Shown piece after piece: positions 1 through 64,000 of a stretch of 64,000 bases of DNA. The stretch is from assembly GCF_018881505.1 (NCBI RefSeq), contig NZ_JACVQC010000001.1, forward strand, positions 1,161,927 through 1,225,926, read 5' to 3'. How positions within the stretch are numbered: the stretch's first letter is position 1; every line of letters begins with the position of its first letter. The notes beneath the pieces are model-generated. The model searched no databases. It was given only the letters and a program-made list of their open reading frames with translations, and was not told where the DNA came from. The position numbers and the translations under genes were made by a program. This DNA is from Polynucleobacter sp. UK-Mo-2m-Kol15 (lineage in GTDB: Bacteria > Pseudomonadota > Gammaproteobacteria > Burkholderiales > Burkholderiaceae).

Positions 1-1
1 A

Positions 2-265
2 CCTTTTTATGGCTACACCTTAAAACCTGGGGTGACCTTTACTTATTTAGGCTTAAAGACTGACGAAACTGCAGCAGTGCGTTTTCAGAATCACGCCAGT
101 GAAAACTTATTTGTAGCTGGAGAAATGATGGCAGGAAATGTGTTGGGCAAAGGCTATGCTGCCGGAGTAGGGATGGCGATTGGTACGGTGTTTGGAATGG
201 TGGCTGGTGCTGAAGCTGCAAAATCAGCACTCGGTGAGGAGGTTCAAGAAGATGCAGCTGCTTAA
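2..265 (+). CDS. tcuA: FAD-dependent tricarballylate dehydrogenase TcuA, C-terminal end (partial)
   Basis: The gene enters from the left edge, so only the last 87 residues are visible. They carry the glycine-rich C-terminal FAD-binding signature of the fumarate-reductase/succinate-dehydrogenase flavoprotein family (GEMMAGNV followed by [13 protein letters not shown]). The stop lies inside the start region of a TcuB-type gene, and the TcuA-TcuB pair is known to oxidise tricarballylate to cis-aconitate. I infer TcuA from that coupling. A related FAD-dependent dehydrogenase for another carboxylate is possible because the substrate-binding part is off-window. Confidence 0.75.
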
Positions 266-1397
266 AGGTCTAATTCAAGAGGCTGCGGCACTCGGATCTC
301 CAGCTCCTGAAGTAGAGGCAGCCCGGATGTTGACTATCTGTAATGCCTGTCGATATTGCGAAGGGTTTTGTGCTGTTTTCCCGGCAATGACCCGCCGTAT
401 TGATTTCAACCCAGTCGATATGCGCTACCTTGCAAATTTGTGTCACAACTGTGGCGCTTGTCTGCATGCTTGCCAATATGCTCCCCCACATGAATTTGCT
501 GTGAATATACCTAGAGTAATGGCTCAGGTAAGAGGTGTGACCTACGTTGAGTACGCATGGCCAAAATTCATGGGGTCAGCGTATCAAAAGAATGGACTTT
601 TTGTAGCTATGGCAAGCTCATTGAGCTTGATCGCCTTTTTGTTATTTACGCAATTACTGAGTGGCAGCTTAACAACGACATCAAAAACCGGAAACTTCTA
701 TGAAGTCTATTCTCACAACACCTTAGCAATTGTATTTGGCTTTGTTTTTCTCTTTGCTATTGCAGCATTGGGGATTGGATTGTTGCGTTTCTGGTCAAGC
801 ATTGTTCCAGGCACTATTTCACCTGCGGCTGGGTCTGAAGCGGTGCACGATGCGCTGACGCTCAAGTATCTTGGCGGTGGACATGGCGAAGGTTGTAATA
901 ATGATGATGATCGCTTTTCTCTGTGGAGAAGGCGCTTCCATCATTTCACCTTCTACGGCTTCATGCTTTGCTTTGCTGCAACGAGTGTGGCGACTTTGTA
1001 CCACTACCTTCTGGGTTTACAGGCGCCATACGCCTTTACGAGCTTGCCGGTTGTGTTGGGAACGCTAGGTGGCATCGGTCTTTTGATCGGACCAGCAGGA
1101 TTGCTTTATTTGAATTTGATGCGCAATGCGGATCATGGTGAAAAGAGTCAGAGGCCAATGGATCGAGCGTTCATCGTGCTCTTATTTTTGATTAGCTTGT
1201 CTGGTCTTGTGCTGCTTGCTTACCGTGAAACTTCTAGCATGCCGGTTTTGCTATCAATTCACCTCGGCGTGGTCATGGGCTTCTTTTTAACAATGCCCTA
1301 CGGAAAATTTGGGCATGGTTTTTATCGTCTAGTTGCGCTGCTCAAGAATTCAATTGAGAAGCGTCAAAAAAATACCATGTTGTTTGGTTCTGATTAA
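252..1397 (+). CDS. tcuB: Tricarballylate utilisation protein TcuB (4Fe-4S, membrane electron carrier)
   Basis: A 381-residue protein that in the known family re-oxidises reduced TcuA and passes electrons to the membrane. Two cysteine clusters of 4Fe-4S type are visible at C30/C33/C36/C40 and C64/C67/C70/C74, followed by a C-terminal half with several hydrophobic helices and histidines suited to haem b. I chose ATG 252 because GAGGAGG lies about ten bases upstream inside tcuA; the 14-base overlap with tcuA implies translational coupling. The frame is open further upstream, but that part overlaps tcuA. No TcuC permease is seen; a Bug receptor lies downstream instead. Confidence 0.88.
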
Positions 1398-1414
1398 ATA
1401 GAAAGTAAGAAAAA

Positions 1415-2353
1415 ATGAGACTCATTACCTTTACGCGCAAAGGCGCTCATCACCCGGAAATTGGCGCGAGGTTAGCTAAACCTACTGGCGACCTGATTCT
1501 GCCTTTTGCGGATTGCGCCAAACTCAAAAATATTACGCAATTTCCTGCGAGCATGAAAGAATTTTTACGCGCTGGCGATGCCACGATGAGTCAGGCTAAA
1601 TCTTGGGTCCAGACTGCCCATGAGGATTTTGGCGCCATCTTGTTACCCGCTACAGAAATTACGTATTTGCCGCCAATCATGGATGCCGAAAAGTTTCTAT
1701 GCGTAGGAAAAAATTATCGCTCCCACTTAGCTGAATTAGAGCGAAATGGTTTAATCAAAGAAAATCCTCAGGAGCCCACTTCATTCATTAAGTTGAACTC
1801 TTGTTTAACCGGGCATCTAGCTGAAGTAGTTCGTCCCAAAGGCATTACAAAGCTTGACTATGAGCCGGAGCTAGTTTTTGTGATTGGTAAACGTGCCTTA
1901 GGTGCAAAAAAAGATGAGGCGATGAATTATGTTGCGGGAGTAACAATCCTGAATGATCTTACTTGCCGTGATTCGCAGTTACGTGAAGTGATTTCTGGTT
2001 CACGCTTTTGGACCGGAAAAAATATTCCCGGCTTTGGACCTTTAGGACCTGAGATCGTGACTATTGATGAAATTCCTAATGTCTATGATTTGTGGATGAC
2101 TTGCACTGTCAACGGAGTCGAGAGAATGAGAGTCAACACCTCCGATCAGATTTGGAAAATCTCCGATATTCTCGAGCACTTCTCTAGATATATTCCCATC
2201 GAAGCAGGGGATATGTTTTCCACTGGCGCCCCTGGTGGAGTGGCGGTTGGCAAAGATAATGCCGAGGCTTTGTACTTAAAGCCCGGCGATGTTGTCGACT
2301 GCGCAATCGATGGATTTTCCTCAATTAGAACTACGATTATTGATGAAGCCTAA
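1415..2353 (+). CDS. Fumarylacetoacetate hydrolase family protein
   Basis: A 312-residue protein with the FAA-hydrolase fold: the family start CVGKNYRSHLAE near residue 95, the acidic metal-binding stretch DYEPELVFVIGK, and LNDLTCRDSQ. Family members are Mg-dependent hydrolases, hydratases, isomerases or decarboxylases acting on 2-oxo acids and acylpyruvates, so the exact reaction cannot be read from sequence. It sits 17 bases after tcuB and its end overlaps the next gene, so it is probably cotranscribed with carboxylate-catabolism genes. The N-terminal 90 residues are typical of the longer FAH forms. Confidence 0.85.
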   Translation: MRLITFTRKGAHHPEIGARLAKPTGDLILPFADCAKLKNITQFPASMKEFLRAGDATMSQAKSWVQTAHEDFGAILLPATEITYLPPIMDAEKFLCVGKNYRSHLAELERNGLIKENPQEPTSFIKLNSCLTGHLAEVVRPKGITKLDYEPELVFVIGKRALGAKKDEAMNYVAGVTILNDLTCRDSQLREVISGSRFWTGKNIPGFGPLGPEIVTIDEIPNVYDLWMTCTVNGVERMRVNTSDQIWKISDILEHFSRYIPIEAGDMFSTGAPGGVAVGKDNAEALYLKPGDVVDCAIDGFSSIRTTIIDEA

Positions 2354-3311
2354 TATGTTCAATGCAAAGAAAATTTTCATCCAGTGCTTTCTGCTGATTG
2401 GTTTATTGACATCTAACTTCGCAATTGCTCAATCAGCAGATACGTTTCCATCAAAGACAGTGAAGGTGATTGTGCCTTTTCCTCCTGGTGGAGGGGCGGA
2501 TACTCTGATTCGTTTGTTAACTCCTTCTTTGACAGAGTCGTGGAAGCAGTCGCTAATAGTCGAGAATCGCCCAGGCGCTAGTGGCTCAATTGGCGCTGAG
2601 GTAGTGGCTCAAGCTTCACCAGATGGTTATGTACTATTGATGGGTACTACGGCAGCTGTTACCGATAAGAATATTGCCAAGTTTGCACCAGTCGCACTTG
2701 TATCAGCATCGCCATATGTGGTCACGGTGAATCCAGCACTCAATATTTCTTCAATTCGCAGTTTGATTGCGTATGCAAAGACTAATCCAGGAAAGCTCCG
2801 CTATGGCTCCTCTGGTCCGGGCTCCGCATCCCATTTATCGGCCGAATTATTTGCTTCCATGGCTGGGGTTAACTTAATGCATATTCCATACAAGGGGACT
2901 GGCCAAGCTTTAACGGACTTATTGGCTGGTCACATTGACATCATGTTTGCTCCTGCTCAAACGGTCATGCCGCAAGTGGAGGCGGGAAAATTATTGGCTT
3001 TAGCCGAGACTGGCTCAAAACGATCTGAGTCCTTACCAAACATACCCACTGTCGCTGAGTCTGGCTTACCGGGATATAGTGCAGTCGGCTGGTTTGGCCT
3101 TTTTGCTCCATTAGGAACGCCTAAACCAATTGTGCAAAAAATGAACCAAGCAGTGATGGCAACCATGGCGCAACCCAAGATTCGTAAGGCGATGATGGAG
3201 CGCGGAAGTGACCCTGCTACTGGTAGTGCTGATGATTTTGCGGCTTTTTTGAAGGTAGATCAGGCTAAATGGACGAAATTGATCAAAGAAAATAACATTG
3301 CAGTGCAATAA
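2343..3311 (+). CDS. Bug-family periplasmic substrate-binding protein (TTT receptor) 1
   Basis: A periplasmic receptor of the tripartite tricarboxylate transporter family. It shows an N-terminal hydrophobic signal ending near FAIAQS, the family pattern VPFPPGGGADTLIR, and ENRPGASGSIGAEVVA followed by PDGYVLL. ATG 2343 overlaps the preceding stop by 11 bases; ATG 2355, immediately after it, is an alternative. No TctA or TctB membrane subunit is nearby, as is common for the expanded Bug repertoires of Burkholderiales. Its place in the tcu operon suggests a di- or tricarboxylate ligand, which is inference. Confidence 0.88.
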   Translation: MKPNMFNAKKIFIQCFLLIGLLTSNFAIAQSADTFPSKTVKVIVPFPPGGGADTLIRLLTPSLTESWKQSLIVENRPGASGSIGAEVVAQASPDGYVLLMGTTAAVTDKNIAKFAPVALVSASPYVVTVNPALNISSIRSLIAYAKTNPGKLRYGSSGPGSASHLSAELFASMAGVNLMHIPYKGTGQALTDLLAGHIDIMFAPAQTVMPQVEAGKLLALAETGSKRSESLPNIPTVAESGLPGYSAVGWFGLFAPLGTPKPIVQKMNQAVMATMAQPKIRKAMMERGSDPATGSADDFAAFLKVDQAKWTKLIKENNIAVQ

Positions 3312-3365
3312 AAATCTATTTAAGTATCATCTAGTTTCATTAAATTGATTCCCTAGGAAAATACT

Positions 3366-4514
3366 ATGCCAGGCTTACTCCCGAATGTTGATCCAGACGG
3401 ATTGCTAGAGTTCTCAGTTGTTTATACCGACCGATCTTTAAATCACATGTCTGAAGAGTTTAAAAAAGTCATGGTTGATATCTCTAGTGTTTTGAAGGAT
3501 GCTTATAACGCTAGCTCAGCCGTGATCGTGCCTGGTAGTGGGACATTTGGCATGGAGTCCGTTGCTCGTCAATTCGCCAACAATCAAAAGTGTCTCGTAT
3601 TGCGCAATGGCTGGTTTAGCTATCGCTGGACCCAGATTTTTGATTTAGCCAATATCACTCAGGATGTTACCGTTATCAAAGGCAAGCAATTAGAAAACTC
3701 TGCGCAGGGTGTCTTTGCACCAGCGCCGATTGAAGAGGTCGTGGCCTTCATTAAGAAAGAAAAGCCAGCGGTGGTTTTCGCTCCCCACGTAGAAACCTCT
3801 GCTGGAATTATTTTGCCTGATGATTACCTGAAGGCTGTTGGTGAAGCTGTACGCTCAGTCAATGGTTTATTTGTGCTCGATTGCATTGCCTCAGGTGCAA
3901 TGTGGGTAGACATGAAGGCTTGTAATGTCGACGTTTTAATTACTGCACCTCAAAAAGGTTGGAGTAGCTCACCTTGTTGTGCCTTGATTGCCATGGGCGA
4001 TAGAGCGCGTGAGCATATTGAAAGTACTCAAAGCAGCAGTTTCTCCATGGACCTTAAGAAATGGCTCCAAATTATGGAAGCCTATGAAAAAGGTGGACAT
4101 GTTTATCACACAACCATGCCAACTGATGCACTCAAAATCTTGCGTAATGTGATGAAAGAAACTCAGTCTTTAGGTTTTGTTGCACTCAAAGCAAAGCAAC
4201 AGGAGTTAGGTGATAAGGTTCGCGCATTATTGGTATCTAATGGCTATCACTCAGTTTCAGCAAAAGGCTTTCAGTCTCCTGGCGTTGTCGTGAGCTACAC
4301 CAAAGATCCCGATATTCAGTCAGGTAAAAAGTTTATTGCACTTGGTATGCAAACTGCTGCTGGAGTGCCTTTGCAGTGTGATGAGCGTCCAGACTTCCGC
4401 ACTTTCCGCATCGGTTTATTTGGACTAGAGAAGTTGGCTCATGTTGATCGTACGGTTGGACATCTTGAAGCCGCCCTAGAAAAGATTACAGAGACTGAAG
4501 CGCAGCCAGCTTGA
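3366..4514 (+). CDS. Class V aminotransferase (alanine-glyoxylate/serine-pyruvate type)
   Basis: A 382-residue PLP enzyme of fold type I. The phosphate-binding PGSGTFGMESVARQ segment (residues about 56-69), the aspartate in FVLDCIASGA, and the Schiff-base lysine K197 in ITAPQKGWSSSP are visible. Relatives transfer the amino group of alanine or serine to glyoxylate or pyruvate; 2-aminoethylphosphonate-type relatives are a less likely alternative. It is the last gene before a strong terminator, 54 bases after the Bug gene, and so probably belongs to the same carboxylate operon. Confidence 0.82.
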   Translation: MPGLLPNVDPDGLLEFSVVYTDRSLNHMSEEFKKVMVDISSVLKDAYNASSAVIVPGSGTFGMESVARQFANNQKCLVLRNGWFSYRWTQIFDLANITQDVTVIKGKQLENSAQGVFAPAPIEEVVAFIKKEKPAVVFAPHVETSAGIILPDDYLKAVGEAVRSVNGLFVLDCIASGAMWVDMKACNVDVLITAPQKGWSSSPCCALIAMGDRAREHIESTQSSSFSMDLKKWLQIMEAYEKGGHVYHTTMPTDALKILRNVMKETQSLGFVALKAKQQELGDKVRALLVSNGYHSVSAKGFQSPGVVVSYTKDPDIQSGKKFIALGMQTAAGVPLQCDERPDFRTFRIGLFGLEKLAHVDRTVGHLEAALEKITETEAQPA

Positions 4515-4535
4515 AGTGATGAACTTCATTCAAAG

Positions 4536-4557
4536 GCCGTCTTAGGACGGCTTTTTT
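4536..4557 (+). terminator. Rho-independent terminator after the aminotransferase gene
   Basis: A perfect 6-bp stem, GCCGTC and GACGGC, with loop TTAG, followed by a run of Ts. It ends the tcu operon and overlaps the last codons of the convergent gene on the minus strand. Confidence 0.9.
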
Positions 4558-5192
4558 ATTGCCTCCAATGCAAGTGGGTTGGGGGTTGCTTCACCCACCT
4601 TACTCAATACATTGGTATCTATGTGATGGAAGGGTTCAGTCTGACCTTTAATCATCATTACCGTATCTTGTTCGTACGACCAAGTACCATTCTCATTTAT
4701 GGCTACCTTAATGCGAAACTCAATGGTCTTGAAAGCGTAGTCTAAAAAAGGACTGGAAGAGATTCCGGCCGTCGGATCATTGATTTTGGCAACGCACTCA
4801 AATTGCGTTGCACTGGCAGATGCATTTCCTATTGCCATGGTGACCATGCCGCGAGGAATGGTGAGAGTATGAACAATCGCTCCCGTCGCGGGCTCCCATA
4901 GCCAATAGCCAACTTGATCATGATAGGTTTTTACTTGATCTGGTTTGGTGATGTGGAGGTGGTAGCGCAAACCATAAAATAACTGTGGCCCATTGGTTTG
5001 CGGATCAATTGGCTGCATCTCAATACGTTCGTTATAAACCTGCTTTTTTGGACCCTCGGCCTTAGGTTTGATATCCAAACCACGTTGACCTTCCCATATG
5101 CCAGCAAGATGGGTGAGGGGGCCTAAATTTTCCAGGGTATTAATGGAGTACCCCTGCGGCTCTGTATAAATATCGTTCGGAAAAGAGTGCAT
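4542..5192 (-). CDS. Nitrobindin-like haem-binding beta-barrel protein
   Basis: A 216-residue protein with no signal peptide. The LAGIWEGQRGLD segment near residues 29-40 resembles the opening strand of nitrobindin/THAP4-type FABP-fold domains, and GYWLWEPATGAIVHTLTIPRG matches the later barrel strands of that family. Such proteins bind haem b with a C-terminal histidine; H190 or H191 near the C terminus could serve, but I cannot assign it firmly. It is convergent with the aminotransferase gene and its stop falls in that gene's terminator. Role unknown; nitric-oxide or peroxynitrite handling is the family suggestion. Confidence 0.62.
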   Translation of the reverse strand: MHSFPNDIYTEPQGYSINTLENLGPLTHLAGIWEGQRGLDIKPKAEGPKKQVYNERIEMQPIDPQTNGPQLFYGLRYHLHITKPDQVKTYHDQVGYWLWEPATGAIVHTLTIPRGMVTMAIGNASASATQFECVAKINDPTAGISSSPFLDYAFKTIEFRIKVAINENGTWSYEQDTVMMIKGQTEPFHHIDTNVLSKVGEATPNPLALEAIKKPS

Positions 5193-5347
5193 GTCGAAGC
5201 CTTGATTAAATAAAGTTTTTATTTCAGTGCATTGAGCATTATTAAACCACTCATCAATCTAACTGGGGTCATAAAGGAAAGTTGATTTCTACCTCATTGG
5301 GATTGTGTGGTACCTCAGCAATCAATGCGTCATGTTTTACTGCGACG

Positions 5348-6328
5348 CTAATTTAAGGGGTCGGAGCCCTCAAGTTCTGAGAGCTTTTTGGACTTAAACC
5401 CTTTTTGTTTGCTCGGTGCATCGTTGCGCACTAGCAACCACATGGCTCCTATAACCAAACTCATCCCGCCAAGCTGAATCCAGGTAATGGGCTCTGACAA
5501 TACAAGCCAACCCATAAACAATGTTGAGATTGGGCCTAGTATTCCCGATTGAGCAACTAGGGGTGAGCCAATCCGACTAATTGCAATCATGATTAATAAC
5601 ATCGGAATAACGGTGCATAGACTTGCGTTGAGGAGGCTGAGCCAGTAAATCTGCGGTACCTGCGTAAACATTGCCTGAGGATCGTAAATCAGAATTTGCA
5701 TGACGCTTATTAGTGTTGATGCAGAGCTGGCATAGACAACTAGGCGTACGCTTCCAACCCGCTTTACCATTTCTCCGGATCCAATCATGTAGATGGCATA
5801 CGAACAGGCGCTAGCAAAGACCAGTAGCATGCCCAGTGCAGCCATGGTCCCTGTTGAGCTCGCGTCTTGGATGAACACTACGATCACGCCAAGGTAGCCC
5901 ACAGCCAGTGCATACCATTGCAAGCGACTGATGGATTTATTTAAAACAAAATAAGAAATCAATAGCACGATTGTTGGTGTGAGGTAGAGAACAATACGTT
6001 CCAGTCCAACAGAAATATATTGAAGTCCCAGAAAATCAAGGTAGCTAGAAAGAAAATAGCCCATAAATCCTAGTGCAAATATCTTGATTTGATCTTGCCA
6101 AGCGAGGGGGTCCATGACTTGCCTGCGAGCTCGCCACCAATAAATTCCCCAGAAGAGGGGGAGTGCCATCACCATTCGAAGTGCTAAGAGGGTCTCCGCA
6201 TTGGCGCCATAAGTAAAACCAAGCTTGATCAGAATAGCCTTACCGGAAAAAAGCACAGATCCAATGCTGGCCATCAAGAGGCCATATAGGTAACGACGAT
6301 GATGAAGAATTTCGCTGGCTGATCGCAT
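5348..6328 (-). CDS. DMT-superfamily (EamA) transporter
   Basis: A 326-residue polytopic inner-membrane protein with about ten hydrophobic helices in two EamA repeats (GSVLFSGKAILIKLGF in the first, ASACSYAIYMIGSGE in the second). EamA proteins export amino acids, nucleobases or other metabolites; the substrate is not readable. It lies six bases downstream of nnrD on the same strand, so the two are probably cotranscribed. The last 20 residues are a charged cytoplasmic tail. Confidence 0.88.
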   Translation of the reverse strand: MRSASEILHHRRYLYGLLMASIGSVLFSGKAILIKLGFTYGANAETLLALRMVMALPLFWGIYWWRARRQVMDPLAWQDQIKIFALGFMGYFLSSYLDFLGLQYISVGLERIVLYLTPTIVLLISYFVLNKSISRLQWYALAVGYLGVIVVFIQDASSTGTMAALGMLLVFASACSYAIYMIGSGEMVKRVGSVRLVVYASSASTLISVMQILIYDPQAMFTQVPQIYWLSLLNASLCTVIPMLLIMIAISRIGSPLVAQSGILGPISTLFMGWLVLSEPITWIQLGGMSLVIGAMWLLVRNDAPSKQKGFKSKKLSELEGSDPLN

Positions 6329-6334
6329 GCTGTT

Positions 6335-7219
6335 TTATAACAGCTTATTTAAGAGGCTCCGCATTTCTAAGATGACCTCTGTTGGAGTGAGTCCAATAGG
6401 ACCAATCTGCTTAGCCACCAAACTATCGGCTGCGGATGCATGGAGCTGCACCCCAATACAAGTAGCTTCCCATAGATTCAGGTTGTGCCTTATACCTTGG
6501 CCTGCAATTGCTGCAATAGTGCCTGTTAAAACGTCGCCCATGCCGCCGACGGCCATTCCAGGATTTCCTTGTTTGCATTGCAATGCCGAATGATGAGGTG
6601 AGCTAATGAGGGTATGCTGTCCTTTAAGGACAACAATTGAATGGGTTAATTGAATCAGGTCTGATAGTGCTGCAAGGCGATTTTCTTGTACAACTGCTGC
6701 TGTTGTATTGAGGAGATGTGCAATCTCCCCGGGGTGTGGTGTGAGCACAGTCATGCCCGGAAATGCTTCATTGCGCTGCTTGAGAAGATTTAAAAATTCA
6801 GAACTATCCGCTATTAAATTGAGGGCATCGGCATCAATCACTAGTGGAATTTTTGGATAGGTGAGCACTGCCATTAGCCAGTCTCTCGCCAATGCAGAAA
6901 ACCCCAGTCCTGGTCCAATCGCAATTACATCAGGCATGGTTGTTTCTAATTGCTTTTGTGCCTCAAAGCTAGCCAGTCGCACCATCAGTTCGGGTTGTTC
7001 CGTTATTGCATGGGCAGTTGTTGGGTCTAGCATTTCTAAAATAGTCCAGCCAGCGCCCAAGTGAAGAGCGGCGCTCCCTGACAGTATGAGGGCGCCAGCC
7101 ATACCGGGTGCACCACCAATAATTAATACTTTGCCAGCGCTTCCTTTATGTTCTGATGGCAAGCGCTTCAGGCGAGTAATCAGCTCAAGTGATTTCAATT
7201 CGGTAGCGGGATTCATCAA
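6335..7219 (-). CDS. nnrD: ADP-dependent NAD(P)H-hydrate dehydratase
   Basis: A 294-residue ribokinase-like enzyme that repairs the hydrated forms of NADH and NADPH using ADP. Family motifs in order: IIGGAPGMAGA near residue 33, GPGLG, VIDADALNL, LTPHPGEIA, VLKGQHTLI and GNPGMAVGGMGDVLTG. The epimerase half (NnrE) found in bifunctional Nnr proteins is absent, and no separate epimerase gene is in the window. First gene of a two-gene minus-strand unit with the EamA transporter; divergent from the nuclease gene at 7279. Confidence 0.93.
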   Translation of the reverse strand: MMNPATELKSLELITRLKRLPSEHKGSAGKVLIIGGAPGMAGALILSGSAALHLGAGWTILEMLDPTTAHAITEQPELMVRLASFEAQKQLETTMPDVIAIGPGLGFSALARDWLMAVLTYPKIPLVIDADALNLIADSSEFLNLLKQRNEAFPGMTVLTPHPGEIAHLLNTTAAVVQENRLAALSDLIQLTHSIVVLKGQHTLISSPHHSALQCKQGNPGMAVGGMGDVLTGTIAAIAGQGIRHNLNLWEATCIGVQLHASAADSLVAKQIGPIGLTPTEVILEMRSLLNKLL

Positions 7220-7278
7220 GACAGTATCGCTCTAATATGTGACTTAACAATAGATTTTATCGAGAGTATGCTTAAGTT

Positions 7279-8694
7279 ATGAAAATACAATTTCTTGGTG
7301 CGGCAGGTGAGGTTACAGGGTCAAGACATTCTGTGGAAGCTACTATTGGTGAACGAGAGTTGAGGTTCATGGTCGACTTTGGCATGTTCCAGGGTGGACG
7401 CGAGGCTAGCGTGAAGAATCTGGAGTCACTCCCGTTTTCGCCTAATGAACTTGCATTTGTCGTACTGACGCATGCACATATTGACCATAGCGGTCTTTTG
7501 CCTAGGCTGTGCGCCCAAGGTTTTACGGGGCCTATCTATTGCACTGAAGCCACATTTGAGCTGTTAAAAATTATGCTGCCTGACAGCGCGCACTTGCAGC
7601 GTTCTGATGTAGAGAGAGCATTGCGTAGACAAAAAGCAGGGAAATGGCGTGGCGAAGTACCGGTTGCACTCTACTCGCTGGAGGAGGTAGAGATTGCGCT
7701 TGGCCAATGTCAAGTTCTTCCCTACGCAAAATCTGTTGAGCTGTGCAATGGTATTGACCTTACATTTGAGAATGCAGGACATATCTTGGGATCTGCAATT
7801 GCGGTAATTGACGTCACCGAAGATCATTCTAAGAAAAAGCGCTGCGTTTTTTCTGGTGATATTGGTATGAAAGGCAAATTATTAATGCCCGATCCTGCCG
7901 TGATCGCGCAGGCGGATATCGTGGTAGTCGAGTCAACTTATGGTGATAGGCTGCATAAAACACTAGTGGATACCGAGGCTGAACTTATTGAGGTGGTAAG
8001 TGATACTCTGAACGCCCACGGAAATATTATTATTCCCGCATTTGCTGTGGGCCGCACACAAGAGATACTATTTTTACTGATTGACTTAGTGAGGCGCAAT
8101 GCATTACCCCATCTGAGTATTTGGGTTGATTCCCCAATGGCAACCTCAGCTACCCATTTAACTCAGCGATTCTTTTCTCAACTAGACAAAGATTCGCAGT
8201 CAACTTTGGCGTGGTTGCAACAGAATCCTGGTGCAGTAGACCTGCGATTTATTGCTGACGTAGAAGAATCCAAAGCGCTCAATAAGATTAAGGGCGGAGC
8301 CATCATTATTTCTGCAAGTGGCATGTGTGATGCTGGCCGTATTGTTCATCATTTGCAGAATAATTTGCCACGAGCACAAAATGCAATTGTGATCACTGGC
8401 TTTCAGGCTTATGGCAGCTTAGGGCGTCGCTTGGTAGATAAGGCGACTAAAGTACGCCTCTTTGGTGAAGAGGTCCCAGTTCGCGCATCTATTCATACGA
8501 TTGGCGGTTTATCTGCTCATGCCGATCAAGCGGGATTACTAGATTGGCTGCGGAGTTTTCAATCTCCACCCAAATCTATTTTTGTCGTTCATGGTGAACC
8601 TGAGGCCTCTGCTGTCTTAGCGCAAAGCATTCGTGAAGAGCTGGAATGGAATAATGTCATTATTCCAGAGCGCCTACATACTTATTCTTGTTAA
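7279..8694 (+). CDS. Metallo-beta-lactamase/beta-CASP RNA-processing nuclease-like protein
   Basis: A 471-residue member of the COG1236-type metallo-beta-lactamase family. It carries the metal-binding HAHIDH motif near residue 70, a beta-CASP insert with DSPMATSATHL and SASGMCDAGRIVHHL, and the final HTIGGLSAHADQ histidine region. Family members are endo- or 5'-3' exonucleases acting on RNA in the cytoplasm. Single gene flanked by divergent nnrD and a downstream bidirectional terminator. Target RNA not predictable. Confidence 0.88.
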   Translation: MKIQFLGAAGEVTGSRHSVEATIGERELRFMVDFGMFQGGREASVKNLESLPFSPNELAFVVLTHAHIDHSGLLPRLCAQGFTGPIYCTEATFELLKIMLPDSAHLQRSDVERALRRQKAGKWRGEVPVALYSLEEVEIALGQCQVLPYAKSVELCNGIDLTFENAGHILGSAIAVIDVTEDHSKKKRCVFSGDIGMKGKLLMPDPAVIAQADIVVVESTYGDRLHKTLVDTEAELIEVVSDTLNAHGNIIIPAFAVGRTQEILFLLIDLVRRNALPHLSIWVDSPMATSATHLTQRFFSQLDKDSQSTLAWLQQNPGAVDLRFIADVEESKALNKIKGGAIIISASGMCDAGRIVHHLQNNLPRAQNAIVITGFQAYGSLGRRLVDKATKVRLFGEEVPVRASIHTIGGLSAHADQAGLLDWLRSFQSPPKSIFVVHGEPEASAVLAQSIREELEWNNVIIPERLHTYSC

Positions 8695-8740
8695 GTTTGC
8701 AGGCTCTTCTTTGTAAAAATGGAGCTAGATGAAAAAGCCG

Positions 8741-8774
8741 TAAAAAAACCGCGGCGAACCGCGGCTTTATTTTT
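8741..8774. terminator. Bidirectional Rho-independent terminator
   Basis: CCGCGG, loop CGAA, CCGCGG, with a T-rich tract on the right for the plus strand and an A-rich tract on the left that becomes a U-tract on the minus strand. It serves the convergent nuclease gene and the small membrane-protein gene. Confidence 0.88.
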
Positions 8775-8786
8775 CCCTAAAAGAAA

Positions 8787-8999
8787 TTATTTCTTAGCAT
8801 CAGTTGCTGGAGCTGCTGGAGCCTCTGCAGGTGCAGCGGGGGCTGCTGCCGGAGTATCTTTTTTCGCTTCTTCTATATGAACCGCTTCAGCACCATGCTT
8901 CTCGCCACCCATATCAATATCGCCATCGCCTTTAATCAGTAAGTAGGCTGTAGCAGAAATTAATACTAGTACCATGATGATGATTGATCTGTTGCTCAT
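8787..8999 (-). CDS. Small single-pass membrane protein with Ala/Pro-rich tail
   Basis: A 70-residue protein of unknown function. It begins with MSNRS and one hydrophobic helix (about residues 5-21), then an acidic stretch and a low-complexity Ala/Pro tail repeating PAAPA-type units. I chose ATG 8999 over an upstream in-frame start because a GAAGGAAA ribosome site precedes it. The tail probably lies in the periplasm. I know no family for it. Confidence 0.6.
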   Translation of the reverse strand: MSNRSIIIMVLVLISATAYLLIKGDGDIDMGGEKHGAEAVHIEEAKKDTPAAAPAAPAEAPAAPATDAKK

Positions 9000-9193
9000 T
9001 GCATTTCCTTCGGTTTGGTTAATAATCCCCATATTAACTCCTGAAGCGCTATTGGTATATCCGAATAAGCCCTAGATCCCTAATTAATGGAATATTCTAG
9101 GTAGTAATACTGATCTGAGGGGTATATCCTTCGGCCTAATCAAGTTCCAGATTCAAAGTAGACTGCTTGAAAGCTTGGAATAACGGTGTCAAT

Positions 9194-10051
9194 ATGAGTT
9201 TAAAACTACCTCTAAATAATTCTCAAACTATCACTGATTTTCTGAATCTTCAGAAGAGCCAATTGGCGGAAGATAATTCCACAGACTCCTATCGATTTGC
9301 CTTTGATGATCAAGCTTTTTTAGCTCGCCGTGAAACTTTAGGTCTACGCTTTCAGTTGGAATTACTAAAGCCGGATATCCTCTTGCATGAGCATGGTATT
9401 GAACACACGATTACCGTTTTTGGCTCCACTCGCTTTATTAGTTGCGATAAAGCACAAGAGCTAGAAAAGAACGCCAACACCCCAGAGGCTATTGCTCAAG
9501 CCAAGCAAGCATTGCTTCATTGCAAATACTACGATTCAGCTAGGGAATTTGGTGCAATTGTGGCTGCTTACAATGCAACACAATCTGAGAGTCGCAATAA
9601 ACTCCACATCGCTACTGGCGGAGGTCCTGGAATTATGGAGGCAGCTAACCGCGGCGCCTTTGAAGCGGGGGATAGAACGATTGGCTTTAACATTAGCTTG
9701 CCAAGGGAGCAGTATCCGAATCCCTATCTGTCGCCCGGCTTAAGTTTTCGCTTTCATTATTTTGCCATTCGAAAAATGCATTTCATGTTGAGGGCGAGGG
9801 CGATAGTGGCCTATCCAGGAGGCTTTGGTTCCTTTGATGAGCTTTTTGAGGTGCTCACCCTAATGCAAACAAAAAAAGTTGAGCGGTTTCCGATTATTTT
9901 GGTGGGAAACTTATTCTGGCAGGAGGTCTTCAACTTTAAGCAGATGCTTGACCACGGAGTCATAGATCAGGCCGATTTAGACTTAATTCACTTTGTTGAT
10001 ACTGCCCCAGAGGCTTGGGCGGTAATTCGCGATTGCTATCAATTAGCTTAA
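9194..10051 (+). CDS. LOG-family nucleotide-processing protein
   Basis: A 285-residue protein of the lysine-decarboxylase-like/LOG Rossmann family. The nucleotide-binding ATGGGPGIMEAANRGA and the catalytic signature PGGFGSFDELFE are clear. LOG enzymes hydrolyse nucleoside 5'-monophosphates such as cytokinin ribotides; long bacterial relatives include the nucleosidase PpnN. ATG 9194 is preferred over an in-frame TTG at 9167, but neither has a strong ribosome site. The N-terminal 80 residues precede the core and are typical of the longer bacterial subgroup. Substrate not determinable. Confidence 0.85.
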   Translation: MSLKLPLNNSQTITDFLNLQKSQLAEDNSTDSYRFAFDDQAFLARRETLGLRFQLELLKPDILLHEHGIEHTITVFGSTRFISCDKAQELEKNANTPEAIAQAKQALLHCKYYDSAREFGAIVAAYNATQSESRNKLHIATGGGPGIMEAANRGAFEAGDRTIGFNISLPREQYPNPYLSPGLSFRFHYFAIRKMHFMLRARAIVAYPGGFGSFDELFEVLTLMQTKKVERFPIILVGNLFWQEVFNFKQMLDHGVIDQADLDLIHFVDTAPEAWAVIRDCYQLA

Positions 10052-10092
10052 GAGACCGAATCACAAGATCTGTAAAATACCAGACAAATACT

Positions 10093-10608
10093 ATGACTAT
10101 TGCTAATAACCATACCTTTACTTCTGAGTTAGATTTACCAGCCTACTTGTTTGGCATCACTATGCTTCTAATTGTGATGTTGGTGCATGGGCTTGCCTTG
10201 CTACAAATTGCCAAACGTTATGAGGTGAAGTCTTTTCTCTACCTTGCTGAGAAAAAGTACTCTTCAGTTGCCTTTGTATTTTATATCAGCATATTGTGTT
10301 TATTTCTAATTCATATTTTTGAGATCATTCTCTGGGGTATCTCGCTAAAAGTATTTAATCTTCTGCCGACTTTGGGTGAGAGTATTTTATTTAGCGGCAG
10401 CACCTATACCGCAATGGGATTTATGGATGACCCGTTACCAGGCGGTTGGAAGATGTTGGCCATCATCATCGCGTTCTCTGGGATGTTTGCTTTTGCTTGG
10501 ACCGCATCAGTCATGATTTCTATGACAAAGAATTTCCGTCAAGCCTATACCCACTTACATATGCAAAAGCTGAAGTTACCGAACGAAGTAATTGAGCGCT
10601 TCAAGTAA
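10093..10608 (+). CDS. Ion-channel-like membrane protein with pore-loop motif
   Basis: A 171-residue inner-membrane protein with hydrophobic helices at about residues 15-38 and 55-82, a re-entrant-looking segment around residues 92-112, and a last helix at about 120-142. The segment STYTAMGFMDD sits where potassium-channel-like proteins carry TVGYGD, so it resembles the pore loop of two-helix channels but with a non-canonical filter. It lies 3 bases before the flavoprotein gene at 10612, suggesting an operon. Function is inferred from architecture only. Confidence 0.6.
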   Translation: MTIANNHTFTSELDLPAYLFGITMLLIVMLVHGLALLQIAKRYEVKSFLYLAEKKYSSVAFVFYISILCLFLIHIFEIILWGISLKVFNLLPTLGESILFSGSTYTAMGFMDDPLPGGWKMLAIIIAFSGMFAFAWTASVMISMTKNFRQAYTHLHMQKLKLPNEVIERFK

Positions 10609-10611
10609 ATC

Positions 10612-11829
10612 ATGAGTAAAATTTGGGATGCCATCGTGATTGGTGGAGGCGCAGCTGGGCTCTTTTGTGCTGGCGTTGCCGGTCAGTTAGGAAAAAAAGT
10701 CCTATTACTAGATCACGCTGATGTCTTGTGTGAAAAAATTCGTATTAGTGGCGGCGGTCGGTGTAACTTCACCAATCTGCATAGCAGCCCAGCGAACTTC
10801 CTCTCTCTAAATCCAAGTTTTGTAAAAAGTGCCTTGGCGCGCTATCCAGCAAAAGAATTCATCAAGCTGGTGCAATCTTATCGAATTGCATATCACGAAA
10901 AACATCAAGGTCAGCTGTTTTGTGATGACTCTGCCAAACAAATTATCGAGATGTTGTTAGGGGAGTGCGCTAAAGGACATGTTGTTATTCGACATCCAAT
11001 TACAGTAGATTTGATCTCCAATGAGGCTGGAACATGGATCGTTAAAACTAGCTCGGGTATAGAAAGATCCACTTCTTTGGTGATGGCAACAGGAGGCTTG
11101 CCGGTTCCTGCAATTGGTGCAACTGCCTATTCCTTAGATATTGCCAAGCAATTCGGGTTAAAGGTAGTTGATCCTCGTCCTGCTTTGGTGCCCCTGTCAT
11201 TTACGTCAGGTGAGTTTGATAATCTGATTGAGTTGTCTGGCCTCAGTTTGCCGGTTCGCATTGGCGCTGGATCCAAAGGTAATCGCTATGGTGCTTGTCG
11301 TTTTAATGAAGATCTTCTCTTAACGCATAAAGGCCTCTCGGGACCAGCAGTCTTACAGGCTAGTAGCTATTGGACTGAGGGGGAACTTATTCATATTGAT
11401 TGGCTTGGTGCAGTTGAGGCTAATGGACAATTTAGTTGTGATGAATTATTTAATATGGAAGGTAACCACCTCAAACTGACTGAGAATATCTTAGCCTCAG
11501 TCATGCCATTACGTTTAGCAAAAGCATTCGCTCAGCAGAAAAATTTATTGGGTAAAAAGTGGGCTGAGGTTTCTAAAAAAGACCGGCAAGCCCTCAAAGA
11601 ACTCATTACTAATTGGTCAGTAAAGCCGGCTGGTACGCTGGGCTGGAAAAAGGCTGAGGTAATGCTAGGCGGTGTAGATACTAAAGATCTCAATGGTCAA
11701 ACTATGATGTCTCGCAATCATCCTGGTTTATATTTCATTGGGGAGTGTGTCGATGTCACTGGCCATCTTGGCGGTCATAATTTCCAGTGGGCTTGGTCTA
11801 GTGGTTTTGCCTGCGCCCAAGCAATTTAA
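10612..11829 (+). CDS. BaiN/HI0933-family FAD-dependent oxidoreductase
   Basis: A 405-residue flavoprotein with an N-terminal dinucleotide fold (VIGGGAAGLFCAGVAGQLGK), the family-specific ISGGGRCNFTN near residue 46, ATGGLPVPAIGATA in the middle, and the C-terminal FAD-contacting GECVDVTGHLGGHNFQWAWSSG. Members of this family are cytosolic reductases of mostly unknown substrate; BaiN acts on bile acids. Here the real substrate is unknown. Probably translated with the preceding membrane protein because only three bases separate them. Confidence 0.87.
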   Translation: MSKIWDAIVIGGGAAGLFCAGVAGQLGKKVLLLDHADVLCEKIRISGGGRCNFTNLHSSPANFLSLNPSFVKSALARYPAKEFIKLVQSYRIAYHEKHQGQLFCDDSAKQIIEMLLGECAKGHVVIRHPITVDLISNEAGTWIVKTSSGIERSTSLVMATGGLPVPAIGATAYSLDIAKQFGLKVVDPRPALVPLSFTSGEFDNLIELSGLSLPVRIGAGSKGNRYGACRFNEDLLLTHKGLSGPAVLQASSYWTEGELIHIDWLGAVEANGQFSCDELFNMEGNHLKLTENILASVMPLRLAKAFAQQKNLLGKKWAEVSKKDRQALKELITNWSVKPAGTLGWKKAEVMLGGVDTKDLNGQTMMSRNHPGLYFIGECVDVTGHLGGHNFQWAWSSGFACAQAI

Positions 11830-11868
11830 TTTATAGTGTATTGAGATTAACTAACTAATTCATTCATC

Positions 11869-12846
11869 ATGCTAAGACGCTCAAAAATCACCTTTTTGCT
11901 ATCTGTTATTGTCCTCAGCCTTTCATTTATTGTGGGTGCTCAAGCCGCTTACCCAGACAAGCCCATTAAAGTAATTATTGGATTTCCGGCGGGTGGTCCA
12001 CTAGATGCACATATGCGATTACTTGTTGAGAAGCTTCAGTCCTCCTTAGGTCAAACAGTCATTGTGGACTATAAGGCCGGTGCGGGTGGCACTGTCGGTG
12101 CTCAGTTTGTAGCTCAGTCACCAGCAGATGGATATACTTTGTTGCTAGCTAATACGGGCACAATGGTGATTAATCCTGCTGTGTATACCAAAAGCGCTTT
12201 TGATACCTTAAAAGAATTTCAGCCGATTGCTAGAACGGCACAGCAACCCTTAGCCTTGATAGTTAATAATGATGTGCCAGTTCAAACGCTCAAAGAATTT
12301 ATAGCCTATGCAAAAGCCAATCCCGGTAAGTTGAACTATGGTTCTGCAGGTAATGGTGGCATCTCTCACCTAGTCCCTGAAATGTTAAAAAGTGAAACTG
12401 GAATTTTTATGGTGCACATTCCATTTAAGGGTAGTGCGCCAGCATTTACTGATCTTATCGCCGGCCATGTTCAATTTATGGCTGAGTCTGTTCCCCAGGC
12501 AGCCAATTATGCAAAGTTAGGTAAGGTAAAGGCGCTGGCTGTTACGAGCGCTAAGAGGAACCCAGCATTGCCAAATACACCAACGGTGATTGAAACGGGT
12601 ATTGCCAACTTAGAGGTCGTTGGTTTTTATGGGGTTTTAGCTCCAAAGGGAACTCCGCCCGATGTGGTGAATAAGCTTAGCCAGGCCTTCAAAGAGACCT
12701 TGGAGTCTCCTGATATTCAAAAGAGAATGCTAGAGCAAGGCGCTGATCCGGCCTATCTCAGTGCAGATCAATTTACTAAGTTCCTAGCAGCTGAGATGCC
12801 TCGCTGGGCTAAGGCCGTAAAGCAGGCTGGAGCCAAGCTCGATTAG
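11869..12846 (+). CDS. Bug-family periplasmic substrate-binding protein (TTT receptor) 2
   Basis: A 325-residue secreted receptor with an N-terminal signal ending near VGAQA, then IIGFPAGGPLDAHMRLL, VDYKAGAGGTVGAQFVAQ, PADGYTLLLANTG and MVHIPFKGSAPAFTDLIAGH. It is solitary: no TctA/TctB genes accompany it. The ligand is unknown; Bug proteins bind mostly carboxylates and related small acids. Its last four bases overlap the convergent haemoglobin gene. Confidence 0.9.
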   Translation: MLRRSKITFLLSVIVLSLSFIVGAQAAYPDKPIKVIIGFPAGGPLDAHMRLLVEKLQSSLGQTVIVDYKAGAGGTVGAQFVAQSPADGYTLLLANTGTMVINPAVYTKSAFDTLKEFQPIARTAQQPLALIVNNDVPVQTLKEFIAYAKANPGKLNYGSAGNGGISHLVPEMLKSETGIFMVHIPFKGSAPAFTDLIAGHVQFMAESVPQAANYAKLGKVKALAVTSAKRNPALPNTPTVIETGIANLEVVGFYGVLAPKGTPPDVVNKLSQAFKETLESPDIQKRMLEQGADPAYLSADQFTKFLAAEMPRWAKAVKQAGAKLD

Positions 12847-13232
12847 TTTGATTGGTTTCTCATCCAGTCTGCTGTATTGAAGAAAGACTCCTCCAACTGG
12901 GCGCCAATCTGCCCATCGATGTCGCAATCTTCCATTGCTCGGTACATGCAGGCTAGCCACTGATTACGCTCTTTCAGGCCAATCTGAAAGGGTAGGTGCC
13001 GCGCTCGTAACATGGGGTGCCCATGTTTTGGAGAGAACACATCTGGACCTCCTAGCCACCCCGATAAAAAGAGCTTGAGCTTATCTCGAGAGCCCGTAAG
13101 GTCTTGTGAATGCATTGCCCGTAAGTCTGCAAAAGGCTCCTCTAAGGCCATCAAGTCATAGAAGCGGTCGACTAGCTCTTCAAGCTTTGAAGCGCCACCA
13201 ATCATCTCGTATGGGTTTTTTCTTTCGCTCAT
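12843..13232 (-). CDS. Group II truncated haemoglobin
   Basis: A 129-residue haem protein of the TrHb2 family. Family-typical features: PYEMIGG at the N terminus, FYDLM with the B10 tyrosine, LFLSGWLGGP, the segment HGHPMLRARHLPF carrying the proximal histidine, and ERNQWLACM with the G8 tryptophan. Such proteins bind oxygen or nitric oxide and are often linked to oxidative or nitrosative defence. An inverted repeat lies directly upstream of its start. Convergent with the Bug gene by a 4-base overlap. Confidence 0.92.
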   Translation of the reverse strand: MSERKNPYEMIGGASKLEELVDRFYDLMALEEPFADLRAMHSQDLTGSRDKLKLFLSGWLGGPDVFSPKHGHPMLRARHLPFQIGLKERNQWLACMYRAMEDCDIDGQIGAQLEESFFNTADWMRNQSN

Positions 13233-13259
13233 GCATCAATCTTAATACTAATGATGCAT
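13231..13259 (-). promoter_or_regulatory. Inverted repeat at the truncated-haemoglobin start (putative operator)
   Basis: ATGCATCA at 13231-13238 and its exact complement TGATGCAT at 13252-13259, separated by 13 bases. The repeat begins in the start codon of the haemoglobin gene. Half-sites with ATGCAT recall NsrR-type sites, but the spacing is wider than the usual NsrR box. Regulator unknown. Confidence 0.4.
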
Positions 13260-13350
13260 AGAATTGGCAAGTCTCGGATTTGGGTATAGAGTAGAAATGT
13301 AGGTGTACCTGAAGAATCAGCGCGCTTATTTAACTTTAGGGAGAGATGTA

Positions 13351-13872
13351 ATGGATAAGAAAGACATTCAAGAATGGCAGCAAGAGAAGGCAAAGGAGCT
13401 ATTTGAGTATTCACATAAATTATTGGATGCCGCTAAAGATCTCAGTGCCCACCATCTCGAAGAAATTCAATGGGGCATGAAAAATGCGATGGATAGCGCT
13501 AAGTCAGCCGCCAAAAATGACCTCACCAAGCTCAAAGAGCTTCAAGAGTCAGCTGCGAAGGAAGCAGCAAAGCGTGCGACGGTATATCAAAAAAAGGTGA
13601 AGTCTGTTCTGAAGGACATTGGTGATGAGGCTGCCGACGGAACTGAAAAGCATTTAGAGAAAGTTCGCAGTTCCTTGGTGAGCTGGCTTGAAGATGTTGA
13701 GGGTAAATTGCCGGGTCATGCTGACAAGTTGTCTAAAGTGGTTCACGACATGTCGACTGCTGGTCAAAAAATGTTTAAAGAGGGTCGAAAAATTGTCAAT
13801 CAAGTAGCAGATGCTGCCGAGAAAAATATTGACGATCACCTTAGACAATCCTCTGATGCGAAGAAGAAATAA
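13351..13872 (+). CDS. Phasin-like coiled-coil protein
   Basis: A 173-residue, highly charged, Lys/Ala/Glu-rich helical protein with no signal peptide. ATG 13351 is chosen because AGGGAGAG lies about six bases before it. The pattern of amphipathic helices (KELQESAAKEAAKRA, KHLEKVRSSLVSWLED) resembles phasins or apolipoprotein-like proteins that coat PHA granules, but no diagnostic motif proves it. A strong terminator follows, so it is a single-gene unit. Confidence 0.55.
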   Translation: MDKKDIQEWQQEKAKELFEYSHKLLDAAKDLSAHHLEEIQWGMKNAMDSAKSAAKNDLTKLKELQESAAKEAAKRATVYQKKVKSVLKDIGDEAADGTEKHLEKVRSSLVSWLEDVEGKLPGHADKLSKVVHDMSTAGQKMFKEGRKIVNQVADAAEKNIDDHLRQSSDAKKK

Positions 13873-13913
13873 GACTCCTAGAGAGATGATCTGACTTAGT
13901 TCTTAGAGAAAAA

Positions 13914-13944
13914 GCCGTCGTTTTGTTTACTCGACGGCTTTTTT
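13914..13944 (+). terminator. Rho-independent terminator after the phasin-like gene
   Basis: GCCGTCG and CGACGGC form a perfect 7-bp stem with an 11-base loop, followed by six Ts. It also abuts the end of the convergent gene at 13943. Confidence 0.9.
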
Positions 13945-14194
13945 ACACCCAGCCCTGAAGCCAGATTGCAGAATCCTTGAGCTTGCGCCATGCAATTACT
14001 TGTGTACTCCCATCAAACACAGCTTCTAGCTCAACGAATTCAATTGCTTGTTCTGGTAATTCTGGAAGAATAATTTTGCTAACTAAAAAGTGCTTCCGTT
14101 TCAGTGTTGGCTTTACTGCTGTCCATTTACTGAGAAGCAGCTTCTTGGGATGAAGGGAGTTTTGTTCTTTAGAGGGCATTGCACTGATATTCAT
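13943..14194 (-). CDS. TIGR02450-type small Trp-rich protein
   Basis: An 83-residue protein matching the small Trp-rich family by its LHPKKLLLSKWTAVKP opening, the central KHFLV segment, and the tryptophans in AWRKLKD and AIWLQGW. The family is widespread in proteobacteria and cyanobacteria without known function. Start could also be ATG 14179, five codons later. Its start overlaps the end of the lipoprotein gene, so the two are cotranscribed. Confidence 0.72.
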   Translation of the reverse strand: MNISAMPSKEQNSLHPKKLLLSKWTAVKPTLKRKHFLVSKIILPELPEQAIEFVELEAVFDGSTQVIAWRKLKDSAIWLQGWV

Positions 14195-14480
14195 TTGTAC
14201 TACTAAGCATTTTTCCTGAGCTGGGAGTAAAGCTGTAATTCGATTCTTGGATTTGTGCAGGACACTTCATATCAAAATAACTTTGAGGGCCAAGGCTTCC
14301 ACAGTAATCGTATTGATGATCCTGAAACTGCATCTGTGCCTTTTTGAGGACCATGGTGGATTTGGACCCGGCGCTATCAATGCATGACCAGGTCGTATAG
14401 GTATCTCGGTCGCAGCCTGACATGGCTAGGAGCGCCAAAATAGAAAAAGAAGATAAGGCTACTTGCTTGGGGATATTCAT
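14169..14480 (-). CDS. Small Cys-containing lipoprotein, unknown function
   Basis: A 103-residue protein with a lipoprotein signal: MNIPKQ, a hydrophobic stretch, and lipobox AMSGC with the lipidated cysteine near residue 23. The mature part has four further cysteines (WSCIDS, DYCGS, MKCPA, YQCNA) that could form two disulfides. ATG 14480 is preferred over a longer frame because it starts the signal peptide. I do not recognise the family. Confidence 0.62.
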   Translation of the reverse strand: MNIPKQVALSSFSILALLAMSGCDRDTYTTWSCIDSAGSKSTMVLKKAQMQFQDHQYDYCGSLGPQSYFDMKCPAQIQESNYSFTPSSGKMLSSTNEYQCNAL

Positions 14481-14713
14481 CAACCTAAGAATACTGGCCT
14501 CGCGGGAGAAAAGTGGACTTAAACCCATAAAAAGCCCTAAAAAAAGCGGTTTATAAGGGCAATATAGTCGAATCCTGCGGGCTTATGAGTAAGCTTTATT
14601 ACGTCTGCTGTAAGAGTTATCCCTGATACCCACCCTGAAAACCACTGCTTTGTATGGGGATATACTAATTCCGAGCTCAGTACTCACCTTTGATCAGAAA
14701 TATAGGAGACAAG

Positions 14714-14902
14714 ATGTCACAACACGATACATTGTTAGCCGCTTTTGAAACTTACAAAGCAGAAAACGAAAAGTTTATTGCAAAGGGTGTCAAGGCATCC
14801 GCTGCTCGCGCACGTAAGGCTTTGCAAGAAATTGCTGGCGCATGCAAAGAGCGTCGTAAAGAAATTACCGCCACTAAGGAGGCGATGGAAGCTAAGAAGT
14901 AA
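14714..14902 (+). CDS. Histone H1-like (Hc1-type) small basic protein
   Basis: A 62-residue, lysine/arginine-rich helical protein. The core KGVKASAARARKALQEI followed by CKERRKEI resembles the H1/Hc1-like proteins with an A-x-R-A-R-K-A signature found in several bacteria. Such proteins bind DNA and may compact the nucleoid. ATG 14714 has a clear AGGAG seven bases upstream; no longer frame is needed. Single gene ending at a terminator. DNA binding is inferred from composition. Confidence 0.62.
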   Translation: MSQHDTLLAAFETYKAENEKFIAKGVKASAARARKALQEIAGACKERRKEITATKEAMEAKK

Positions 14903-14926
14903 CTTACTTCAACTCCTTACTTATTA

Positions 14927-14963
14927 AAGCCTGACCCTCAAAAGGAGTCGGGCTTTATTTTTT
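14927..14963 (+). terminator. Rho-independent terminator after the H1-like gene
   Basis: AAGCCTGAC pairs with GTCGGGCTT (one G-T pair), followed by TTTATTTTTT. It overlaps the last bases of the convergent DUF1330-like gene. Confidence 0.82.
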
Positions 14964-15255
14964 AGGTCGCTATAGAAAACAGAGTGAGCTTCATTGCTTT
15001 ACTGCGTATAGCAACCAGATCTTGATACTCTGGACTATTAGCCCACGATTTGGAAAGCTCTACGTCTGGAAACTCTAGCTCAACATAGGCGCTAAAGGAA
15101 TCGCATCCTAATTCATTCCAGAAGAATTGATTGAATGATCCCCGGGAGAGAATTTTCCCTTGATATAAAGCTACCGTTTCTCCTACTTTGGAGCGGTATT
15201 GCTCAAACGCCTCAACATCATTTAATTGGATGAGGCCAATCACTTTAATAGTCAT
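14962..15255 (-). CDS. DUF1330-like dimeric alpha-beta barrel protein
   Basis: A 97-residue protein of the small ferredoxin-like dimeric alpha/beta fold. IKVIGLIQLNDVEAFEQYRSKVG near the start and the segment ELEFPDVELSKSWANSPEYQDL match DUF1330 proteins, whose role is unknown although the fold is shared with monooxygenases. Two adjacent ATGs (15258 and 15255) are possible starts. Single gene between two convergent or divergent neighbours. Confidence 0.7.
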   Translation of the reverse strand: MTIKVIGLIQLNDVEAFEQYRSKVGETVALYQGKILSRGSFNQFFWNELGCDSFSAYVELEFPDVELSKSWANSPEYQDLVAIRSKAMKLTLFSIAT

Positions 15256-15394
15256 CACTGCTCCCCGTAATTCATCTCGCTAGTTTATAGATAAGCTAGC
15301 GAGATATTAGATCTTTACCATCTCGTACGTGGCGAATAGTGTCAGGCTACTATTTTTTATGATCTGCTAAAAATTCTACTTATAGCGTTAAAAA

Positions 15395-16678
15395 TTACCG
15401 ATTAAAACTTCGCTGAGTAGAATTTCCCCGTTTAGACGGGGGCTTTACTCCGCCATTACCACCACCAGAATTACCAGGACGAGATTTTCTGGATTGTTGG
15501 TGCTGTTGGCTTCTGAGTTGGATCGGTTGTGCTATAGCATTGGGATCTGGCTCAAATCCAGCAATGATCTCTTGAGGTAGTTTTTGTTTAATCAGTTTTT
15601 CAATATCCTTGAGCATCTGATGTTCATCAACACAGACCAAAGATACTGCAACCCCATTTGATCCGGCTCTACCAGTTCTACCAATGCGGTGTACATAGTC
15701 TTCTGATACGTTCGGTAGATCATAGTTCACAACGTGGGGAAGTTGGTCGATATCAATGCCACGTGCCGCAATATCGGTAGCAACTAAGACGGTAATTTTT
15801 CCATCCTTAAATTCTGCTAGAGCTTTAGTGCGAGCACTTTGGCTTTTATTGCCATGGATAGCCATGGCACTGATCTCATCTTTTTCAAGCTGAGTGACTA
15901 ATTTATTAGCACCATGTTTTGTGCGTGTAAATACGAGAACCTGTTGCCACTGATTTGATTTAATTAGATGGGCTAATAAGGGATGCTTTTGGTTGCGATC
16001 TACTGGGTGGATCAGTTGGGCAATAGCATCATTCGTGCTATTGCTGCGTGCTACCTCAATCAAGGCCGGTGAATTTAGTAAGCTATCAGCTAAAGCTTTG
16101 ATTTCAGTAGAGAAGGTAGCGGAGAATAATAAATTCTGACGTTGCTTTGGAAGTGCAGCCAAGATTTTTTTAATATCACGTAAGAAGCCCATGTCTAGCA
16201 TGCGATCTGCTTCGTCAAGTACCAGAATTTCAATATTGGCGAGAGATACACAGTTCTGTGACATCAAGTCCAATAAACGACCTGGTGTTGCTACCAAAAT
16301 ATCGAGTCCTGCGGCAATCGCTTTGATTTGGGGGTTTACGCCGACACCGCCAAAAATTACTGTCGACTTAATGTCGGTGTATTTACCATAGGTCACAACA
16401 GATTCTTGAACTTGAGCAGCTAGTTCGCGAGTGGGGGTCAAGATTAATACGCGCAATTGCCGCTTCCCGCCAACTTTGGCAGTAGTAATTAGACGCTGAA
16501 GAATGGGCAGCGTAAATCCAGCAGTTTTGCCGGTACCTGTTTGAGCTGCAGCAAGTAAATCTCCCCCCTTTAATACGGCAGGGATGGATTTTTCTTGAAT
16601 CGGGGTGGGGCTGGTGTAACCCTCATCACCAATCGCGCGAAGAATGGATTCAGATAAACCGAGGTCTGTAAATAACAT
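15395..16678 (-). CDS. DEAD-box RNA helicase, RhlE-like
   Basis: A 427-residue ATP-dependent RNA helicase. Motifs in order: [10 protein letters not shown] (Q motif), [10 protein letters not shown] (I), PTRELAAQ (Ia), TPGRLLD (Ib), [10 protein letters not shown] (II), SATF (III), [10 protein letters not shown] (V) and [10 protein letters not shown] (VI). The C-terminal tail after residue 380 is Gln/Arg/Gly-rich and basic, as in RhlE proteins that act on ribosomal RNA. I start at ATG 16678; an in-frame TTG lies three codons earlier. Monocistronic. Confidence 0.93.
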
Positions 16679-16782
16679 AGGGGCCAAATAAATATTGACC
16701 CGTATTCAATTAAACGACTATCCCGGTCAATGGGGTGAGCTGCCACACTTATGGTGTTTGCAGAAAGAGTCTGTATTCTAGT

Positions 16783-17220
16783 CTATTGGCTCTTGGTGAA
16801 TAGCCAATCAGGTAGACCTTTGGGTTTGAGGGTGGTGGTATCTACACAAACAATATGCAATAAGGCACTGGCAATGAGTTCAGGTTCGGCGCCTTCGCTG
16901 ATGCGCTTAGCAGTTTGCTTGACTGCAATTTGGGTGCGCCCACGATGTTCAATGATCTGATCAATACTAAGCAGGTCATCTAAGCGTCCTGGCCTATGAA
17001 AGTTCATTGTGATTTCTCGAACAGGTAAAAGGATCCCAAATTCATTTACCAATTTAGTGGGGCTCAGGCCTCTTTGCTGCAACCATTCGGAACGACTCCG
17101 TTCAAAGATTTCTAAATAGCGTGCGTGATAGACAAATCCTGCTGCATCAGTATCTGAGTAGCAGACCCGAAATAGAAAGGGTGGGCTAATGGAATCGCTT
17201 GGTTGGGTAGATTGACTCAT
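16783..17220 (-). CDS. YbgC/4-hydroxybenzoyl-CoA thioesterase-family acyl-CoA thioesterase
   Basis: A 145-residue hotdog-fold protein. The catalytic region YSDTDAAGFVYHARYLE with the Asp pair at 23/25, followed by ERSRSEWLQQRG, is the family hallmark. Members hydrolyse short acyl-CoA or acyl-ACP thioesters in the cytoplasm. It is not next to tol-pal genes, so a YbgC role in that complex is not implied here. It lies 16 bases after the GNAT gene on the same strand, probably one operon. Confidence 0.88.
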   Translation of the reverse strand: MSQSTQPSDSISPPFLFRVCYSDTDAAGFVYHARYLEIFERSRSEWLQQRGLSPTKLVNEFGILLPVREITMNFHRPGRLDDLLSIDQIIEHRGRTQIAVKQTAKRISEGAEPELIASALLHIVCVDTTTLKPKGLPDWLFTKSQ

Positions 17221-17236
17221 GATGAATAAGATTTCT

Positions 17237-17659
17237 TTAAATAGATAGAATCATATCGCGATGGGCAATGCCTGCTTCGTAATACATCTCTCCTTGGGCA
17301 ATAAATCCAAAGTTCTCATAAAACGGCATAGCTACTAACTGGGCATGTAACTCTAGTTTCGCTATACCCTGAGATTTGCATGATTCAAGCAAGGCATTGA
17401 GTAGTTGACCGCCAATACCTCGCCTTCGATAAGTCTGCAATACTGCCATGCGCCCAATTCTGCCAATATTCCTAGGTAAAGCAATCAGGCGAGCCGTACC
17501 GACACATTCTGAATCCACATAAGCAAGGGCGTGTTTGGCAGTCGAGTCAAACTCATCTAGCTCCATATCTGCTGGAACCCCTTGCTCCTCTATAAATACC
17601 TGCTTTCGAACTAAGTAAGCCTCTTGTTTGGCTTCCTGCCAGTTTTTAATCAAGATCAC
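17237..17659 (-). CDS. GNAT-family N-acetyltransferase (ElaA/YjcF-like)
   Basis: A 140-residue acetyltransferase with the N-terminal signature VRKQVFIEEQGVPADMELDEFD and the acetyl-CoA-binding loop QTYRRRGIGGQLL near residue 76. The C-terminal FYENFGFIAQGEMYYEAGIAH is typical of the YjcF/ElaA branch. Starts at GTG 17659. The acceptor substrate is unknown. First gene of a two-gene unit with the thioesterase. Confidence 0.87.
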   Translation of the reverse strand: MILIKNWQEAKQEAYLVRKQVFIEEQGVPADMELDEFDSTAKHALAYVDSECVGTARLIALPRNIGRIGRMAVLQTYRRRGIGGQLLNALLESCKSQGIAKLELHAQLVAMPFYENFGFIAQGEMYYEAGIAHRDMILSI

Positions 17660-17856
17660 GATATCTATGCGCCAATTAAATTAGAAGGTGGGGAGGGCTG
17701 TAAATTCAGTCAATGTAGCAAATTATGCCCATTTGGAGTTCAAATTAGGGTTTAAATACTAGCTCTAGGGCTCATAAGTAAATCACTTCATGGTTAAAAT
17801 GAATTGGTGGGGTCAGAGTATTGGCGTCCCTCATCAACCTTTATCTAGGAGTTATC

Positions 17857-18438
17857 TTGAAGAAATCTTTACTTGCTACATTAGTGGCCACACTCGGTTT
17901 AGTCGTTGCGGGCTCAGTATTTGCTCAGGCACCAGCAAAGATGTTGCCTTTGGCAGCTGAAGTCGTTGTATTAACTGCTTCAGTTGAATCGGTGGATGTA
18001 AAAAATCGCATCGTGGTACTTAAGGATGTGAACGGTAATTTGGCGCAAATGAATGTAGGTAAGCAAGTCAATGATTTGGATAAGGTTAAGAAGGGTGATC
18101 TTTTTGTAGTTGAGCATGCGCAAGCGATTGCAGTGGGTCTAGTTGCGGCTCCTAAAGGTGCAAAACCGGGCATTTCAGGTGTTCGCTCTGTCGTGATGTC
18201 TGGCAAAGGTTCTGCGAAGCCATTTGAAGAGACTACGGACACTATGTATGCAACGGTGAAGATCAGCACTATTGATGTAAAAACCCGTATCGTGACATTT
18301 ACATTGCCATCAGGCGAGAAGCAAAAAGTAAAAGTGGACCAAAGTGTTTTGGGTCTTGAGAAATTCAAAGCTGGTGATGATGTCATGGTTGAGTTCGTTG
18401 ACGACACAGCCATTGGTTTTGTAACACCAAAGAAATAA
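17857..18438 (+). CDS. Secreted protein with two tandem homologous repeats, unknown function
   Basis: A 193-residue exported protein. A signal peptide (LKKSLLATLVATLGLVVAGSVFAQA) precedes two copies of a beta-rich unit. The first contains VDVKNRIVVLKD then KVKKGDLFVVEHAQAIAVGL, the second IDVKTRIVTFTL then KFKAGDDVMVEFVDDTAIGF. The copies are about 90 residues apart, so the protein arose by internal duplication. TTG 17857 is the likely start because TAGGAG precedes it at good spacing. No known family recalled. Equal-length antisense frame is a shadow. Confidence 0.72.
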   Translation: MKKSLLATLVATLGLVVAGSVFAQAPAKMLPLAAEVVVLTASVESVDVKNRIVVLKDVNGNLAQMNVGKQVNDLDKVKKGDLFVVEHAQAIAVGLVAAPKGAKPGISGVRSVVMSGKGSAKPFEETTDTMYATVKISTIDVKTRIVTFTLPSGEKQKVKVDQSVLGLEKFKAGDDVMVEFVDDTAIGFVTPKK

Positions 18439-18482
18439 ATCCTCAATACCAATTCAGCATCAGTACATGCTGAGTGGTAAAG

Positions 18483-18508
18483 AAAAAGGCCCGCAATGCG
18501 GGCCTTTT
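18483..18508. terminator. Bidirectional Rho-independent terminator
   Basis: AAAAGGCCCGC, loop AAT, GCGGGCCTTTT: a perfect inverted repeat with a U-tract in both directions. It ends the repeat-protein gene from the left and the tupA-mop unit from the right. Confidence 0.92.
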
Positions 18509-18525
18509 GCATATCTACTAAATGA

Positions 18526-18750
18526 TTAAGCGTCCTTAGCAATCATGACATCTGAAGCCTTAATAACTGCCCAAGCTTGATCACCAACTTTGAGATTGAG
18601 TTCATCGACAGCCTCATTAGTAATGGAGGCGGTAACGATGTGGCCAGCGCCAATATCTAACTTCACGTGAGAAGTAGTCTGACCCATTTTGAGTTCAACC
18701 ACTTTACCGCTGAGCGTATTACGTGCACTGAGTTTGACTTTCAGTTCCAT
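18526..18750 (-). CDS. mop: Molbindin (TOBE-domain molybdate/tungstate-binding protein)
   Basis: A 74-residue single-TOBE (Mop) domain: LSARNTLSGKVVELKMG at the start, VKLDIGAGHIVTASIT in the middle and WAVIKASDVMIA at the end. Molbindins are cytoplasmic oligomers that store molybdate or tungstate oxyanions. It lies 16 bases downstream of tupA on the same strand, so the pair links periplasmic capture with cytoplasmic storage. Family assignment is secure; metal preference is inferred from the neighbour. Confidence 0.9.
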   Translation of the reverse strand: MELKVKLSARNTLSGKVVELKMGQTTSHVKLDIGAGHIVTASITNEAVDELNLKVGDQAWAVIKASDVMIAKDA

Positions 18751-18766
18751 GATTTTTCTTTAGAGA

Positions 18767-19591
18767 TTATTTTTTAGCATTTGGGAAAAATAGCTGCTCG
18801 CCGCCAATCTGATAGCTAGCAATGACGTCTTGACCATTCTTGGAAGTAATCCAATCAATGAATGCTTGGCCCTCAGCTTTTTTTACATGTGGGAACTTAG
18901 CTGGGTTAACTAACATCACGCCATATTGATTAAACAGCTTTGGATCGCCTTGAACCAAGATTGTCAAATCACCACGGTTCTTAAATGAAAGCCAGGTAGC
19001 GCGATCAGCCAAGATGTAGCCATTCATTCCTGAGGCAGTATTGAGGGCTGGACCCATGCCTGAGCCTGTTTCTTTATACCAGGCGAGAGTAGGGGAAACC
19101 GCTACGCCGGAGTCTTTCCAGTAGCGCAGCTCTGCAGCATGTGTGCCGCTCTTGTCGCCACGCGATACAAATGGTGATTGCGCACTTGCAATTTTTTGGA
19201 ATGCAGTCTTAATATCCTTTCCACCTGCAATTTTTGCTGGATCGGATTTCGGTCCAATCAGTACAAAGTCGTTGTACATCACTTCAATGCGTTTTGTAGC
19301 AAAGCCATCAGCAACAAACTTTTCTTCGGCAGGTTTGTCATGTACGAACACCACATCTGCATCACCACGGCGTCCAATATCTAAAGCTTGACCAGTCCCA
19401 ACCGCTACAACTTTGACATCGATACCCGTTTTCATTTTGAAGATTGGCAAAATGAAGCCAAATAGGCCAGATTGCTCAGTAGAGGTAGTTGAGGAAAGCA
19501 CAATGCTTTTCTCTTGTGCGTAAGTTGTATTACTTAAAAGTGTTAATGCAGTAATGGCAGATGCCAGTAATCGGTTAATAGAGAATTTCAT
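18767..19591 (-). CDS. tupA: Tungstate ABC transporter substrate-binding protein TupA
   Basis: A 274-residue periplasmic binding protein with a signal peptide ending near TTYAQE. The oxyanion-binding start LSSTTSTEQSGLFG contains the TTTS-like loop of TupA proteins, with RRGDADVVFVHDKPAEE, SRGDKSGTHAAELRYW and ASGMNGYILADRATW as further family segments. It would deliver tungstate (or molybdate) to a TupBC-type permease, but no permease or ATPase gene is adjacent. Divergent from a ModE-like regulator across a short palindromic intergenic region. Confidence 0.85.
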   Translation of the reverse strand: MKFSINRLLASAITALTLLSNTTYAQEKSIVLSSTTSTEQSGLFGFILPIFKMKTGIDVKVVAVGTGQALDIGRRGDADVVFVHDKPAEEKFVADGFATKRIEVMYNDFVLIGPKSDPAKIAGGKDIKTAFQKIASAQSPFVSRGDKSGTHAAELRYWKDSGVAVSPTLAWYKETGSGMGPALNTASGMNGYILADRATWLSFKNRGDLTILVQGDPKLFNQYGVMLVNPAKFPHVKKAEGQAFIDWITSKNGQDVIASYQIGGEQLFFPNAKK

Positions 19592-19630
19592 CGTAGTTCG
19601 CTTCCATTGCTAGGTTCGGTTAAGATTCGT

Positions 19631-19652
19631 CATATTACAAAATATCAATATG
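19631..19652. promoter_or_regulatory. Palindromic operator between tupA and the ModE-like regulator
   Basis: CATATT, ten bases, AATATG: a perfect 6-bp inverted repeat with a nested ATATT-ACAA-AATAT. It lies 39 bases before the tupA start and 13 bases before the regulator start, a fitting place for shared control. The binding protein is inferred to be the regulator at 19666. Confidence 0.5.
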
Positions 19653-19665
19653 CAAAAAATTACAT

Positions 19666-20691
19666 ATGAGAATTCAGATCCGTCCAACCCTTGTTTTTGG
19701 AAGTAAGAATGCTAAAGATCCGGCCATAGTCGATTTGGTGTGGTTGACTGCTTTACTGAAAGACATCGATCACGGTAAAACGCTGATGTCTGCCTGCAAG
19801 AAAATGGGTCTGTCCTATCGAAATGTATGGCAAAAATTAAACGAGGTAGAGCAGGCTCTTGGCTTTAAGTTAATGGATCGAGTCCGAGGTCATGGATCTC
19901 AATTATCGGAATACGCTAGGTACTTAATTCAATTTACCGAGGACTTTGATCAAAAGACTATGAGATTGGGTCAATCCAGCCTATCTCATCTTGAAGAAGG
20001 ATTTGCTCAATTTAGAGTGAAGGCCAAAAAACAATGGCGCTTTGCTAGTAGTAGTGATCCCATTATTCAAAAGGCAGTTTTTGATATTGGTGGCTTTGAG
20101 CTCATTACTGCTGGCTCGGGTGAGGCTTTAGAGCGCCTGCTCAATTACGAGGTTGATATTGCGGGCTTCCATGTTTCTGATCCGCAAAGCTCACAAATTA
20201 TTGCTAAGCGACTTTACAAAGAGGGTATGCAAATATTTCCGGTGATGAAGCGCGTACAAGGTTTATTGGTGGCTAAGGGCAATCCACTGAATATCATTTC
20301 TTCAAAAGATTTACTAAGACCTAAGGTTCGCTTTATCAATCGCCAGAAAGGGTCTGGCACGCGCTTACTGCTTGATACTATATTAGCCAAAGAGGGTATT
20401 GATGTAAATAGTATCCGGGGCTATCAGAATGAGGAGTTTACGCACTCTGCGATTGCTACTGCAATATTGGCTAAAAAAGCAGATGTAGGTATGGGGGTTA
20501 AAAGCGTTGCCCTTGAGAATGGCTTGGATTTTATACAGCTGAAAGACGAAATCTTTTTTCTGGCAATGAATGAAGATTTAAGTACTAATGGCGAGCTTGC
20601 AAAGCTCATTCGAAAAATACGTACCCTCTCTGGAGCCACTCCAGGCTACAAATCCATTGGTTTGAAAAGACAGATTGCTGGCTGGTTATAG
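19666..20691 (+). CDS. ModE-like regulator with periplasmic-binding-type effector domain
   Basis: A 341-residue transcription factor. Residues 1-90 match the winged-helix ModE N terminus (LMSACKKMGLSYRNVWQKLNEVE and DRVRGHGSQLSEYA). Residues from about 125 to the end form a COG1910-type substrate-binding-like domain (FINRQKGSGTRLLLDTIL, ATAILAKKADVGMGVK) in place of the usual TOBE domains. Such proteins sense molybdate or tungstate. Divergent orientation to tupA-mop supports control of that unit and of itself. Confidence 0.82.
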   Translation: MRIQIRPTLVFGSKNAKDPAIVDLVWLTALLKDIDHGKTLMSACKKMGLSYRNVWQKLNEVEQALGFKLMDRVRGHGSQLSEYARYLIQFTEDFDQKTMRLGQSSLSHLEEGFAQFRVKAKKQWRFASSSDPIIQKAVFDIGGFELITAGSGEALERLLNYEVDIAGFHVSDPQSSQIIAKRLYKEGMQIFPVMKRVQGLLVAKGNPLNIISSKDLLRPKVRFINRQKGSGTRLLLDTILAKEGIDVNSIRGYQNEEFTHSAIATAILAKKADVGMGVKSVALENGLDFIQLKDEIFFLAMNEDLSTNGELAKLIRKIRTLSGATPGYKSIGLKRQIAGWL

Positions 20692-20818
20692 CTTATTCAT
20701 TGATCTCACAGCATCCCTGTCTGATCTTGGTGTCGCTTGAATTAATACAGTGTCAATACCTTGGTTTAAAAATTGAGATACATTGTTAGTATTGACAACA
20801 ATCTCCATTGGTATCGAC

Positions 20819-21208
20819 ATGAAATTATCTCTTCACGCTTTAACTATCGCTCTGAGTTTTCTCGCCTTTTCTGCTTTTGCTGAACCTGGCGAGAATACCT
20901 ACAAACAAGTCTGTGCTGCCTGCCATGCTTCTGGTGTTTTAAATGCCCCTAAGCTTGGCGATAAGGCTAAATGGGCTCCGTTAATTGCTGAAGGCCAGGT
21001 GACTCTTACAGCGCATGGTTATGTTGGTGTAAGAGGTATGCCCGCTAAGGGCGGTAACCCAAACCTCACAGTAGAAGGTTTTTCGGATGCAGTAGCATAT
21101 ATGGTGAATAAGGCAGGTGGCAACTGGAAGACTCCAGATGCAAAAACCCTGGCTGCAATTAACAAAGAAATTGAAGCGCGCAAAGCTAGTCTGAATAAGA
21201 AACCATAA
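20819..21208 (+). CDS. Periplasmic cytochrome c5-type protein
   Basis: A 129-residue class I cytochrome c. A cleavable signal (residues 1-21, ending AFA) precedes the haem site CAACH at 32-36, and the axial methionine is probably that in RGMPAKGG near residue 79. Electron carrier in the periplasm. ATG 20819 is chosen because it begins the signal peptide. The next gene starts four bases after its stop, so a common transcript is likely. Confidence 0.88.
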   Translation: MKLSLHALTIALSFLAFSAFAEPGENTYKQVCAACHASGVLNAPKLGDKAKWAPLIAEGQVTLTAHGYVGVRGMPAKGGNPNLTVEGFSDAVAYMVNKAGGNWKTPDAKTLAAINKEIEARKASLNKKP

Positions 21209-21212
21209 ATGT

Positions 21213-21491
21213 ATGAATATGCAGCCACATCAGATTGAAATTATTGGTTACTGCGCTGCATTTTTGACAACGATTGCTTTTTTACCTCAAGCCATTCATT
21301 CTTGGCGTACCCGTGACCTTTCTGGAATATCGGTGGGAATGTATAGCTTATTTACTGCAGGTGTTGGTTTATGGCTTATCTATGGCCTCATCATCGAGAA
21401 GTGGCCTTTGATTCTTGCCAATGCATTGACCTTTGCGCTGGCGCTGAGCATTCTGCTGCTTAAATTACGCACTAGCCTCCATTCTAAATAA
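21213..21491 (+). CDS. SemiSWEET-type sugar transporter
   Basis: A 92-residue protein with three transmembrane helices forming one triple-helix bundle. The PQ-loop motif appears as FLPQAIHSWRTRDLSGIS near residues 23-40, and NALTFALALSILLL is the last helix. SemiSWEETs dimerise and carry sugars by facilitated diffusion. Substrate is unknown. Four bases after the cytochrome gene. Confidence 0.9.
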   Translation: MNMQPHQIEIIGYCAAFLTTIAFLPQAIHSWRTRDLSGISVGMYSLFTAGVGLWLIYGLIIEKWPLILANALTFALALSILLLKLRTSLHSK

Positions 21492-21549
21492 ATGACCCTT
21501 TGGGAAGCTTGTTTCTAGGCTGATATCCTACCTGCGATAGAATTCATCT

Positions 21550-21708
21550 ATGTACATGTTTCTACCTTTCCTGACAGCTTTTATCGGCCTTGTCCTCGTT
21601 TGGTTTGAGAAGCGTTTGGCAGGCTTAGTCATGCTTGCGACTACGGTTGGCATCTTGATGTTCTGGTTCAGAATCCATGCCACAACTCACCTGAATATCA
21701 GTCTGTAA
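21550..21708 (+). CDS. DUF5993-type small membrane protein
   Basis: A 52-residue protein beginning MYMFLPFLTAF, with two hydrophobic helices (residues 2-17 and 25-41) separated by FEKRLAG, ending near HATTHLNISL. Small proteins of this look (DUF5993) are found beside disulfide-bond-formation-B homologues, as here, where the next gene starts five bases on. It is too short for most gene finders. Probably a partner subunit of the DsbB-like protein; that role is inference. Confidence 0.7.
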   Translation: MYMFLPFLTAFIGLVLVWFEKRLAGLVMLATTVGILMFWFRIHATTHLNISL

Positions 21709-21713
21709 AGAGT

Positions 21714-22277
21714 GTGAGTAAACTTTCTTTTTCTTCATTAGCTGGTCTGGGTAATCAGCTAGTATTGGCTGCCATCATCGGCATGCTGTCCTATGCTTTT
21801 GTTGATCAATTCTATTTTGGTGAGTTACCTTGCCCTCTCTGCTTAATGCAGCGCATGGGTTTTATCATCATCGGTTTCGCACTCGTTCTCAATATTCGCT
21901 GTGGTGCGCATTCTGCGCATTATGGCTGGGGCATCATCGGTGGTTTAGTGGGAATGATGGTTTCTTTGCGACAGGTGCTCTTACATATTTTGCCCGGTGA
22001 CCAAGGCTTTGGAAAAACTTTTTTAGAGTTGCATTTCTATACTTGGGCGTATGTAGGCTATATTGGATTATTGGCGGGCCTTGCTATTTTATTGATGTTG
22101 CCTAACCGGGATATACGTTCACGCTCCATATTTGCGAATGTATTAGTAGTTGCATTTATCTTTCTAGTTTTTGCTAATCTTGCATCGACGCTGCTTGAGT
22201 GTGGTGCTGGTCCTTGCGCTGATGATCCTGTTAAATACGATGGATGGATTTGGTTGCGCACTCGCTTTGGTTTTTAG
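21714..22277 (+). CDS. DsbB-like disulfide bond formation protein
   Basis: A 187-residue inner-membrane protein with about five hydrophobic helices. The CPLC active pair is at C40/C43 followed by LMQRMGF, as in DsbB. The second periplasmic loop has no cysteine; instead a pair, C163 and C168 in LECGAGPCADD, sits after the last helix. Starts at GTG 21714, five bases after the DUF5993 stop. It should pass electrons from a periplasmic thioredoxin-like protein to quinone, but by a modified path. Confidence 0.85.
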   Translation: MSKLSFSSLAGLGNQLVLAAIIGMLSYAFVDQFYFGELPCPLCLMQRMGFIIIGFALVLNIRCGAHSAHYGWGIIGGLVGMMVSLRQVLLHILPGDQGFGKTFLELHFYTWAYVGYIGLLAGLAILLMLPNRDIRSRSIFANVLVVAFIFLVFANLASTLLECGAGPCADDPVKYDGWIWLRTRFGF

Positions 22278-22294
22278 TTGAGCGTAAGTCCTTT

Positions 22295-23293
22295 ATGATG
22301 ATCGCTTCTAGGCTGGTGAAGGGTCTGGCAACGCTATTTGCTTGCCTGAGCTTTGCTAATACCGCCCAATCTCAAACAGTTAAAACTAATACTACTTGGC
22401 CCAAACAAGCCATTCGGATTGTGGTGACCTTTACCCCAGGCGGTGCGCCAGATATTTTGGCGCGCGTTCTCGCAGAGAGTTGGCAGCAAAGCTTAGGTGT
22501 GCCAGTGCTTGTTGAAAACCGTCCGGGCTACGGCGGCAATATTGGCGCTGAAGTTGTTGCAAAGAGCGAGCCAGATGGATACACACTGCTGATTGGCACG
22601 GTGGGTATTCATGCAATCAACGGCGCTCTTTATGAAAAGATGTCTTTTCACCCAATTAATGATTTCACGCCGATTAGTTTTTTAGCTAGCACTCCCAATG
22701 TGCTGGTGGTTAATAAGAAGCTGGGCGTGAATAATCTGCATGAACTCATTGAGTTAGCCAAAGCAAAACCAAATGAGCTTACTTTTGGATCCTCTGGTGT
22801 TGGTACTTCTCTGCACATGTCTGGAGAACTCTTTAAAGAAATGACTGGGGTGCAGATTCGTCATATTCCCTACAAAGGAAGGGCTCAATCACTGCCTGAT
22901 CTTATTAGCGGGCGTATTTCCATGCTCTTTGATAATCTCTCTTCATCATTACCCCTGATTAAGGCGGGTGAGGTACAGGCTTTGGCAGTAACCACACTAA
23001 AACGCTCACCGGTAGCTCCAGAGATTGCGACCATGGCTGAGCAAGGTTTACCTGGATTTGAGGCTACGTCTTGGTTCTCCCTCATGGCGCCGGTAAATCT
23101 CCCTTTAACTCTACAAAAACGCTTAAATACCTTAACTCGTCAAACTCTCAATCAGTCTGAGGTTAGAAACAAGTTACTAGCTATCGGTTTGGAGCCCGCT
23201 CCAGGAAGTCCGCAAGACCTTTCTAGGTTGATTCAATCTGAGACCAATAAATGGGGTAGGGTTATTTACAAATCGGGCGCAAAATTGGAATAG
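22295..23293 (+). CDS. Bug-family periplasmic substrate-binding protein (TTT receptor) 3
   Basis: A 332-residue secreted receptor. Signal peptide ends near TAQSQ, followed by VTFTPGGAPDILARVLAE, ENRPGYGGNIGAEVVAK, PDGYTLLIGTVG and RHIPYKGRAQSLPDLISG. It starts 17 bases after the dsbB-like gene, so it may share that transcript, an unusual pairing. No TctAB subunits nearby. The ATG at 22295 is preferred; the frame extends upstream into the dsbB-like gene. Confidence 0.88.
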   Translation: MMIASRLVKGLATLFACLSFANTAQSQTVKTNTTWPKQAIRIVVTFTPGGAPDILARVLAESWQQSLGVPVLVENRPGYGGNIGAEVVAKSEPDGYTLLIGTVGIHAINGALYEKMSFHPINDFTPISFLASTPNVLVVNKKLGVNNLHELIELAKAKPNELTFGSSGVGTSLHMSGELFKEMTGVQIRHIPYKGRAQSLPDLISGRISMLFDNLSSSLPLIKAGEVQALAVTTLKRSPVAPEIATMAEQGLPGFEATSWFSLMAPVNLPLTLQKRLNTLTRQTLNQSEVRNKLLAIGLEPAPGSPQDLSRLIQSETNKWGRVIYKSGAKLE

Positions 23294-23394
23294 TGAGTTA
23301 AAAAAGCTGGAATGATAAATATTCCACTCAAAGCCTAATTCTTGTCAGCTTGGATTTAATTGAAGCGTTAAAGAGAATAGGAGGCGACCAAATA

Positions 23395-23844
23395 ATGGGG
23401 TCCACTATGAAAACAAGCCAAATGCAATGTAAATTAGTCAAGTCTAAATTAGTCCTGATGCTTCTCGTCTCTGCAGGTTTATTCTCGCTTGTTCCGCTGA
23501 GTGCTCAAGCTGGTAATGTCGGCTGGGCGGTATCTGTTGGTGGTGGCTATGGTGGCGGTTGGCGTCCAGCAGCTTACGGCCCTGGCTGGGGGAGTGGTGT
23601 ATGGGGTCCTGGCTGGCGTGGGGGGTATTACGGCCCTGGCTATGGCTATCCTTACGCCACTGGATACTATGCACCCCCAGTCGTCTATGTAGCACCACAG
23701 CAGCCTATGGTGTTAGCTTCTCAAGCTCAGCCCCCAGTTTGGTATTACTGTGAAGCGAGTGGGCAGTATTTCCCATACGTGCAAAGTTGCTCATCTGGCT
23801 GGCAGACGCAGCCAGCAGTCCCACCATCAAGCATGCGTCGATAA
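23395..23844 (+). CDS. Secreted Gly/Tyr/Pro-rich protein
   Basis: A 149-residue exported protein. A signal peptide ending near LSAQAG is followed by a glycine- and tyrosine-rich region with repeated GPGW/GPGY units and then a proline/glutamine segment. The C-terminal WYYCEASGQYFPYVQSC resembles the short Cys-containing tail seen in several proteobacterial Gly-rich envelope proteins. AGGAGG ten bases before ATG 23395 supports that start over ATG 23407. Function unknown; probably periplasmic or outer-membrane associated. Confidence 0.7.
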   Translation: MGSTMKTSQMQCKLVKSKLVLMLLVSAGLFSLVPLSAQAGNVGWAVSVGGGYGGGWRPAAYGPGWGSGVWGPGWRGGYYGPGYGYPYATGYYAPPVVYVAPQQPMVLASQAQPPVWYYCEASGQYFPYVQSCSSGWQTQPAVPPSSMRR

Positions 23845-23888
23845 AACTGCATACACAATTGAGCAATTATTTGATTTAAGGAATTCAT

Positions 23889-24368
23889 ATGAAACGAACC
23901 ATACTGACATTGGCCATCATCAGCTCTTTAGCTGCTTGTGTCTCTGCACCAACCGGTCCCACAATCGCAATCATGCCCCGTGAAGGCAAGCCTTTTGAAG
24001 TGTTTCAGCAGGAAGATCAGCAATGTCGGGAGTTCGCTGCAAATGCAGTAAAAGATACGAGTAATGCCGCCTTAAAAGAGGGTGCTACTAGTGCTGTTAT
24101 TGGTGCTGCTTTAGGTGCAGCTGCTGGCGCAGTCATTCAAGGTGGCAGTAGTCAGAATATTGGAACTGGCGCAGGTGTTGGACTTCTTGGTGGAGCCGCT
24201 ATGGGTGCTATGAATTCCTCTGGCAAGCAAAATCAGGCACAAGTTCAATACAACATCGCTTATCAGCAGTGTATGTATTCCAAGGGTAACCAGGTGCCAA
24301 GCTATCCATCGCAGGGAGGTAGCCCTAGATACGGGCCACCGAGCAGTGGCTTCAAACCCATTCAATAA
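23889..24368 (+). CDS. Glycine-zipper lipoprotein
   Basis: A 159-residue lipoprotein with lipobox LAAC (Cys17). After a QQEDQQCREFA segment it has a glycine-zipper helix pair (AVIGAALGAAAGAVIQGG and GAGVGLLGGAAMGAM) at about residues 61-105, typical of outer-membrane-associated or multimerising proteins, then AYQQCMYSKGN. It follows the Gly/Tyr-rich gene by 44 bases and may share its transcript. Function unknown. Confidence 0.75.
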   Translation: MKRTILTLAIISSLAACVSAPTGPTIAIMPREGKPFEVFQQEDQQCREFAANAVKDTSNAALKEGATSAVIGAALGAAAGAVIQGGSSQNIGTGAGVGLLGGAAMGAMNSSGKQNQAQVQYNIAYQQCMYSKGNQVPSYPSQGGSPRYGPPSSGFKPIQ

Positions 24369-24383
24369 ATCAATTTACTGAAA

Positions 24384-25775
24384 TTAAACCTCTACTGGCG
24401 GACGCGTTTTCTCAAAGCGTGCCGCCGTTCTTCTAAATAGATAGAGTAATAGCAAGGCAGCTAATCCTAGGCTCATGCTATTGCCAGCCCAAAATCCATT
24501 GGCGCCCTGTAAGAATTCCGGTGTGTTGCCAAAGACATTAAAGCCCATCAAGTAGCCGCCGCCAAGTCCAAGGCCCCATAGGGAACCTGCATAAATTAGC
24601 ATCGGCCAGAAGGCGATGCGATAAGCACGCAATATAAATGCCGCAGTCACCTGCAGAGCGTCAAAAACTTGATAAAAAGCGATAAACAAAAAAAGTGGAA
24701 TAGAAAATGCTTTTACCTCTTCTGGTGGATCGTAGAGCTCTAATAGCTGGAATCTGAAGATCCATACCGCAACACCAATCAAAACACATAGCGTAGTTGT
24801 AAAGAAAACCGACGACCAGCCAATTTCTTCAGCACGCTCTTGCTTGTTTGCGCCAATAGATTGGGAAACTAGCGTCATCGTTGCAATCGATAGGGATAGG
24901 GGCACCATATAAATCACTGTCCCCATATTGGCGACAATTTGATGGCCAGCTAAAGCAGTCGTTCCAAGGCGCGCAATGAAGAGTGACATAAAGGTGAAGG
25001 AGGTTACTTCAATTAAATAACTCAAGCCAATTGGCGTCCCCAGCTTTAGCAGAGTCCAAATGCGATGCGAATCTGGCCAGCTAAAGCTTGCAAAGATGTT
25101 GAATGGTTTATAAAAGCCATCAAAGACTACAAAGGCAAGAGTGATGATGAGCCAGAACCAATTGATGATGACAGTAGCTACTGCACAGCCCGGTCCGCCC
25201 ATGCCTTCAATGCCGAAGCCGCCATAAATAAAGAGGAGGTTGAGCGGGATTTTTAGGCCTAAGCCAATGAGTTGAACTACGGTAATGACGGCCGGCCTAG
25301 AGACTGCATTATGGAGCGCCATGAGAACGCGCATTGCCATACTAGCGGGCAGGCCAATTGCCAAAATTTGAAGATACAACCTCGCCTTGCCTTCAATATC
25401 CGGCGTTACTTGAGAGATTTGTAGAAGATGATCCGCATTGAGCAAAATTGTTCCGCCCAATAGAGTAAGCCCAAGAGCTAGCCAAGTGGCTTGACGAACT
25501 TCCTCGCCAATCTCACTAAAACGCTTTGCACCAAAGAGTTGTCCAGCAATGGGGGCGAGTGCAGAGATCACGCCGGTAAGCCCAACATAGACGCTAATAA
25601 AGATAGCGGAAGCCATTGCTAGTGCAGCTAAGTCATCGGCAGAGTAGCGTGCCGTCATTGCGGTGTCTAAAACTCCGAAAGCAATCACAGCGAGTTGACC
25701 AATGAGTAGTGGGCCAGCGAGTTTTAGTAGGGAGGGGATATCCTCGCGCAGACGCGATAATTTAAAGTGCGCCAC
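24384..25775 (-). CDS. MATE-family multidrug/metabolite efflux transporter
   Basis: A 463-residue protein with twelve hydrophobic helices in two repeats. Family features: LKLAGPLLIGQLAVIAFGVLD near the start, PIAGQLFGAKR, and in the second half GTALAGHQIVANMGT and SQSIGANKQERAEEIG. MATE transporters use sodium or proton gradients to expel organic cations. It begins three bases after the glycosyltransferase gene, so it is cotranscribed with it. Substrate unknown. Confidence 0.92.
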   Translation of the reverse strand: MAHFKLSRLREDIPSLLKLAGPLLIGQLAVIAFGVLDTAMTARYSADDLAALAMASAIFISVYVGLTGVISALAPIAGQLFGAKRFSEIGEEVRQATWLALGLTLLGGTILLNADHLLQISQVTPDIEGKARLYLQILAIGLPASMAMRVLMALHNAVSRPAVITVVQLIGLGLKIPLNLLFIYGGFGIEGMGGPGCAVATVIINWFWLIITLAFVVFDGFYKPFNIFASFSWPDSHRIWTLLKLGTPIGLSYLIEVTSFTFMSLFIARLGTTALAGHQIVANMGTVIYMVPLSLSIATMTLVSQSIGANKQERAEEIGWSSVFFTTTLCVLIGVAVWIFRFQLLELYDPPEEVKAFSIPLFLFIAFYQVFDALQVTAAFILRAYRIAFWPMLIYAGSLWGLGLGGGYLMGFNVFGNTPEFLQGANGFWAGNSMSLGLAALLLLYLFRRTAARFEKTRPPVEV

Positions 25776-25778
25776 GGT

Positions 25779-27506
25779 TTATTCTTTGTCGGCAGGGGTA
25801 ATTTCGTAAAGGCGAAGACGCTCATCACGGTCAGCAGCACGGCGATCCTCCCACAGTAATTCAATTTTCTTTTTATTGAGGTTGGCATAGGCCTTTGCCT
25901 CTGAAGAGCTATGGGTCAACATGAGATTACAGCTAGGATCATCCCTTAGCGGAAGCTTAGTGAAATAACTAAATGAAGCGAGCTGGGCCTGACCTAGATT
26001 GGTGGTGTCAATACAGCCTGGCGTATTGGCAATAATGGTTTGCAGACGATCAGAAACATAGCGATAGGTTTTAGCGTAATTAATTGTTGGTAGCCACAAG
26101 GTCATCAACAGCACCCACATCAAAGTGGTGCCTGCAGCGGAAATGATGAGGCAGCGCCAGATTTCTTTGGGAGCACGAGAAGTTCTCCAGCGCACAATCG
26201 CCATCCACACACCAGTAATGATGAGGGCAATAATCAGGCCAATTAAGTCAAATTGCGCCTGAAATCCTGGTAGCAGTCTTGCCAAATTACTAGCTGTAGA
26301 TTCCGGAAAGCCGGTGATTTTTGCTAACCAAATAATCCAAATGGCTAGGGCAATCAATGTGAAGCTAAACATGGCAAACCAGTCAATGAAGCTAATCAGG
26401 CCACGCTTGAGAATCGGTAAGCTAAATGCAGCAATAATGGATAGGCTTGGAATCAAAATGATGAGGTCATGCTCATTGGCTTCCAGTCTGAACAAGGTAT
26501 AAATCAAGCACCCAATAAACAAACTTAGCGGAATACAAAGATGAGGGGCGCGCCATTGACCTGCCTCTTTCACTCGAGCCCAATGTGCGAGCGAAATAAT
26601 AGCCAATGGCCAAACCGGCCAGGCATAGGCCCAGAAGTTAATACTTAAAAATGCTAGGGATTGAATGGAAGGACTTGTGCGCATTTCTGGCATATTGCGC
26701 CAACCTTCCTCTGCAATATGACGCCACTCTGGAGTGAGGTTCCCTAGATGCCAAAGCGTAGGCCAGATTGCAAAACCAATCAGACCTAAAACGGTGCTGG
26801 TCAAAGTCCAGCGAAAACGTAATTTGGCATTACTAGCAATAACTGCAATGATGGTCGAGCTGACGATGATGAGGCTTAGTGTGAGATTGCTAGAGAGTAC
26901 AACAATAGCAATACCAAGACCAGTCCATAAACCACCTTGCCAAGGTTTATCCAGGCCACGTACTGTGCCGTATAAGACGATACTGATACCCATGAGTTGC
27001 GCCATCATTGGCGTTGTCTCATGTGCGCGTTGTGCAAGACCGACGCAAGCTAAGAAAATCAATAGTGCACCATCTGCTAAAGTCATGCCGTAGTTTTTAC
27101 GACCTGGCTGCCCACCAACTGCTAGCACCATGGGTTGCACTTCTGGGCGACGTCCTAATAGGTAGGTTGCATACCAGATGGCAAGGGCAGCAGCAAAGAA
27201 GCAAACTGCTGAATAGAGACGTGCAGCATTAGCCATGCCAATCCATGGGCCAAACCAATCCATCAGAGTGGCACCTAGCCAATAGGGAAAGGGTGCACCA
27301 AGAGAAGTATCGCGGCCTGCTAGATGCGGAACAATCCAATCAAGCGAAGTGCCGTTCTTTAAGGTCCACATGCCACCAAAACCAATAGCATCCTCATTCT
27401 TCCATGGGTCGCGCGCAAATAGCCCTGCCAAACCATAGACTATGGTCAGCGCAAAAATAATGATGCGTGGGATGGATGTAGTGGCGGCGGCGGTGAGTTT
27501 GACCAT
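25779..27506 (-). CDS. Polytopic glycosyltransferase, ArnT/PMT-like (GT-C fold)
   Basis: A 575-residue inner-membrane protein with about a dozen hydrophobic helices. The first periplasmic loop carries FARDPWKNEDAIGFGG, with acidic residues placed as the catalytic pair of GT-C enzymes such as ArnT. The last 100 residues form a periplasmic globular domain (RDDPSCNLMLTHSS). Such enzymes transfer sugars from polyprenyl carriers to lipid A or other envelope targets. Target unknown. Probably heads a two-gene unit with the MATE gene. Confidence 0.75.
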   Translation of the reverse strand: MVKLTAAATTSIPRIIIFALTIVYGLAGLFARDPWKNEDAIGFGGMWTLKNGTSLDWIVPHLAGRDTSLGAPFPYWLGATLMDWFGPWIGMANAARLYSAVCFFAAALAIWYATYLLGRRPEVQPMVLAVGGQPGRKNYGMTLADGALLIFLACVGLAQRAHETTPMMAQLMGISIVLYGTVRGLDKPWQGGLWTGLGIAIVVLSSNLTLSLIIVSSTIIAVIASNAKLRFRWTLTSTVLGLIGFAIWPTLWHLGNLTPEWRHIAEEGWRNMPEMRTSPSIQSLAFLSINFWAYAWPVWPLAIISLAHWARVKEAGQWRAPHLCIPLSLFIGCLIYTLFRLEANEHDLIILIPSLSIIAAFSLPILKRGLISFIDWFAMFSFTLIALAIWIIWLAKITGFPESTASNLARLLPGFQAQFDLIGLIIALIITGVWMAIVRWRTSRAPKEIWRCLIISAAGTTLMWVLLMTLWLPTINYAKTYRYVSDRLQTIIANTPGCIDTTNLGQAQLASFSYFTKLPLRDDPSCNLMLTHSSSEAKAYANLNKKKIELLWEDRRAADRDERLRLYEITPADKE

Positions 27507-27520
27507 AAAAAACTAGTAAT

Positions 27521-27543
27521 AAAAAAGGCAGCAAACGCTGCCT
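27521..27543 (-). terminator. Rho-independent terminator after rpmE
   Basis: On the minus strand AAGGCAGC, loop GTTT, GCTGCC and TTTTTT. It lies 54 bases after the rpmE stop and 15 bases before the glycosyltransferase start, insulating the two units. Confidence 0.9.
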
Positions 27544-27596
27544 TGATTATCTCGCAGGGGAGGGTGTATGCCCAACCCCTTTGTTGAGTATGCCTA

Positions 27597-27941
27597 TTAC
27601 TTCTTCTTAGCTGGCTTTTCAGCAGCTTTAGCTTCTGCAGCAGCAGCTTTTTTCTCGGCTGTTTTAGCGGCGCCATCACCAGTTGCTTTGGCAACCGCTT
27701 TAGTACCGAATTTCTGACGGAATTTCTCAACACGACCGGCAGTATCCATAATCTTCTGAGTACCAGTATAGAAAGGGTGTGACTCAGATGAAGTCTCAAT
27801 CTTGGCCAATGGATATTCATTGCCATCTTCCCACTTAATTGTCTCTTTAGTAGACATAGTGGAGCGAGTCTTGAAGCTGAAGTTGTTAGAAACGTCTACA
27901 AAGACGATTTCACGATATTCGGGGTGAATGCCAGGTTTCAT
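27597..27941 (-). CDS. rpmE2: 50S ribosomal protein L31 type B with basic C-terminal extension
   Basis: A 114-residue L31. [16 protein letters not shown] and [21 protein letters not shown] are diagnostic; the four zinc-binding cysteines of type A are absent, so it is the zinc-independent (B) form. The usual protein ends near residue 85; here about 30 residues of Lys/Ala/Glu repeats follow. Gene order with rho and trxA downstream-to-upstream is typical of betaproteobacteria. Ends at a terminator. Confidence 0.93.
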
Positions 27942-28087
27942 TATTGAGTCCTATTAGCGGGCAGCCGTTTTGATCTAAAGACCTAAATACTTACCCAAGT
28001 TAAATGCAAATTATTAAAGCTGTAAAGGCGAAATTATGCCATGAAATCAACAACAAAGCGCACTTTTACTGACTCTGAGAGCCTAAA

Positions 28088-29350
28088 TTAGCCACCCTTA
28101 CGCATTAAATCGAAGAATTCACCGTTATTTTTGGTCGATTTGAGCTTATCAACGATAAAGTTCATTGCCTCAATATCGTCCATATCGGCCAATAATTTAC
28201 GTAAAACCCAGATTTTTTGGAGGTTTTCAGCTTTAACCAAAAGCTCCTCACGACGGGTGCCGGACTTGTTGAGGTTAATCGATGGGTATACACGACGCTC
28301 GGCCAAACGACGCTCAAGGTGAACTTCCATATTGCCAGTACCTTTGAATTCTTCGTAGATGAGGTCATCCATACGGCTACCAGTTTCAATCAAAGCAGTT
28401 GCAATGATGGTGAGTGAGCCACCTTCCTCGACGTTACGTGCGGCACCGAAGAAGCGCTTTGGACGTTGCAATGCGTTTGCATCGACACCACCAGAGAGTA
28501 CTTTTCCAGATGAAGGGATTACGGTGTTGTAAGCACGAGCAAGACGGGTAATCGAGTCAAGCAAGATGATGACATCTTTTTTCATCTCTACTAAGCGCTT
28601 GGCTTTTTCAATCACCATCTCAGCAACTTGAACGTGACGAACAGCTGGCTCATCAAAGGTTGAGGCAACCACTTCACCACGCACAGAGCGTTGCATTTCA
28701 GTAACTTCCTCAGGGCGCTCATCCACCAACAACACGATTAAGATCGCATCAGGATTATTTGTGGAAATCGCATGGGCAATGTGCTGCATCATGACTGTCT
28801 TACCGGATTTCGGTGAAGATACGATCAGACCGCGTTGACCATAGCCAATCGGGGAGATCATGTCGATAATGCGGCCTGTTAAATTCTCTTCAGCCTTGAT
28901 GTCACGCTCTAATTGAATGACGCGATTTGGGTGCAATGGGGTGAGGTTTTCGAACATGATGCGGTTCTTCAAGGCCTCAGGAGCCAAACCGTTGATCTTG
29001 TCTACTTTGACTAAAGCAAAATAACGCTCACCATCTTTAGGAGTGCGAACTTCGCCTTCAACGCTATCACCAGTATGCAGGTTAAAGCGACGAATTTGCG
29101 CAGGAGAGATATAGATATCGTCCGGAGAAGCCATATAAGAGGCATCTGGAGAGCGTAAGAAACCAAAACCATCTGGCAACACTTCTAAAGTACCGTCACC
29201 AAAAACAGATTCACCTTCCTTGGCACGTTTCTTGAGAATGGCAAACATCAACTCTTGTTTGCGCATACGTTGGGTATTTTCAATCTCCAGGCTGGCTGCC
29301 ATTTCAAGTAGGGCGGATACGTGGAGTACTTTGAGTTCAGATAATTGCAT
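28088..29350 (-). CDS. rho: Transcription termination factor Rho
   Basis: A 420-residue hexameric RNA helicase. N-terminal RNA-binding domain with [22 protein letters not shown]-like OB fold (residues about 60-80), Walker [13 protein letters not shown], Walker [17 protein letters not shown], the Q loop [12 protein letters not shown] and the R loop are all present, and length matches the family. No insertion domain. The gap to trxA contains the trxA terminator, so rho probably has its own promoter there. Confidence 0.97.
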
Positions 29351-29511
29351 GTGGTTCTCGGGTGTAGATAAGGAAGTAGATAGGTTTTGGGGTATCGCTG
29401 TCTAGATGGATATCAGACGGATTGGAAAAACAGAGTTTTTGGGAGTTTGCTAGAAAAGAGGGGCACTTAAAGTGCGTTGAAATACTGATGAACTAGATAC
29501 TACACTAAAAA

Positions 29512-29547
29512 CAGCTAAAAACCACAGGCTCACCCAGTGAACCTGTG
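29512..29547 (-). terminator. Rho-independent terminator after trxA
   Basis: On the minus strand CACAGGTTCAC, loop TGG, GTGAGCCTGTG (11 bp with one G-T pair), then GTTTTTAG. Lies 12 bases after the trxA stop. Confidence 0.92.
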
Positions 29548-29559
29548 ATCAAGGACTAT

Positions 29560-29886
29560 TTACAGATGACTATCAATAAATGCAGTCAACTGAGATTTGG
29601 CCAAAGCGCCTACTTTTTGAGCAGCAACAGTGCCGTTCTTAAACAGGATCAATGTCGGGATGCCACGAATATTGAACTGGGCAGGAACACCTTGGTTCTC
29701 ATCCACATTCATCTTAGCAATTTGAATCTTATCGCCGTATTCGCCAGAAAGCTCTTCCAGGATAGGGCCAATCATCTTGCAAGGACCGCACCACTCAGCC
29801 CAGAAGTCCAGGAGAACAGGTTTATCGGACTTGAGAACGTCTTGCTCGAAAGATGCGTCAGTTACATATTTGATGCCGGCACTCAT
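29560..29886 (-). CDS. trxA: Thioredoxin 1
   Basis: A 108-residue cytoplasmic thioredoxin with the redox motif WCGPC (C33/C36), the buried Asp in LLDFWAEW, and the cis-proline loop RGIPTLILF near residue 76. Length matches E. coli TrxA. It reduces disulfides in ribonucleotide reductase and other targets. Followed by a strong terminator before rho; divergent from addB. Confidence 0.97.
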
Positions 29887-30004
29887 GAAAATTCCTTAAT
29901 TAATCTTATTTAGTTTTATATAGTTATTGCACTACAACGCTTATATTAGCAATAAGCCACACTTTCTGCCTAAATTCTCAAAAGAAACCCCAGAACTTAC
30001 CTCA

Positions 30005-33004
30005 ATGCCGCCCCCATTTCCCATCCTAAACGAGCAGAAGCAGCCACATGCTTGGGCAATAGCGCCTAATGCCAGTGCTCTGAAATCACTCGCCGAGGGT
30101 ATCTGGAATTGTGCAAAGCAAACAAACCAGCGCCCCTTAGTGGTGCTAAGTACCGCAGGCCCATTAATGGGGGTGAGAGCAGCCCTGGAAAAGTATCGAC
30201 CTAACGATCTGCCAAATCACATTGCCTTCCTGCCCCAAGTCATGAGTTTTAACGACTGGCTAGAAGCAGCGCCAGGCGCCTGGAAGTTCCCCAAAAAGCA
30301 AACCGATCTAGAGCGTTGGCTATCTGTATATGCCACTCTGCGCAAACATAAGCAGTTGCAATCCTGGTTCAAAGCAGAAAACGAGGCAGGTTCGTGGGGA
30401 TTGGCTCAGGCCATCATCGCAGCCTGCGATACCTTATCGAACTCTATAGCGCCCAGCCTTCAGCAAGAGCTACATCGATTAATCTCAAATCAAGAAGAGC
30501 TTATTACTCAAAATACGCAATCTTGGATTGAAACCCTTGAACCATTATTAGATCGCACCATTGGGCGGGCATATCCAGCACTTGCAAGAAAAGTAGTGGA
30601 TCAAGAAGCGCAAGTGCTGCTGACATTTTGGAGATACATCACCAGCCCAAGTGATCCCGCATTCAGAAGGCAATTTGCTATGGCCGCCCATCTTGAGGCT
30701 GCCAAGAAAACTTCACAAGCAAGTACAAAACCTTTAAATACAAGACCTTTGATTTGGGTAGAGACCGCAGACCCAACTCCGAATGATAAGCAGCTTATTC
30801 AAGGATATTTAGCGGACTATGCGCAGTTCGCGCCAGCAGTTGAAGTGACGATGAACTGGGAATCAGTAGCACTCTGGGCCGAAGCAATAAGCCGCCAGAT
30901 TCCTGAAGAGCAAAAGCTGCAAACCATCCAAGCCAATATCAGCAATGCCCATCCAGAGGATTGGCATCTCATTGCCGCTAAGCGATTTGAAGAGTTGGCA
31001 TGGGCAACAGCTAAAACCATTGAGCAGCAGTTAATAGATGGCAAAACCAATATCGCCCTGGTAGCGCAAGATCGTCTCGTGGCCAGAAGGGCGCGTGCAT
31101 TGCTTGCACGTCTAGGCCCATCTCTCAAGATTCAAGATGAAACGGGCTGGAAGTTATCCACCACCAGAGCAGCTGCAGCGCTCAATAGTTGGCTCGAGTT
31201 ATTGCGCGCACCATCTGAGGGTCCGAGTGCAGCTGATCTATTGGAGTTTTTGCAAAACCCATTCCTAGATCTTGGAAAGTGCCTTAACCCCAACGGTACG
31301 CGTGACGCAGAATCTTTAAATGGATTGGTGGCACAGCTCGAAGATATTTTGATTGCTAGTCAGGCTAAATCTGGCTGGGAAACTTTTCATATGGCGATTG
31401 AGGGATCGGTCGCACATGGCTCTGCTGCACCTAATCCGCTTTTACTAGAGTTACTGCAATCCATTCGTGGTCGCCTCAATCGTTGGCGTGGAATCAAAAT
31501 CAATTGCGCTCTAGCCCATCAATATCTGATGGATGACCTGATTCAAGTGGGAATGACTCAGAGCTTAGAAAAAGATTCTGCTGGCAAACAATTGCTTGAG
31601 CTGCTGGAAACATTTAATTTTGATGTTGAGCATCAGCAAATTTCGATGCGCCTCAATGAATGGCTGAGTTTATTAAAGACCGTCATTGAAGAGTCTTCTT
31701 ATGAAGAGAAGGGTATTAATGCGGCGGCTACTTTAAGTATCTTGCCTCTTAGCTCCACTCGCTTTAGGGAATTTGAATCTGTTGTGATGGTAGGTTGTGA
31801 CGAGCAGCAGCTTCCTACATTTTCAGAGCCACCGTTATTTTTCTCCGATGCCTTGAATCGACTCTTGGGTGGATCGAGTATTGAAGCTCAATTTATTCAG
31901 CAGGCACGAGATTTATCTCAATTGCTTGTCTCCTTCCAAAGTGTCAATCTCCTTTGGCAAAGCAAGAGCAAGAGTGGGGAGCCCCTAAGACCATCTGCCT
32001 GGATCCAGCGACTCCAAATCGGTTTGCCCAATTGGCAGGCACAAAATGCTAGTTCCTTATTTACACCTCGCAGTGGCACAGCAATCCCATCACAAATGGC
32101 AATCGCAAGCCTAGACGTAGACTTGCCAATGCCTGTCTCGATGAGTCCAAGTGCTTATAAAGCTTTACGAGACTGCCCTTATCGATACTACGTACGTAGC
32201 CTACTGGGCTTACGCAAGCTTAAAGGGTTTGAAGAAGGCTTTGATGCTTCTCTTGCTGGTCAAACGCTGCACAAGATCTTGCGTAACTTCTATCACGCAA
32301 TGAAAAGTGAGGCACAAAAGTCCCTCTCACCAATTACCGTTGACCCTGAACTGCGCGGCGCTTGGATGCAAGATCAGCTCACACTGATCTCCGAACAAGT
32401 CTTTAAGCGTTTAATTGAAGGGGATGCCAGGGTCTTGGGTATCTTGAGGGATTGGCAAAAACAAATCCCGAGTTTTATTCAATGGCAGTTAGATCGTGAG
32501 GCACAGGGCTGGCAGTTTTATGACGCTGAAGTAAAGGTTGGTTTTGATCTACCGTTTACCGATGTCAATGGCAATGAGCGTCATATGCGGATTGAGGGTT
32601 ATGCCGACCGTTTTGATGTGAGTATCCACGATCCAAAAGCTGCATCGGTTATTGACTATAAGAATCAAAATCTCGCCAAATTAGAGTCGCGCTCAGAAGT
32701 ACTGTTGGATGATCCACAGTTATTAATTTATGCCAGAGCTTCTAATGAGAGTAACAAGATCCCTGGGCGCGCAGTCAATGCAGCTGAGTGGGTGGCCTTA
32801 AAAGCGGATGTAAAAAAGGGTGGTGGTGAGTCTGAGCGTTCAGTAGTCGTCTTAGAAATGCCAAAGCTTATGCAAGTATTTTCTGAGCAAATAACTGAGG
32901 ATATGCAATCTCTTTGGTCTGATAAACCACTCAAAGCATTCGCACCCGATAGTGTTTGTCAGTATTGCGAGGCTAGGGGTATTTGCAGAAAGGGGATGTG
33001 GTGA
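30005..33004 (+). CDS. addB: AddB/RexB-type PD-(D/E)XK nuclease subunit
   Basis: A 999-residue protein of the double-strand-break resection complex. The C-terminal third carries MSPSAYKALRDCPYRYYVRS with the first cluster cysteine, the nuclease core VIDYKNQN, and CQYCEARGIC, completing a likely 4Fe-4S site as in AddB. The N terminus lacks a GxGKT Walker A, so any ATPase activity is doubtful. ATG 30005 is preferred over an upstream TTG. It overlaps addA by four bases, so the two are translated together. Confidence 0.82.
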   Translation: MPPPFPILNEQKQPHAWAIAPNASALKSLAEGIWNCAKQTNQRPLVVLSTAGPLMGVRAALEKYRPNDLPNHIAFLPQVMSFNDWLEAAPGAWKFPKKQTDLERWLSVYATLRKHKQLQSWFKAENEAGSWGLAQAIIAACDTLSNSIAPSLQQELHRLISNQEELITQNTQSWIETLEPLLDRTIGRAYPALARKVVDQEAQVLLTFWRYITSPSDPAFRRQFAMAAHLEAAKKTSQASTKPLNTRPLIWVETADPTPNDKQLIQGYLADYAQFAPAVEVTMNWESVALWAEAISRQIPEEQKLQTIQANISNAHPEDWHLIAAKRFEELAWATAKTIEQQLIDGKTNIALVAQDRLVARRARALLARLGPSLKIQDETGWKLSTTRAAAALNSWLELLRAPSEGPSAADLLEFLQNPFLDLGKCLNPNGTRDAESLNGLVAQLEDILIASQAKSGWETFHMAIEGSVAHGSAAPNPLLLELLQSIRGRLNRWRGIKINCALAHQYLMDDLIQVGMTQSLEKDSAGKQLLELLETFNFDVEHQQISMRLNEWLSLLKTVIEESSYEEKGINAAATLSILPLSSTRFREFESVVMVGCDEQQLPTFSEPPLFFSDALNRLLGGSSIEAQFIQQARDLSQLLVSFQSVNLLWQSKSKSGEPLRPSAWIQRLQIGLPNWQAQNASSLFTPRSGTAIPSQMAIASLDVDLPMPVSMSPSAYKALRDCPYRYYVRSLLGLRKLKGFEEGFDASLAGQTLHKILRNFYHAMKSEAQKSLSPITVDPELRGAWMQDQLTLISEQVFKRLIEGDARVLGILRDWQKQIPSFIQWQLDREAQGWQFYDAEVKVGFDLPFTDVNGNERHMRIEGYADRFDVSIHDPKAASVIDYKNQNLAKLESRSEVLLDDPQLLIYARASNESNKIPGRAVNAAEWVALKADVKKGGGESERSVVVLEMPKLMQVFSEQITEDMQSLWSDKPLKAFAPDSVCQYCEARGICRKGMW

Positions 33005-36000
33005 GTAACTCTACTTTCCCAGTCAACATTGCTTGCGACCCTAATCGCTCGGTCATCGTGTCTGCCTGTGCGGGTAGTGGTAAGACCTGGTTATTGGTTG
33101 CCCGAATGACTCGCCTCCTGTTAGCAGGAGCAAAGCCTCAAGAAATCCTCGCGCTTACTTTCACCAGAAAAGCTGCACAAGAGATGCGTGATCGTCTCTA
33201 TCGCTTGTTGGAGGAGTTTTCACAGGCGAGTGATGGGCAACTTATTGGACATTTAACTGAGCGTGGTCTGAATGCTGATGAGGCGAAGGCATTACTGCCT
33301 ACGGCCAAGTCTCTCTATGTCAAAGTGCTATCAAGCCCACAAGGCATTGTGATTGATACCTTCCATGGTTGGTTTGGCAGGCTCTTAGGCGCAGCACCAA
33401 TCTCAACAGGTATTCAGCCTGGCTTTAGCTTGCGAGAGGATGCAAAGCGTTTACAAGATGAATGTCTGGATGATTGGTGGGGCAATTTACCAGAAGATAT
33501 TACAGCGCATTACGACACCTTATTAAACGCACTAGGAGCAAGTGAGACCCAACACTTCTTAAGGGGTAATTACAGCCTCTTTAAACAAAGAGGCGCTTGG
33601 ACATTCTTCTCTCAAGCATGCAAGGCTCGAGGTACTACCCCCATTGAAAGACTTAAAACTGATTTATCGAGATTAAAGATCAATAATCCGCTCAATAGAA
33701 TTTGGAATGCCATTAACGCCAAAGAAGACTTAGAGTACTTGCATCGCTGCTTTAGTAATAGCGGGGCTACTGAGATGGCCTATGCGCCCACTATTCAGAT
33801 GGCAATCGACCTAAAGAATAGCGGTAGTGATGTGATGGAGATAGCACCGATATTGCAGTCAGTATTTTTGACTCAAGATAAAACCAATCGCACATCGAAT
33901 GATAAAGCTGCGGGCGATCTCAAGAAATACCTCAAAAAAGTGGGCGAACTGGATCGCGAGCAAGAGCATGTGACTTATAAGCAAGCTTGGGCAACTGTTT
34001 TCTTAGAATTTGTTGCCTGGAAAAAAGAGCAAGAGGCCTTCGCACTCAATGAAGCTTGGTTTGCAATGAGCGCTGCCATGATGGATCACGTGAACGTAAG
34101 CAAAGAGTCCATGCGTGTGCGTGACTTTGATGATCTGGAGATCGGCGTTAGTCAGTTGATGGCGGATTCTGCTAATGCGGCCTATTTGCAGTCTCGATTA
34201 GATGCGAAGTACAGGCATATTCTGGTGGATGAGTTTCAGGACACCAATCCTTTGCAGTGGCAAATTCTGCGGGCATGGTTAGAGGGTTATGGTCAGGATG
34301 AATCTAAACCCACCGTCTTTATTGTAGGGGATCCTAAGCAGTCCATTTACCGATTCCGTCGTGCTGACCCGAGATTATTTAATGATGCGCAGGCTTTTTT
34401 AGTAAAGGAAATGAACGCAGCTTCATTAAACCAAAACACTACCCGCCGTAATGCCCCGAAAATCAACGAGGCAGTCAATCAGATCTTCGGTACTGAACAA
34501 TTACCAGAGTCATACCCATTTACCGCCCAAAACACTTTGTGGAAAGCGCCGCTAGTCAATACTGCACTAGCGCCATATTCAAACGAGGGTGAGGCTTATT
34601 TATTGCCTCTCGTGAAATTTGAGATCGAAGAGTTAGAGCAAAGAGCAGGCAATGCTTTTGAGCAAGCCATTGTGGATGCGAGGCAAACTGCTGACGTCGC
34701 TCAGCGCTATCTTGAGGGGCAGCAGGTCAGTACGTTGATCCAGCATCTCATTCAGACGCGTCCTGTAGTGGACCGCATCAATGGTCAAGAAGTCTGGCGC
34801 AAGGCAAGGGAGAGTGATTTCTTGCTATTAGTTAAGCGCCGCAAGTACCTTCCGCAATTTGAGCGTGCTTTACGTGAGGCAGGCTTAGCATTTGAGAGCT
34901 CAAGGCTCGGTGGCTTACTCAATACGCTGGAGATTGATGACCTGATTGCACTCTTAACCGTCTTGGTAACGCCGCGGCATGATTTGCCGCTTGCCCAGGT
35001 ATTGAGAAGCCCGATCTTTGCATTTACGGAGAGCCAAATGCAAACCCTTGTTAAGGCAATGGCATCTAATCAATATCGCTCGTGGTGGGATGCTTTGCAA
35101 GAGAGCCTAGATGCTGGCTTGATACAGGCAGCGCGGTATTTGGAGCATTGGCGCATATTAGGTGAGCGCTTGCCAGTACACGACTTGCTTGATCAGATTT
35201 ATCAAGAGAGTGATTTGCGTATTAAGTACGCTAGCGTTTCTCAAGAAATTGCCCGTGCGCAAGTTTTAGCGAACCTCGATGCCTTCCTGGAGCTCGCGCT
35301 GAATCAAGATGGCGGCCGTTATCCAAGCTTAGGTCGCTTTATTGAGGAGATTAATACTATTCGTCGTGGCGATGATGATGAAACTCCTGATGAGGGTGAT
35401 GTTGAGGTGGAATCTGATCTCGCAGAGCTTGATGAGGGGAGTGAGTTATCTGAGGAGGATAAAAACAAGCGCGTTCGTATCATGACAATTCATGGAGCAA
35501 AAGGCTTGGAGTCACCATTTGTGATTATGCTCGATGCGAACCATACCGAAGGTAAGGCGGATCATCGTGGCGTCTTATTGGATTGGCCGCCCGAGAGTGA
35601 GAGTCCTAGCCATTTGTCGATGTACACCTCAGCCACCTTAACCAATCCTCGCAGTGAAGTACGTGAACGCGAGCTACTGATTGGTAAGAACGAGAACTGG
35701 AATCTGCTCTACGTTGCAATGACCAGAGCAAAGCAGGGACTGTGGATTAGTGGTGTAGCAAAAGCACCCACCACAAAAAATCCTACAGGCTTAGATGAAA
35801 AGTCTTGGTATGGCAGAGCAACCTTGGGTCAGTTACCTATTCTTGAAAATCAACCAGGGCTGACAGAAAACAATACCCAGGTGCTAGTAAGTCAAAAGAC
35901 CGTCAATCCAAAGAGCTTCATGATGGATGACTTTGAGATTTCCTGGGGCTCGGCTAAGGCTGGTCATGAGCAACAGCTCAAAAATATCGAAAGTGGCATG

Positions 36001-36507
36001 ACTTTAGAAGTATTTCAAGGTGATGGCAATACGCTGGATAGCTCCAAAATATTGGAGGAGGGCGTGCACTTTCATCAATTGCTACAGCATCTCACTCTAC
36101 AGACTGGAGCAGCAAAGCCAGAAGCGATTGGCGTAGAGCAAATCGCACGCTGGCTCGGCATTAGCAATGAGTTGGCAAGTAAAGCACTAGACCAGGCAAC
36201 TACCGTTCTCAATACTCAAGAGCTTGAGCAATACCTCACAGCAAATCAGTGGGTGCAAGCCTGGAATGAGATTGATATTGTGAGTTTAGATGGCAAGAGC
36301 TTCCGCTTAGATCGCTTAGTAGAGTTTGGCGATCACTTGGCTATCCTGGATTACAAGCTTACGATCCCCGAGGTGGGTAGTGAAGCTCATAATAAATACC
36401 GCGCACAGCTCAATAACTACAAACAAGAGCTGGCCAGAATACGTCCAGATAAGCCGGCTAAGGCCTTTTTAATCTCTGCTAGAGGTGAGATTGCGGAAGT
36501 TAGTTAA
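33001..36507 (+). CDS. addA: AddA-type UvrD-family helicase-nuclease
   Basis: An 1168-residue superfamily 1 helicase. Motifs in order: SACAGSGKTWLL (I), LTFTRKAAQEM (Ia), VDEFQDTNPLQW (II), GDPKQSIYRFRRADPRLF (III), MTIHGAKGLE (V) and LLYVAMTRAKQ (VI), then a C-terminal nuclease with LDRLVEF and LAILDYKLT. GTG 33001 is the start: AAAGGGG precedes it and it overlaps the addB stop. AddAB unwinds and trims DNA ends for RecA loading. Confidence 0.92.
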   Translation: MSNSTFPVNIACDPNRSVIVSACAGSGKTWLLVARMTRLLLAGAKPQEILALTFTRKAAQEMRDRLYRLLEEFSQASDGQLIGHLTERGLNADEAKALLPTAKSLYVKVLSSPQGIVIDTFHGWFGRLLGAAPISTGIQPGFSLREDAKRLQDECLDDWWGNLPEDITAHYDTLLNALGASETQHFLRGNYSLFKQRGAWTFFSQACKARGTTPIERLKTDLSRLKINNPLNRIWNAINAKEDLEYLHRCFSNSGATEMAYAPTIQMAIDLKNSGSDVMEIAPILQSVFLTQDKTNRTSNDKAAGDLKKYLKKVGELDREQEHVTYKQAWATVFLEFVAWKKEQEAFALNEAWFAMSAAMMDHVNVSKESMRVRDFDDLEIGVSQLMADSANAAYLQSRLDAKYRHILVDEFQDTNPLQWQILRAWLEGYGQDESKPTVFIVGDPKQSIYRFRRADPRLFNDAQAFLVKEMNAASLNQNTTRRNAPKINEAVNQIFGTEQLPESYPFTAQNTLWKAPLVNTALAPYSNEGEAYLLPLVKFEIEELEQRAGNAFEQAIVDARQTADVAQRYLEGQQVSTLIQHLIQTRPVVDRINGQEVWRKARESDFLLLVKRRKYLPQFERALREAGLAFESSRLGGLLNTLEIDDLIALLTVLVTPRHDLPLAQVLRSPIFAFTESQMQTLVKAMASNQYRSWWDALQESLDAGLIQAARYLEHWRILGERLPVHDLLDQIYQESDLRIKYASVSQEIARAQVLANLDAFLELALNQDGGRYPSLGRFIEEINTIRRGDDDETPDEGDVEVESDLAELDEGSELSEEDKNKRVRIMTIHGAKGLESPFVIMLDANHTEGKADHRGVLLDWPPESESPSHLSMYTSATLTNPRSEVRERELLIGKNENWNLLYVAMTRAKQGLWISGVAKAPTTKNPTGLDEKSWYGRATLGQLPILENQPGLTENNTQVLVSQKTVNPKSFMMDDFEISWGSAKAGHEQQLKNIESGMTLEVFQGDGNTLDSSKILEEGVHFHQLLQHLTLQTGAAKPEAIGVEQIARWLGISNELASKALDQATTVLNTQELEQYLTANQWVQAWNEIDIVSLDGKSFRLDRLVEFGDHLAILDYKLTIPEVGSEAHNKYRAQLNNYKQELARIRPDKPAKAFLISARGEIAEVS

Positions 36508-36515
36508 GCGCATTC

Positions 36516-36863
36516 TTAAGCGGCAATTTTGAGTTTGCTTGAAATTAAATTACCTTTAATAATTTTTTTCTCAACAACTGATATGGATTTAGCTTCTTTT
36601 TTAATTTCACCCAACACCAGATTGATGAACGTTTGCCATCCTTCACCTTTGGATTTGTAGAAATCTAAAACATCCTTATCGATTCTCAGGGTAACTTGCT
36701 CTTTACTTCCACTGCCTAAGGGCCTGCCACGACCACGAACCATTGTGGGTCTGGCCTTCTCCCACTCTTCATCGGTGAATGGAATGGAATCTGGGTCTGC
36801 CATCGCAGCCTTTGTGATTGCAGCATCTTCTGCTGCAGTCGGTCTAATTATTTTCTTTTTCAT
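36516..36863 (-). CDS. brnA: BrnA-family antitoxin
   Basis: A 115-residue antitoxin with a ribbon-helix-helix region. The family core IPFTDEEWEKARP, then GRPLGSGSKEQVTLRIDKDVLDFYKSKGEGWQ, is plain, followed by a basic C-terminal extension of about 25 residues. It neutralises BrnT and represses the operon by binding its promoter. ATG 36863 lies inside the end of brnT (20-base overlap), giving coupled synthesis. Convergent with addA, only nine bases apart. Confidence 0.9.
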   Translation of the reverse strand: MKKKIIRPTAAEDAAITKAAMADPDSIPFTDEEWEKARPTMVRGRGRPLGSGSKEQVTLRIDKDVLDFYKSKGEGWQTFINLVLGEIKKEAKSISVVEKKIIKGNLISSKLKIAA

Positions 36864-37116
36864 ACTTTTCAACCTCCCGAACATTTGCTTTTCTCAAGCT
36901 AATAACTCTGATGCCTACTTTTAGCTCAACGTAAACAATGCAGTACAAGCGTTGCTTCATTGGGACCAGCGCTATGCGCCTTTCCTCACCATAATTTTTC
37001 CTGCCATCAATCCACTCTAGGGCCGCATCCCACTCAAGTAGCTTAGCCTCTGCAAGAGATAAACCGTGTTTCTGAATATTTGAATTATTTTTAGCCAAAT
37101 CATAAGATAATTTCAT
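36844..37116 (-). CDS. brnT: BrnT-family ribonuclease toxin
   Basis: A 90-residue RelE-like toxin. The N-terminal NSNIQKHGLSLAEAKLLEWD and GEERRIALVPMKQRLYCIVYVE followed by IRVISLRKANVREVEKYE match BrnT, which cleaves RNA and halts translation. Toxin-first gene order, as in known brnTA loci. A good sigma-70 promoter lies so close to the ATG that the message may be leaderless. All catalytic-region residues appear intact, so the toxin is probably active. Confidence 0.92.
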   Translation of the reverse strand: MKLSYDLAKNNSNIQKHGLSLAEAKLLEWDAALEWIDGRKNYGEERRIALVPMKQRLYCIVYVELKVGIRVISLRKANVREVEKYEKENN

Positions 37117-37123
37117 CGGAAAT

Positions 37124-37152
37124 ATTGTAGTTACGTTAAATCATATCAGCAA
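37124..37152 (-). promoter_or_regulatory. Sigma-70 promoter of brnTA
   Basis: On the minus strand TTGCTG (37152-37147), 17 bases, TACAAT (37129-37124). The predicted start of transcription falls within a base or two of the brnT ATG at 37116, and no ribosome site is visible. Confidence 0.62.
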
Positions 37153-37210
37153 TGAATTAATATAGCTACAAAAAATAAGGATACTCAATCCCTAGAATTG
37201 CGACACCCCC

Positions 37211-37238
37211 CTTGAAATCCACCCTAAAGGCCCTATAT
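37211..37238 (+). promoter_or_regulatory. Heat-shock (sigma-32) type promoter
   Basis: CTTGAAA at 37211-37217, a 13-base spacer, and CCCTATAT at 37231-37238. The consensus for RpoH is CTTGAAA, 11-16 bases, CCCCATnT, so only one base departs. It lies about 75 bases upstream of the TPR-protein start and nothing else on this strand follows. Confidence 0.65.
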
Positions 37239-37310
37239 AAGTAGGGAATAGCAAAAATCCCCAAACTGGGGATAATGAAATTCACACGAAACATCCTACA
37301 AGGAGTCTTC

Positions 37311-38153
37311 ATGAACATTCGTAAGGTAATTAATTTATTCGTTGGCGTATTCGCAGCAGCGCTACTGTTAACTAGCAACGTAGCATTTGCCGAGGCAACT
37401 TTGCCAGAGGTATATAAGGCGGTGCAATCTGGGCAGATGGCTAAAGCTGATGCCATGATGAAAGAAGTTCTGCAAAACCATCCTAATAGTGCAAAGGCGC
37501 ACTATGTGGCGGCCGAGCTTTATGCCAAAGAAGGTAAGGTAGAGGCAGCGCGCAATCATTTCATTAAAGCGCAAAACTTAGCGCCAGGATTGCCATTTGC
37601 ACAAGCTGAGTCTGTACAAAAGCTTCAAGTGCAATTGGCTAGCACTCAAGTTGCGCCTGTTGCTAGTCAGACATCCATTTTCAGCAATCCACTCTTCTGG
37701 GGTTTGATTGCCATCTTGGTCATTGGTGTTGTTATGGTGATGAAGCGTCGCAAGGCTGAAGCAGTACAGGTCTACAACGCACCAAGCGCTGGTTACCCTG
37801 GAACTCCAGGCGGCCCTGTTGGCAATCCTGGTGGCCCCGGTGGCCCTGGATACCCTGGAGCCCCAGCCGCAGGTGGAATGGGTAGCGGCTTGATGGGTAG
37901 TCTTGCAACTGGTGCTGCATTAGGTGCTGGTATGTATGCTGGTCAAGCATTGGCCGGTAGCCTCATGGGTGGGCGCGATGGCGGCCATTCCAATGCGGAT
38001 CACGGCGCCAACCCTAACTTCAATCAAGTGGGCGGCCCAGCATCTTTGGATCCTAATTTTGGTGTGCGTGATGCTAGCTCTTGGGATGATGCTAGCTCAG
38101 GATCCTCTTGGGATGACAATAGCGGCGGTGGCGATTTTATGAGTGATGTTTAA
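37311..38153 (+). CDS. TPR-containing single-pass membrane protein with Gly-rich tail
   Basis: A 280-residue envelope protein. Signal or anchor helix at residues 5-27, two TPR-like units (KADAMMKEVLQNHPNSAKAHY and VEAARNHFIKAQNLAP), a membrane helix at about residues 127-145, then a Pro/Gly-rich cytoplasmic tail ending in repeats of SSWDD and GGGDFMSD. A similar tail is seen in proteins of the YgcG/TPM neighbourhood. ATG 37311 is chosen for its AAGGAG six bases upstream. The heat-shock-type promoter suggests a stress role. Confidence 0.72.
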   Translation: MNIRKVINLFVGVFAAALLLTSNVAFAEATLPEVYKAVQSGQMAKADAMMKEVLQNHPNSAKAHYVAAELYAKEGKVEAARNHFIKAQNLAPGLPFAQAESVQKLQVQLASTQVAPVASQTSIFSNPLFWGLIAILVIGVVMVMKRRKAEAVQVYNAPSAGYPGTPGGPVGNPGGPGGPGYPGAPAAGGMGSGLMGSLATGAALGAGMYAGQALAGSLMGGRDGGHSNADHGANPNFNQVGGPASLDPNFGVRDASSWDDASSGSSWDDNSGGGDFMSDV

Positions 38154-38191
38154 TTCACTCTTAATCTAGTAGCTCATATAAGAAAGTATTT

Positions 38192-38692
38192 ATGGCAATT
38201 TCCATGTACCAAGCATCGGCTCCTCAGTTAAAGAAGATGCTAGTCAACCTCACCACCATTCTGACTATGGCTGAAGAGTATGCAGCTGCAAAAGGAGTCG
38301 ATGGTAAGGTCTTGGTAGAGGCGCGCTTATTTCCAGATATGTTCCCTTTGGCAAGGCAGGTACAGATTGCTTGCGATCAAGTGAAGTTTGGTTTGGCGCG
38401 TTTGGCTGGCGTTGAAGCGCCTAAATTTGAGGATACCGAAAGCACGCTTCCTCAGCTAAAAGAGCGTATTGCTAAAACGATTGCCTTTATGGATAGCATC
38501 AAGCCTGAGCAGATTGATGGCACAGAAGCAAAAGTGATTCAGTTCTCAATTAAAGGGCGAAACTTTGAGTTTGTGGGTGAGCAATATGTACTGACTTGGA
38601 TCATCCCAAACTTTTACTTTCATATCACAACCACCTACAACATCTTGCGTCACAACGGTATTGAGCTCGGCAAAGCAGATTACCTCGGCTAA
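38192..38692 (+). CDS. DUF1993 family protein
   Basis: A 166-residue soluble protein of the DUF1993 family, which adopts a DinB-like four-helix bundle. Family segments: AISMYQASAPQLKKMLVNL at the start, ARLFPDMFPLARQVQIACD, and PNFYFHITTTYNILRHNGIELGKADYLG at the end. No biochemical role is known. It follows the TPR gene by 38 bases and so may share the heat-shock-type promoter. Confidence 0.88.
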   Translation: MAISMYQASAPQLKKMLVNLTTILTMAEEYAAAKGVDGKVLVEARLFPDMFPLARQVQIACDQVKFGLARLAGVEAPKFEDTESTLPQLKERIAKTIAFMDSIKPEQIDGTEAKVIQFSIKGRNFEFVGEQYVLTWIIPNFYFHITTTYNILRHNGIELGKADYLG

Positions 38693-38808
38693 TGGAGAGA
38701 GTAATCGAGTTCATCGAAGTGGGGCATGCTTGGCTTTATCGGGCAAGTATCTATACCTCGAATGCTCTCTTAGATGATCCAGCTATTCTGGCTTTTGTAT
38801 TCTGCTAA
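38692..38808 (+). CDS. Candidate small ORF coupled to the DUF1993 gene
   Basis: A 38-codon frame starting with ATG inside TAATG, the stop of the DUF1993 gene. It encodes MERVIEFIEV, then a mildly hydrophobic peptide ending LAFVFC. The TAATG overlap favours reinitiation, and a terminator follows 26 bases later, so the frame fits a transcript end. No family is recognised and coding signals are weak; it may be a chance frame. Confidence 0.35.
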   Translation: MERVIEFIEVGHAWLYRASIYTSNALLDDPAILAFVFC

Positions 38809-38834
38809 GAAGAAACCAAGCGGCTCAAGCAAAT

Positions 38835-38857
38835 AAACCACCTTCGGGTGGTTTTTT
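38835..38857 (+). terminator. Rho-independent terminator
   Basis: AAACCACC, loop TTCG, GGTGGTTTTTT: a stable UUCG-tetraloop hairpin with a T-run. It ends the TPR/DUF1993 transcript. Confidence 0.93.
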
Positions 38858-38892
38858 CTTACTCAGCATCTTTTCCTGTAAAAATGGTGCTT

Positions 38893-40578
38893 ATGAAAAT
38901 GATTCCCAAAATTCTGCTTGGTGCTTACCTGTCCATTGCGATAATGGCCTTTGCTGCTCCTGCCACCCTCTATTTCAACGGGGACATTTTGACAATGGAG
39001 GGTGACAGTCCCAAGTATGTTGAAGCCGTTTTGGTGAAAGATGACAAGATTGCCTTTGTTGGCGATATGAAAGGGGCTTTGGCTGAGGCTGGCAGCAATG
39101 CCAATATGTACGACTTAAAAGGCCATACCCTCTTGCCAGGTTTTATTGATACCTGGGGTCACTTTGCCTTAATTGCGCAAGATACCTTTGGTGTGAATGT
39201 GGCGTACTTTTCTAAAAATCCACCGCAGAATAAGTCACAGCTATTTGAAAAACTCAAAACTGAAGGAAGGCTTTTTAATGGCTGGATTGTTGGTACGGGA
39301 TACTCAGAAGCGCTATTAAGCGATGGTGCAATTACCTTGGCAGAGCTTGATCAGGCCTTTCCCAATACACCAGTCTTAATCGAAAATATTTCTACCTTAA
39401 CAGGTATGGTTAATAGTGCGGGCCTGAAAAAATTAGGGATTACTGCTGCTACTAAAGCAGTGAATGGATTTATTCCAGTTGATCCCAAAACAGGGAGGCT
39501 GACTGGTGACCTCATTGGTATGCCTTACCTCACTGCAGTAGCAAAAGCAGTAGGTAAATATTCTCAAGACCTCACATTTGAGTCTTATCGCAAGGCTGAG
39601 AAGCTCTATCTGTCTAACGGCTTTACCACTGCGCAGAGCTATGAGGCCACTCTGGCTGATATGCGTAATATGCGTTTGGCAGTAGATCGCGGCATTGTAA
39701 AGCTTGACTTAATTGCTTTGCCAACTTTTGATATTGTTGATGAGCTCCTCAAGACTAACCCCAATTACCAGTTTGGTGTCTACAGTAAAGGTGATCGAGG
39801 GTTCAAGGTGGCGGGTATACAAGTACCCACTGATGGTGCGCCACAGTTACGCTTGGCTTACTTCACCAAACCCTATTTGGATACTACGGGATTTTCAAAA
39901 GATTGGCGCGGATTTCCCTATTATCCGCAAAGCTTGATTGATAAGTACGTCAAACTAGCTTATGAGAAAAATATCCAGTACTTTGGCTATAGCAATGGTG
40001 ACGCTGGTATTGATATGACGCTTGCGGCTATTGATAAGGCTATCAAAGAGACTGGCATTCGTGATGATCGCCGTACGGTGATCGCCCATTCATTTTTTGT
40101 GCGTGATGATCAACTAGAAGGCTATAAAAAGAACAACATCATGGCAGTGATGATGCCAAACGACACCTGGTTATATGGCGATGTTTATCCCCGGGTTCTG
40201 GGGGCAGAGCGAGCTAATAATTTAAGTCCACTAAAGAGTGCGCATGCAAAAGGCGTCGTAACTGCGCTTCACAATGACACCCCGTCTTCTGGCCCGAATG
40301 TGCTCTTTTCCATTTGGAGTGCCGTGAACCGCCAAACTGCTTCTGGAAATACCTTAGGACTAGAGCAAAAAGTGGATCCCTATCTTGCGATGAAAGGTTT
40401 TACTAGTAATGCGGCCTATCAATACAAGGAAGAGGGTAAAAAAGGCACTATCACTGTAGGCAAGTTGGCCGACTTGGTTGAGCTCAATCAAAACCCTCTT
40501 AAGGTAGACCCAAAAGACATCAAGGACATTGGTGTTGTGCAAACCATTAAGGCTGGAGTATCGCTGTATCAGAACTGA
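38893..40578 (+). CDS. Exported amidohydrolase family protein (YtcJ-like)
   Basis: A 561-residue metal-dependent hydrolase with a signal peptide (MKMIPKILLGAYLSIAIMAF then AAPA). It shows TLLPGFIDTWGHFALI, where the usual HxH metal pair of amidohydrolases is altered to WGH, later VIAHSFFVRDD, and the C-terminal GKLADLVELNQNP. COG1574/YtcJ-type enzymes act on N-substituted amides. The first metal histidine seems to be lost, so activity is uncertain. ATG 38884 is an alternative start. Confidence 0.75.
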   Translation: MKMIPKILLGAYLSIAIMAFAAPATLYFNGDILTMEGDSPKYVEAVLVKDDKIAFVGDMKGALAEAGSNANMYDLKGHTLLPGFIDTWGHFALIAQDTFGVNVAYFSKNPPQNKSQLFEKLKTEGRLFNGWIVGTGYSEALLSDGAITLAELDQAFPNTPVLIENISTLTGMVNSAGLKKLGITAATKAVNGFIPVDPKTGRLTGDLIGMPYLTAVAKAVGKYSQDLTFESYRKAEKLYLSNGFTTAQSYEATLADMRNMRLAVDRGIVKLDLIALPTFDIVDELLKTNPNYQFGVYSKGDRGFKVAGIQVPTDGAPQLRLAYFTKPYLDTTGFSKDWRGFPYYPQSLIDKYVKLAYEKNIQYFGYSNGDAGIDMTLAAIDKAIKETGIRDDRRTVIAHSFFVRDDQLEGYKKNNIMAVMMPNDTWLYGDVYPRVLGAERANNLSPLKSAHAKGVVTALHNDTPSSGPNVLFSIWSAVNRQTASGNTLGLEQKVDPYLAMKGFTSNAAYQYKEEGKKGTITVGKLADLVELNQNPLKVDPKDIKDIGVVQTIKAGVSLYQN

Positions 40579-40619
40579 GTGGGGCGCCAAACCATCAGGC
40601 TGAACCCTTAAAAATGGGT

Positions 40620-40636
40620 CAAAAACCACGTTTTTG
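40620..40636 (+). other. Short perfect hairpin between the amidohydrolase and umuD
   Basis: CAAAAAC, loop CAC, GTTTTTG. It is A/T-rich and lacks a long T-run, so it is at best a weak terminator for the amidohydrolase gene. Confidence 0.35.
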
Positions 40637-40661
40637 AAAAAATAAGGCCCGGGTATTGAAA

Positions 40662-40681
40662 TACTGTATGGATATACAGTA
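40662..40681 (+). promoter_or_regulatory. LexA (SOS) box overlapping the umuDC promoter
   Basis: TACTGT, eight bases, ACAGTA: the standard LexA operator CTGT-N8-ACAG with symmetric flanks. It lies between a TTGAAA -35 (40656-40661) and a TATATT -10 (40680-40685) with an 18-base spacer, so bound LexA would block polymerase. The umuD ATG follows at 40693. Confidence 0.92.
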
Positions 40682-40692
40682 TATTAGAACCC

Positions 40693-41190
40693 ATGGCACT
40701 TATCGCACTTCCACAAAGCTCCTCAGAAAGCACGCTGACCCAGACTCCACAAGCCTTGGCGGCAAATGGCGTCTATGAGTTCAAACTCCTGAGTCATCGC
40801 ATTTCAGCGGGATTTCCGAGCCCAGCAGCGGATTATGCCGAGGAAGGTCTCGATTTAAACCACTATTTAGTCCAAAACAAGCCGGCCACCTTCATGTTCA
40901 CTGTCAAAGGCGATTCAATGATGGGCGCGGGTATTTGTGACGGCGATAAGGTGGTGGTGGATAAAGCCCTCAAGCCAAAACATAAAGACATCGTGGTTGC
41001 CGTAGTGGATGACGAGTACACCATCAAGCGCCTCTATCAGTTGCGCGGCAAAACTGAGCTTCAGCCAGAGAACCCCAATTACGAGCCCATTACCTTTAAC
41101 GAGAATAGTGAACTCCAAATCTGGGGTGTGGTCGTTGGGGTAGTGCGTAAGTACAGCCACGCTAGCACCAGAAACAGAAGATCCGCATGA
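40693..41190 (+). CDS. umuD: UmuD-type translesion polymerase accessory protein
   Basis: A 165-residue S24-family self-cleaving protein. The Ala39-Gly40 scissile bond lies in [10 protein letters not shown]; the catalytic dyad is Ser75 in [10 protein letters not shown] and Lys112 in DEYTIKRL. RecA filaments trigger cleavage to UmuD', which joins UmuC to form polymerase V. Strong LexA control is visible upstream, and no ribosome site precedes ATG 40693. The stop overlaps the umuC start (ATGA). Slightly longer N terminus than E. coli UmuD. Confidence 0.94.
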
Positions 41191-42488
41191 ACCAAGCCGG
41201 CCAAACGAATCAACTCTTCGCACTCGTTGATGTGAACAACTTCTATGTCTCTTGCGAGCGCGTATTTGCGCCCAAGCTAGAAGATGTCCCCATGGTAGTT
41301 CTATCGAATAACGATGGTTGTGCCGTAGCGCGTAGTGCTGAAGTCAAAGCGCTAGGTGTGAAGATGGGTACACCCTGGTTTCAGATGAAGGATTTGGCTA
41401 AGGAGCACGGTATCCAGGCCTATTCTTCAAACTACACCTTGTATGGCGATATGAGTGGCAGGGTAGTGGAAATCTTAAGAAAGTTCACGCCCAATTTAGA
41501 GGTCTACAGTATTGATGAGAGCTTTCTGCAAATCGAGACAGTGCTCAAGCAATACGCTGACCCTACTAGTCTGGGTCAAATCATCAAGCAAGATGTTAAA
41601 GACACCACAGGCTTGCCTGTATGTGTTGGCATTGGAGCAAGTAAGACGCTCGCTAAGTTGGCCAATCACTTGGCTAAAAAGAATCCCCAGTTTGCTGGTG
41701 TGTGTGACATTAGCTCCATGCCAAAAGCAATGCTCTATCAGTGGATGGCAGAGACAGCGGTAGGTGAGGTGTGGGGTATTGGCTGCAAGACTGCTAAGAA
41801 GCTTAAAGAACTGAAGATCAACAGCGTATTTGATTTGGTGCAAGTATCACCACAAGCCATGCGGCAACAGTTTGGCGTTGTGATTGAGCGCATTTGCTAC
41901 GAGTTGCGTGGCGTATCTTGCTTGCAATTGGAAGAAGTGGCTCCAGCTAAACAGCAAATCATTTCTTCCAGAAGTTTTGGTAAACCTGTGACCTCAATAG
42001 AGGAGTTGGCTGAGTCTGTGGCTACCCATGCTGCAAGAGGCGCCGAGAAACTTAGAAGCCAAAAATCCGTTACGGGCGCGCTCACCATCTTTGTGCAAAC
42101 CAATCCACATAAACCATTTGAGCCACAACACCATCAAAGCATCACAGTAGTCCTGAGTGATCCTAGTGATAACACCTTAACGCTCACTAGTGCTGGATTA
42201 AAAGGACTAAAGCAAATCTACAAAGCCGGCTTTAAGTACAAGAAGGCAGGCGTCATTTTTAATCTCTTGGCCGATAAACCCACCATGCAGCAATCCCTAT
42301 TTGATGACATGGAAGTCAAAGGTAAATCGGCTGGACTCATGAAAGCCATGGACTCAATTAACAGCCGCTTTGGTAATGCCGCCATCAAAACCGCAGCATC
42401 TGGTACTAAGCAGGACTGGAAGATGCGATCGGGCAACAAGTCACCGAACTACACCACACAGTGGGATGAATTACCTGTAGCACGATAA
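41187..42488 (+). CDS. umuC: UmuC, DNA polymerase V catalytic subunit
   Basis: A 433-residue Y-family polymerase. [19 protein letters not shown] carries the first metal aspartate, [10 protein letters not shown] the acidic pair, and [18 protein letters not shown] plus [13 protein letters not shown] the fingers and thumb. The C-terminal UmuC-specific domain ends in [13 protein letters not shown]. It copies across damaged bases under SOS. Starts within the umuD stop, so translation is coupled. Length matches the family. Confidence 0.95.
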
Positions 42489-42546
42489 ATAAGCAATTAA
42501 CTAATTAAGTAACGAAGTAAGTAAACAGTAAATAAGGAGAAATCAA

Positions 42547-42678
42547 ATGGAACTATTAAATAACTTCAACGGCATCTCACTCGCAATCATCATGATTTTG
42601 TCTTACTGCGCAGTGTTGAAAAATACGAAGCGTAATGAGCGTAGCAAGACCCAAGTATTTAGCCGCAAGTATCAGTAA
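42547..42678 (+). CDS. Small single-helix membrane protein downstream of umuDC
   Basis: A 43-residue protein beginning MELLNNFNGISLAIIMIL, with one hydrophobic helix at about residues 9-24 and a highly basic tail (KNTKRNERSKTQVFSRKYQ). AAGGAG lies seven bases before the ATG, a clear ribosome site. It is 58 bases after umuC with no terminator between, so it is probably SOS-induced. It resembles small membrane stress peptides in architecture only; no family is recognised. Confidence 0.65.
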   Translation: MELLNNFNGISLAIIMILSYCAVLKNTKRNERSKTQVFSRKYQ

Positions 42679-42709
42679 GAAAAAACAGAATAAGCAGCAG
42701 CTGCCTAGA

Positions 42710-42774
42710 AGGGGAATAAGGAAATCACGGATTCCTTATTTCCTAGTAAAGGCGATAGTCATCGGAATTCCCCT
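42710..42774 (+). other. Nested inverted repeats between the small ORF and yqhA
   Basis: AGGGGAAT at 42710-42717 pairs with ATTCCCCT at 42767-42774, and inside it AATAAGGAA (42715-42723) pairs with TTCCTTATT (42732-42740). The two stems share three bases, so they are partly exclusive. No U-tract follows. Could be an RNA structure or processing site. Confidence 0.45.
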
Positions 42775-42815
42775 ACGCCAGATAGGTGTAATGTGAATAT
42801 AAAAATGTCATAAAT

Positions 42816-43376
42816 ATGGATAAAATCCCTTATATGATCGATGACAAGCAAACCTATATAGATAAAAAGTTACGTCCACTGCCACGCTGGATATTTATGT
42901 CCCGCTGGTTGCAGGCACCACTCTATATCGGCCTGATTGTTGCCCAAGGTGTTTATGTTTGGCAGTTCTGGTTAGAGCTGGTTCACCTTATTACGATGAT
43001 GGCAGATAAGTCTATGACTGAAACTGCCCTCATGTTGGTCGTGTTGGGATTAATCGACGTAGTAATGATCTCCAACCTGTTGGTCATGGTTATTGTGGGT
43101 GGATGGGAAACCTTTGTCTCACGCCTAGAGCTAGAGAATCATCCAGATCAACCCGAGTGGCTATCTCATGTAAATGCAGGCGTACTAAAAGTAAAGCTCG
43201 CAACCGCCATCATTGGTATCTCATCGATTCATTTGCTCAAGACTTTCATCAATGCATCCTCCTATGATGAAAAGACCTTGCTGTGGCAAACCTTAATCCA
43301 CGTCACCTTTGTGCTTTCAGCAGTTGCGATTGCCTATACAGAGAAACTAGTGTCCTCGGCACACAAGCAGCATTAA
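42816..43376 (+). CDS. yqhA: YqhA/UPF0114 family membrane protein
   Basis: A 186-residue inner-membrane protein of the TIGR00645 family. Hydrophobic helices at about residues 28-60, 70-93, 122-142 and 155-175; [19 protein letters not shown] and [23 protein letters not shown] are family-typical. Function is unknown; relatives resemble ion-channel-like proteins. Convergent with the exonuclease gene, four bases apart. Confidence 0.86.
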
Positions 43377-43380
43377 AAAC

Positions 43381-44037
43381 TTAAGCCTGTAAGGCCTTGC
43401 GAAGGTATTCAGAGACATTGTCCTGACGCAGCATCCATTGCTTGTAATCAGATGGTACCTGGCTAATCAACTCACCCTTGTGCTTGCCAAAAGGCATGAT
43501 TGTCGGAATGCGGGATTTCTCAGACATTTCCCATAAAGCATCCAGTGAAGAAGGCTTAAGCTTCTCAATGATCTGTACCAGAATCTTGGAGCAGATCCAC
43601 ACATCCGCTAATGCACTATGGGCATTTCGTAATTGCTCACGAGCAGTTGCACGTTCAAAGTGATAGAGCAGGGCACTTTGAGTATGGCTATCTAAGTCAG
43701 GCCAAAGGCTGCGGGATAGTGCAAGGGTGCAAATACGTTTGACCTCTGGCTTGCCAATAGCCTCCCAATCAAAATCCACGCTGTGACCAATGATGTACTT
43801 CGTGCCAGCAGGCAGTCTAAAGGAGCTACTAGCAGGGCAGTTGACCAACTCTTCATCCATGATGTGGTGAGTAGCTAGAGCGCCTAAGCTAATCGGTTTG
43901 CCAGGGTTGTAACGCTGCACCCAAGGATTGCCAACGGCTAGAGGATTTATGGAAGTGACATCCAAATGAGCAGCTTCAATGATGACGGCATCGTTCTTAT
44001 CGGTTGCTTCTACATCAAAAATAATGGCTTGGGTCAT
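43381..44037 (-). CDS. ExoX-like 3'-5' exonuclease with DUF3820-type tail
   Basis: A 218-residue DEDD-family exonuclease. The catalytic acids are in IIFDVEATD (ExoI), GHSVDFDWEAI (ExoII) and HSALADVW (ExoIII, DEDDh type). The last 50 residues carry MPFGKHKGELISQVPSDYKQWML, a small domain also found in ExoX. Probably removes 3' ends in repair. ATG 44037 is the start: the open frame further upstream runs through the SRP RNA gene. Confidence 0.87.
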   Translation of the reverse strand: MTQAIIFDVEATDKNDAVIIEAAHLDVTSINPLAVGNPWVQRYNPGKPISLGALATHHIMDEELVNCPASSSFRLPAGTKYIIGHSVDFDWEAIGKPEVKRICTLALSRSLWPDLDSHTQSALLYHFERATAREQLRNAHSALADVWICSKILVQIIEKLKPSSLDALWEMSEKSRIPTIMPFGKHKGELISQVPSDYKQWMLRQDNVSEYLRKALQA

Positions 44038-44087
44038 GAGGGTTTCTCTAGGTAAGGGGGTGGCCATGTAGACAGCTTGGGGAAGGT

Positions 44088-44184
44088 GGACGAGCCCGAC
44101 CCCCGGCACTGACAGAATTGGGTTTGGCTGCTTCGTTCCCGACCTGACCAGGTTATCCAAACCGCCATGCGAGGAGGCCCGTCC
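44088..44184 (-). ncRNA. ffs: Signal recognition particle 4.5S RNA (small type)
   Basis: A 97-base RNA on the minus strand. The apical conserved stretch reads CCTGGTCAGGTCGGGAACGA then AGCAGCCAA, followed by GTCAGTGCCGGG, as in bacterial 4.5S RNA. The termini GGACGGGCC and GGCTCGTCC pair to close the rod. It joins Ffh to deliver membrane proteins. A TAAAAT -10 element lies six bases before its 5' end. Confidence 0.95.
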
Positions 44185-44190
44185 AATTCC

Positions 44191-44196
44191 ATTTTA
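44191..44196 (-). promoter_or_regulatory. -10 element of the ffs promoter
   Basis: TAAAAT on the minus strand, six bases upstream of the ffs 5' end. The -35 region falls on the first codons of dnaX and is not consensus, so the two divergent start regions overlap. Confidence 0.6.
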
Positions 44197-44215
44197 GCTT
44201 GTTAGAATGTAATAC

Positions 44216-45856
44216 ATGACAGCATTGGCTTTAGCCCGTTCGTGGCGCCCTAAAACTTTCTCCCAATTGGTAGGACAAGACCATGTGGTTAAGGCCTTAA
44301 CCCATGCCTTAGACCAGGGTCGACTCCACCACGCTTGGCTCTTTACGGGCACTCGCGGGGTCGGAAAGACCACAATCGCCCGAATTATGGCCAAAGCTCT
44401 CAATTGCACTGGGGAGGACGGCCAGGGTCGCATGACCTCAGAACCTTGCGGCAAATGCCCAGCTTGCCTAGAAATCGATGCTGGACGATTTGTCGACTAT
44501 ATAGAGATGGATGCTGCAAGTAATCGCGGGGTAGACGATATTGCTGCTCTATTGGAGAAGGCGGCCTACGCCCCAAGCAATGCACGTTACAAGGTCTACA
44601 TGATTGATGAGGTGCATATGCTCACCAATCATGCTTTTAATGCCATGCTCAAAACGCTCGAAGAGCCGCCTGAACATGTGAAGTTCATACTTGCAACTAC
44701 GGATCCCCAAAAGATCCCAGTCACCATTCTGTCCCGTTGCCTACAGTTCAATCTCAAGCAAATGCCAGTACCGCTCATCGTGGAGCATTTAGAAAAAGTA
44801 CTCGCCGCAGAAAAAGTGGATTGCGAAACCAATGCCCTTCGAGTTTTGGCTAAAGCGGCACAAGGCTCCATGCGCGATGCCTTATCGCTAACTGATCAAG
44901 CCATCGCATATGCCGCTGGCAAAGTATCTGAAGAAGCCGTACGCGGCATGCTCGGCACCTTAGATGATGCTTATCTCATCAGAATTCTGGATTCACTGAT
45001 AGCTAAAGATGGTGCAACATTATTAGCCATTGCCAATGAGATGGGTGAGCGCAGTATGTCTTTCTCATTAGCGCTGGCTGATCTATCTAGCCTGATTCAA
45101 AAAATCGCAGCTGCACAAATTGTTCCTGACTCAGTATTAGAAGACTGGCCAGAAGCAGCAGAGATTCGTCGCTTGGCTAGTGCACTGACAAAAGAAGAGG
45201 CGCAACTCTTCTATCAAATTAGCATCACCAGCCGTCCGGATCTATCACTAGCACCAGATGAGCAAACTGGCTTTGCTATGACACTCTTGCGTATGCTGGC
45301 CTTTCGTCCGGGAGGCGAAGCTCCAGGCAGGGTAGGAAATTCGACGCCTCCAGTAGTAAGCACCCCAAGACCGGTTTCACCAGCAAACCAAACTGCTGCT
45401 CCAGTTAGAGCTGCGCCTGCTGCATCTACTCCCACACCAGTAGCTAAGCCTGCTGCATCAGCCTCCAGCGCAGATCGTCCGGACTGGCATACCTTGATGC
45501 GCCAGTTGCCTGTTAAGGGTTTGGTACAGCAGTTAGCATTTCAGACAGAATTACAAGATTGGGAAGATTCACCGGCAGGCGTGCGCGCAACGGTTGTGAC
45601 ACCCATGCCCCAGCTCGCATCTGATGCTTCTGTTGGTCGTCTTGCGGATGCGCTGTCTGCACACTTTGCTAAGCCGATCAAAGTGATTATTGAGAAGGGT
45701 GAAGTTGAAGGTAAGACGGTCGCTAAAGTCGATGCCCAGATTCATCAAGAGAAAAGACAGAATGCAGAGCAGATGATTGCGCAAGATCCATTTATTCAGC
45801 AATTAGAAAAAGAGTTTGGAGCCAAGGTAGTCGGTGGCTCCGTGAAACCTCTTTAA
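44216..45856 (+). CDS. dnaX: DNA polymerase III subunit gamma/tau
   Basis: A 546-residue clamp-loader ATPase. Walker A GTRGVGKTTIAR near residue 45, the zinc knuckle CGKCPACLEID, MIDEVHMLTNHAFNAMLKTLEEPP and the sensor ATTDPQKIPVTILSRC are in place. After an Ala/Pro/Thr-rich linker (residues about 370-420) a C-terminal tau domain follows. I saw no A-AAA-AAG slippery heptamer in the coding frame, so a separate gamma form is not evident. Followed by ybaB and recR. Confidence 0.96.
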   Translation: MTALALARSWRPKTFSQLVGQDHVVKALTHALDQGRLHHAWLFTGTRGVGKTTIARIMAKALNCTGEDGQGRMTSEPCGKCPACLEIDAGRFVDYIEMDAASNRGVDDIAALLEKAAYAPSNARYKVYMIDEVHMLTNHAFNAMLKTLEEPPEHVKFILATTDPQKIPVTILSRCLQFNLKQMPVPLIVEHLEKVLAAEKVDCETNALRVLAKAAQGSMRDALSLTDQAIAYAAGKVSEEAVRGMLGTLDDAYLIRILDSLIAKDGATLLAIANEMGERSMSFSLALADLSSLIQKIAAAQIVPDSVLEDWPEAAEIRRLASALTKEEAQLFYQISITSRPDLSLAPDEQTGFAMTLLRMLAFRPGGEAPGRVGNSTPPVVSTPRPVSPANQTAAPVRAAPAASTPTPVAKPAASASSADRPDWHTLMRQLPVKGLVQQLAFQTELQDWEDSPAGVRATVVTPMPQLASDASVGRLADALSAHFAKPIKVIIEKGEVEGKTVAKVDAQIHQEKRQNAEQMIAQDPFIQQLEKEFGAKVVGGSVKPL

Positions 45857-45910
45857 TTGAGTTTCATATTCATAGATAGATCTAAGACAAATAAACAAAG
45901 GAAATAAGCG

Positions 45911-46234
45911 ATGATGAAAGGTGGCCTTGCTGGTTTGATGAAACAAGCCCAGCAGATGCAAGAGAAGATGAAAGTAGCGCAAGAGCAATTGGCTGCGCTA
46001 GAAGTCACTGGCCAAGCTGCTGGTGGTTTAGTGAAAGTCACCATCTCTGGCAAACATGAAATGAAGCGTGTGCAGATCGATCCAGGCGCAATGGATGATC
46101 GCGAAATGCTCGAAGACTTACTGGTTACTGCCTACACAGAAGCATTCAAACAAGTAGAAGCTGCTAGCTCACAAGTGATGTCTGGTGCTACTGCGGGTAT
46201 GCCAATGCCTCCTGGATTTAAGTTACCGTTTTAA
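45911..46234 (+). CDS. ybaB: YbaB/EbfC family nucleoid-associated protein
   Basis: A 107-residue dimeric DNA-binding protein. [32 protein letters not shown] and the C-terminal [12 protein letters not shown] are family hallmarks. It sits between dnaX and recR in the standard order, 54 bases after dnaX and overlapping recR by one base, so all three are probably one transcript. Start is ATG 45911 or the adjacent ATG. Confidence 0.95.
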
Positions 46235-46848
46235 TGGCTCGTCAAGAAGCTCCGCAAGATGCCCTTGGTCGATTGATCGAGGCATTACGCGTATTGCCTG
46301 GAGTAGGACCAAAGTCAGCACAACGCATGGCTTTTTATCTACTGCAGCATGATCGCAATGGAGCAGCAGTTTTAGCTCAATCATTAGGTGAGGCTGTGGA
46401 GACAGTAGGGCACTGCACCCGCTGCAATACTTTCTCGGAAACTCAAATCTGCGTTACTTGTAATGATGATCGTCGTGATCCATCATTACTGTGCATTGTA
46501 GAAACACCAGCTGATCAAGTCATGGTCGAGCAGACCTTGAGCTTCAAAGGCAATTACTTTGTATTAATGGGTCGCATCTCACCACTCGATGGTATGGGTC
46601 CCAATGAAATTCATTTCGATCGATTGCTTAATCGCATTGAAGCCCCAGATACTGGAGTGCCAGTCAGGGAGGTTGTATTAGCAACGAATTTCACGAGTGA
46701 AGGTGAGGCTACAGCCCACTACATTGGTGAGGTACTTAAATCCAAAGGCATCAAAGTCACCAGAATTGCCAGAGGTATTCCGGTAGGTGGTGAGTTGGAA
46801 TATGTGGATGCAGGCACCTTGGCCAGAGCGCTGATGGATCGTCGCTAA
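46234..46848 (+). CDS. recR: Recombination mediator RecR
   Basis: A 204-residue ring-forming protein of the RecFOR pathway. Helix-hairpin-helix [17 protein letters not shown], zinc finger [16 protein letters not shown] and Toprim region [10 protein letters not shown] with [11 protein letters not shown] are present in order. The ATG overlaps the ybaB stop (TAATG). Length matches the family. A modest terminator follows. Confidence 0.97.
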
Positions 46849-46855
46849 GTAAAGT

Positions 46856-46881
46856 GGTTTTCTAAAAACCCTTTTGTTTTT
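46856..46881 (+). terminator. Putative terminator after recR
   Basis: GGTTTT, loop CTA, AAAACC, then CTTTTGTTTTT. The stem is short and A/T-rich but the T-tract is good, and it lies eight bases after recR. Confidence 0.6.
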
Positions 46882-46974
46882 GGCGTTGATTGACATGCAC
46901 CTTTTTAATAAAATCTCAGCTCACCCCTTTTAACTAATGTTGTCCTTGCTGTGCCCCCTATAAATTCGTCATAA

Positions 46975-46994
46975 TTGCTATACTTGTATAGCAA
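46975..46994 (+). promoter_or_regulatory. Palindromic operator with embedded extended -10 of the relBE cassette
   Basis: TTGCTATACT and TTGTATAGCA with a final A form an 18-of-20-base palindrome. Its left arm contains TGCTATACT, an extended -10, while no good -35 is seen. The antitoxin would bind here and repress its own promoter. The AGGAGG ribosome site follows at 47000-47005. Confidence 0.72.
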
Positions 46995-47009
46995 AGACTA
47001 GGAGGTCAT

Positions 47010-47234
47010 ATGTTGGCAATACGATTACCCAAGGAAATTGAATTGAGACTTGATTTTTTGGCCAAGGCGACCGGAAGAACAAAAACCTTCTATGCCCGCG
47101 AAGCAATTCTGGCTTATCTAGAAGATTTGGAAGATGTATATCTAGCGGATAAGAGTATGAAAGCCTTAAAAAGTGGCAAAGTAAAAGCTATTCCATTGGA
47201 TCAAGTGGAGCGAAATCTTGGTTTGGCAGATTGA
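47010..47234 (+). CDS. relB: RelB-family antitoxin
   Basis: A 74-residue antitoxin. The ribbon-helix-helix part MLAIRLPKEIELRLDFLAKA and TKTFYAREAILAYLEDLEDVY binds DNA; the tail GKVKAIPLDQVERNLGL wraps the toxin. Typical of RelB/StbD-type antitoxins paired with RelE. Preceded by AGGAGG and a palindromic operator. Overlaps the toxin start by 17 bases. Confidence 0.9.
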   Translation: MLAIRLPKEIELRLDFLAKATGRTKTFYAREAILAYLEDLEDVYLADKSMKALKSGKVKAIPLDQVERNLGLAD

Positions 47235-47487
47235 GTTTGCCCCATCAGCACAAAAACAATTAAGAAAATTTGATCCTAAAGTAGCTAAAAGAATTATTGG
47301 GTTTTGCAGAGAGAGGCTTGCCGTTCAGGCTGACCCCAGAATTCTTGGTGAAGCTTTAAAGGGAACTGAGTATGGGGGCTACTGGCGCTATCGGGTCGGT
47401 GATTATCGGATCATTACCTCTATTAAAGATAAAGAGATCAGCATTCTCGTCTTGAGTGTTGGTGATCGAAAGCACATATACAAATAA
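47218..47487 (+). CDS. relE: RelE-family mRNA interferase toxin
   Basis: An 89-residue RelE/ParE-fold toxin. MVWQIEFAPSAQKQLRKFDP, ALKGTEYGGYWRYRVGDYRII and VLSVGDRKHIY are characteristic, with the basic and tyrosine residues of the active cleft kept. RelE cuts mRNA in the ribosomal A site. It starts at TTG 47218, inside the antitoxin gene, limiting its translation. Its stop overlaps the start of the third gene (TAATG). Confidence 0.92.
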   Translation: MVWQIEFAPSAQKQLRKFDPKVAKRIIGFCRERLAVQADPRILGEALKGTEYGGYWRYRVGDYRIITSIKDKEISILVLSVGDRKHIYK

Positions 47488-47684
47488 TGCCCAAAGTGAT
47501 TAGGTTGTCTCAGAATCTAGTAATGCAAGCTTGGGAAGTTGGTAGGCTTGCTGGAAGTTTCCCATCTCAACAAATTGAGTATTGGGTTCATTTGGGAAAA
47601 ATTGCGGAAGACCATTCCGAATTATCCGTTCCAAAGTTGTTTGACATCCTGAATGCCCAGTCTCTGGAGCCTAATCGTCACTAA
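47487..47684 (+). CDS. ParD-like antitoxin family protein, third gene of the TA cassette
   Basis: A 65-residue protein starting MPKVIRLSQNLVMQAWEV, then SFPSQQIEYWVHLGKIAED, which matches the ParD-like antitoxin family (ribbon-helix-helix with the QIEYW segment). The ATG overlaps the relE stop, so it is translated with the toxin. A second antitoxin-like protein behind relBE is not standard; it may be a co-regulator or a remnant of another module whose toxin is missing. Confidence 0.75.
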   Translation: MPKVIRLSQNLVMQAWEVGRLAGSFPSQQIEYWVHLGKIAEDHSELSVPKLFDILNAQSLEPNRH

Positions 47685-47852
47685 TTCGACATAAATTCTA
47701 GGTAAACTAGTCCTTTTTAGGGATAATTTGGCCAGCACCCCTGTTGAGCTTCAATCTCACTCCGTGCCTATCCGAGCTGTCTTGTTTTTACCCCGGTAGA
47801 TCTGGTCCTTACGTTTTCATTGGCCATTGATGCTAAGCATGATGAAGTTTTA

Positions 47853-49271
47853 ATGATCCATAAATCCTATGTTTTCTTATTGAGCTTGCTTGCTGCCTTT
47901 TACAGCACGACTGCGCTCGCTCAGAAGGCGGGTTCGGGATCAGATCAAATCGCAACTTTTGCCGCTCCCATTGATGGTGTTCCAACAGAAGGAACGCTCT
48001 TTGGCTTGCCAGTGAATATTCATGGGCAAACGACTTACGTTAATCAGCGTTACAACAATTTCACCTCATCCTATTCTGGTCAGAATAGTTTGAATGCTCA
48101 AAACTCCATGAGCTATACCTGGTCCGGCACTTTATTCTTTGGTGCGCGCATTGCACCGAATACGGATATCTATTTCAATCCTGAAGTTATTTCTGGAGTG
48201 CCCTTTTCTGGCTTAGTGGGCTTGGGTGGTTTTACCAACGGCGAAGGTAGTAAAGCGACAGGCGCACAAGCCAAGTTTTATTCTGCCCGCGCTTTTGCTC
48301 GCCATACCATCAATCAAGAAGGTAGCAAACTTGTTCTTGAGGATGAGGCCAATCAAATTACCCAAACGGTCAGCAGTAATCGTGTTGTGTTGACTGGCGG
48401 TCAGTTTTCTACGCTAGATATCTTTGATGACAGCCGTTATGCCAAAGACCCTCGTATTCAGTTTATGAACTGGGGCAATATGACCTATCTCGCATACGAC
48501 TATGCAGCCGATGCGAGAGGCTATAGCTGGGGCTTGGCAGGAGAATGGTATCTCGATAATTGGGTCATGCGAGCCTCGAGAATGCTAGCCCCTAAATCAC
48601 CAAATGGTCGTGACCTTAATTGGCAAATCTTCAATACCTATGGCGATCAAGTGGAGGTAGAGCGTCAACATAATATCGCTAATCTTCCTGGCAAGGTCAG
48701 CGTTTTGGCGTATCGCAACAAGATGATGCTGGCGCGGTTCTCTGATGCGACTAATTACATTGATCAAGATCCTAATGCTCGCCAAGGCACTCAAGCAATC
48801 AACAATGTCCGCAACAATATGCAGATCAAAACTGGTATTGGTTTACATGGAGAGCAAGCTTTAACAAAAGACCTCGGCATCTATGCTCGCGCCTTTACAT
48901 CAGATGGCCATACTGAAACCATGTCGTTTACTGAGGCGGACAATTCCATCTCGGTTGGTATGGGCATGAACGGTACAAGTTGGAAGCGCCCAAAAGACAG
49001 CGTTGGTATCTCGATGATGCAAAACGGTTTATCAAGCTATCGCCTTAGCTATCTCCAAGCGGGAGGTGTGTCCTATTTCATTGGCGACTACGCTAGCCCA
49101 AGTCAGACGATTTCGTATTCACCGGAGCGGATCGGCGAGATCTATTACAACGCTACCGTAATTAAGAATGTTTTAGCGGGTTTGAATTTCCAGCACATCA
49201 TTAATCCGGCCTATAACGCTGCTCGTGGACCGGTCAATATCCTGTCTTTCAGGATCCATGCTGAGTTCTAG
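47853..49271 (+). CDS. OprB-type carbohydrate porin
   Basis: A 472-residue outer-membrane protein. A signal peptide (ending TTALAQK) is followed by beta-strand-rich sequence with GQFSTLDIFDDSRYAKDPRIQFMNWG and DARGYSWGLAGEWYLDNW, both seen in OprB-family proteins, and a C-terminal aromatic strand ending HAEF. It would let sugars or other small solutes enter. ATG 47853 is chosen for its signal peptide. Its 176-base gap to the efflux operon leaves it unclear whether they are cotranscribed. Confidence 0.72.
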   Translation: MIHKSYVFLLSLLAAFYSTTALAQKAGSGSDQIATFAAPIDGVPTEGTLFGLPVNIHGQTTYVNQRYNNFTSSYSGQNSLNAQNSMSYTWSGTLFFGARIAPNTDIYFNPEVISGVPFSGLVGLGGFTNGEGSKATGAQAKFYSARAFARHTINQEGSKLVLEDEANQITQTVSSNRVVLTGGQFSTLDIFDDSRYAKDPRIQFMNWGNMTYLAYDYAADARGYSWGLAGEWYLDNWVMRASRMLAPKSPNGRDLNWQIFNTYGDQVEVERQHNIANLPGKVSVLAYRNKMMLARFSDATNYIDQDPNARQGTQAINNVRNNMQIKTGIGLHGEQALTKDLGIYARAFTSDGHTETMSFTEADNSISVGMGMNGTSWKRPKDSVGISMMQNGLSSYRLSYLQAGGVSYFIGDYASPSQTISYSPERIGEIYYNATVIKNVLAGLNFQHIINPAYNAARGPVNILSFRIHAEF

Positions 49272-49447
49272 GGATTTCACTTAGAAATAATTTAATTATT
49301 ATCTTTAGAATCAATGGCTTATGAAACTCCAATAAGTAGACTTTTGGAATTTGTCACCTATAATCTTTAAAACCCCCTTACCAATGCAGGTAATTCTGCA
49401 TCTGGGGCTATAAAAACAGCATTATTAGAGATTTAGAGGCAGCCGAT

Positions 49448-50974
49448 TTGATTTACGGCCATGAAAAAAAGAGCCAATTTATTGATGTCAGAACAACCCC
49501 ATTCAGCTGGGTTGCTTATCTAATCGCCCCATTATTTCTGATAAGCCCGGTTATTGCTCAAACATCGCCCGCTAATCCCGCCATAACTGCGAGCGTAACA
49601 GTCCAGACAAATGAATCCAAGGATGCTCTATCAACACCGCCGTTGGGGAGCACTCCTGCAAATGCCGCGCCACTATTTGGGCCAGTAACTCAAAGTAATA
49701 CACCGAAGATCTATACAAAAGGTGTTCAATCAGGCCCCGCGGAAATGGATTTACGGCAGCTTTGGAATGAACTCAAACTGAACAACCCTCAGCTGTCTTC
49801 ATTGCGCGAGTCCTATTTATCCGCCAAGGCAACTGTGCCGCAGATCAATGCTCCAGCTAATCCGCAAGTAGGCCTCGTGTGGTCAGGCATGCCATCAAAT
49901 TCACCATTTGCTTTGGGTGGGGCAAACGCACCTAATCCACCCCAGTATCCTAATGGCATCAGTAGTAATAACTCAATTTCTATTGCGCAGCCGTTTCAGT
50001 TTCCGGGTAAGAAGAGTTTGGCCTCCGACATTGCCAATACCAATGCTGAAGCACTATTGGCTCAAAGTGAATCTATCTATTTACAGCTCGGTGCCCAACT
50101 ATCCACTTTGTATTACACCGCTTTAGCATCGCAAAAGCAGTTACAGGTACTGAAAGAGTCGGCAATGCGCTTGGAGATGATTAAGAATGTAGCAAAAGCG
50201 CGCTACTCAAATAATTCTGCAGCTTATGTTGAATATCTCAATGCGCAAGTAGCACAAAGCGCAGCACAAGCCGATCAATTTAATGTTGAGCGTCAGCTTT
50301 CAGTCGCCCTCAATAACATCAATACTTTAGTGGGTCGTCACTCGAGAGAAAAGCTAGTCTTGCGCGGTGATGTACGTCGTGCCATGAACAGTGTGCCTAC
50401 TCTACTAGAGTTGGAAGATTATGCAGAAACTAGTCACCCCTCTTTGAAGAGCTCAACATTGCAGTTAGAGGCTGCCCGCAAGGGCGTAGATCTTGCCAAG
50501 AAAGCGTATTTGCCAGACTTTCAGGTCATTGGCTCCTCATTTACGCCGCGCGGTCCATTTTCAGCTAACAATGGAACGATGTTCTACCAGTTAGAGCTCG
50601 ATCTCATCATTCCGCTGTATTTCTTTACCAAGGAAAAATATGGAGTTGAGCAGGCGCAACGAAATCAAGCGGCTGCAGAGGCGGGCAACATTTCTAATCG
50701 TCAACAAATTGTGTTGGCAGTCAATAGCGCCTATGCCACCTATGAGCAGGCAAAGAATCAAACTCAATTTTTAAAAGAGCGTCAAGTGCCTCAAGCAGAT
50801 GCTGCTTATAAGGTTGGCCTGACTCAGTACTCTAATAATGGTCAGGGATTTAACGATCTACTGACAGCGCAAACACAATTGCGTAGTTTAGAAGTTCAAT
50901 TGGCGCTAGCGGAGAGTAATCTGCTCCAAGCGCAAGCAATATTGCTAGTGACATCTGGCAAAGAACCTTTTTAA
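49448..50974 (+). CDS. TolC-family outer-membrane efflux protein (CzcC/CusC-like)
   Basis: A 508-residue protein of the outer-membrane channel family. After an exported N terminus (hydrophobic residues about 20-36) come two repeats with long helices, e.g. LRQLWNELKLNNPQLSSLRE and LEDYAETSHPSLKSSTLQLE, and the closing QTQLRSLEVQLALAESNLLQ. It forms the exit duct of the RND pump encoded next. Starts at TTG 49448; no in-frame ATG is near and AGAGG lies eight bases before. The N terminus is longer than usual. Confidence 0.85.
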   Translation: MIYGHEKKSQFIDVRTTPFSWVAYLIAPLFLISPVIAQTSPANPAITASVTVQTNESKDALSTPPLGSTPANAAPLFGPVTQSNTPKIYTKGVQSGPAEMDLRQLWNELKLNNPQLSSLRESYLSAKATVPQINAPANPQVGLVWSGMPSNSPFALGGANAPNPPQYPNGISSNNSISIAQPFQFPGKKSLASDIANTNAEALLAQSESIYLQLGAQLSTLYYTALASQKQLQVLKESAMRLEMIKNVAKARYSNNSAAYVEYLNAQVAQSAAQADQFNVERQLSVALNNINTLVGRHSREKLVLRGDVRRAMNSVPTLLELEDYAETSHPSLKSSTLQLEAARKGVDLAKKAYLPDFQVIGSSFTPRGPFSANNGTMFYQLELDLIIPLYFFTKEKYGVEQAQRNQAAAEAGNISNRQQIVLAVNSAYATYEQAKNQTQFLKERQVPQADAAYKVGLTQYSNNGQGFNDLLTAQTQLRSLEVQLALAESNLLQAQAILLVTSGKEPF

Positions 50975-50980
50975 GGAGCA

Positions 50981-52255
50981 GTGTTGAAAGACAAAATTCT
51001 TTCTTTTTTAAAACAGCTTGCCGATAAGGTAAGACCTATCGCCGACAAGGTATTGCATTTTGGTGGCCATCATCTTCTGGTGGCCCTTGCCAGTGTTGCT
51101 GGTCTGTACTGGAATCTCAGCCCGCAAAATCGTCATCGAGTGCGTTTAGCCGCCTATGCTTTTACTATTTTATCGATGGGTATTGTTTTAGGCCGTATTA
51201 CTATTGTGAATCGTATCGTCAAAATTGAAGCCTCTGATAAAGCATTGAAGGTAGAGAAGAGTGGCATCTTGGAGTTAAAGCTTCCGGGTATCAAGCTCAA
51301 CCCAGAAATTTACATCTTCCAAACTGCTGAAAAAGTACAGGTACCAATCGATATCAAAGTTGCTGGTCGTCTGGCCTTTAATGCGGAAAAATCTAAAGTA
51401 CTGTCTGCTCGTGCACCAGGACGGGTAGAGCATATTTATGCTTTTGAGGGTGCTGAGGTTAATGTCGGCTCTCCAGTAGTGGAGATCTACAGCCCAGAAT
51501 TTGTTTCTGCTCAGCAAGAGTACTTGCTTTCTTCTAGAACTGCCAAGGTATTGGAGACCAGCAAAACGATGAGTGATCTTTTAGGTGATGCTCGCATTAC
51601 TCAAGAGGCTGCCGCTAATCGCATTCGGAATCTGGGGGCTGGTGATGGGGATATTAAAGCGATTGAAGCTAATGGTAAGACCCAAGCCAATCTCATCATG
51701 CGCTCCCCATTAAAAGGGGTGCTAGTAAAGCGCAGTGTTGAGCCAGGCTCAGCCGTGAACTCAGGTGATGTGATTGCTACTTTGGCCGACCCAAAACAAC
51801 TTTGGTTCTTAGGAAACGTATTTGAGCAGGATTTGCGTCTAGTCAAGCAAGGTCAAAAACTGACCTTACAAGTTGAGGCTTATCCCGATAAAGAATTTGT
51901 TGCCTATGCAAATTACCTAGCTCCAGCAATTGACTCTCAGACACGTGCCTTGCTGATTCGTGCAGAGATTGAGAATGCCGATAACCTCTTGCGTCCCGAT
52001 ATGTATGTTTCCGCTAAATTAACTACGGGGATGGCTGATGCCATCGTGGTTCCTCAAACGGCGGTAGTGCGTATTCGGGAAATACGCTATGTGATTATCA
52101 AAGTGGGCGCCGAGACATTTCGCCGCATACCAGTCAAAGGTTATGATCTCAATAGCAAAGCCTTCGCTATTACTGAGGGTGTAGAGTCAGGCTCTCGTAT
52201 TCTTGCTGAAGGTGCCGTTCTATTAAACGACCGTTTTGCTAAGCAGGAAGATTAA
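50981..52255 (+). CDS. RND efflux periplasmic adaptor (CzcB/CusB-like) with unusual N terminus
   Basis: A 424-residue membrane-fusion protein. Lipoyl/barrel segments LSARAPGRVEHIYAFEGAEV and MRSPLKGVLVKRSVEPGSAV, then LRPDMYVSAKLTTG, are standard. The first 95 residues hold two hydrophobic stretches (about 30-45 and 56-75), unlike the single N-terminal anchor of most adaptors. GTG 50981 or TTG 50984 could start it; AAGGAG precedes. No His-rich metal-chaperone tail. Six bases after the TolC gene. Confidence 0.85.
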   Translation: MLKDKILSFLKQLADKVRPIADKVLHFGGHHLLVALASVAGLYWNLSPQNRHRVRLAAYAFTILSMGIVLGRITIVNRIVKIEASDKALKVEKSGILELKLPGIKLNPEIYIFQTAEKVQVPIDIKVAGRLAFNAEKSKVLSARAPGRVEHIYAFEGAEVNVGSPVVEIYSPEFVSAQQEYLLSSRTAKVLETSKTMSDLLGDARITQEAAANRIRNLGAGDGDIKAIEANGKTQANLIMRSPLKGVLVKRSVEPGSAVNSGDVIATLADPKQLWFLGNVFEQDLRLVKQGQKLTLQVEAYPDKEFVAYANYLAPAIDSQTRALLIRAEIENADNLLRPDMYVSAKLTTGMADAIVVPQTAVVRIREIRYVIIKVGAETFRRIPVKGYDLNSKAFAITEGVESGSRILAEGAVLLNDRFAKQED

Positions 52256-55200
52256 GTGAGCGCATTTACCTCCTTTATTCGAGGCGTACTTGAGAAACGC
52301 GTACTGGTCATCGCGGGCTCGATTGTGCTACTCGGTTTGGGGATGTTTAGTCTTTCTAAGTTACCGATTCAGCCATATCCTGGTGTAGCGCCATTAACTA
52401 TTCAGGCTATTTCTCAATGGCCCGGAAGAAGTACGACAGAGGTTGAGCAGCAGGTTACGATCCCGGTTGAAAATGCTTTAGCTGGAATTCCAGGTTTACA
52501 AGCTTTCCGCTCTGTTTCTTTATTTGGACTCTCTGTTGTTACGCTGAAATTTGATGACACAACAAACCCATTTCAAGCGCGTCAACGTTTTATTGCTAGC
52601 CTGTCAAATGTTAACTTTCCGCCTGGAGTGTTATCCAGTATTAGTCCAGATTCTGATGCAACAGGCGAGATCATGCGTTACGAGGTGAGGTCAGATTACG
52701 CCTCGTCTGCCCATCTAAAAACCTTGCAGAACTACGAGATCTATAAAGAACTCAAACAGACTCCGGGTGTTGCCGACGTTTCCTCTTTTGGCGGCAAGGT
52801 TCGTCAGTATCAGGTTATCGTTAGCCCGGAAAGTCTGCAGGCAAAGGGCGTCACAGTGCCTGAACTGGTTACTGCCTTAACCAATGCCAACAGCAATACC
52901 GGTGGCGGATTATTACCTAGCGGTGAGCAGCAGTTTGTGGTTCGAGGTGTTGGCCTACTCAGAAATATTGATGATATCAAGCGGGTAGTTATCTCCATTC
53001 ATAATGGAGTCCCCATTCGCATTGGCGATGTTGCTCGGGTGGAGATTGGCAACGCGCCACGTTTGGGGATGTTCCAGTTCAATGACAATCCTGACTCTGT
53101 TGAAGGGATTGTCTATTTGCGTCGCGGCGAGAATGCTACTGAAGTATTGGCCCGAGTTCGCAATACCGTTGAGAATATTAACAAGCAAATATTGCCGCCC
53201 GGCATTGAAGTAAAGCCTTTCTATGATCGCCAAGTCTTGCTAGATATTACGATTGGTACGGTTAAACACACACTATTCTTCGGTATTTCTCTCGTTCTCG
53301 CAGTGCTCTTTTTCTTCTTGGGCAATTTGCGTGCTGCAGCGGTAGTGGCCGCAGTGATTCCATTGGCGCTCTGTGTATCGTTTATTCAGATGCACTTATG
53401 GAGTGTTCCGGCTAACTTGATTTCCCTAGGTGCGATTGACTTCGGTGTGATTGTCGACTCGGCAGTGATTCTGACGGAGAACGTCATGCGTCACTTGGAG
53501 CAGGGTGGTAAGCGACTTAACCAAAGCATTATCTTGGCAACAAGTGAAGTTCAGCGTGCCATGATCTACTCGACAGGCATCATTATTGTTGCCTATTCCC
53601 CATTATTTTTTATGGGTGGAGTAGAGGGCATTATTTTTAAGCCAATGGCATTCACGATGGGCTTTGCTTTAATTGCTGCCATGATTCTTAGCTTAACCTT
53701 CTTGCCAGCCATGATCTCGCTGGTATTTGGTGAGAACTTACAGCACAGACCGCCCGGCTTTATTACAAAACTTCTGAATGCTTACAAGCCTTTGCTCAGA
53801 AAGTGGATGGATCGTCCTTTAACTGTGGTTTCTGTTGCAGTGTTTGTCTTGGGATTGACATTGTTAAGTGTGACTCGCTTAGGAACGGCTTTCTTACCAA
53901 CCTTGGAAGAAAATAATATTTGGCTACGAGTGACTTTACCTAATACGGTGGATTTAGATTATTCCGTTAAAGTGGCTAATCAGTTGCGCGAAACTTTCTT
54001 AAAGCAACCGGAGATTGAAAAAGTAGCTGCCCAAATTGGCCGTCCAGATGATGGTACCGACTCTACTGGTGTATTTAATCAAGAATATGGCCTCTATTTA
54101 AAGAGCCCAGATATGATGCCAAGCGGCTCTGGTAAGAAAGAGTTAATTAAGCGTCTTGAGCAAGAGCTCAATAAAGTTCCTGGAGTAACTTACAGCTTCT
54201 CGCAATACATTCAGGACAACGTCAATGAGGCGCTCTCTGGTGTAAAGGGTGAGAACTCGATCAAGATCTACGGGACTGATCTTGAGGTCCTGGATCAAAA
54301 AGCCATTGAAGTAATTGCACAACTGAAGAAAGTTCGCGGTGTTGCTGATGAGGGTATTCTGAAAGAACTGGGTCAGCCAACATTAAATATTCAAATTGAT
54401 CGTGAACGCGCTGCTCGTTATGGTATTAATGTCAATGATATTCAGTCGGTTGTAGCTAATGCGATTGGTGGTGCGGCAGTGACCAATCTATTAGAGGATG
54501 AAAAAATCTTTGGTATTGCGGTACGCCTTAATGAGGGTAGCCGGAATGACGTTGCGGATATTGGTCGCTTATTAGTTGACTCTCTCAATGGTCCGGCAAT
54601 TCCATTGTCTATGGTTGCCACTGTTCAGTTATCCGACGGACCATTCTTCATCTATCGTGAGGCTGGTAAGCGATATATTGCGATTAAGTTCAGTGTACGT
54701 AACCGTGATTTGGGCAGCGCTGTAGAAGACGCGCAATTCTTAGTTGGGAAAAATATAACTCTGCCGCCAAACTACTCAATCAGCTGGGATGGTCAGTTCA
54801 ATCAAATGAAGCAGGCGCAGAAGAAATTGATGTTGATCGTGCCTTTAGCGCTTTTAGGTATTTTCTTACTACTCGTTAGTGCTTTTGGTAATTTCCGAGA
54901 TGCGGTGATCGTCATGATCAACGTACCATTTGCGGCGATTGGTGGCGTGATTGCCTTGCATCTGGCGGGAGAGACTTTGAGTATTTCCGCCTTCTTCGGC
55001 TTCTTGTCGTTATTTGGTATTGCGATTCAGGATGGGGTGATTCTAATTTCCTTTATTAATAAGACTTCATCTACTGAGCATCACGAGATGAAGGATGCCA
55101 TGGTAGAGGGTGCTTCATTGAGGGTTCGCCCGGTACTGATGACAGCCGCTCTCTCTGGGCTGGGTCTATTACCAGCTGCTTTATCCCATTCCATTGGCTC

Positions 55201-55333
55201 TGAGGCTCAACGTCCTCTAGCGCTAGTCATTGTGGGTGGCATGGTGACTACGACTATTTTGACTCTCTTAGTATTACCAGTAATATATGGATGGTTCAGA
55301 GGTAGATCATTACCTCAGGTGGCCAAAGCCTAG
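52256..55333 (+). CDS. Heavy-metal efflux RND transporter (CzcA-type)
   Basis: A 1025-residue inner-membrane pump with twelve helices and two large periplasmic loops. TM4 carries [15 protein letters not shown] with D395, D401 and E408 placed as in CzcA, the set that defines divalent-metal (HME1-like) exporters rather than the copper/silver type. [22 protein letters not shown] and [15 protein letters not shown] are other family marks. GTG start directly follows the adaptor stop. Likely exports zinc, cobalt, cadmium or nickel; metal not proven. Confidence 0.88.
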
Positions 55334-55358
55334 GACCCCTAAGAAAGTATTGATATTC

Positions 55359-56153
55359 ATGAGTGAAGACACAAAGCAGCCACACATTCTGATCTCGAAT
55401 GATGATGGCTATCTTGCACCTGGTCTTTTGGCTTTAGTAAACGCCATACGTCCATTAGGTCGAGTGACCGTGATTGCTCCTGAGCAAAATCATAGTGGCG
55501 CATCGAACTCATTAACACTCTCACGACCACTCTCGATTCATCGAGTAGCGGGTGGTGAGCGTGATGGATTTTTATTTATCAATGGCACCCCAACCGATTG
55601 TGTCCATATTGCGATGACTGGTTTCTTGGATGAAAAACCAGACCTAGTGATTTCAGGTATTAATCAAGGTGAGAATATGGGCGAAGATACTCTCTACTCG
55701 GGTACTGTGGCCGCTGCAGTTGAGGGAGTCATGTTTGGCGTTCCTGGCATTGCTTTCTCTCAAATTGATAAAGGCTGGAATCGGATTGAGGATGCTGCTA
55801 AAGCTGCTCACGATATTGTTGCGCAACTCCTGGTGTCTCAGTTGGTTCGTGCCGATGGCGCCGCTACTTTGCTGAATGTCAATATCCCTAACCGTCCTTA
55901 TGCAGATCTCTATCGTTGGCGTGTAACTCGCCTTGGTAATCGCCACCATTCACAACCCGTGGTGATTCAGAAAAGTCCACGTGGTGATGATATTTATTGG
56001 ATTGGTGCGGCAGGGGATGCAAAAGATAGTTCTGAAGGCACAGACTTTCATGCAATTGATGAGGGCTGTATCTCCATTACACCAATGCAATTAGATCTAA
56101 CCCATCATGCGCGTTTGGCGGCGATGCGCGCTAATGGTTGGGACCGCGGTTGA
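55359..56153 (+). CDS. surE: 5'/3'-nucleotidase SurE
   Basis: A 264-residue phosphatase acting on nucleoside monophosphates. [14 protein letters not shown] carries the metal-binding Asp pair, with [24 protein letters not shown] and [22 protein letters not shown] following in order. ATG 55359 is chosen at the usual family start; it lies 25 bases after the pump gene. The end overlaps pcm, giving the conserved surE-pcm-nlpD order. Confidence 0.96.
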
Positions 56154-56806
56154 GGCCAGCAGCAGAGCGTAATGCCGGTCATCGGCAAGCCTTGGCTGCG
56201 AAAGTCCTCGCCGCTGGGATCAAACACGGGAAAACATTGGAGGCCATTGCTACTGTTCCACGCCATGCGTTTATGGATGCTGGAATGCATCCGCAGGCCT
56301 ACGAAGATACTGCTTTGCCAATCGGGCACTCGCAAACCATTTCAAAGCCATCAGTAGTCGCTCGTATGATTGAGCTTTTGCATAAGCCAAGACAAAAATT
56401 AGGAAAAGTACTAGAAATAGGTACTGGTTGTGGATATCAAGCCGCAGTTCTCAGTTTGTTATCCGATGAGGTGTATTCCATTGAGCGTATTCGGCCTCTG
56501 CACGATATGGCCAGAGAAAAGCTGCGCCCATTTCGCATTAAAAATCTGCGCCTTATCTATGGGGATGGCATCTTAGGCCTACCTCAGGCTGCCCCATTTG
56601 ATGGGATTATTCTGGCGGCGGCAGGTTTGGGCATTCCAGATGCCTTATTGGATCAATTGGCTATTGGTGGGCGTTTAGTGGCTCCAGTCGCCAAAAATGA
56701 GAAAGAGCAGCAATTGATCATGGTTGAGCGAATGAGCTCCCAGCGCTATCAAAGAACCGTTCTGGACGAGGTCTTTTTTGTCCCCTTACAATCAGGGGTA
56801 GTATGA
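56138..56806 (+). CDS. pcm: Protein-L-isoaspartate O-methyltransferase
   Basis: A 222-residue SAM-dependent repair enzyme. [30 protein letters not shown] contains the family active-site region, and [18 protein letters not shown] is SAM motif I. It methylates damaged aspartyl residues. TTG 56138 or TTG 56150 is the start; both overlap the surE end, and no ATG is in frame nearby. Overlaps nlpD by four bases. Confidence 0.93.
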
Positions 56807-57597
56807 AAACGCCTATGAATATCCTATTCAAATATCTCCTATTGCTAGTTGCAATGGCATCTTTACTGCTCAACGTAGGTTGCTCAACAACTCCTAGGGC
56901 TAAGCCAGCGAATGTTGTAGATCGTAGTGGTGGTATTGGTGCTAGCAGTGTTAACAATAATGAGACCACTCCTCCTGGTTACTATCGCGTTAAACGTGGC
57001 GATACTTTGGCGCGGATTGGTTTAGATAGCGGTCAATCCCCGCGAGATTTGGCGCAGTGGAATAATTTATCGAATCCGAATTTAATTGAGGTGGGCGATC
57101 TCATTTTGGTGAAGCCTCCCGCTAACAGCAAAATGACTGTTAAACCAATTCCGAAGCCTGCTAGTGATGCCGCTAAAGCTGATGCACCAAAAGGGGATAC
57201 TCCTAAAGCAGAGTCTGCAAAAGAAATTGTTGCAGAACCGGGTATTCGTTTGTCTTGGCCAGCTAAAGGTAAGGTCACCGAAGACTTCAGTGAAAAGACT
57301 AAGGGGATTGATATTGCTGGTAAGTTAGGCGAGCCTATTACCGCAGCATCAGATGGGAAGGTTGTTTACGCTGGCAATAGCTTGCGAGGTTACGGCAATC
57401 TCGTCATCATCAAGCACGACAATACTTACCTCACAGCCTATGCCCATAACCGTACACTTTCTGTAAAAGAGGGTGATGCGGTCAAGAAGGGGCAGAAGAT
57501 TGCCGAGATGGGTGACACCGATACGAATTCGGTCAAACTCCACTTTGAACTACGTGTGAATGGCAAGCCAGTAAATCCAACGCCATATTTGCAGTAA
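56803..57597 (+). CDS. nlpD: NlpD-type LysM/M23 amidase-activator lipoprotein
   Basis: A 264-residue outer-membrane lipoprotein: lipobox LNVGC (Cys27), LysM domain [18 protein letters not shown] through GDLILVKPP, a Pro/Lys/Asp linker, and a LytM domain with [24 protein letters not shown]. The metal histidine before GIDI is replaced by T166 and only one histidine remains in KLHFEL, as in E. coli NlpD, so it should activate an amidase rather than cut peptidoglycan itself. Confidence 0.94.
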
Positions 57598-57628
57598 TCG
57601 CTTTAGATAACTTGCTAGCGATTTAAGA

Positions 57629-58450
57629 ATGGCAACGGTTCTCGTCTTCGATATTGAAACTATTCCCGATGTAGTAGGACTGCGTCGCCTGAATGACTAT
57701 CCTGATACCTTATCTGATAGTGAGGTTGCGAATAAAGCAATGGCAGAGCGCGCGGAGAAGACGGGCAGTGATTTTTTACCGCTCTATCTGCAACGTATCT
57801 GCGCCATCTCCTGTGTTATTCGCCGAACAACTAAGGAAGGCTCGCCTCAAATCAAGGTTGGCACATTAGGTACTGCACAAGATAATGAGAAGGTGCTGAT
57901 TCAGACCTTCTTTGAGCTCGTTGAAAAATATACCCCTCAGTTGGTTTCTTGGAATGGCAGTGGCTTTGACCTGCCGGTATTGCATTACCGCGCATTAGTA
58001 AACCATGTACAGGCGCCACGATATTGGGAGATGGGTGAGAGTCAAGAGAACGATAGTCGTGAATTTAAGTGGAACAACTACATTAGTCGTTATCACATGC
58101 GCCATCTAGATTTAATGGATCTCTTGGCTAAATTTAATGGTCGCGCTAACGCACCCTTAGATGGGCTGGCAAAACTCTGCGGCTTCCCGGGCAAAATGGG
58201 GATGGATGGTAGCCAAGTGTGGCCAGCTTATCAAGATGGTCGGCTTGATGAAATTCGACGCTATTGCGAAACCGATGTAGTCAACACCTATTTGATGTAT
58301 TGCCGCTTTCAGTTGTTGCGTGGCGGATTCTCATTAGAAGAGTACAAAGAAGAAATCACTTTCGTGAAAGCGTACCTAGAAAAAGAATCTCAAGAGCCAC
58401 ATGGTGAACAGTGGCAAGAGTATCTCCTGGGTTTTGCTACTGATGCGTAG
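57629..58450 (+). CDS. PolB-like predicted 3'-5' exonuclease
   Basis: A 273-residue DEDD-type exonuclease of the DNA-polymerase-B-exonuclease-like family. ExoI is VFDIETIPD at residues 6-14, ExoII VSWNGSGFDLPVLHYRA, and ExoIII YCETDVVNTYLMY (DEDDy type). It is probably a nucleic-acid 3' trimming enzyme in the cytoplasm. It occupies the stretch after nlpD and overlaps rlmD by eight bases. Confidence 0.88.
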   Translation: MATVLVFDIETIPDVVGLRRLNDYPDTLSDSEVANKAMAERAEKTGSDFLPLYLQRICAISCVIRRTTKEGSPQIKVGTLGTAQDNEKVLIQTFFELVEKYTPQLVSWNGSGFDLPVLHYRALVNHVQAPRYWEMGESQENDSREFKWNNYISRYHMRHLDLMDLLAKFNGRANAPLDGLAKLCGFPGKMGMDGSQVWPAYQDGRLDEIRRYCETDVVNTYLMYCRFQLLRGGFSLEEYKEEITFVKAYLEKESQEPHGEQWQEYLLGFATDA

Positions 58451-59879
58451 AGGAGAAAAGCCAGTCCACATCGTGGTGACTGAGCCAGTGCGAGTCGACT
58501 CCCTTGATTTAGACGCACAAGGTATTGCTCGCTTAGCGCCTAATGAGGAAGAGCTTAATCAGGGTCAAAGCGGTAAGGTCATCTTTATTCAGGGGGCATT
58601 ACCAACTGAATTGGTGACTTATGTCATTACCCGCGACAAAGCTCGTTTTAGTAAGGCTAAGGTTCTCGATATCCTCAAGCCTGCCGTATTCAGAGCAGAG
58701 CCGAAGTGCGAAGCATTTGGGGTTTGTGGTGGTTGCACTATGCAGCACTTAGATATTCGGGCGCAGGTAGCGATGAAGCAACGCGTTCTTGAGGATGATT
58801 TAAAGCATATCGCTAAAGTAGCTCCAGAAGAGATTCTTCGGCCGATGGGTGGCCCCACATGGGAGTATCGACATCGTGCTCGTTTAAGTGCCGTCAATCG
58901 CTCCATCAAAAAAGGCACAGTGCTGATTGGATTTCATGAGGGTAAAAGTGGCTATGTCGCTGACATGACTGCTTGCGAGATTCTTCCTAAACAGGTTTCC
59001 GATTTATTACCGCAGATGCGTAAATTAGTCATGGGCTTATCCATAGTGGATCGCATGCCACAAATCGAGATTGCAGTTGGTGAGCCGGAGGATCTAAACT
59101 CAGATGATCCCCAAAAAGCAAAGCCAGTCACTGCATTGGTATTTAGAAATCTTCTGCCTTTAACATCGGCAGACGAGCAGTTACTTAGAGAATTTGCGGA
59201 TGTACATCAGGTCTGGATTTGGTTGCAGCCTAAAGGGATAGAGACTGTTGCGCCGTTTTATCCATTAACAGGTAAGCTTTGTTATCGACTGCCTGAGTTT
59301 GAGATCGAGATGCCATTTAAACCGGCAGATTTCACGCAAGTGAATCACATGATGAACCGTGCATTGGTTAGTAGGGCGATTCGCCTCTTAGAAGTTCAGG
59401 CAAGTGATCGTGTACTCGATTTATTCTGCGGTATTGGTAATTTCACATTACCGCTCGCGAGAAAAGCCAACGCTGTCTTAGGTATTGAGGGTTTAGAAAG
59501 CCTCACCACAAGAGCTAAAGCCAACGCTGAGCATAATCAACTTGCAGATAAAGCAAGCTTTATGCAAAGCAATCTTTTTGAGGTTAGCGGGGAAACGATC
59601 GCCTCATGGGGCAAGGCCGAACGCTGGCTAATGGATCCTCCCCGAGAAGGGGCGATAGAGATCTGCCAGGCCCTAGCTCAATTACATGAGCAGGGTAGTG
59701 ATTTGCCGCCCCAACGTATTGTCTACGTATCCTGCAATCCAAAGACGCTCGCCAGGGATGCCGATATCCTATGCCATCAGGCGGGCTACAATCTGAAGAG
59801 TGCGGGTATTGTCAATATGTTTCCCCATACATCACATGTGGAGTCGATGGCGGTATTTGAGCGCCTCAATCTGAATTAA
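58443..59879 (+). CDS. rlmD: 23S rRNA (uracil-1939-C5)-methyltransferase RlmD
   Basis: A 478-residue RNA methyltransferase. N-terminal TRAM-like part, then a 4Fe-4S site with EAFGVCGGCTMQH, SAM motif VLDLFCGIGNFTLPLAR, and the catalytic YVSCNPKTLARD. ATG 58443 overlaps the exonuclease stop. It methylates U1939 of 23S rRNA. The cysteine of SCNPKT is the nucleophile in the family. Confidence 0.95.
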   Translation: MRRGEKPVHIVVTEPVRVDSLDLDAQGIARLAPNEEELNQGQSGKVIFIQGALPTELVTYVITRDKARFSKAKVLDILKPAVFRAEPKCEAFGVCGGCTMQHLDIRAQVAMKQRVLEDDLKHIAKVAPEEILRPMGGPTWEYRHRARLSAVNRSIKKGTVLIGFHEGKSGYVADMTACEILPKQVSDLLPQMRKLVMGLSIVDRMPQIEIAVGEPEDLNSDDPQKAKPVTALVFRNLLPLTSADEQLLREFADVHQVWIWLQPKGIETVAPFYPLTGKLCYRLPEFEIEMPFKPADFTQVNHMMNRALVSRAIRLLEVQASDRVLDLFCGIGNFTLPLARKANAVLGIEGLESLTTRAKANAEHNQLADKASFMQSNLFEVSGETIASWGKAERWLMDPPREGAIEICQALAQLHEQGSDLPPQRIVYVSCNPKTLARDADILCHQAGYNLKSAGIVNMFPHTSHVESMAVFERLNLN

Positions 59880-59934
59880 CCAGAATTTGTTCATGAAGAT
59901 ATACTTTATTTTTAATTTCACATAAAGGTGCTTT

Positions 59935-60351
59935 ATGAAATCAATTATTGTCTTGGCTCTTGGTTTGGGGATGAGCTTCCTTGTAAATGCCCAAGGCATT
60001 CCTGTATTGGAAAAGGTTTATAGCGGCAAGACGAGTGAAACCTCTATCAACGCCTCTAAAAAAAATCCTAAGACACAAACGCAAGATGTGCCTGCTACAT
60101 TAACTATCATCAAGCAAGATGGGCCTCATGTAGAGTTCACTTATCAGAATCCTAACTACAAAGCTTATGAAATCGGAACAATTTCTCCAGATGGTAAGAA
60201 GCTACAAATCGCGTATAAGGGCGGCTCTGGCGTTTATGAGATCAACGGTAACAAGCTCACAGGTTGTGGCGCTGGTCGCGTGAATGAAGGGCCATTTGGC
60301 CAATGGATTAATACCTATTACGCGTGGTGCGATGATTTAACAGCAAAGTAA
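59935..60351 (+). CDS. Small secreted protein, unknown function
   Basis: A 138-residue exported protein: signal peptide MKSIIVLALGLGMSFLVNAQ, then a beta-rich mature domain with YEIGTISPDGKKLQIAYKGG and two cysteines (GCGAGR and AWCDD) near the end that could form a disulfide. No family recalled. It has 55 bases before it and a terminator after it, so it is monocistronic or at the end of the rlmD transcript. Confidence 0.65.
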   Translation: MKSIIVLALGLGMSFLVNAQGIPVLEKVYSGKTSETSINASKKNPKTQTQDVPATLTIIKQDGPHVEFTYQNPNYKAYEIGTISPDGKKLQIAYKGGSGVYEINGNKLTGCGAGRVNEGPFGQWINTYYAWCDDLTAK

Positions 60352-60390
60352 CTAGGGAAGTTGCATCAAAAAAGAAAAAAATGAGTATGA

Positions 60391-60414
60391 AAAAAGGCGC
60401 CAGTGGCGCCTTTT
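60391..60414. terminator. Bidirectional Rho-independent terminator
   Basis: AAAAAGGCGCC, loop AGT, GGCGCCTTTT. It separates the secreted protein gene from the convergent Bax-inhibitor gene and works in both directions. Confidence 0.9.
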
Positions 60415-60449
60415 GTTCGGTAAGGCCTTGGGGCCAGTTCTGCAATGAC

Positions 60450-61151
60450 TTAGTCACGGTCTCCGCCAACAATGCCCAGTAAAGCAAGCAAGTTAGTGAA
60501 GACGTTGTAGACGTCAAGATAGATAGCTAGAGTAGCCATGATGTAGTTGGTCTCGCCGCCATTGATGATGCGCTGTACGTCAACCAGGATGAAGGCAGAG
60601 AAAATTGCAATAGCCAAAACCATCACAGTCAACATCAATGCGGGTAGCTGTAACCAAATATTGGCTAATGAAGCAACGATCAAGAGTAATACACCTACCA
60701 TCAGCCATTTACCCATGCCTGAGAAGTCGCTCTTGCTGACAGTGGCAATGGTTGCCATTACAGCAAAAATCGCAGCAGTACCACCAAAGGCCAACATGAT
60801 TAAGGTAGCACCGTTGCTATAGCTATTCAAGGTATAGCCTACCAAGCCGGACATCATGATGCCCATAAAGAAGGTAAAGCCTAGCAGCAAGAGTACACCT
60901 AAGCCGGTGTCCTTGTTTTTATCAATCGCCCAAAAGAAACCGAAAGCAATTGCCATAAAGACGATGAAACCCATAAAAGGGCTACCCGCCATAAAGTTCA
61001 GTCCAAAGGCAACGCCAAGCCATGCGCCAATGACAGTCGGGACCATCGAGAGCGCCAAAAGGGCGTAAGTATTACGCAGAACGCGGTTGCGAATCTGGGG
61101 GGTGCTAATCGAGCTAGTTTGCCCAAAGCCGTAAGAGTTGAGATCACTCAT
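60450..61151 (-). CDS. Bax inhibitor-1/YccA family membrane protein
   Basis: A 233-residue inner-membrane protein with seven hydrophobic helices. NRVLRNTYALLALSMVPTVIGA at the start and VDVQRIINGGETNYIMATLAIYLDVYNVF at the end, with the Asp-containing helix at the C terminus, match the BI-1/YccA family. YccA modulates FtsH protease; some relatives leak calcium. ATG 61151 is chosen for AAAGGAG seven bases before it. Divergent from ndk. Confidence 0.93.
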   Translation of the reverse strand: MSDLNSYGFGQTSSISTPQIRNRVLRNTYALLALSMVPTVIGAWLGVAFGLNFMAGSPFMGFIVFMAIAFGFFWAIDKNKDTGLGVLLLLGFTFFMGIMMSGLVGYTLNSYSNGATLIMLAFGGTAAIFAVMATIATVSKSDFSGMGKWLMVGVLLLIVASLANIWLQLPALMLTVMVLAIAIFSAFILVDVQRIINGGETNYIMATLAIYLDVYNVFTNLLALLGIVGGDRD

Positions 61152-61327
61152 ATTGACTCCTTTTTCATAGTAATTACACGAGCCCACAAGGAGCTGTTGA
61201 CAGTAAGTATAGACAAAATAGAGTAATTTCAAGCCCCCTGTTAAAAAGACTACAAATCGAAGGGTTATGCCCTGTAAATTCAATGGCTTAGACCCACCAG
61301 GATCAGGGTAAATACGGTCATCCGATG

Positions 61328-61333
61328 TATAAT
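61328..61333 (+). promoter_or_regulatory. Putative -10 element of ndk
   Basis: A perfect TATAAT with TG directly before it. No good -35 is seen at 16-18 bases upstream. It would give a leader of about 105 bases before ndk. Confidence 0.5.
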
Positions 61334-61444
61334 TTGGGGGTCGCTGAATTCCTAGCGCGTTGTAGGGAATGGGGAAGATGTTCTCCCTGGGTCCAAATTG
61401 GCGCTAATTCGGCAAAATCTTTGAAATCACTATTGGAGTTTTAC

Positions 61445-61870
61445 ATGGCTATCGAACGCACCCTTTCTATTATCAAACCTGATGCTGTAGCAAAAAACGT
61501 GATCGGCAAAATCTATGACCGTTTTGAATCTGCTGGTTTGAAGATTGTTGCGTCCAGAATGGCGCATTTGTCACAAGCTGAGGCTGAGCAGTTCTACGCT
61601 GTGCACGCTGCACGTCCTTTCTTTAAGGATCTGGTGAGCTTCATGATTTCTGGTCCTGTCATGATTCAGGTACTGGAAGGCGAGGGCGCGATTGCTAAGA
61701 ACCGTGACTTGATGGGTGCTACTGACCCTAAAAAGGCTGACAAGGGCACTATTCGCGCTGACTTTGCTGACAGCATTGATGCAAACGCTGTTCACGGCTC
61801 TGACGCCCCAGAAACTGCCGCTGTTGAAGTTGCATTCTTCTTCGCTGGCATGAACGTTTTCAATCGTTAA
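61445..61870 (+). CDS. ndk: Nucleoside diphosphate kinase
   Basis: A 141-residue enzyme that equalises NTP pools through a phosphohistidine. [18 protein letters not shown] is the family start; the active histidine is in [12 protein letters not shown]. Length fits the family. ATG 61445 follows a TTGGAG site; the open frame extending to 61325 is leader. Followed by rlmN and ispG in the betaproteobacterial order. Confidence 0.97.
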
Positions 61871-61916
61871 TTCACGATTGAAAACGAACAACCTATTTAA
61901 TACATAAGTAGGCGCA

Positions 61917-63152
61917 TTGACCTCCCCGCGCGTAAATCTCTTAGATTTCGACGCTGACCAAATGGCGGCGTATGTCGCGGGGTTGAATGAAAAGCCTTTT
62001 AGGGCAAAGCAGCTCATGCAGTGGATACATCAACGTGGTGTTTCCGACATCAATGACATGAGTGATCTAGCAAAAAGCTTTAGAGCAACACTGCTAGATA
62101 AAGCGCAGGTTCTTTCCCTGCCAGTTACTAAAGATGAGCATGCAGCAGACGGTACCCGCAAGTGGTTGCTTGATGTTGGTGCTGGTAATGCTGTGGAGTC
62201 GGTATTTATTCCTGAGGATGATCGCGGCACCTTGTGCATATCATCCCAAGCTGGTTGTGCGGTCAATTGCCGTTTTTGTTCAACCGGTCATCAAGGCTTC
62301 TCACGCAACCTCACCGCCGGTGAAATTATTGGTCAACTCTGGTTTGCTGAACATTTACTTCGCACTGATCCGAATGCAGTTCGCCGTATTGAGAAATACC
62401 CAACTCCAGGCTGGGAACATACAGGGCGAGTGATCTCCAATGTGGTCATGATGGGCATGGGTGAGCCCTTGCTCAACTATGACAATGTGGTGACTGCTTT
62501 GCGTTTAATGCTTGATGACAGGGCTTATGGTTTATCGCGTCGTCGCGTGACCGTCTCCACCTCTGGCGTAGTGCCGATGATTGATCGCTTGGCCCAAGAT
62601 TGTCCGGTGGCATTAGCAGTGTCATTGCATGCGCCAAATGACAAGCTGCGCGATCAACTCGTTCCACTTAACCAAAAATATCCTTTAAGAGAATTGCTTG
62701 CTGCGTGTGAACGATATTTACCGTTTGCCCCAAGGGATTTTTTAACCTTTGAATACTGCATGCTCGATGGCTTGAATGACTCTGACATTCAGGCAAAAGA
62801 GTTAGTGCGCTTGTTGGCAAACATCAAGTGCAAGATTAACCTCATTCCATTTAACCCATTCCCAGAGTCTGGGCTGAAGCGCTCATCAGCCCAGCGCGTT
62901 CATGCCTTTGCCAGCATCTTATTAGACGCTGGTATGGTAGCCACTGTTCGCAAAACCCGTGGCGATGATATTGCCGCAGCTTGTGGTCAATTGGCGGGTG
63001 ATGTGGTTGATCGCACTAGAGTGCGTGAGCGTGCCGTGCATGACAATCAGATCAATTTAGGTCAAGATGATGATGTTGATAGTCTTGATGAAGAAGAGCA
63101 ACAGTACCAAGCTGAGCACCCAGTGCAGTGGCTTAAAAGATTAGACGACTAA
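61917..63152 (+). CDS. rlmN: Dual-specificity 23S rRNA/tRNA m2A methyltransferase RlmN
   Basis: A 411-residue radical-SAM enzyme that methylates A2503 of 23S rRNA and A37 of some tRNAs. [15 protein letters not shown] carries the CX3CX2C cluster; [11 protein letters not shown] and the cysteine in VAAACGQL-like [11 protein letters not shown] complete the family set. It starts at TTG 61917, where [11 protein letters not shown] begins as expected. The acidic C-terminal tail ([13 protein letters not shown]) is longer than in E. coli. Confidence 0.95.
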
Positions 63153-63171
63153 TTTCATAAAAAAGAGTCCT

Positions 63172-64000
63172 ATGAGTGATACTTCCAGCAATCCTCCCAA
63201 GCTGCCATTAGGCCCATCGCCAAAACGCGAAACACGTCAAGCAACGGTTGCTTGGAAAACGAACATCATTACGATCGGCGGTAATGCACCAGTACGCGTG
63301 CAATCGATGACCAATACCGATACAGCCGATGCACTTGCAACTGCTATTCAGGTAAAAGAATTGGCTCGCGCTGGTTCTGAGATGGTTCGTATTACTGTGG
63401 ATACGCCAGCTGCGGCTGCAGCCGTTCCTTATATTCGTGAGCAACTAGACAAGATGGATGTCTTAGTGCCATTGATTGGTGACTTTCATTACAACGGTCA
63501 TACCTTATTACATGACTACCCTGACTGTGCCAAGGCCTTATCGAAGTACCGTATTAATCCAGGCAATGTAGGGAAGGGTGCTAAACGTGACCCACAATTT
63601 GCGCAAATGATCGAGGCTGCTTGTAAGTACGAGAAGCCGATTCGGATTGGTGTGAACTGGGGCAGCTTAGATCAGGATTTGCTTGCCAGCATCATGGACG
63701 CTAATGCAGCACTGCCCGTTCCCAAGACTGCGCAAGAGGTCATGATTGAGGCCTTGATTCAGTCTGCACTACAGTCTGCTGAAAAAGCGGTGGAGTTTGG
63801 TATGAACCCCAATCAAATTATTTTGTCTTGCAAGGTCAGCAACGTACAAGATTTAGTAGCGGTTTATCGCGATCTCTCCTATCGCTCAGATTACCCATTG
63901 CACTTAGGATTAACTGAGGCAGGTATGGGAAGTAAAGGGATTGTTTCCTCAACTGCTGCAATGGGTATCTTGTTGCAGGAGGGTATTGGCGATACGATTC
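63172..64000 (+). CDS. ispG: 4-hydroxy-3-methylbut-2-en-1-yl diphosphate synthase IspG (partial)
   Basis: The first 276 residues are visible; the gene runs off the right edge. It is a flavodoxin-dependent 4Fe-4S enzyme of the MEP isoprenoid pathway. [56 protein letters not shown] and [18 protein letters not shown] are family motifs; the cluster cysteines lie beyond the edge. ATG 63172 comes 19 bases after rlmN, preceded by AAAAGAG. The spacing of motifs suggests the longer beta-proteobacterial form. Confidence 0.95.

Follow-up and report, generated by a model that had tools for sequence, protein, structure and literature searches.

A probable sigma-32 promoter upstream of an uncharacterised Polynucleobacter gene for a TPR membrane protein

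Does an uncharacterised membrane protein gene of Polynucleobacter belong to the heat-shock regulon and, if so, do the genes behind it belong there as well? The question is raised by two short boxes located on the + strand of the window, i.e. the whole 64-kb stretch of DNA that was analysed. The -35 box CTTGAAA (37211-37217) and the -10 box CCCTATAT (37231-37238) are separated by a spacer of 13 bases, and the pair, spanning 37211-37238, ends 72 bases upstream of the likely ATG (37311) of a gene encoding a TPR protein. The published sigma-32 consensus of E. coli and Shewanella reads CTTGAAA-13/15bp-CCCCAT (PMC3168786), and a second account gives CTTGAAA-[N11/16]-CCCCAT (PMC545781). Both box types are present in the window and their spacing from CTTGAAA lies within 13-15 bp. 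When compared to CTTGAAA/CCCCATAT, 14 of 15 positions are identical, the exception being the fourth base of the -10 box, which is T instead of C; CCCT at this place also occurs at the clpB promoter of the same genome. A near-consensus sigma-32 promoter, one base off the consensus, had been claimed by the first-pass annotation, and the boxes are exactly as it described them. RpoH itself is encoded in the genome (G000:C10:98611-99423, 387.4 bits for a cut-off of 323.1).

The scoring matrix was built from 41 chaperone sites, which had been preselected by the pattern CTTGAA-N14-CCCNAT and did not include those of the TPR gene. The window's site reaches 26.9, a value never matched when the upstream region is shuffled 2000 times, the highest score then being 19.9. 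The threshold of 12, set after the scores were seen, is permissive, as it is attained by 40 of these 2000 shuffles. The site is nevertheless the sole + strand match at or above 12 in the 64 kb, and the - strand displays four, with scores of 12.1-14.1. The promoter pattern is contained in none of 100 shuffled windows. Control by HrcA/CIRCE was considered and rejected: TTAGCACTC-N9-GAGTGCTAA has no match within the window at up to 3 mismatches. A lone near-consensus match could still arise by chance, in which case the gene would be driven by an ordinary vegetative promoter around a GATAAT hexamer found at 37271-37276. The distribution and the conservation of the motif bear directly on this alternative.

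In the window's 2.18-Mb genome, the relaxed pattern CTTGAA-N12..16-CCCNAT has 8 sites, versus 4 for a reversed-pattern control. All 5 sites of the fixed form CTTGAA-N14-CCCNAT precede htpG, clpB, dnaK, grpE and the TPR gene (gene names being assigned by eye), and the -10 box of the latter is spaced as in the four chaperone sites. The chaperone sites begin 65-90 bases before the start codons; that of the TPR gene begins 100 bases before the preferred start and 64 before an upstream in-frame ATG. The three off-spacing sites are located within frames of 256-379 codons. One off-spacing site (L046) ends a frame and lies 60 bp before a ribH-like gene, named by eye, while the grpE site overlaps a 172-codon frame of the opposite strand; frame overlap alone therefore does not tell true sites from false ones. 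Across 101 genomes of the genus, CTTGAA-N14-CCCNAT occurs 330 times and its reversed form 70 times. Sixty of these sites were fetched from 13 genomes, hand-picked among the matches listed rather than drawn at random and including 12 with the TPR gene: they belong to dnaK (13), grpE (12), the TPR gene (9), htpG (8), clpB (8) and others (10), at least 4 of the last group being inside frames of 60 or more codons. Such a concentration on chaperone genes argues against a chance match. A sigma-32-like site, CTTGAAT..GTCCCCATATATA, was also observed in two loci (L169 and L186, genomes G026 and G024) ahead of a gene for a class-II glutamine amidotransferase (a PF00310 match in L169), possibly a glutamate synthase.

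Within the Polynucleobacter clade, CTTGAA is present within 170 bp in 48 of the 54 loci with enough upstream DNA, 33 of them having the exact N14 CCCNAT form, and is absent from L099, L102, L104, L105, L106 and L107. The matrix, applied to loci L053-L104, detects a site in 48 of 51 TPR upstream regions with scores of 18.6-30.1, related genomes not being independent in such counts; L062, whose upstream sequence is cut by a contig end, was excluded. Among the control genes of the genus loci, 5 of 209 reach 12, and the hits in L062, L058 and L068 look like one gene. The conservation upstream of orthologues that had been proposed as a check is thus observed, and it reaches beyond the genus. The first-pass annotation held that its reading would fall if close relatives retained the gene but had lost the boxes; this outcome is encountered in a minority only. 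L107 has a site scoring 20.0 farther upstream, and the true misses are L099, L102 and L104, together with the more distant L105 and L106, both of which score 2.0. These five share one other set of neighbours and occupy another chromosomal site. The box-less copies themselves are divergent, with best-segment identities of 48-53%.

A column profile, computed on the 48 site-bearing loci alone, stays near background until about 3 bases before the -35 box, is complete over CTTGAA, falls over most of the spacer and is high again over CCCCATAT. Conservation that starts at about the -35 box, next to a flank near background, is a second point against a chance match. The genes htpG, clpB, dnaK, grpE, groEL, groES and hrcA are all absent from the 52 genus loci L053-L104. 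As for the immediate neighbourhood in the window, a BrnT toxin/BrnA antitoxin pair (PF04365, PF14384) is found on the minus strand at 36516-37116, flanked by the promoter on one side and, on the other, by a helicase gene identified by eye as UvrD/AddA-like; among five box-bearing genus loci viewed, it is present in L058 only. A UmuD/UmuC-like pair, named by eye, lies at 40693-42488, downstream of an amidohydrolase gene.

Among 300 genomes sampled across the order, 49, including the window's own, have a match to the TPR family, some of the weak matches being to the TPR part only. From the 48 other genomes with a match, 29 were retained for the retrieval of loci. A score of at least 12 is reached in 18 of these 29, each unmatched by 100 shuffles and together representing 7 of 9 families, and the remaining 11 fall below; the presence of the boxes in seven other families is a third point against chance. 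Seventeen of the loci reaching 12 were viewed, and in 13 of them the distance from the first base of the scored site to the start codon is 58-88 bases. Among further control genes in these locus sets, 12 is reached by 1 of 94 and, in the order set, by 0 of 35, from which three of 38 were excluded as they scored at least 12 but were the TPR gene itself. A separate set of named non-genus homologues gives a lower yield: 4 of 25 reach 12 (L122, L123, L130 from Undibacterium terreum and L131, where the TPR gene is divergent from groESL) and 21 do not. Seventeen of these 21 are accounted for by nine hrcA-linked Comamonadaceae, two Gallionella and six Methylococcales. In the nine closely related Comamonadaceae loci, which count as one lineage (L110, L111, L113, L116, L117, L120, L121, L125 and L127), the TPR homologue is directly behind hrcA and the boxes have diverged in most, to CTTGCA/CTTGTA-N14-CCTCCA. 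A further uncharacterised protein is encoded next in 8 of these 9 loci (234 aa in L111, L113 and L116). The interpretation of the boxes as a promoter of the sigma-32 type, already put forward in the first-pass annotation, is upheld by their conservation in orthologues and by a motif common to the chaperone genes.

The leader contains a second conserved element, AAACTGGGGATAAT, also written AAACTRGSGATAAT, at 37263-37276 on the + strand (profile columns +52 to +65). Its last six bases form the candidate vegetative -10 GATAAT, for which no convincing -35 could be seen by eye. A sigma-70 search of positions 36000-40200 returned three promoter-like sites, all on the - strand. Within the window, AAACTRGSGATAAT has 19 matches at up to 3 mismatches, one of them exact, where 19 are expected; the element is not enriched, which leaves a general -10 role unproven. 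It was not seen by eye outside the genus, in leaders that are mostly short. A conserved leader hairpin was rejected, as it pairs in the window but, by eye, not in relatives. The presence of this element downstream of the boxes speaks for a purely vegetative promoter, yet in view of the three points raised above it is very improbable that the boxes are a coincidence and that GATAAT alone drives the gene. A milder version would be tandem control, with a real but minor sigma-32 promoter, a dominant vegetative one and a mainly constitutive protein. The genus-wide conservation of the GATAAT element favours it, as does the precedent of E. coli lapAB, which likewise combines RpoH and housekeeping-like promoters (PMC7730581). 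The lack of a good -35, the mostly short leaders among those viewed outside the genus and the absence of enrichment in the window weigh against it, and we consider such a dominance unlikely. Whether the element contributes basal vegetative expression in Polynucleobacter is an evenly balanced matter. The preferred reading is accordingly that of the sigma-32 (RpoH) promoter at 37211-37238, which is highly likely to drive a heat-shock membrane protein.

The gene concerned extends from 37311 to 38153, stop included, on the + strand and encodes 280 amino acids. The start at 37311 is the best one, being preceded by AAGGAG at 37300-37305; the alternative in-frame ATG at 37275 is present in 6 of 23 loci, including that of the window. 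The organisation of the protein was derived from Pfam, AlphaFold, hydropathy and orthologues. A signal peptide (about 1-27) is followed by a TPR domain (27-114), a TM helix (about 126-147, by hydropathy) and then KRRK, and the tail is rich in Gly and Pro, with a GLMGSLATGAALGAGM segment and SSWDD motifs, and of low model confidence. Membership in the TPR class is indicated by Pfam TPR_19 (29.0 bits, cut-off 25), TPR matches being limited to residues 37-93, and the domain comprises about two repeats and one further helix. The AlphaFold model is helical, with a block pLDDT of 80-89 over residues 31-110, and 148 of the 280 residues are under pLDDT 50. Compared with TPR structures, residues 27-114 of the model reach Z values as high as 13.6, which helical repeats commonly attain. 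Orthologues are found in 47 of the 101 genus genomes only and the gene is therefore dispensable.

Two genes follow. The DUF1993 protein (38192-38692, + strand; PF09351, 5.6e-62, 208.9 bits against a gathering score of 23.4) belongs clearly to its family, and a 38-aa miniprotein, MERVIEFIEVGHAWLYRASIYTSNALLDDPAILAFVFC, is encoded at 38692-38808 (+ strand), its ATG overlapping the DUF1993 stop. A terminator-like hairpin with a T-run at 38835-38854 (+ strand) is the likely transcript end, such sites being about as frequent in the scanned region (5) as expected by chance (4.5). All three genes are as initially claimed, i.e. a TPR protein, a DUF1993 protein and a coupled 38-codon frame. The claim that they form one unit holds in part: the 48 TPR loci, present in 47 genomes, comprise 23 with all three genes in a row, 8 with the TPR gene and the miniprotein, 2 with the TPR gene and DUF1993, and 15 with the TPR gene alone, so that a fixed linkage is not observed. 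In both TPR-DUF1993 loci DUF1993 is interrupted by a contig end, and its other half, found elsewhere, is followed by the miniprotein. Over the 101 genomes the miniprotein occurs in 49 and DUF1993 in 46, and a miniprotein match is found without the TPR gene in 17, one of which is weak (G104). In six TPR-less genomes, the regions upstream of DUF1993 and of the miniprotein (8 in all, best score 4.2) are devoid of sigma-32 sites.

The promoter could nonetheless control all three genes as a single stress operon whose products act jointly. They stand in a row at nearly half of the TPR loci, perhaps at 25 of them if the two broken contigs are added; the 38-base gap between the TPR gene and DUF1993 has no visible terminator, the miniprotein start overlaps the preceding stop, and the three genes co-occur above expectation (Fisher p 0.003 or less, with genomes treated as independent, which they are not). 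The solitary TPR genes, the miniproteins found without one and the lack of a sigma-32 site ahead of DUF1993 or the miniprotein in the TPR-less genomes all point the other way, and a joint operon is rather unlikely. A single three-gene heat-shock unit would show constant linkage and a promoter following all three genes, and neither is seen among these loci. Because linkage varies and the six TPR-less genomes have no such site, the promoter is attributed to the TPR gene, DUF1993 and the miniprotein being optional passengers that ride along wherever they happen to lie behind it.

The miniprotein is, on the evidence of its coding sequence, a real and constrained small protein. In the final 25 codons, a set of 21 sequences gives a mean pS of 0.80 versus 0.10 for pN, and differences at the three codon positions of these sequences amount to 797/466/2781. 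Near the end, which reads DDPAILAFxFC, the residues DDPA, L, A, F, F and C are invariant in the alignment of 21; the family signature, strictly C-terminal, is DD[PA]A[ILM]LAxxF[CS]-stop. The model (mean pLDDT 89) displays a helix at 2-28, a break near D29 and a second helix at 30-37. In the sample of 300 genomes from the order, 6 outside the genus match, G292 having an internal stop and being probably due to chance; the non-genus ends are DDPAMLAWAFC, DDAAMLAFIFS, DDPALLAFAFC, DDPAILAMGFC and DDPAMLALAFC. In L255-L259, from other Burkholderiales, the miniprotein is found in other contexts, independently of the TPR gene, and the start codon of L255 is ambiguous. In a class-wide sample of 369, only the window's own genome matched. 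No match was obtained in Pfam (E<=0.1) or PHROGs (E<=0.01), none of significance in NCBIfam (best 0.22, 1 of 32 members), and only noise among PDB sequences (best E 0.35). Six signature octapeptides had no occurrence in the literature searched.

The proposed course of events can be summarized as follows. Upon heat or protein-folding stress, RpoH-RNA polymerase would start near 37245 and transcribe the TPR gene, then DUF1993 and the 38-aa gene where present, to about 38860. The product would be exported by means of its cleaved signal peptide, leaving the TPR domain in the periplasm and one TM helix in the membrane. According to the positive-inside rule, the flexible glycine-rich acidic tail would be cytoplasmic. 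The protein might tentatively be regarded as a membrane-anchored TPR adaptor or scaffold that brings its partners or clients together in the service of envelope proteostasis, the part played by LapB for LpxC/FtsH; domain type, hydropathy and the model are the basis of both this role and the topology. The full proposal goes further and is doubtful: an undescribed core heat-shock protein of the Burkholderiales, acting as a periplasm-facing TPR adaptor that couples the cytoplasmic sigma-32 response to envelope proteostasis, and to which some members of the lineage would have added the 38-aa miniprotein, with its new C-terminal signature, as a partner. Since the sequence upstream of its gene looks like a genuine, conserved heat-shock switch common to the classic chaperone genes, the TPR protein can very probably be counted among the overlooked heat-shock proteins, in freshwater Polynucleobacter as in many relatives. 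For a large bacterial order, the probable heat-shock regulon thereby gains a well-supported, unnamed membrane protein under a promoter equal by sequence to those of dnaK and htpG, and with it a concrete gene for asking in what way this cytoplasmic response benefits the envelope. The 38-aa gene linked to it adds a conserved small protein without significant match in the family libraries searched. No paper on the Polynucleobacter heat-shock regulon was found, as judged by titles or the start of abstracts. Permina and Gelfand reportedly described beta-proteobacterial sigma-32 regulons in 2003 and could already list the TPR gene.

Several known systems can be compared to this locus. YbbN has a thioredoxin domain in addition to its TPR part. 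The latter (PDB 3qou) superposes on that of the window protein with Z 12.2 and rmsd 2.0 over 82 residues, a generic likeness tied with many unrelated rows. Residues 100-269, beginning after the TPR repeats, weakly match DUF2076 (PF09849) with 20.3 bits, under the Pfam gathering score of 38, so that membership in this family is not supported; a DUF2076 match at E<=0.01 is obtained for 13 of the 20 members of set A1 (best 3e-8). Sigma-32 regulon promoters are alike in boxes, spacing and distance to the gene, as are those of dnaK, grpE, htpG and clpB in this genome. One -10 base differs, and the TPR gene is not among the regulon members named in the available part of PMC3168786; it very probably adds to the known sigma-32 regulon, an established kind of promoter control. 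LapB is, according to PMC7730581, an RpoH-controlled inner-membrane protein with nine TPRs and a rubredoxin-like domain, and E. coli lapAB has an RpoH promoter plus a housekeeping-like one. That the window protein is itself a LapB-type regulator of LPS synthesis is suggested by this shared control and location and by a weak match to the LapB model, and is extremely improbable: the match amounts to 15.7 bits for a cut-off of 363, TPRs cover residues 37-93 only and no rubredoxin hit is obtained. A separate LapB-like frame of 407 codons lies elsewhere in the genome (G000:C10:897284-898438, 327.9 bits, itself below the cut-off of 363). Orthology to LapB was rejected on family score, rubredoxin domain and number of TPRs. 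LapB/YciM of E. coli, as an RpoH-controlled and membrane-anchored TPR protein, is the closest working analogue, from which the window protein differs by its about two TPRs, its signal peptide, its mid-protein TM helix and its Gly-rich tail.
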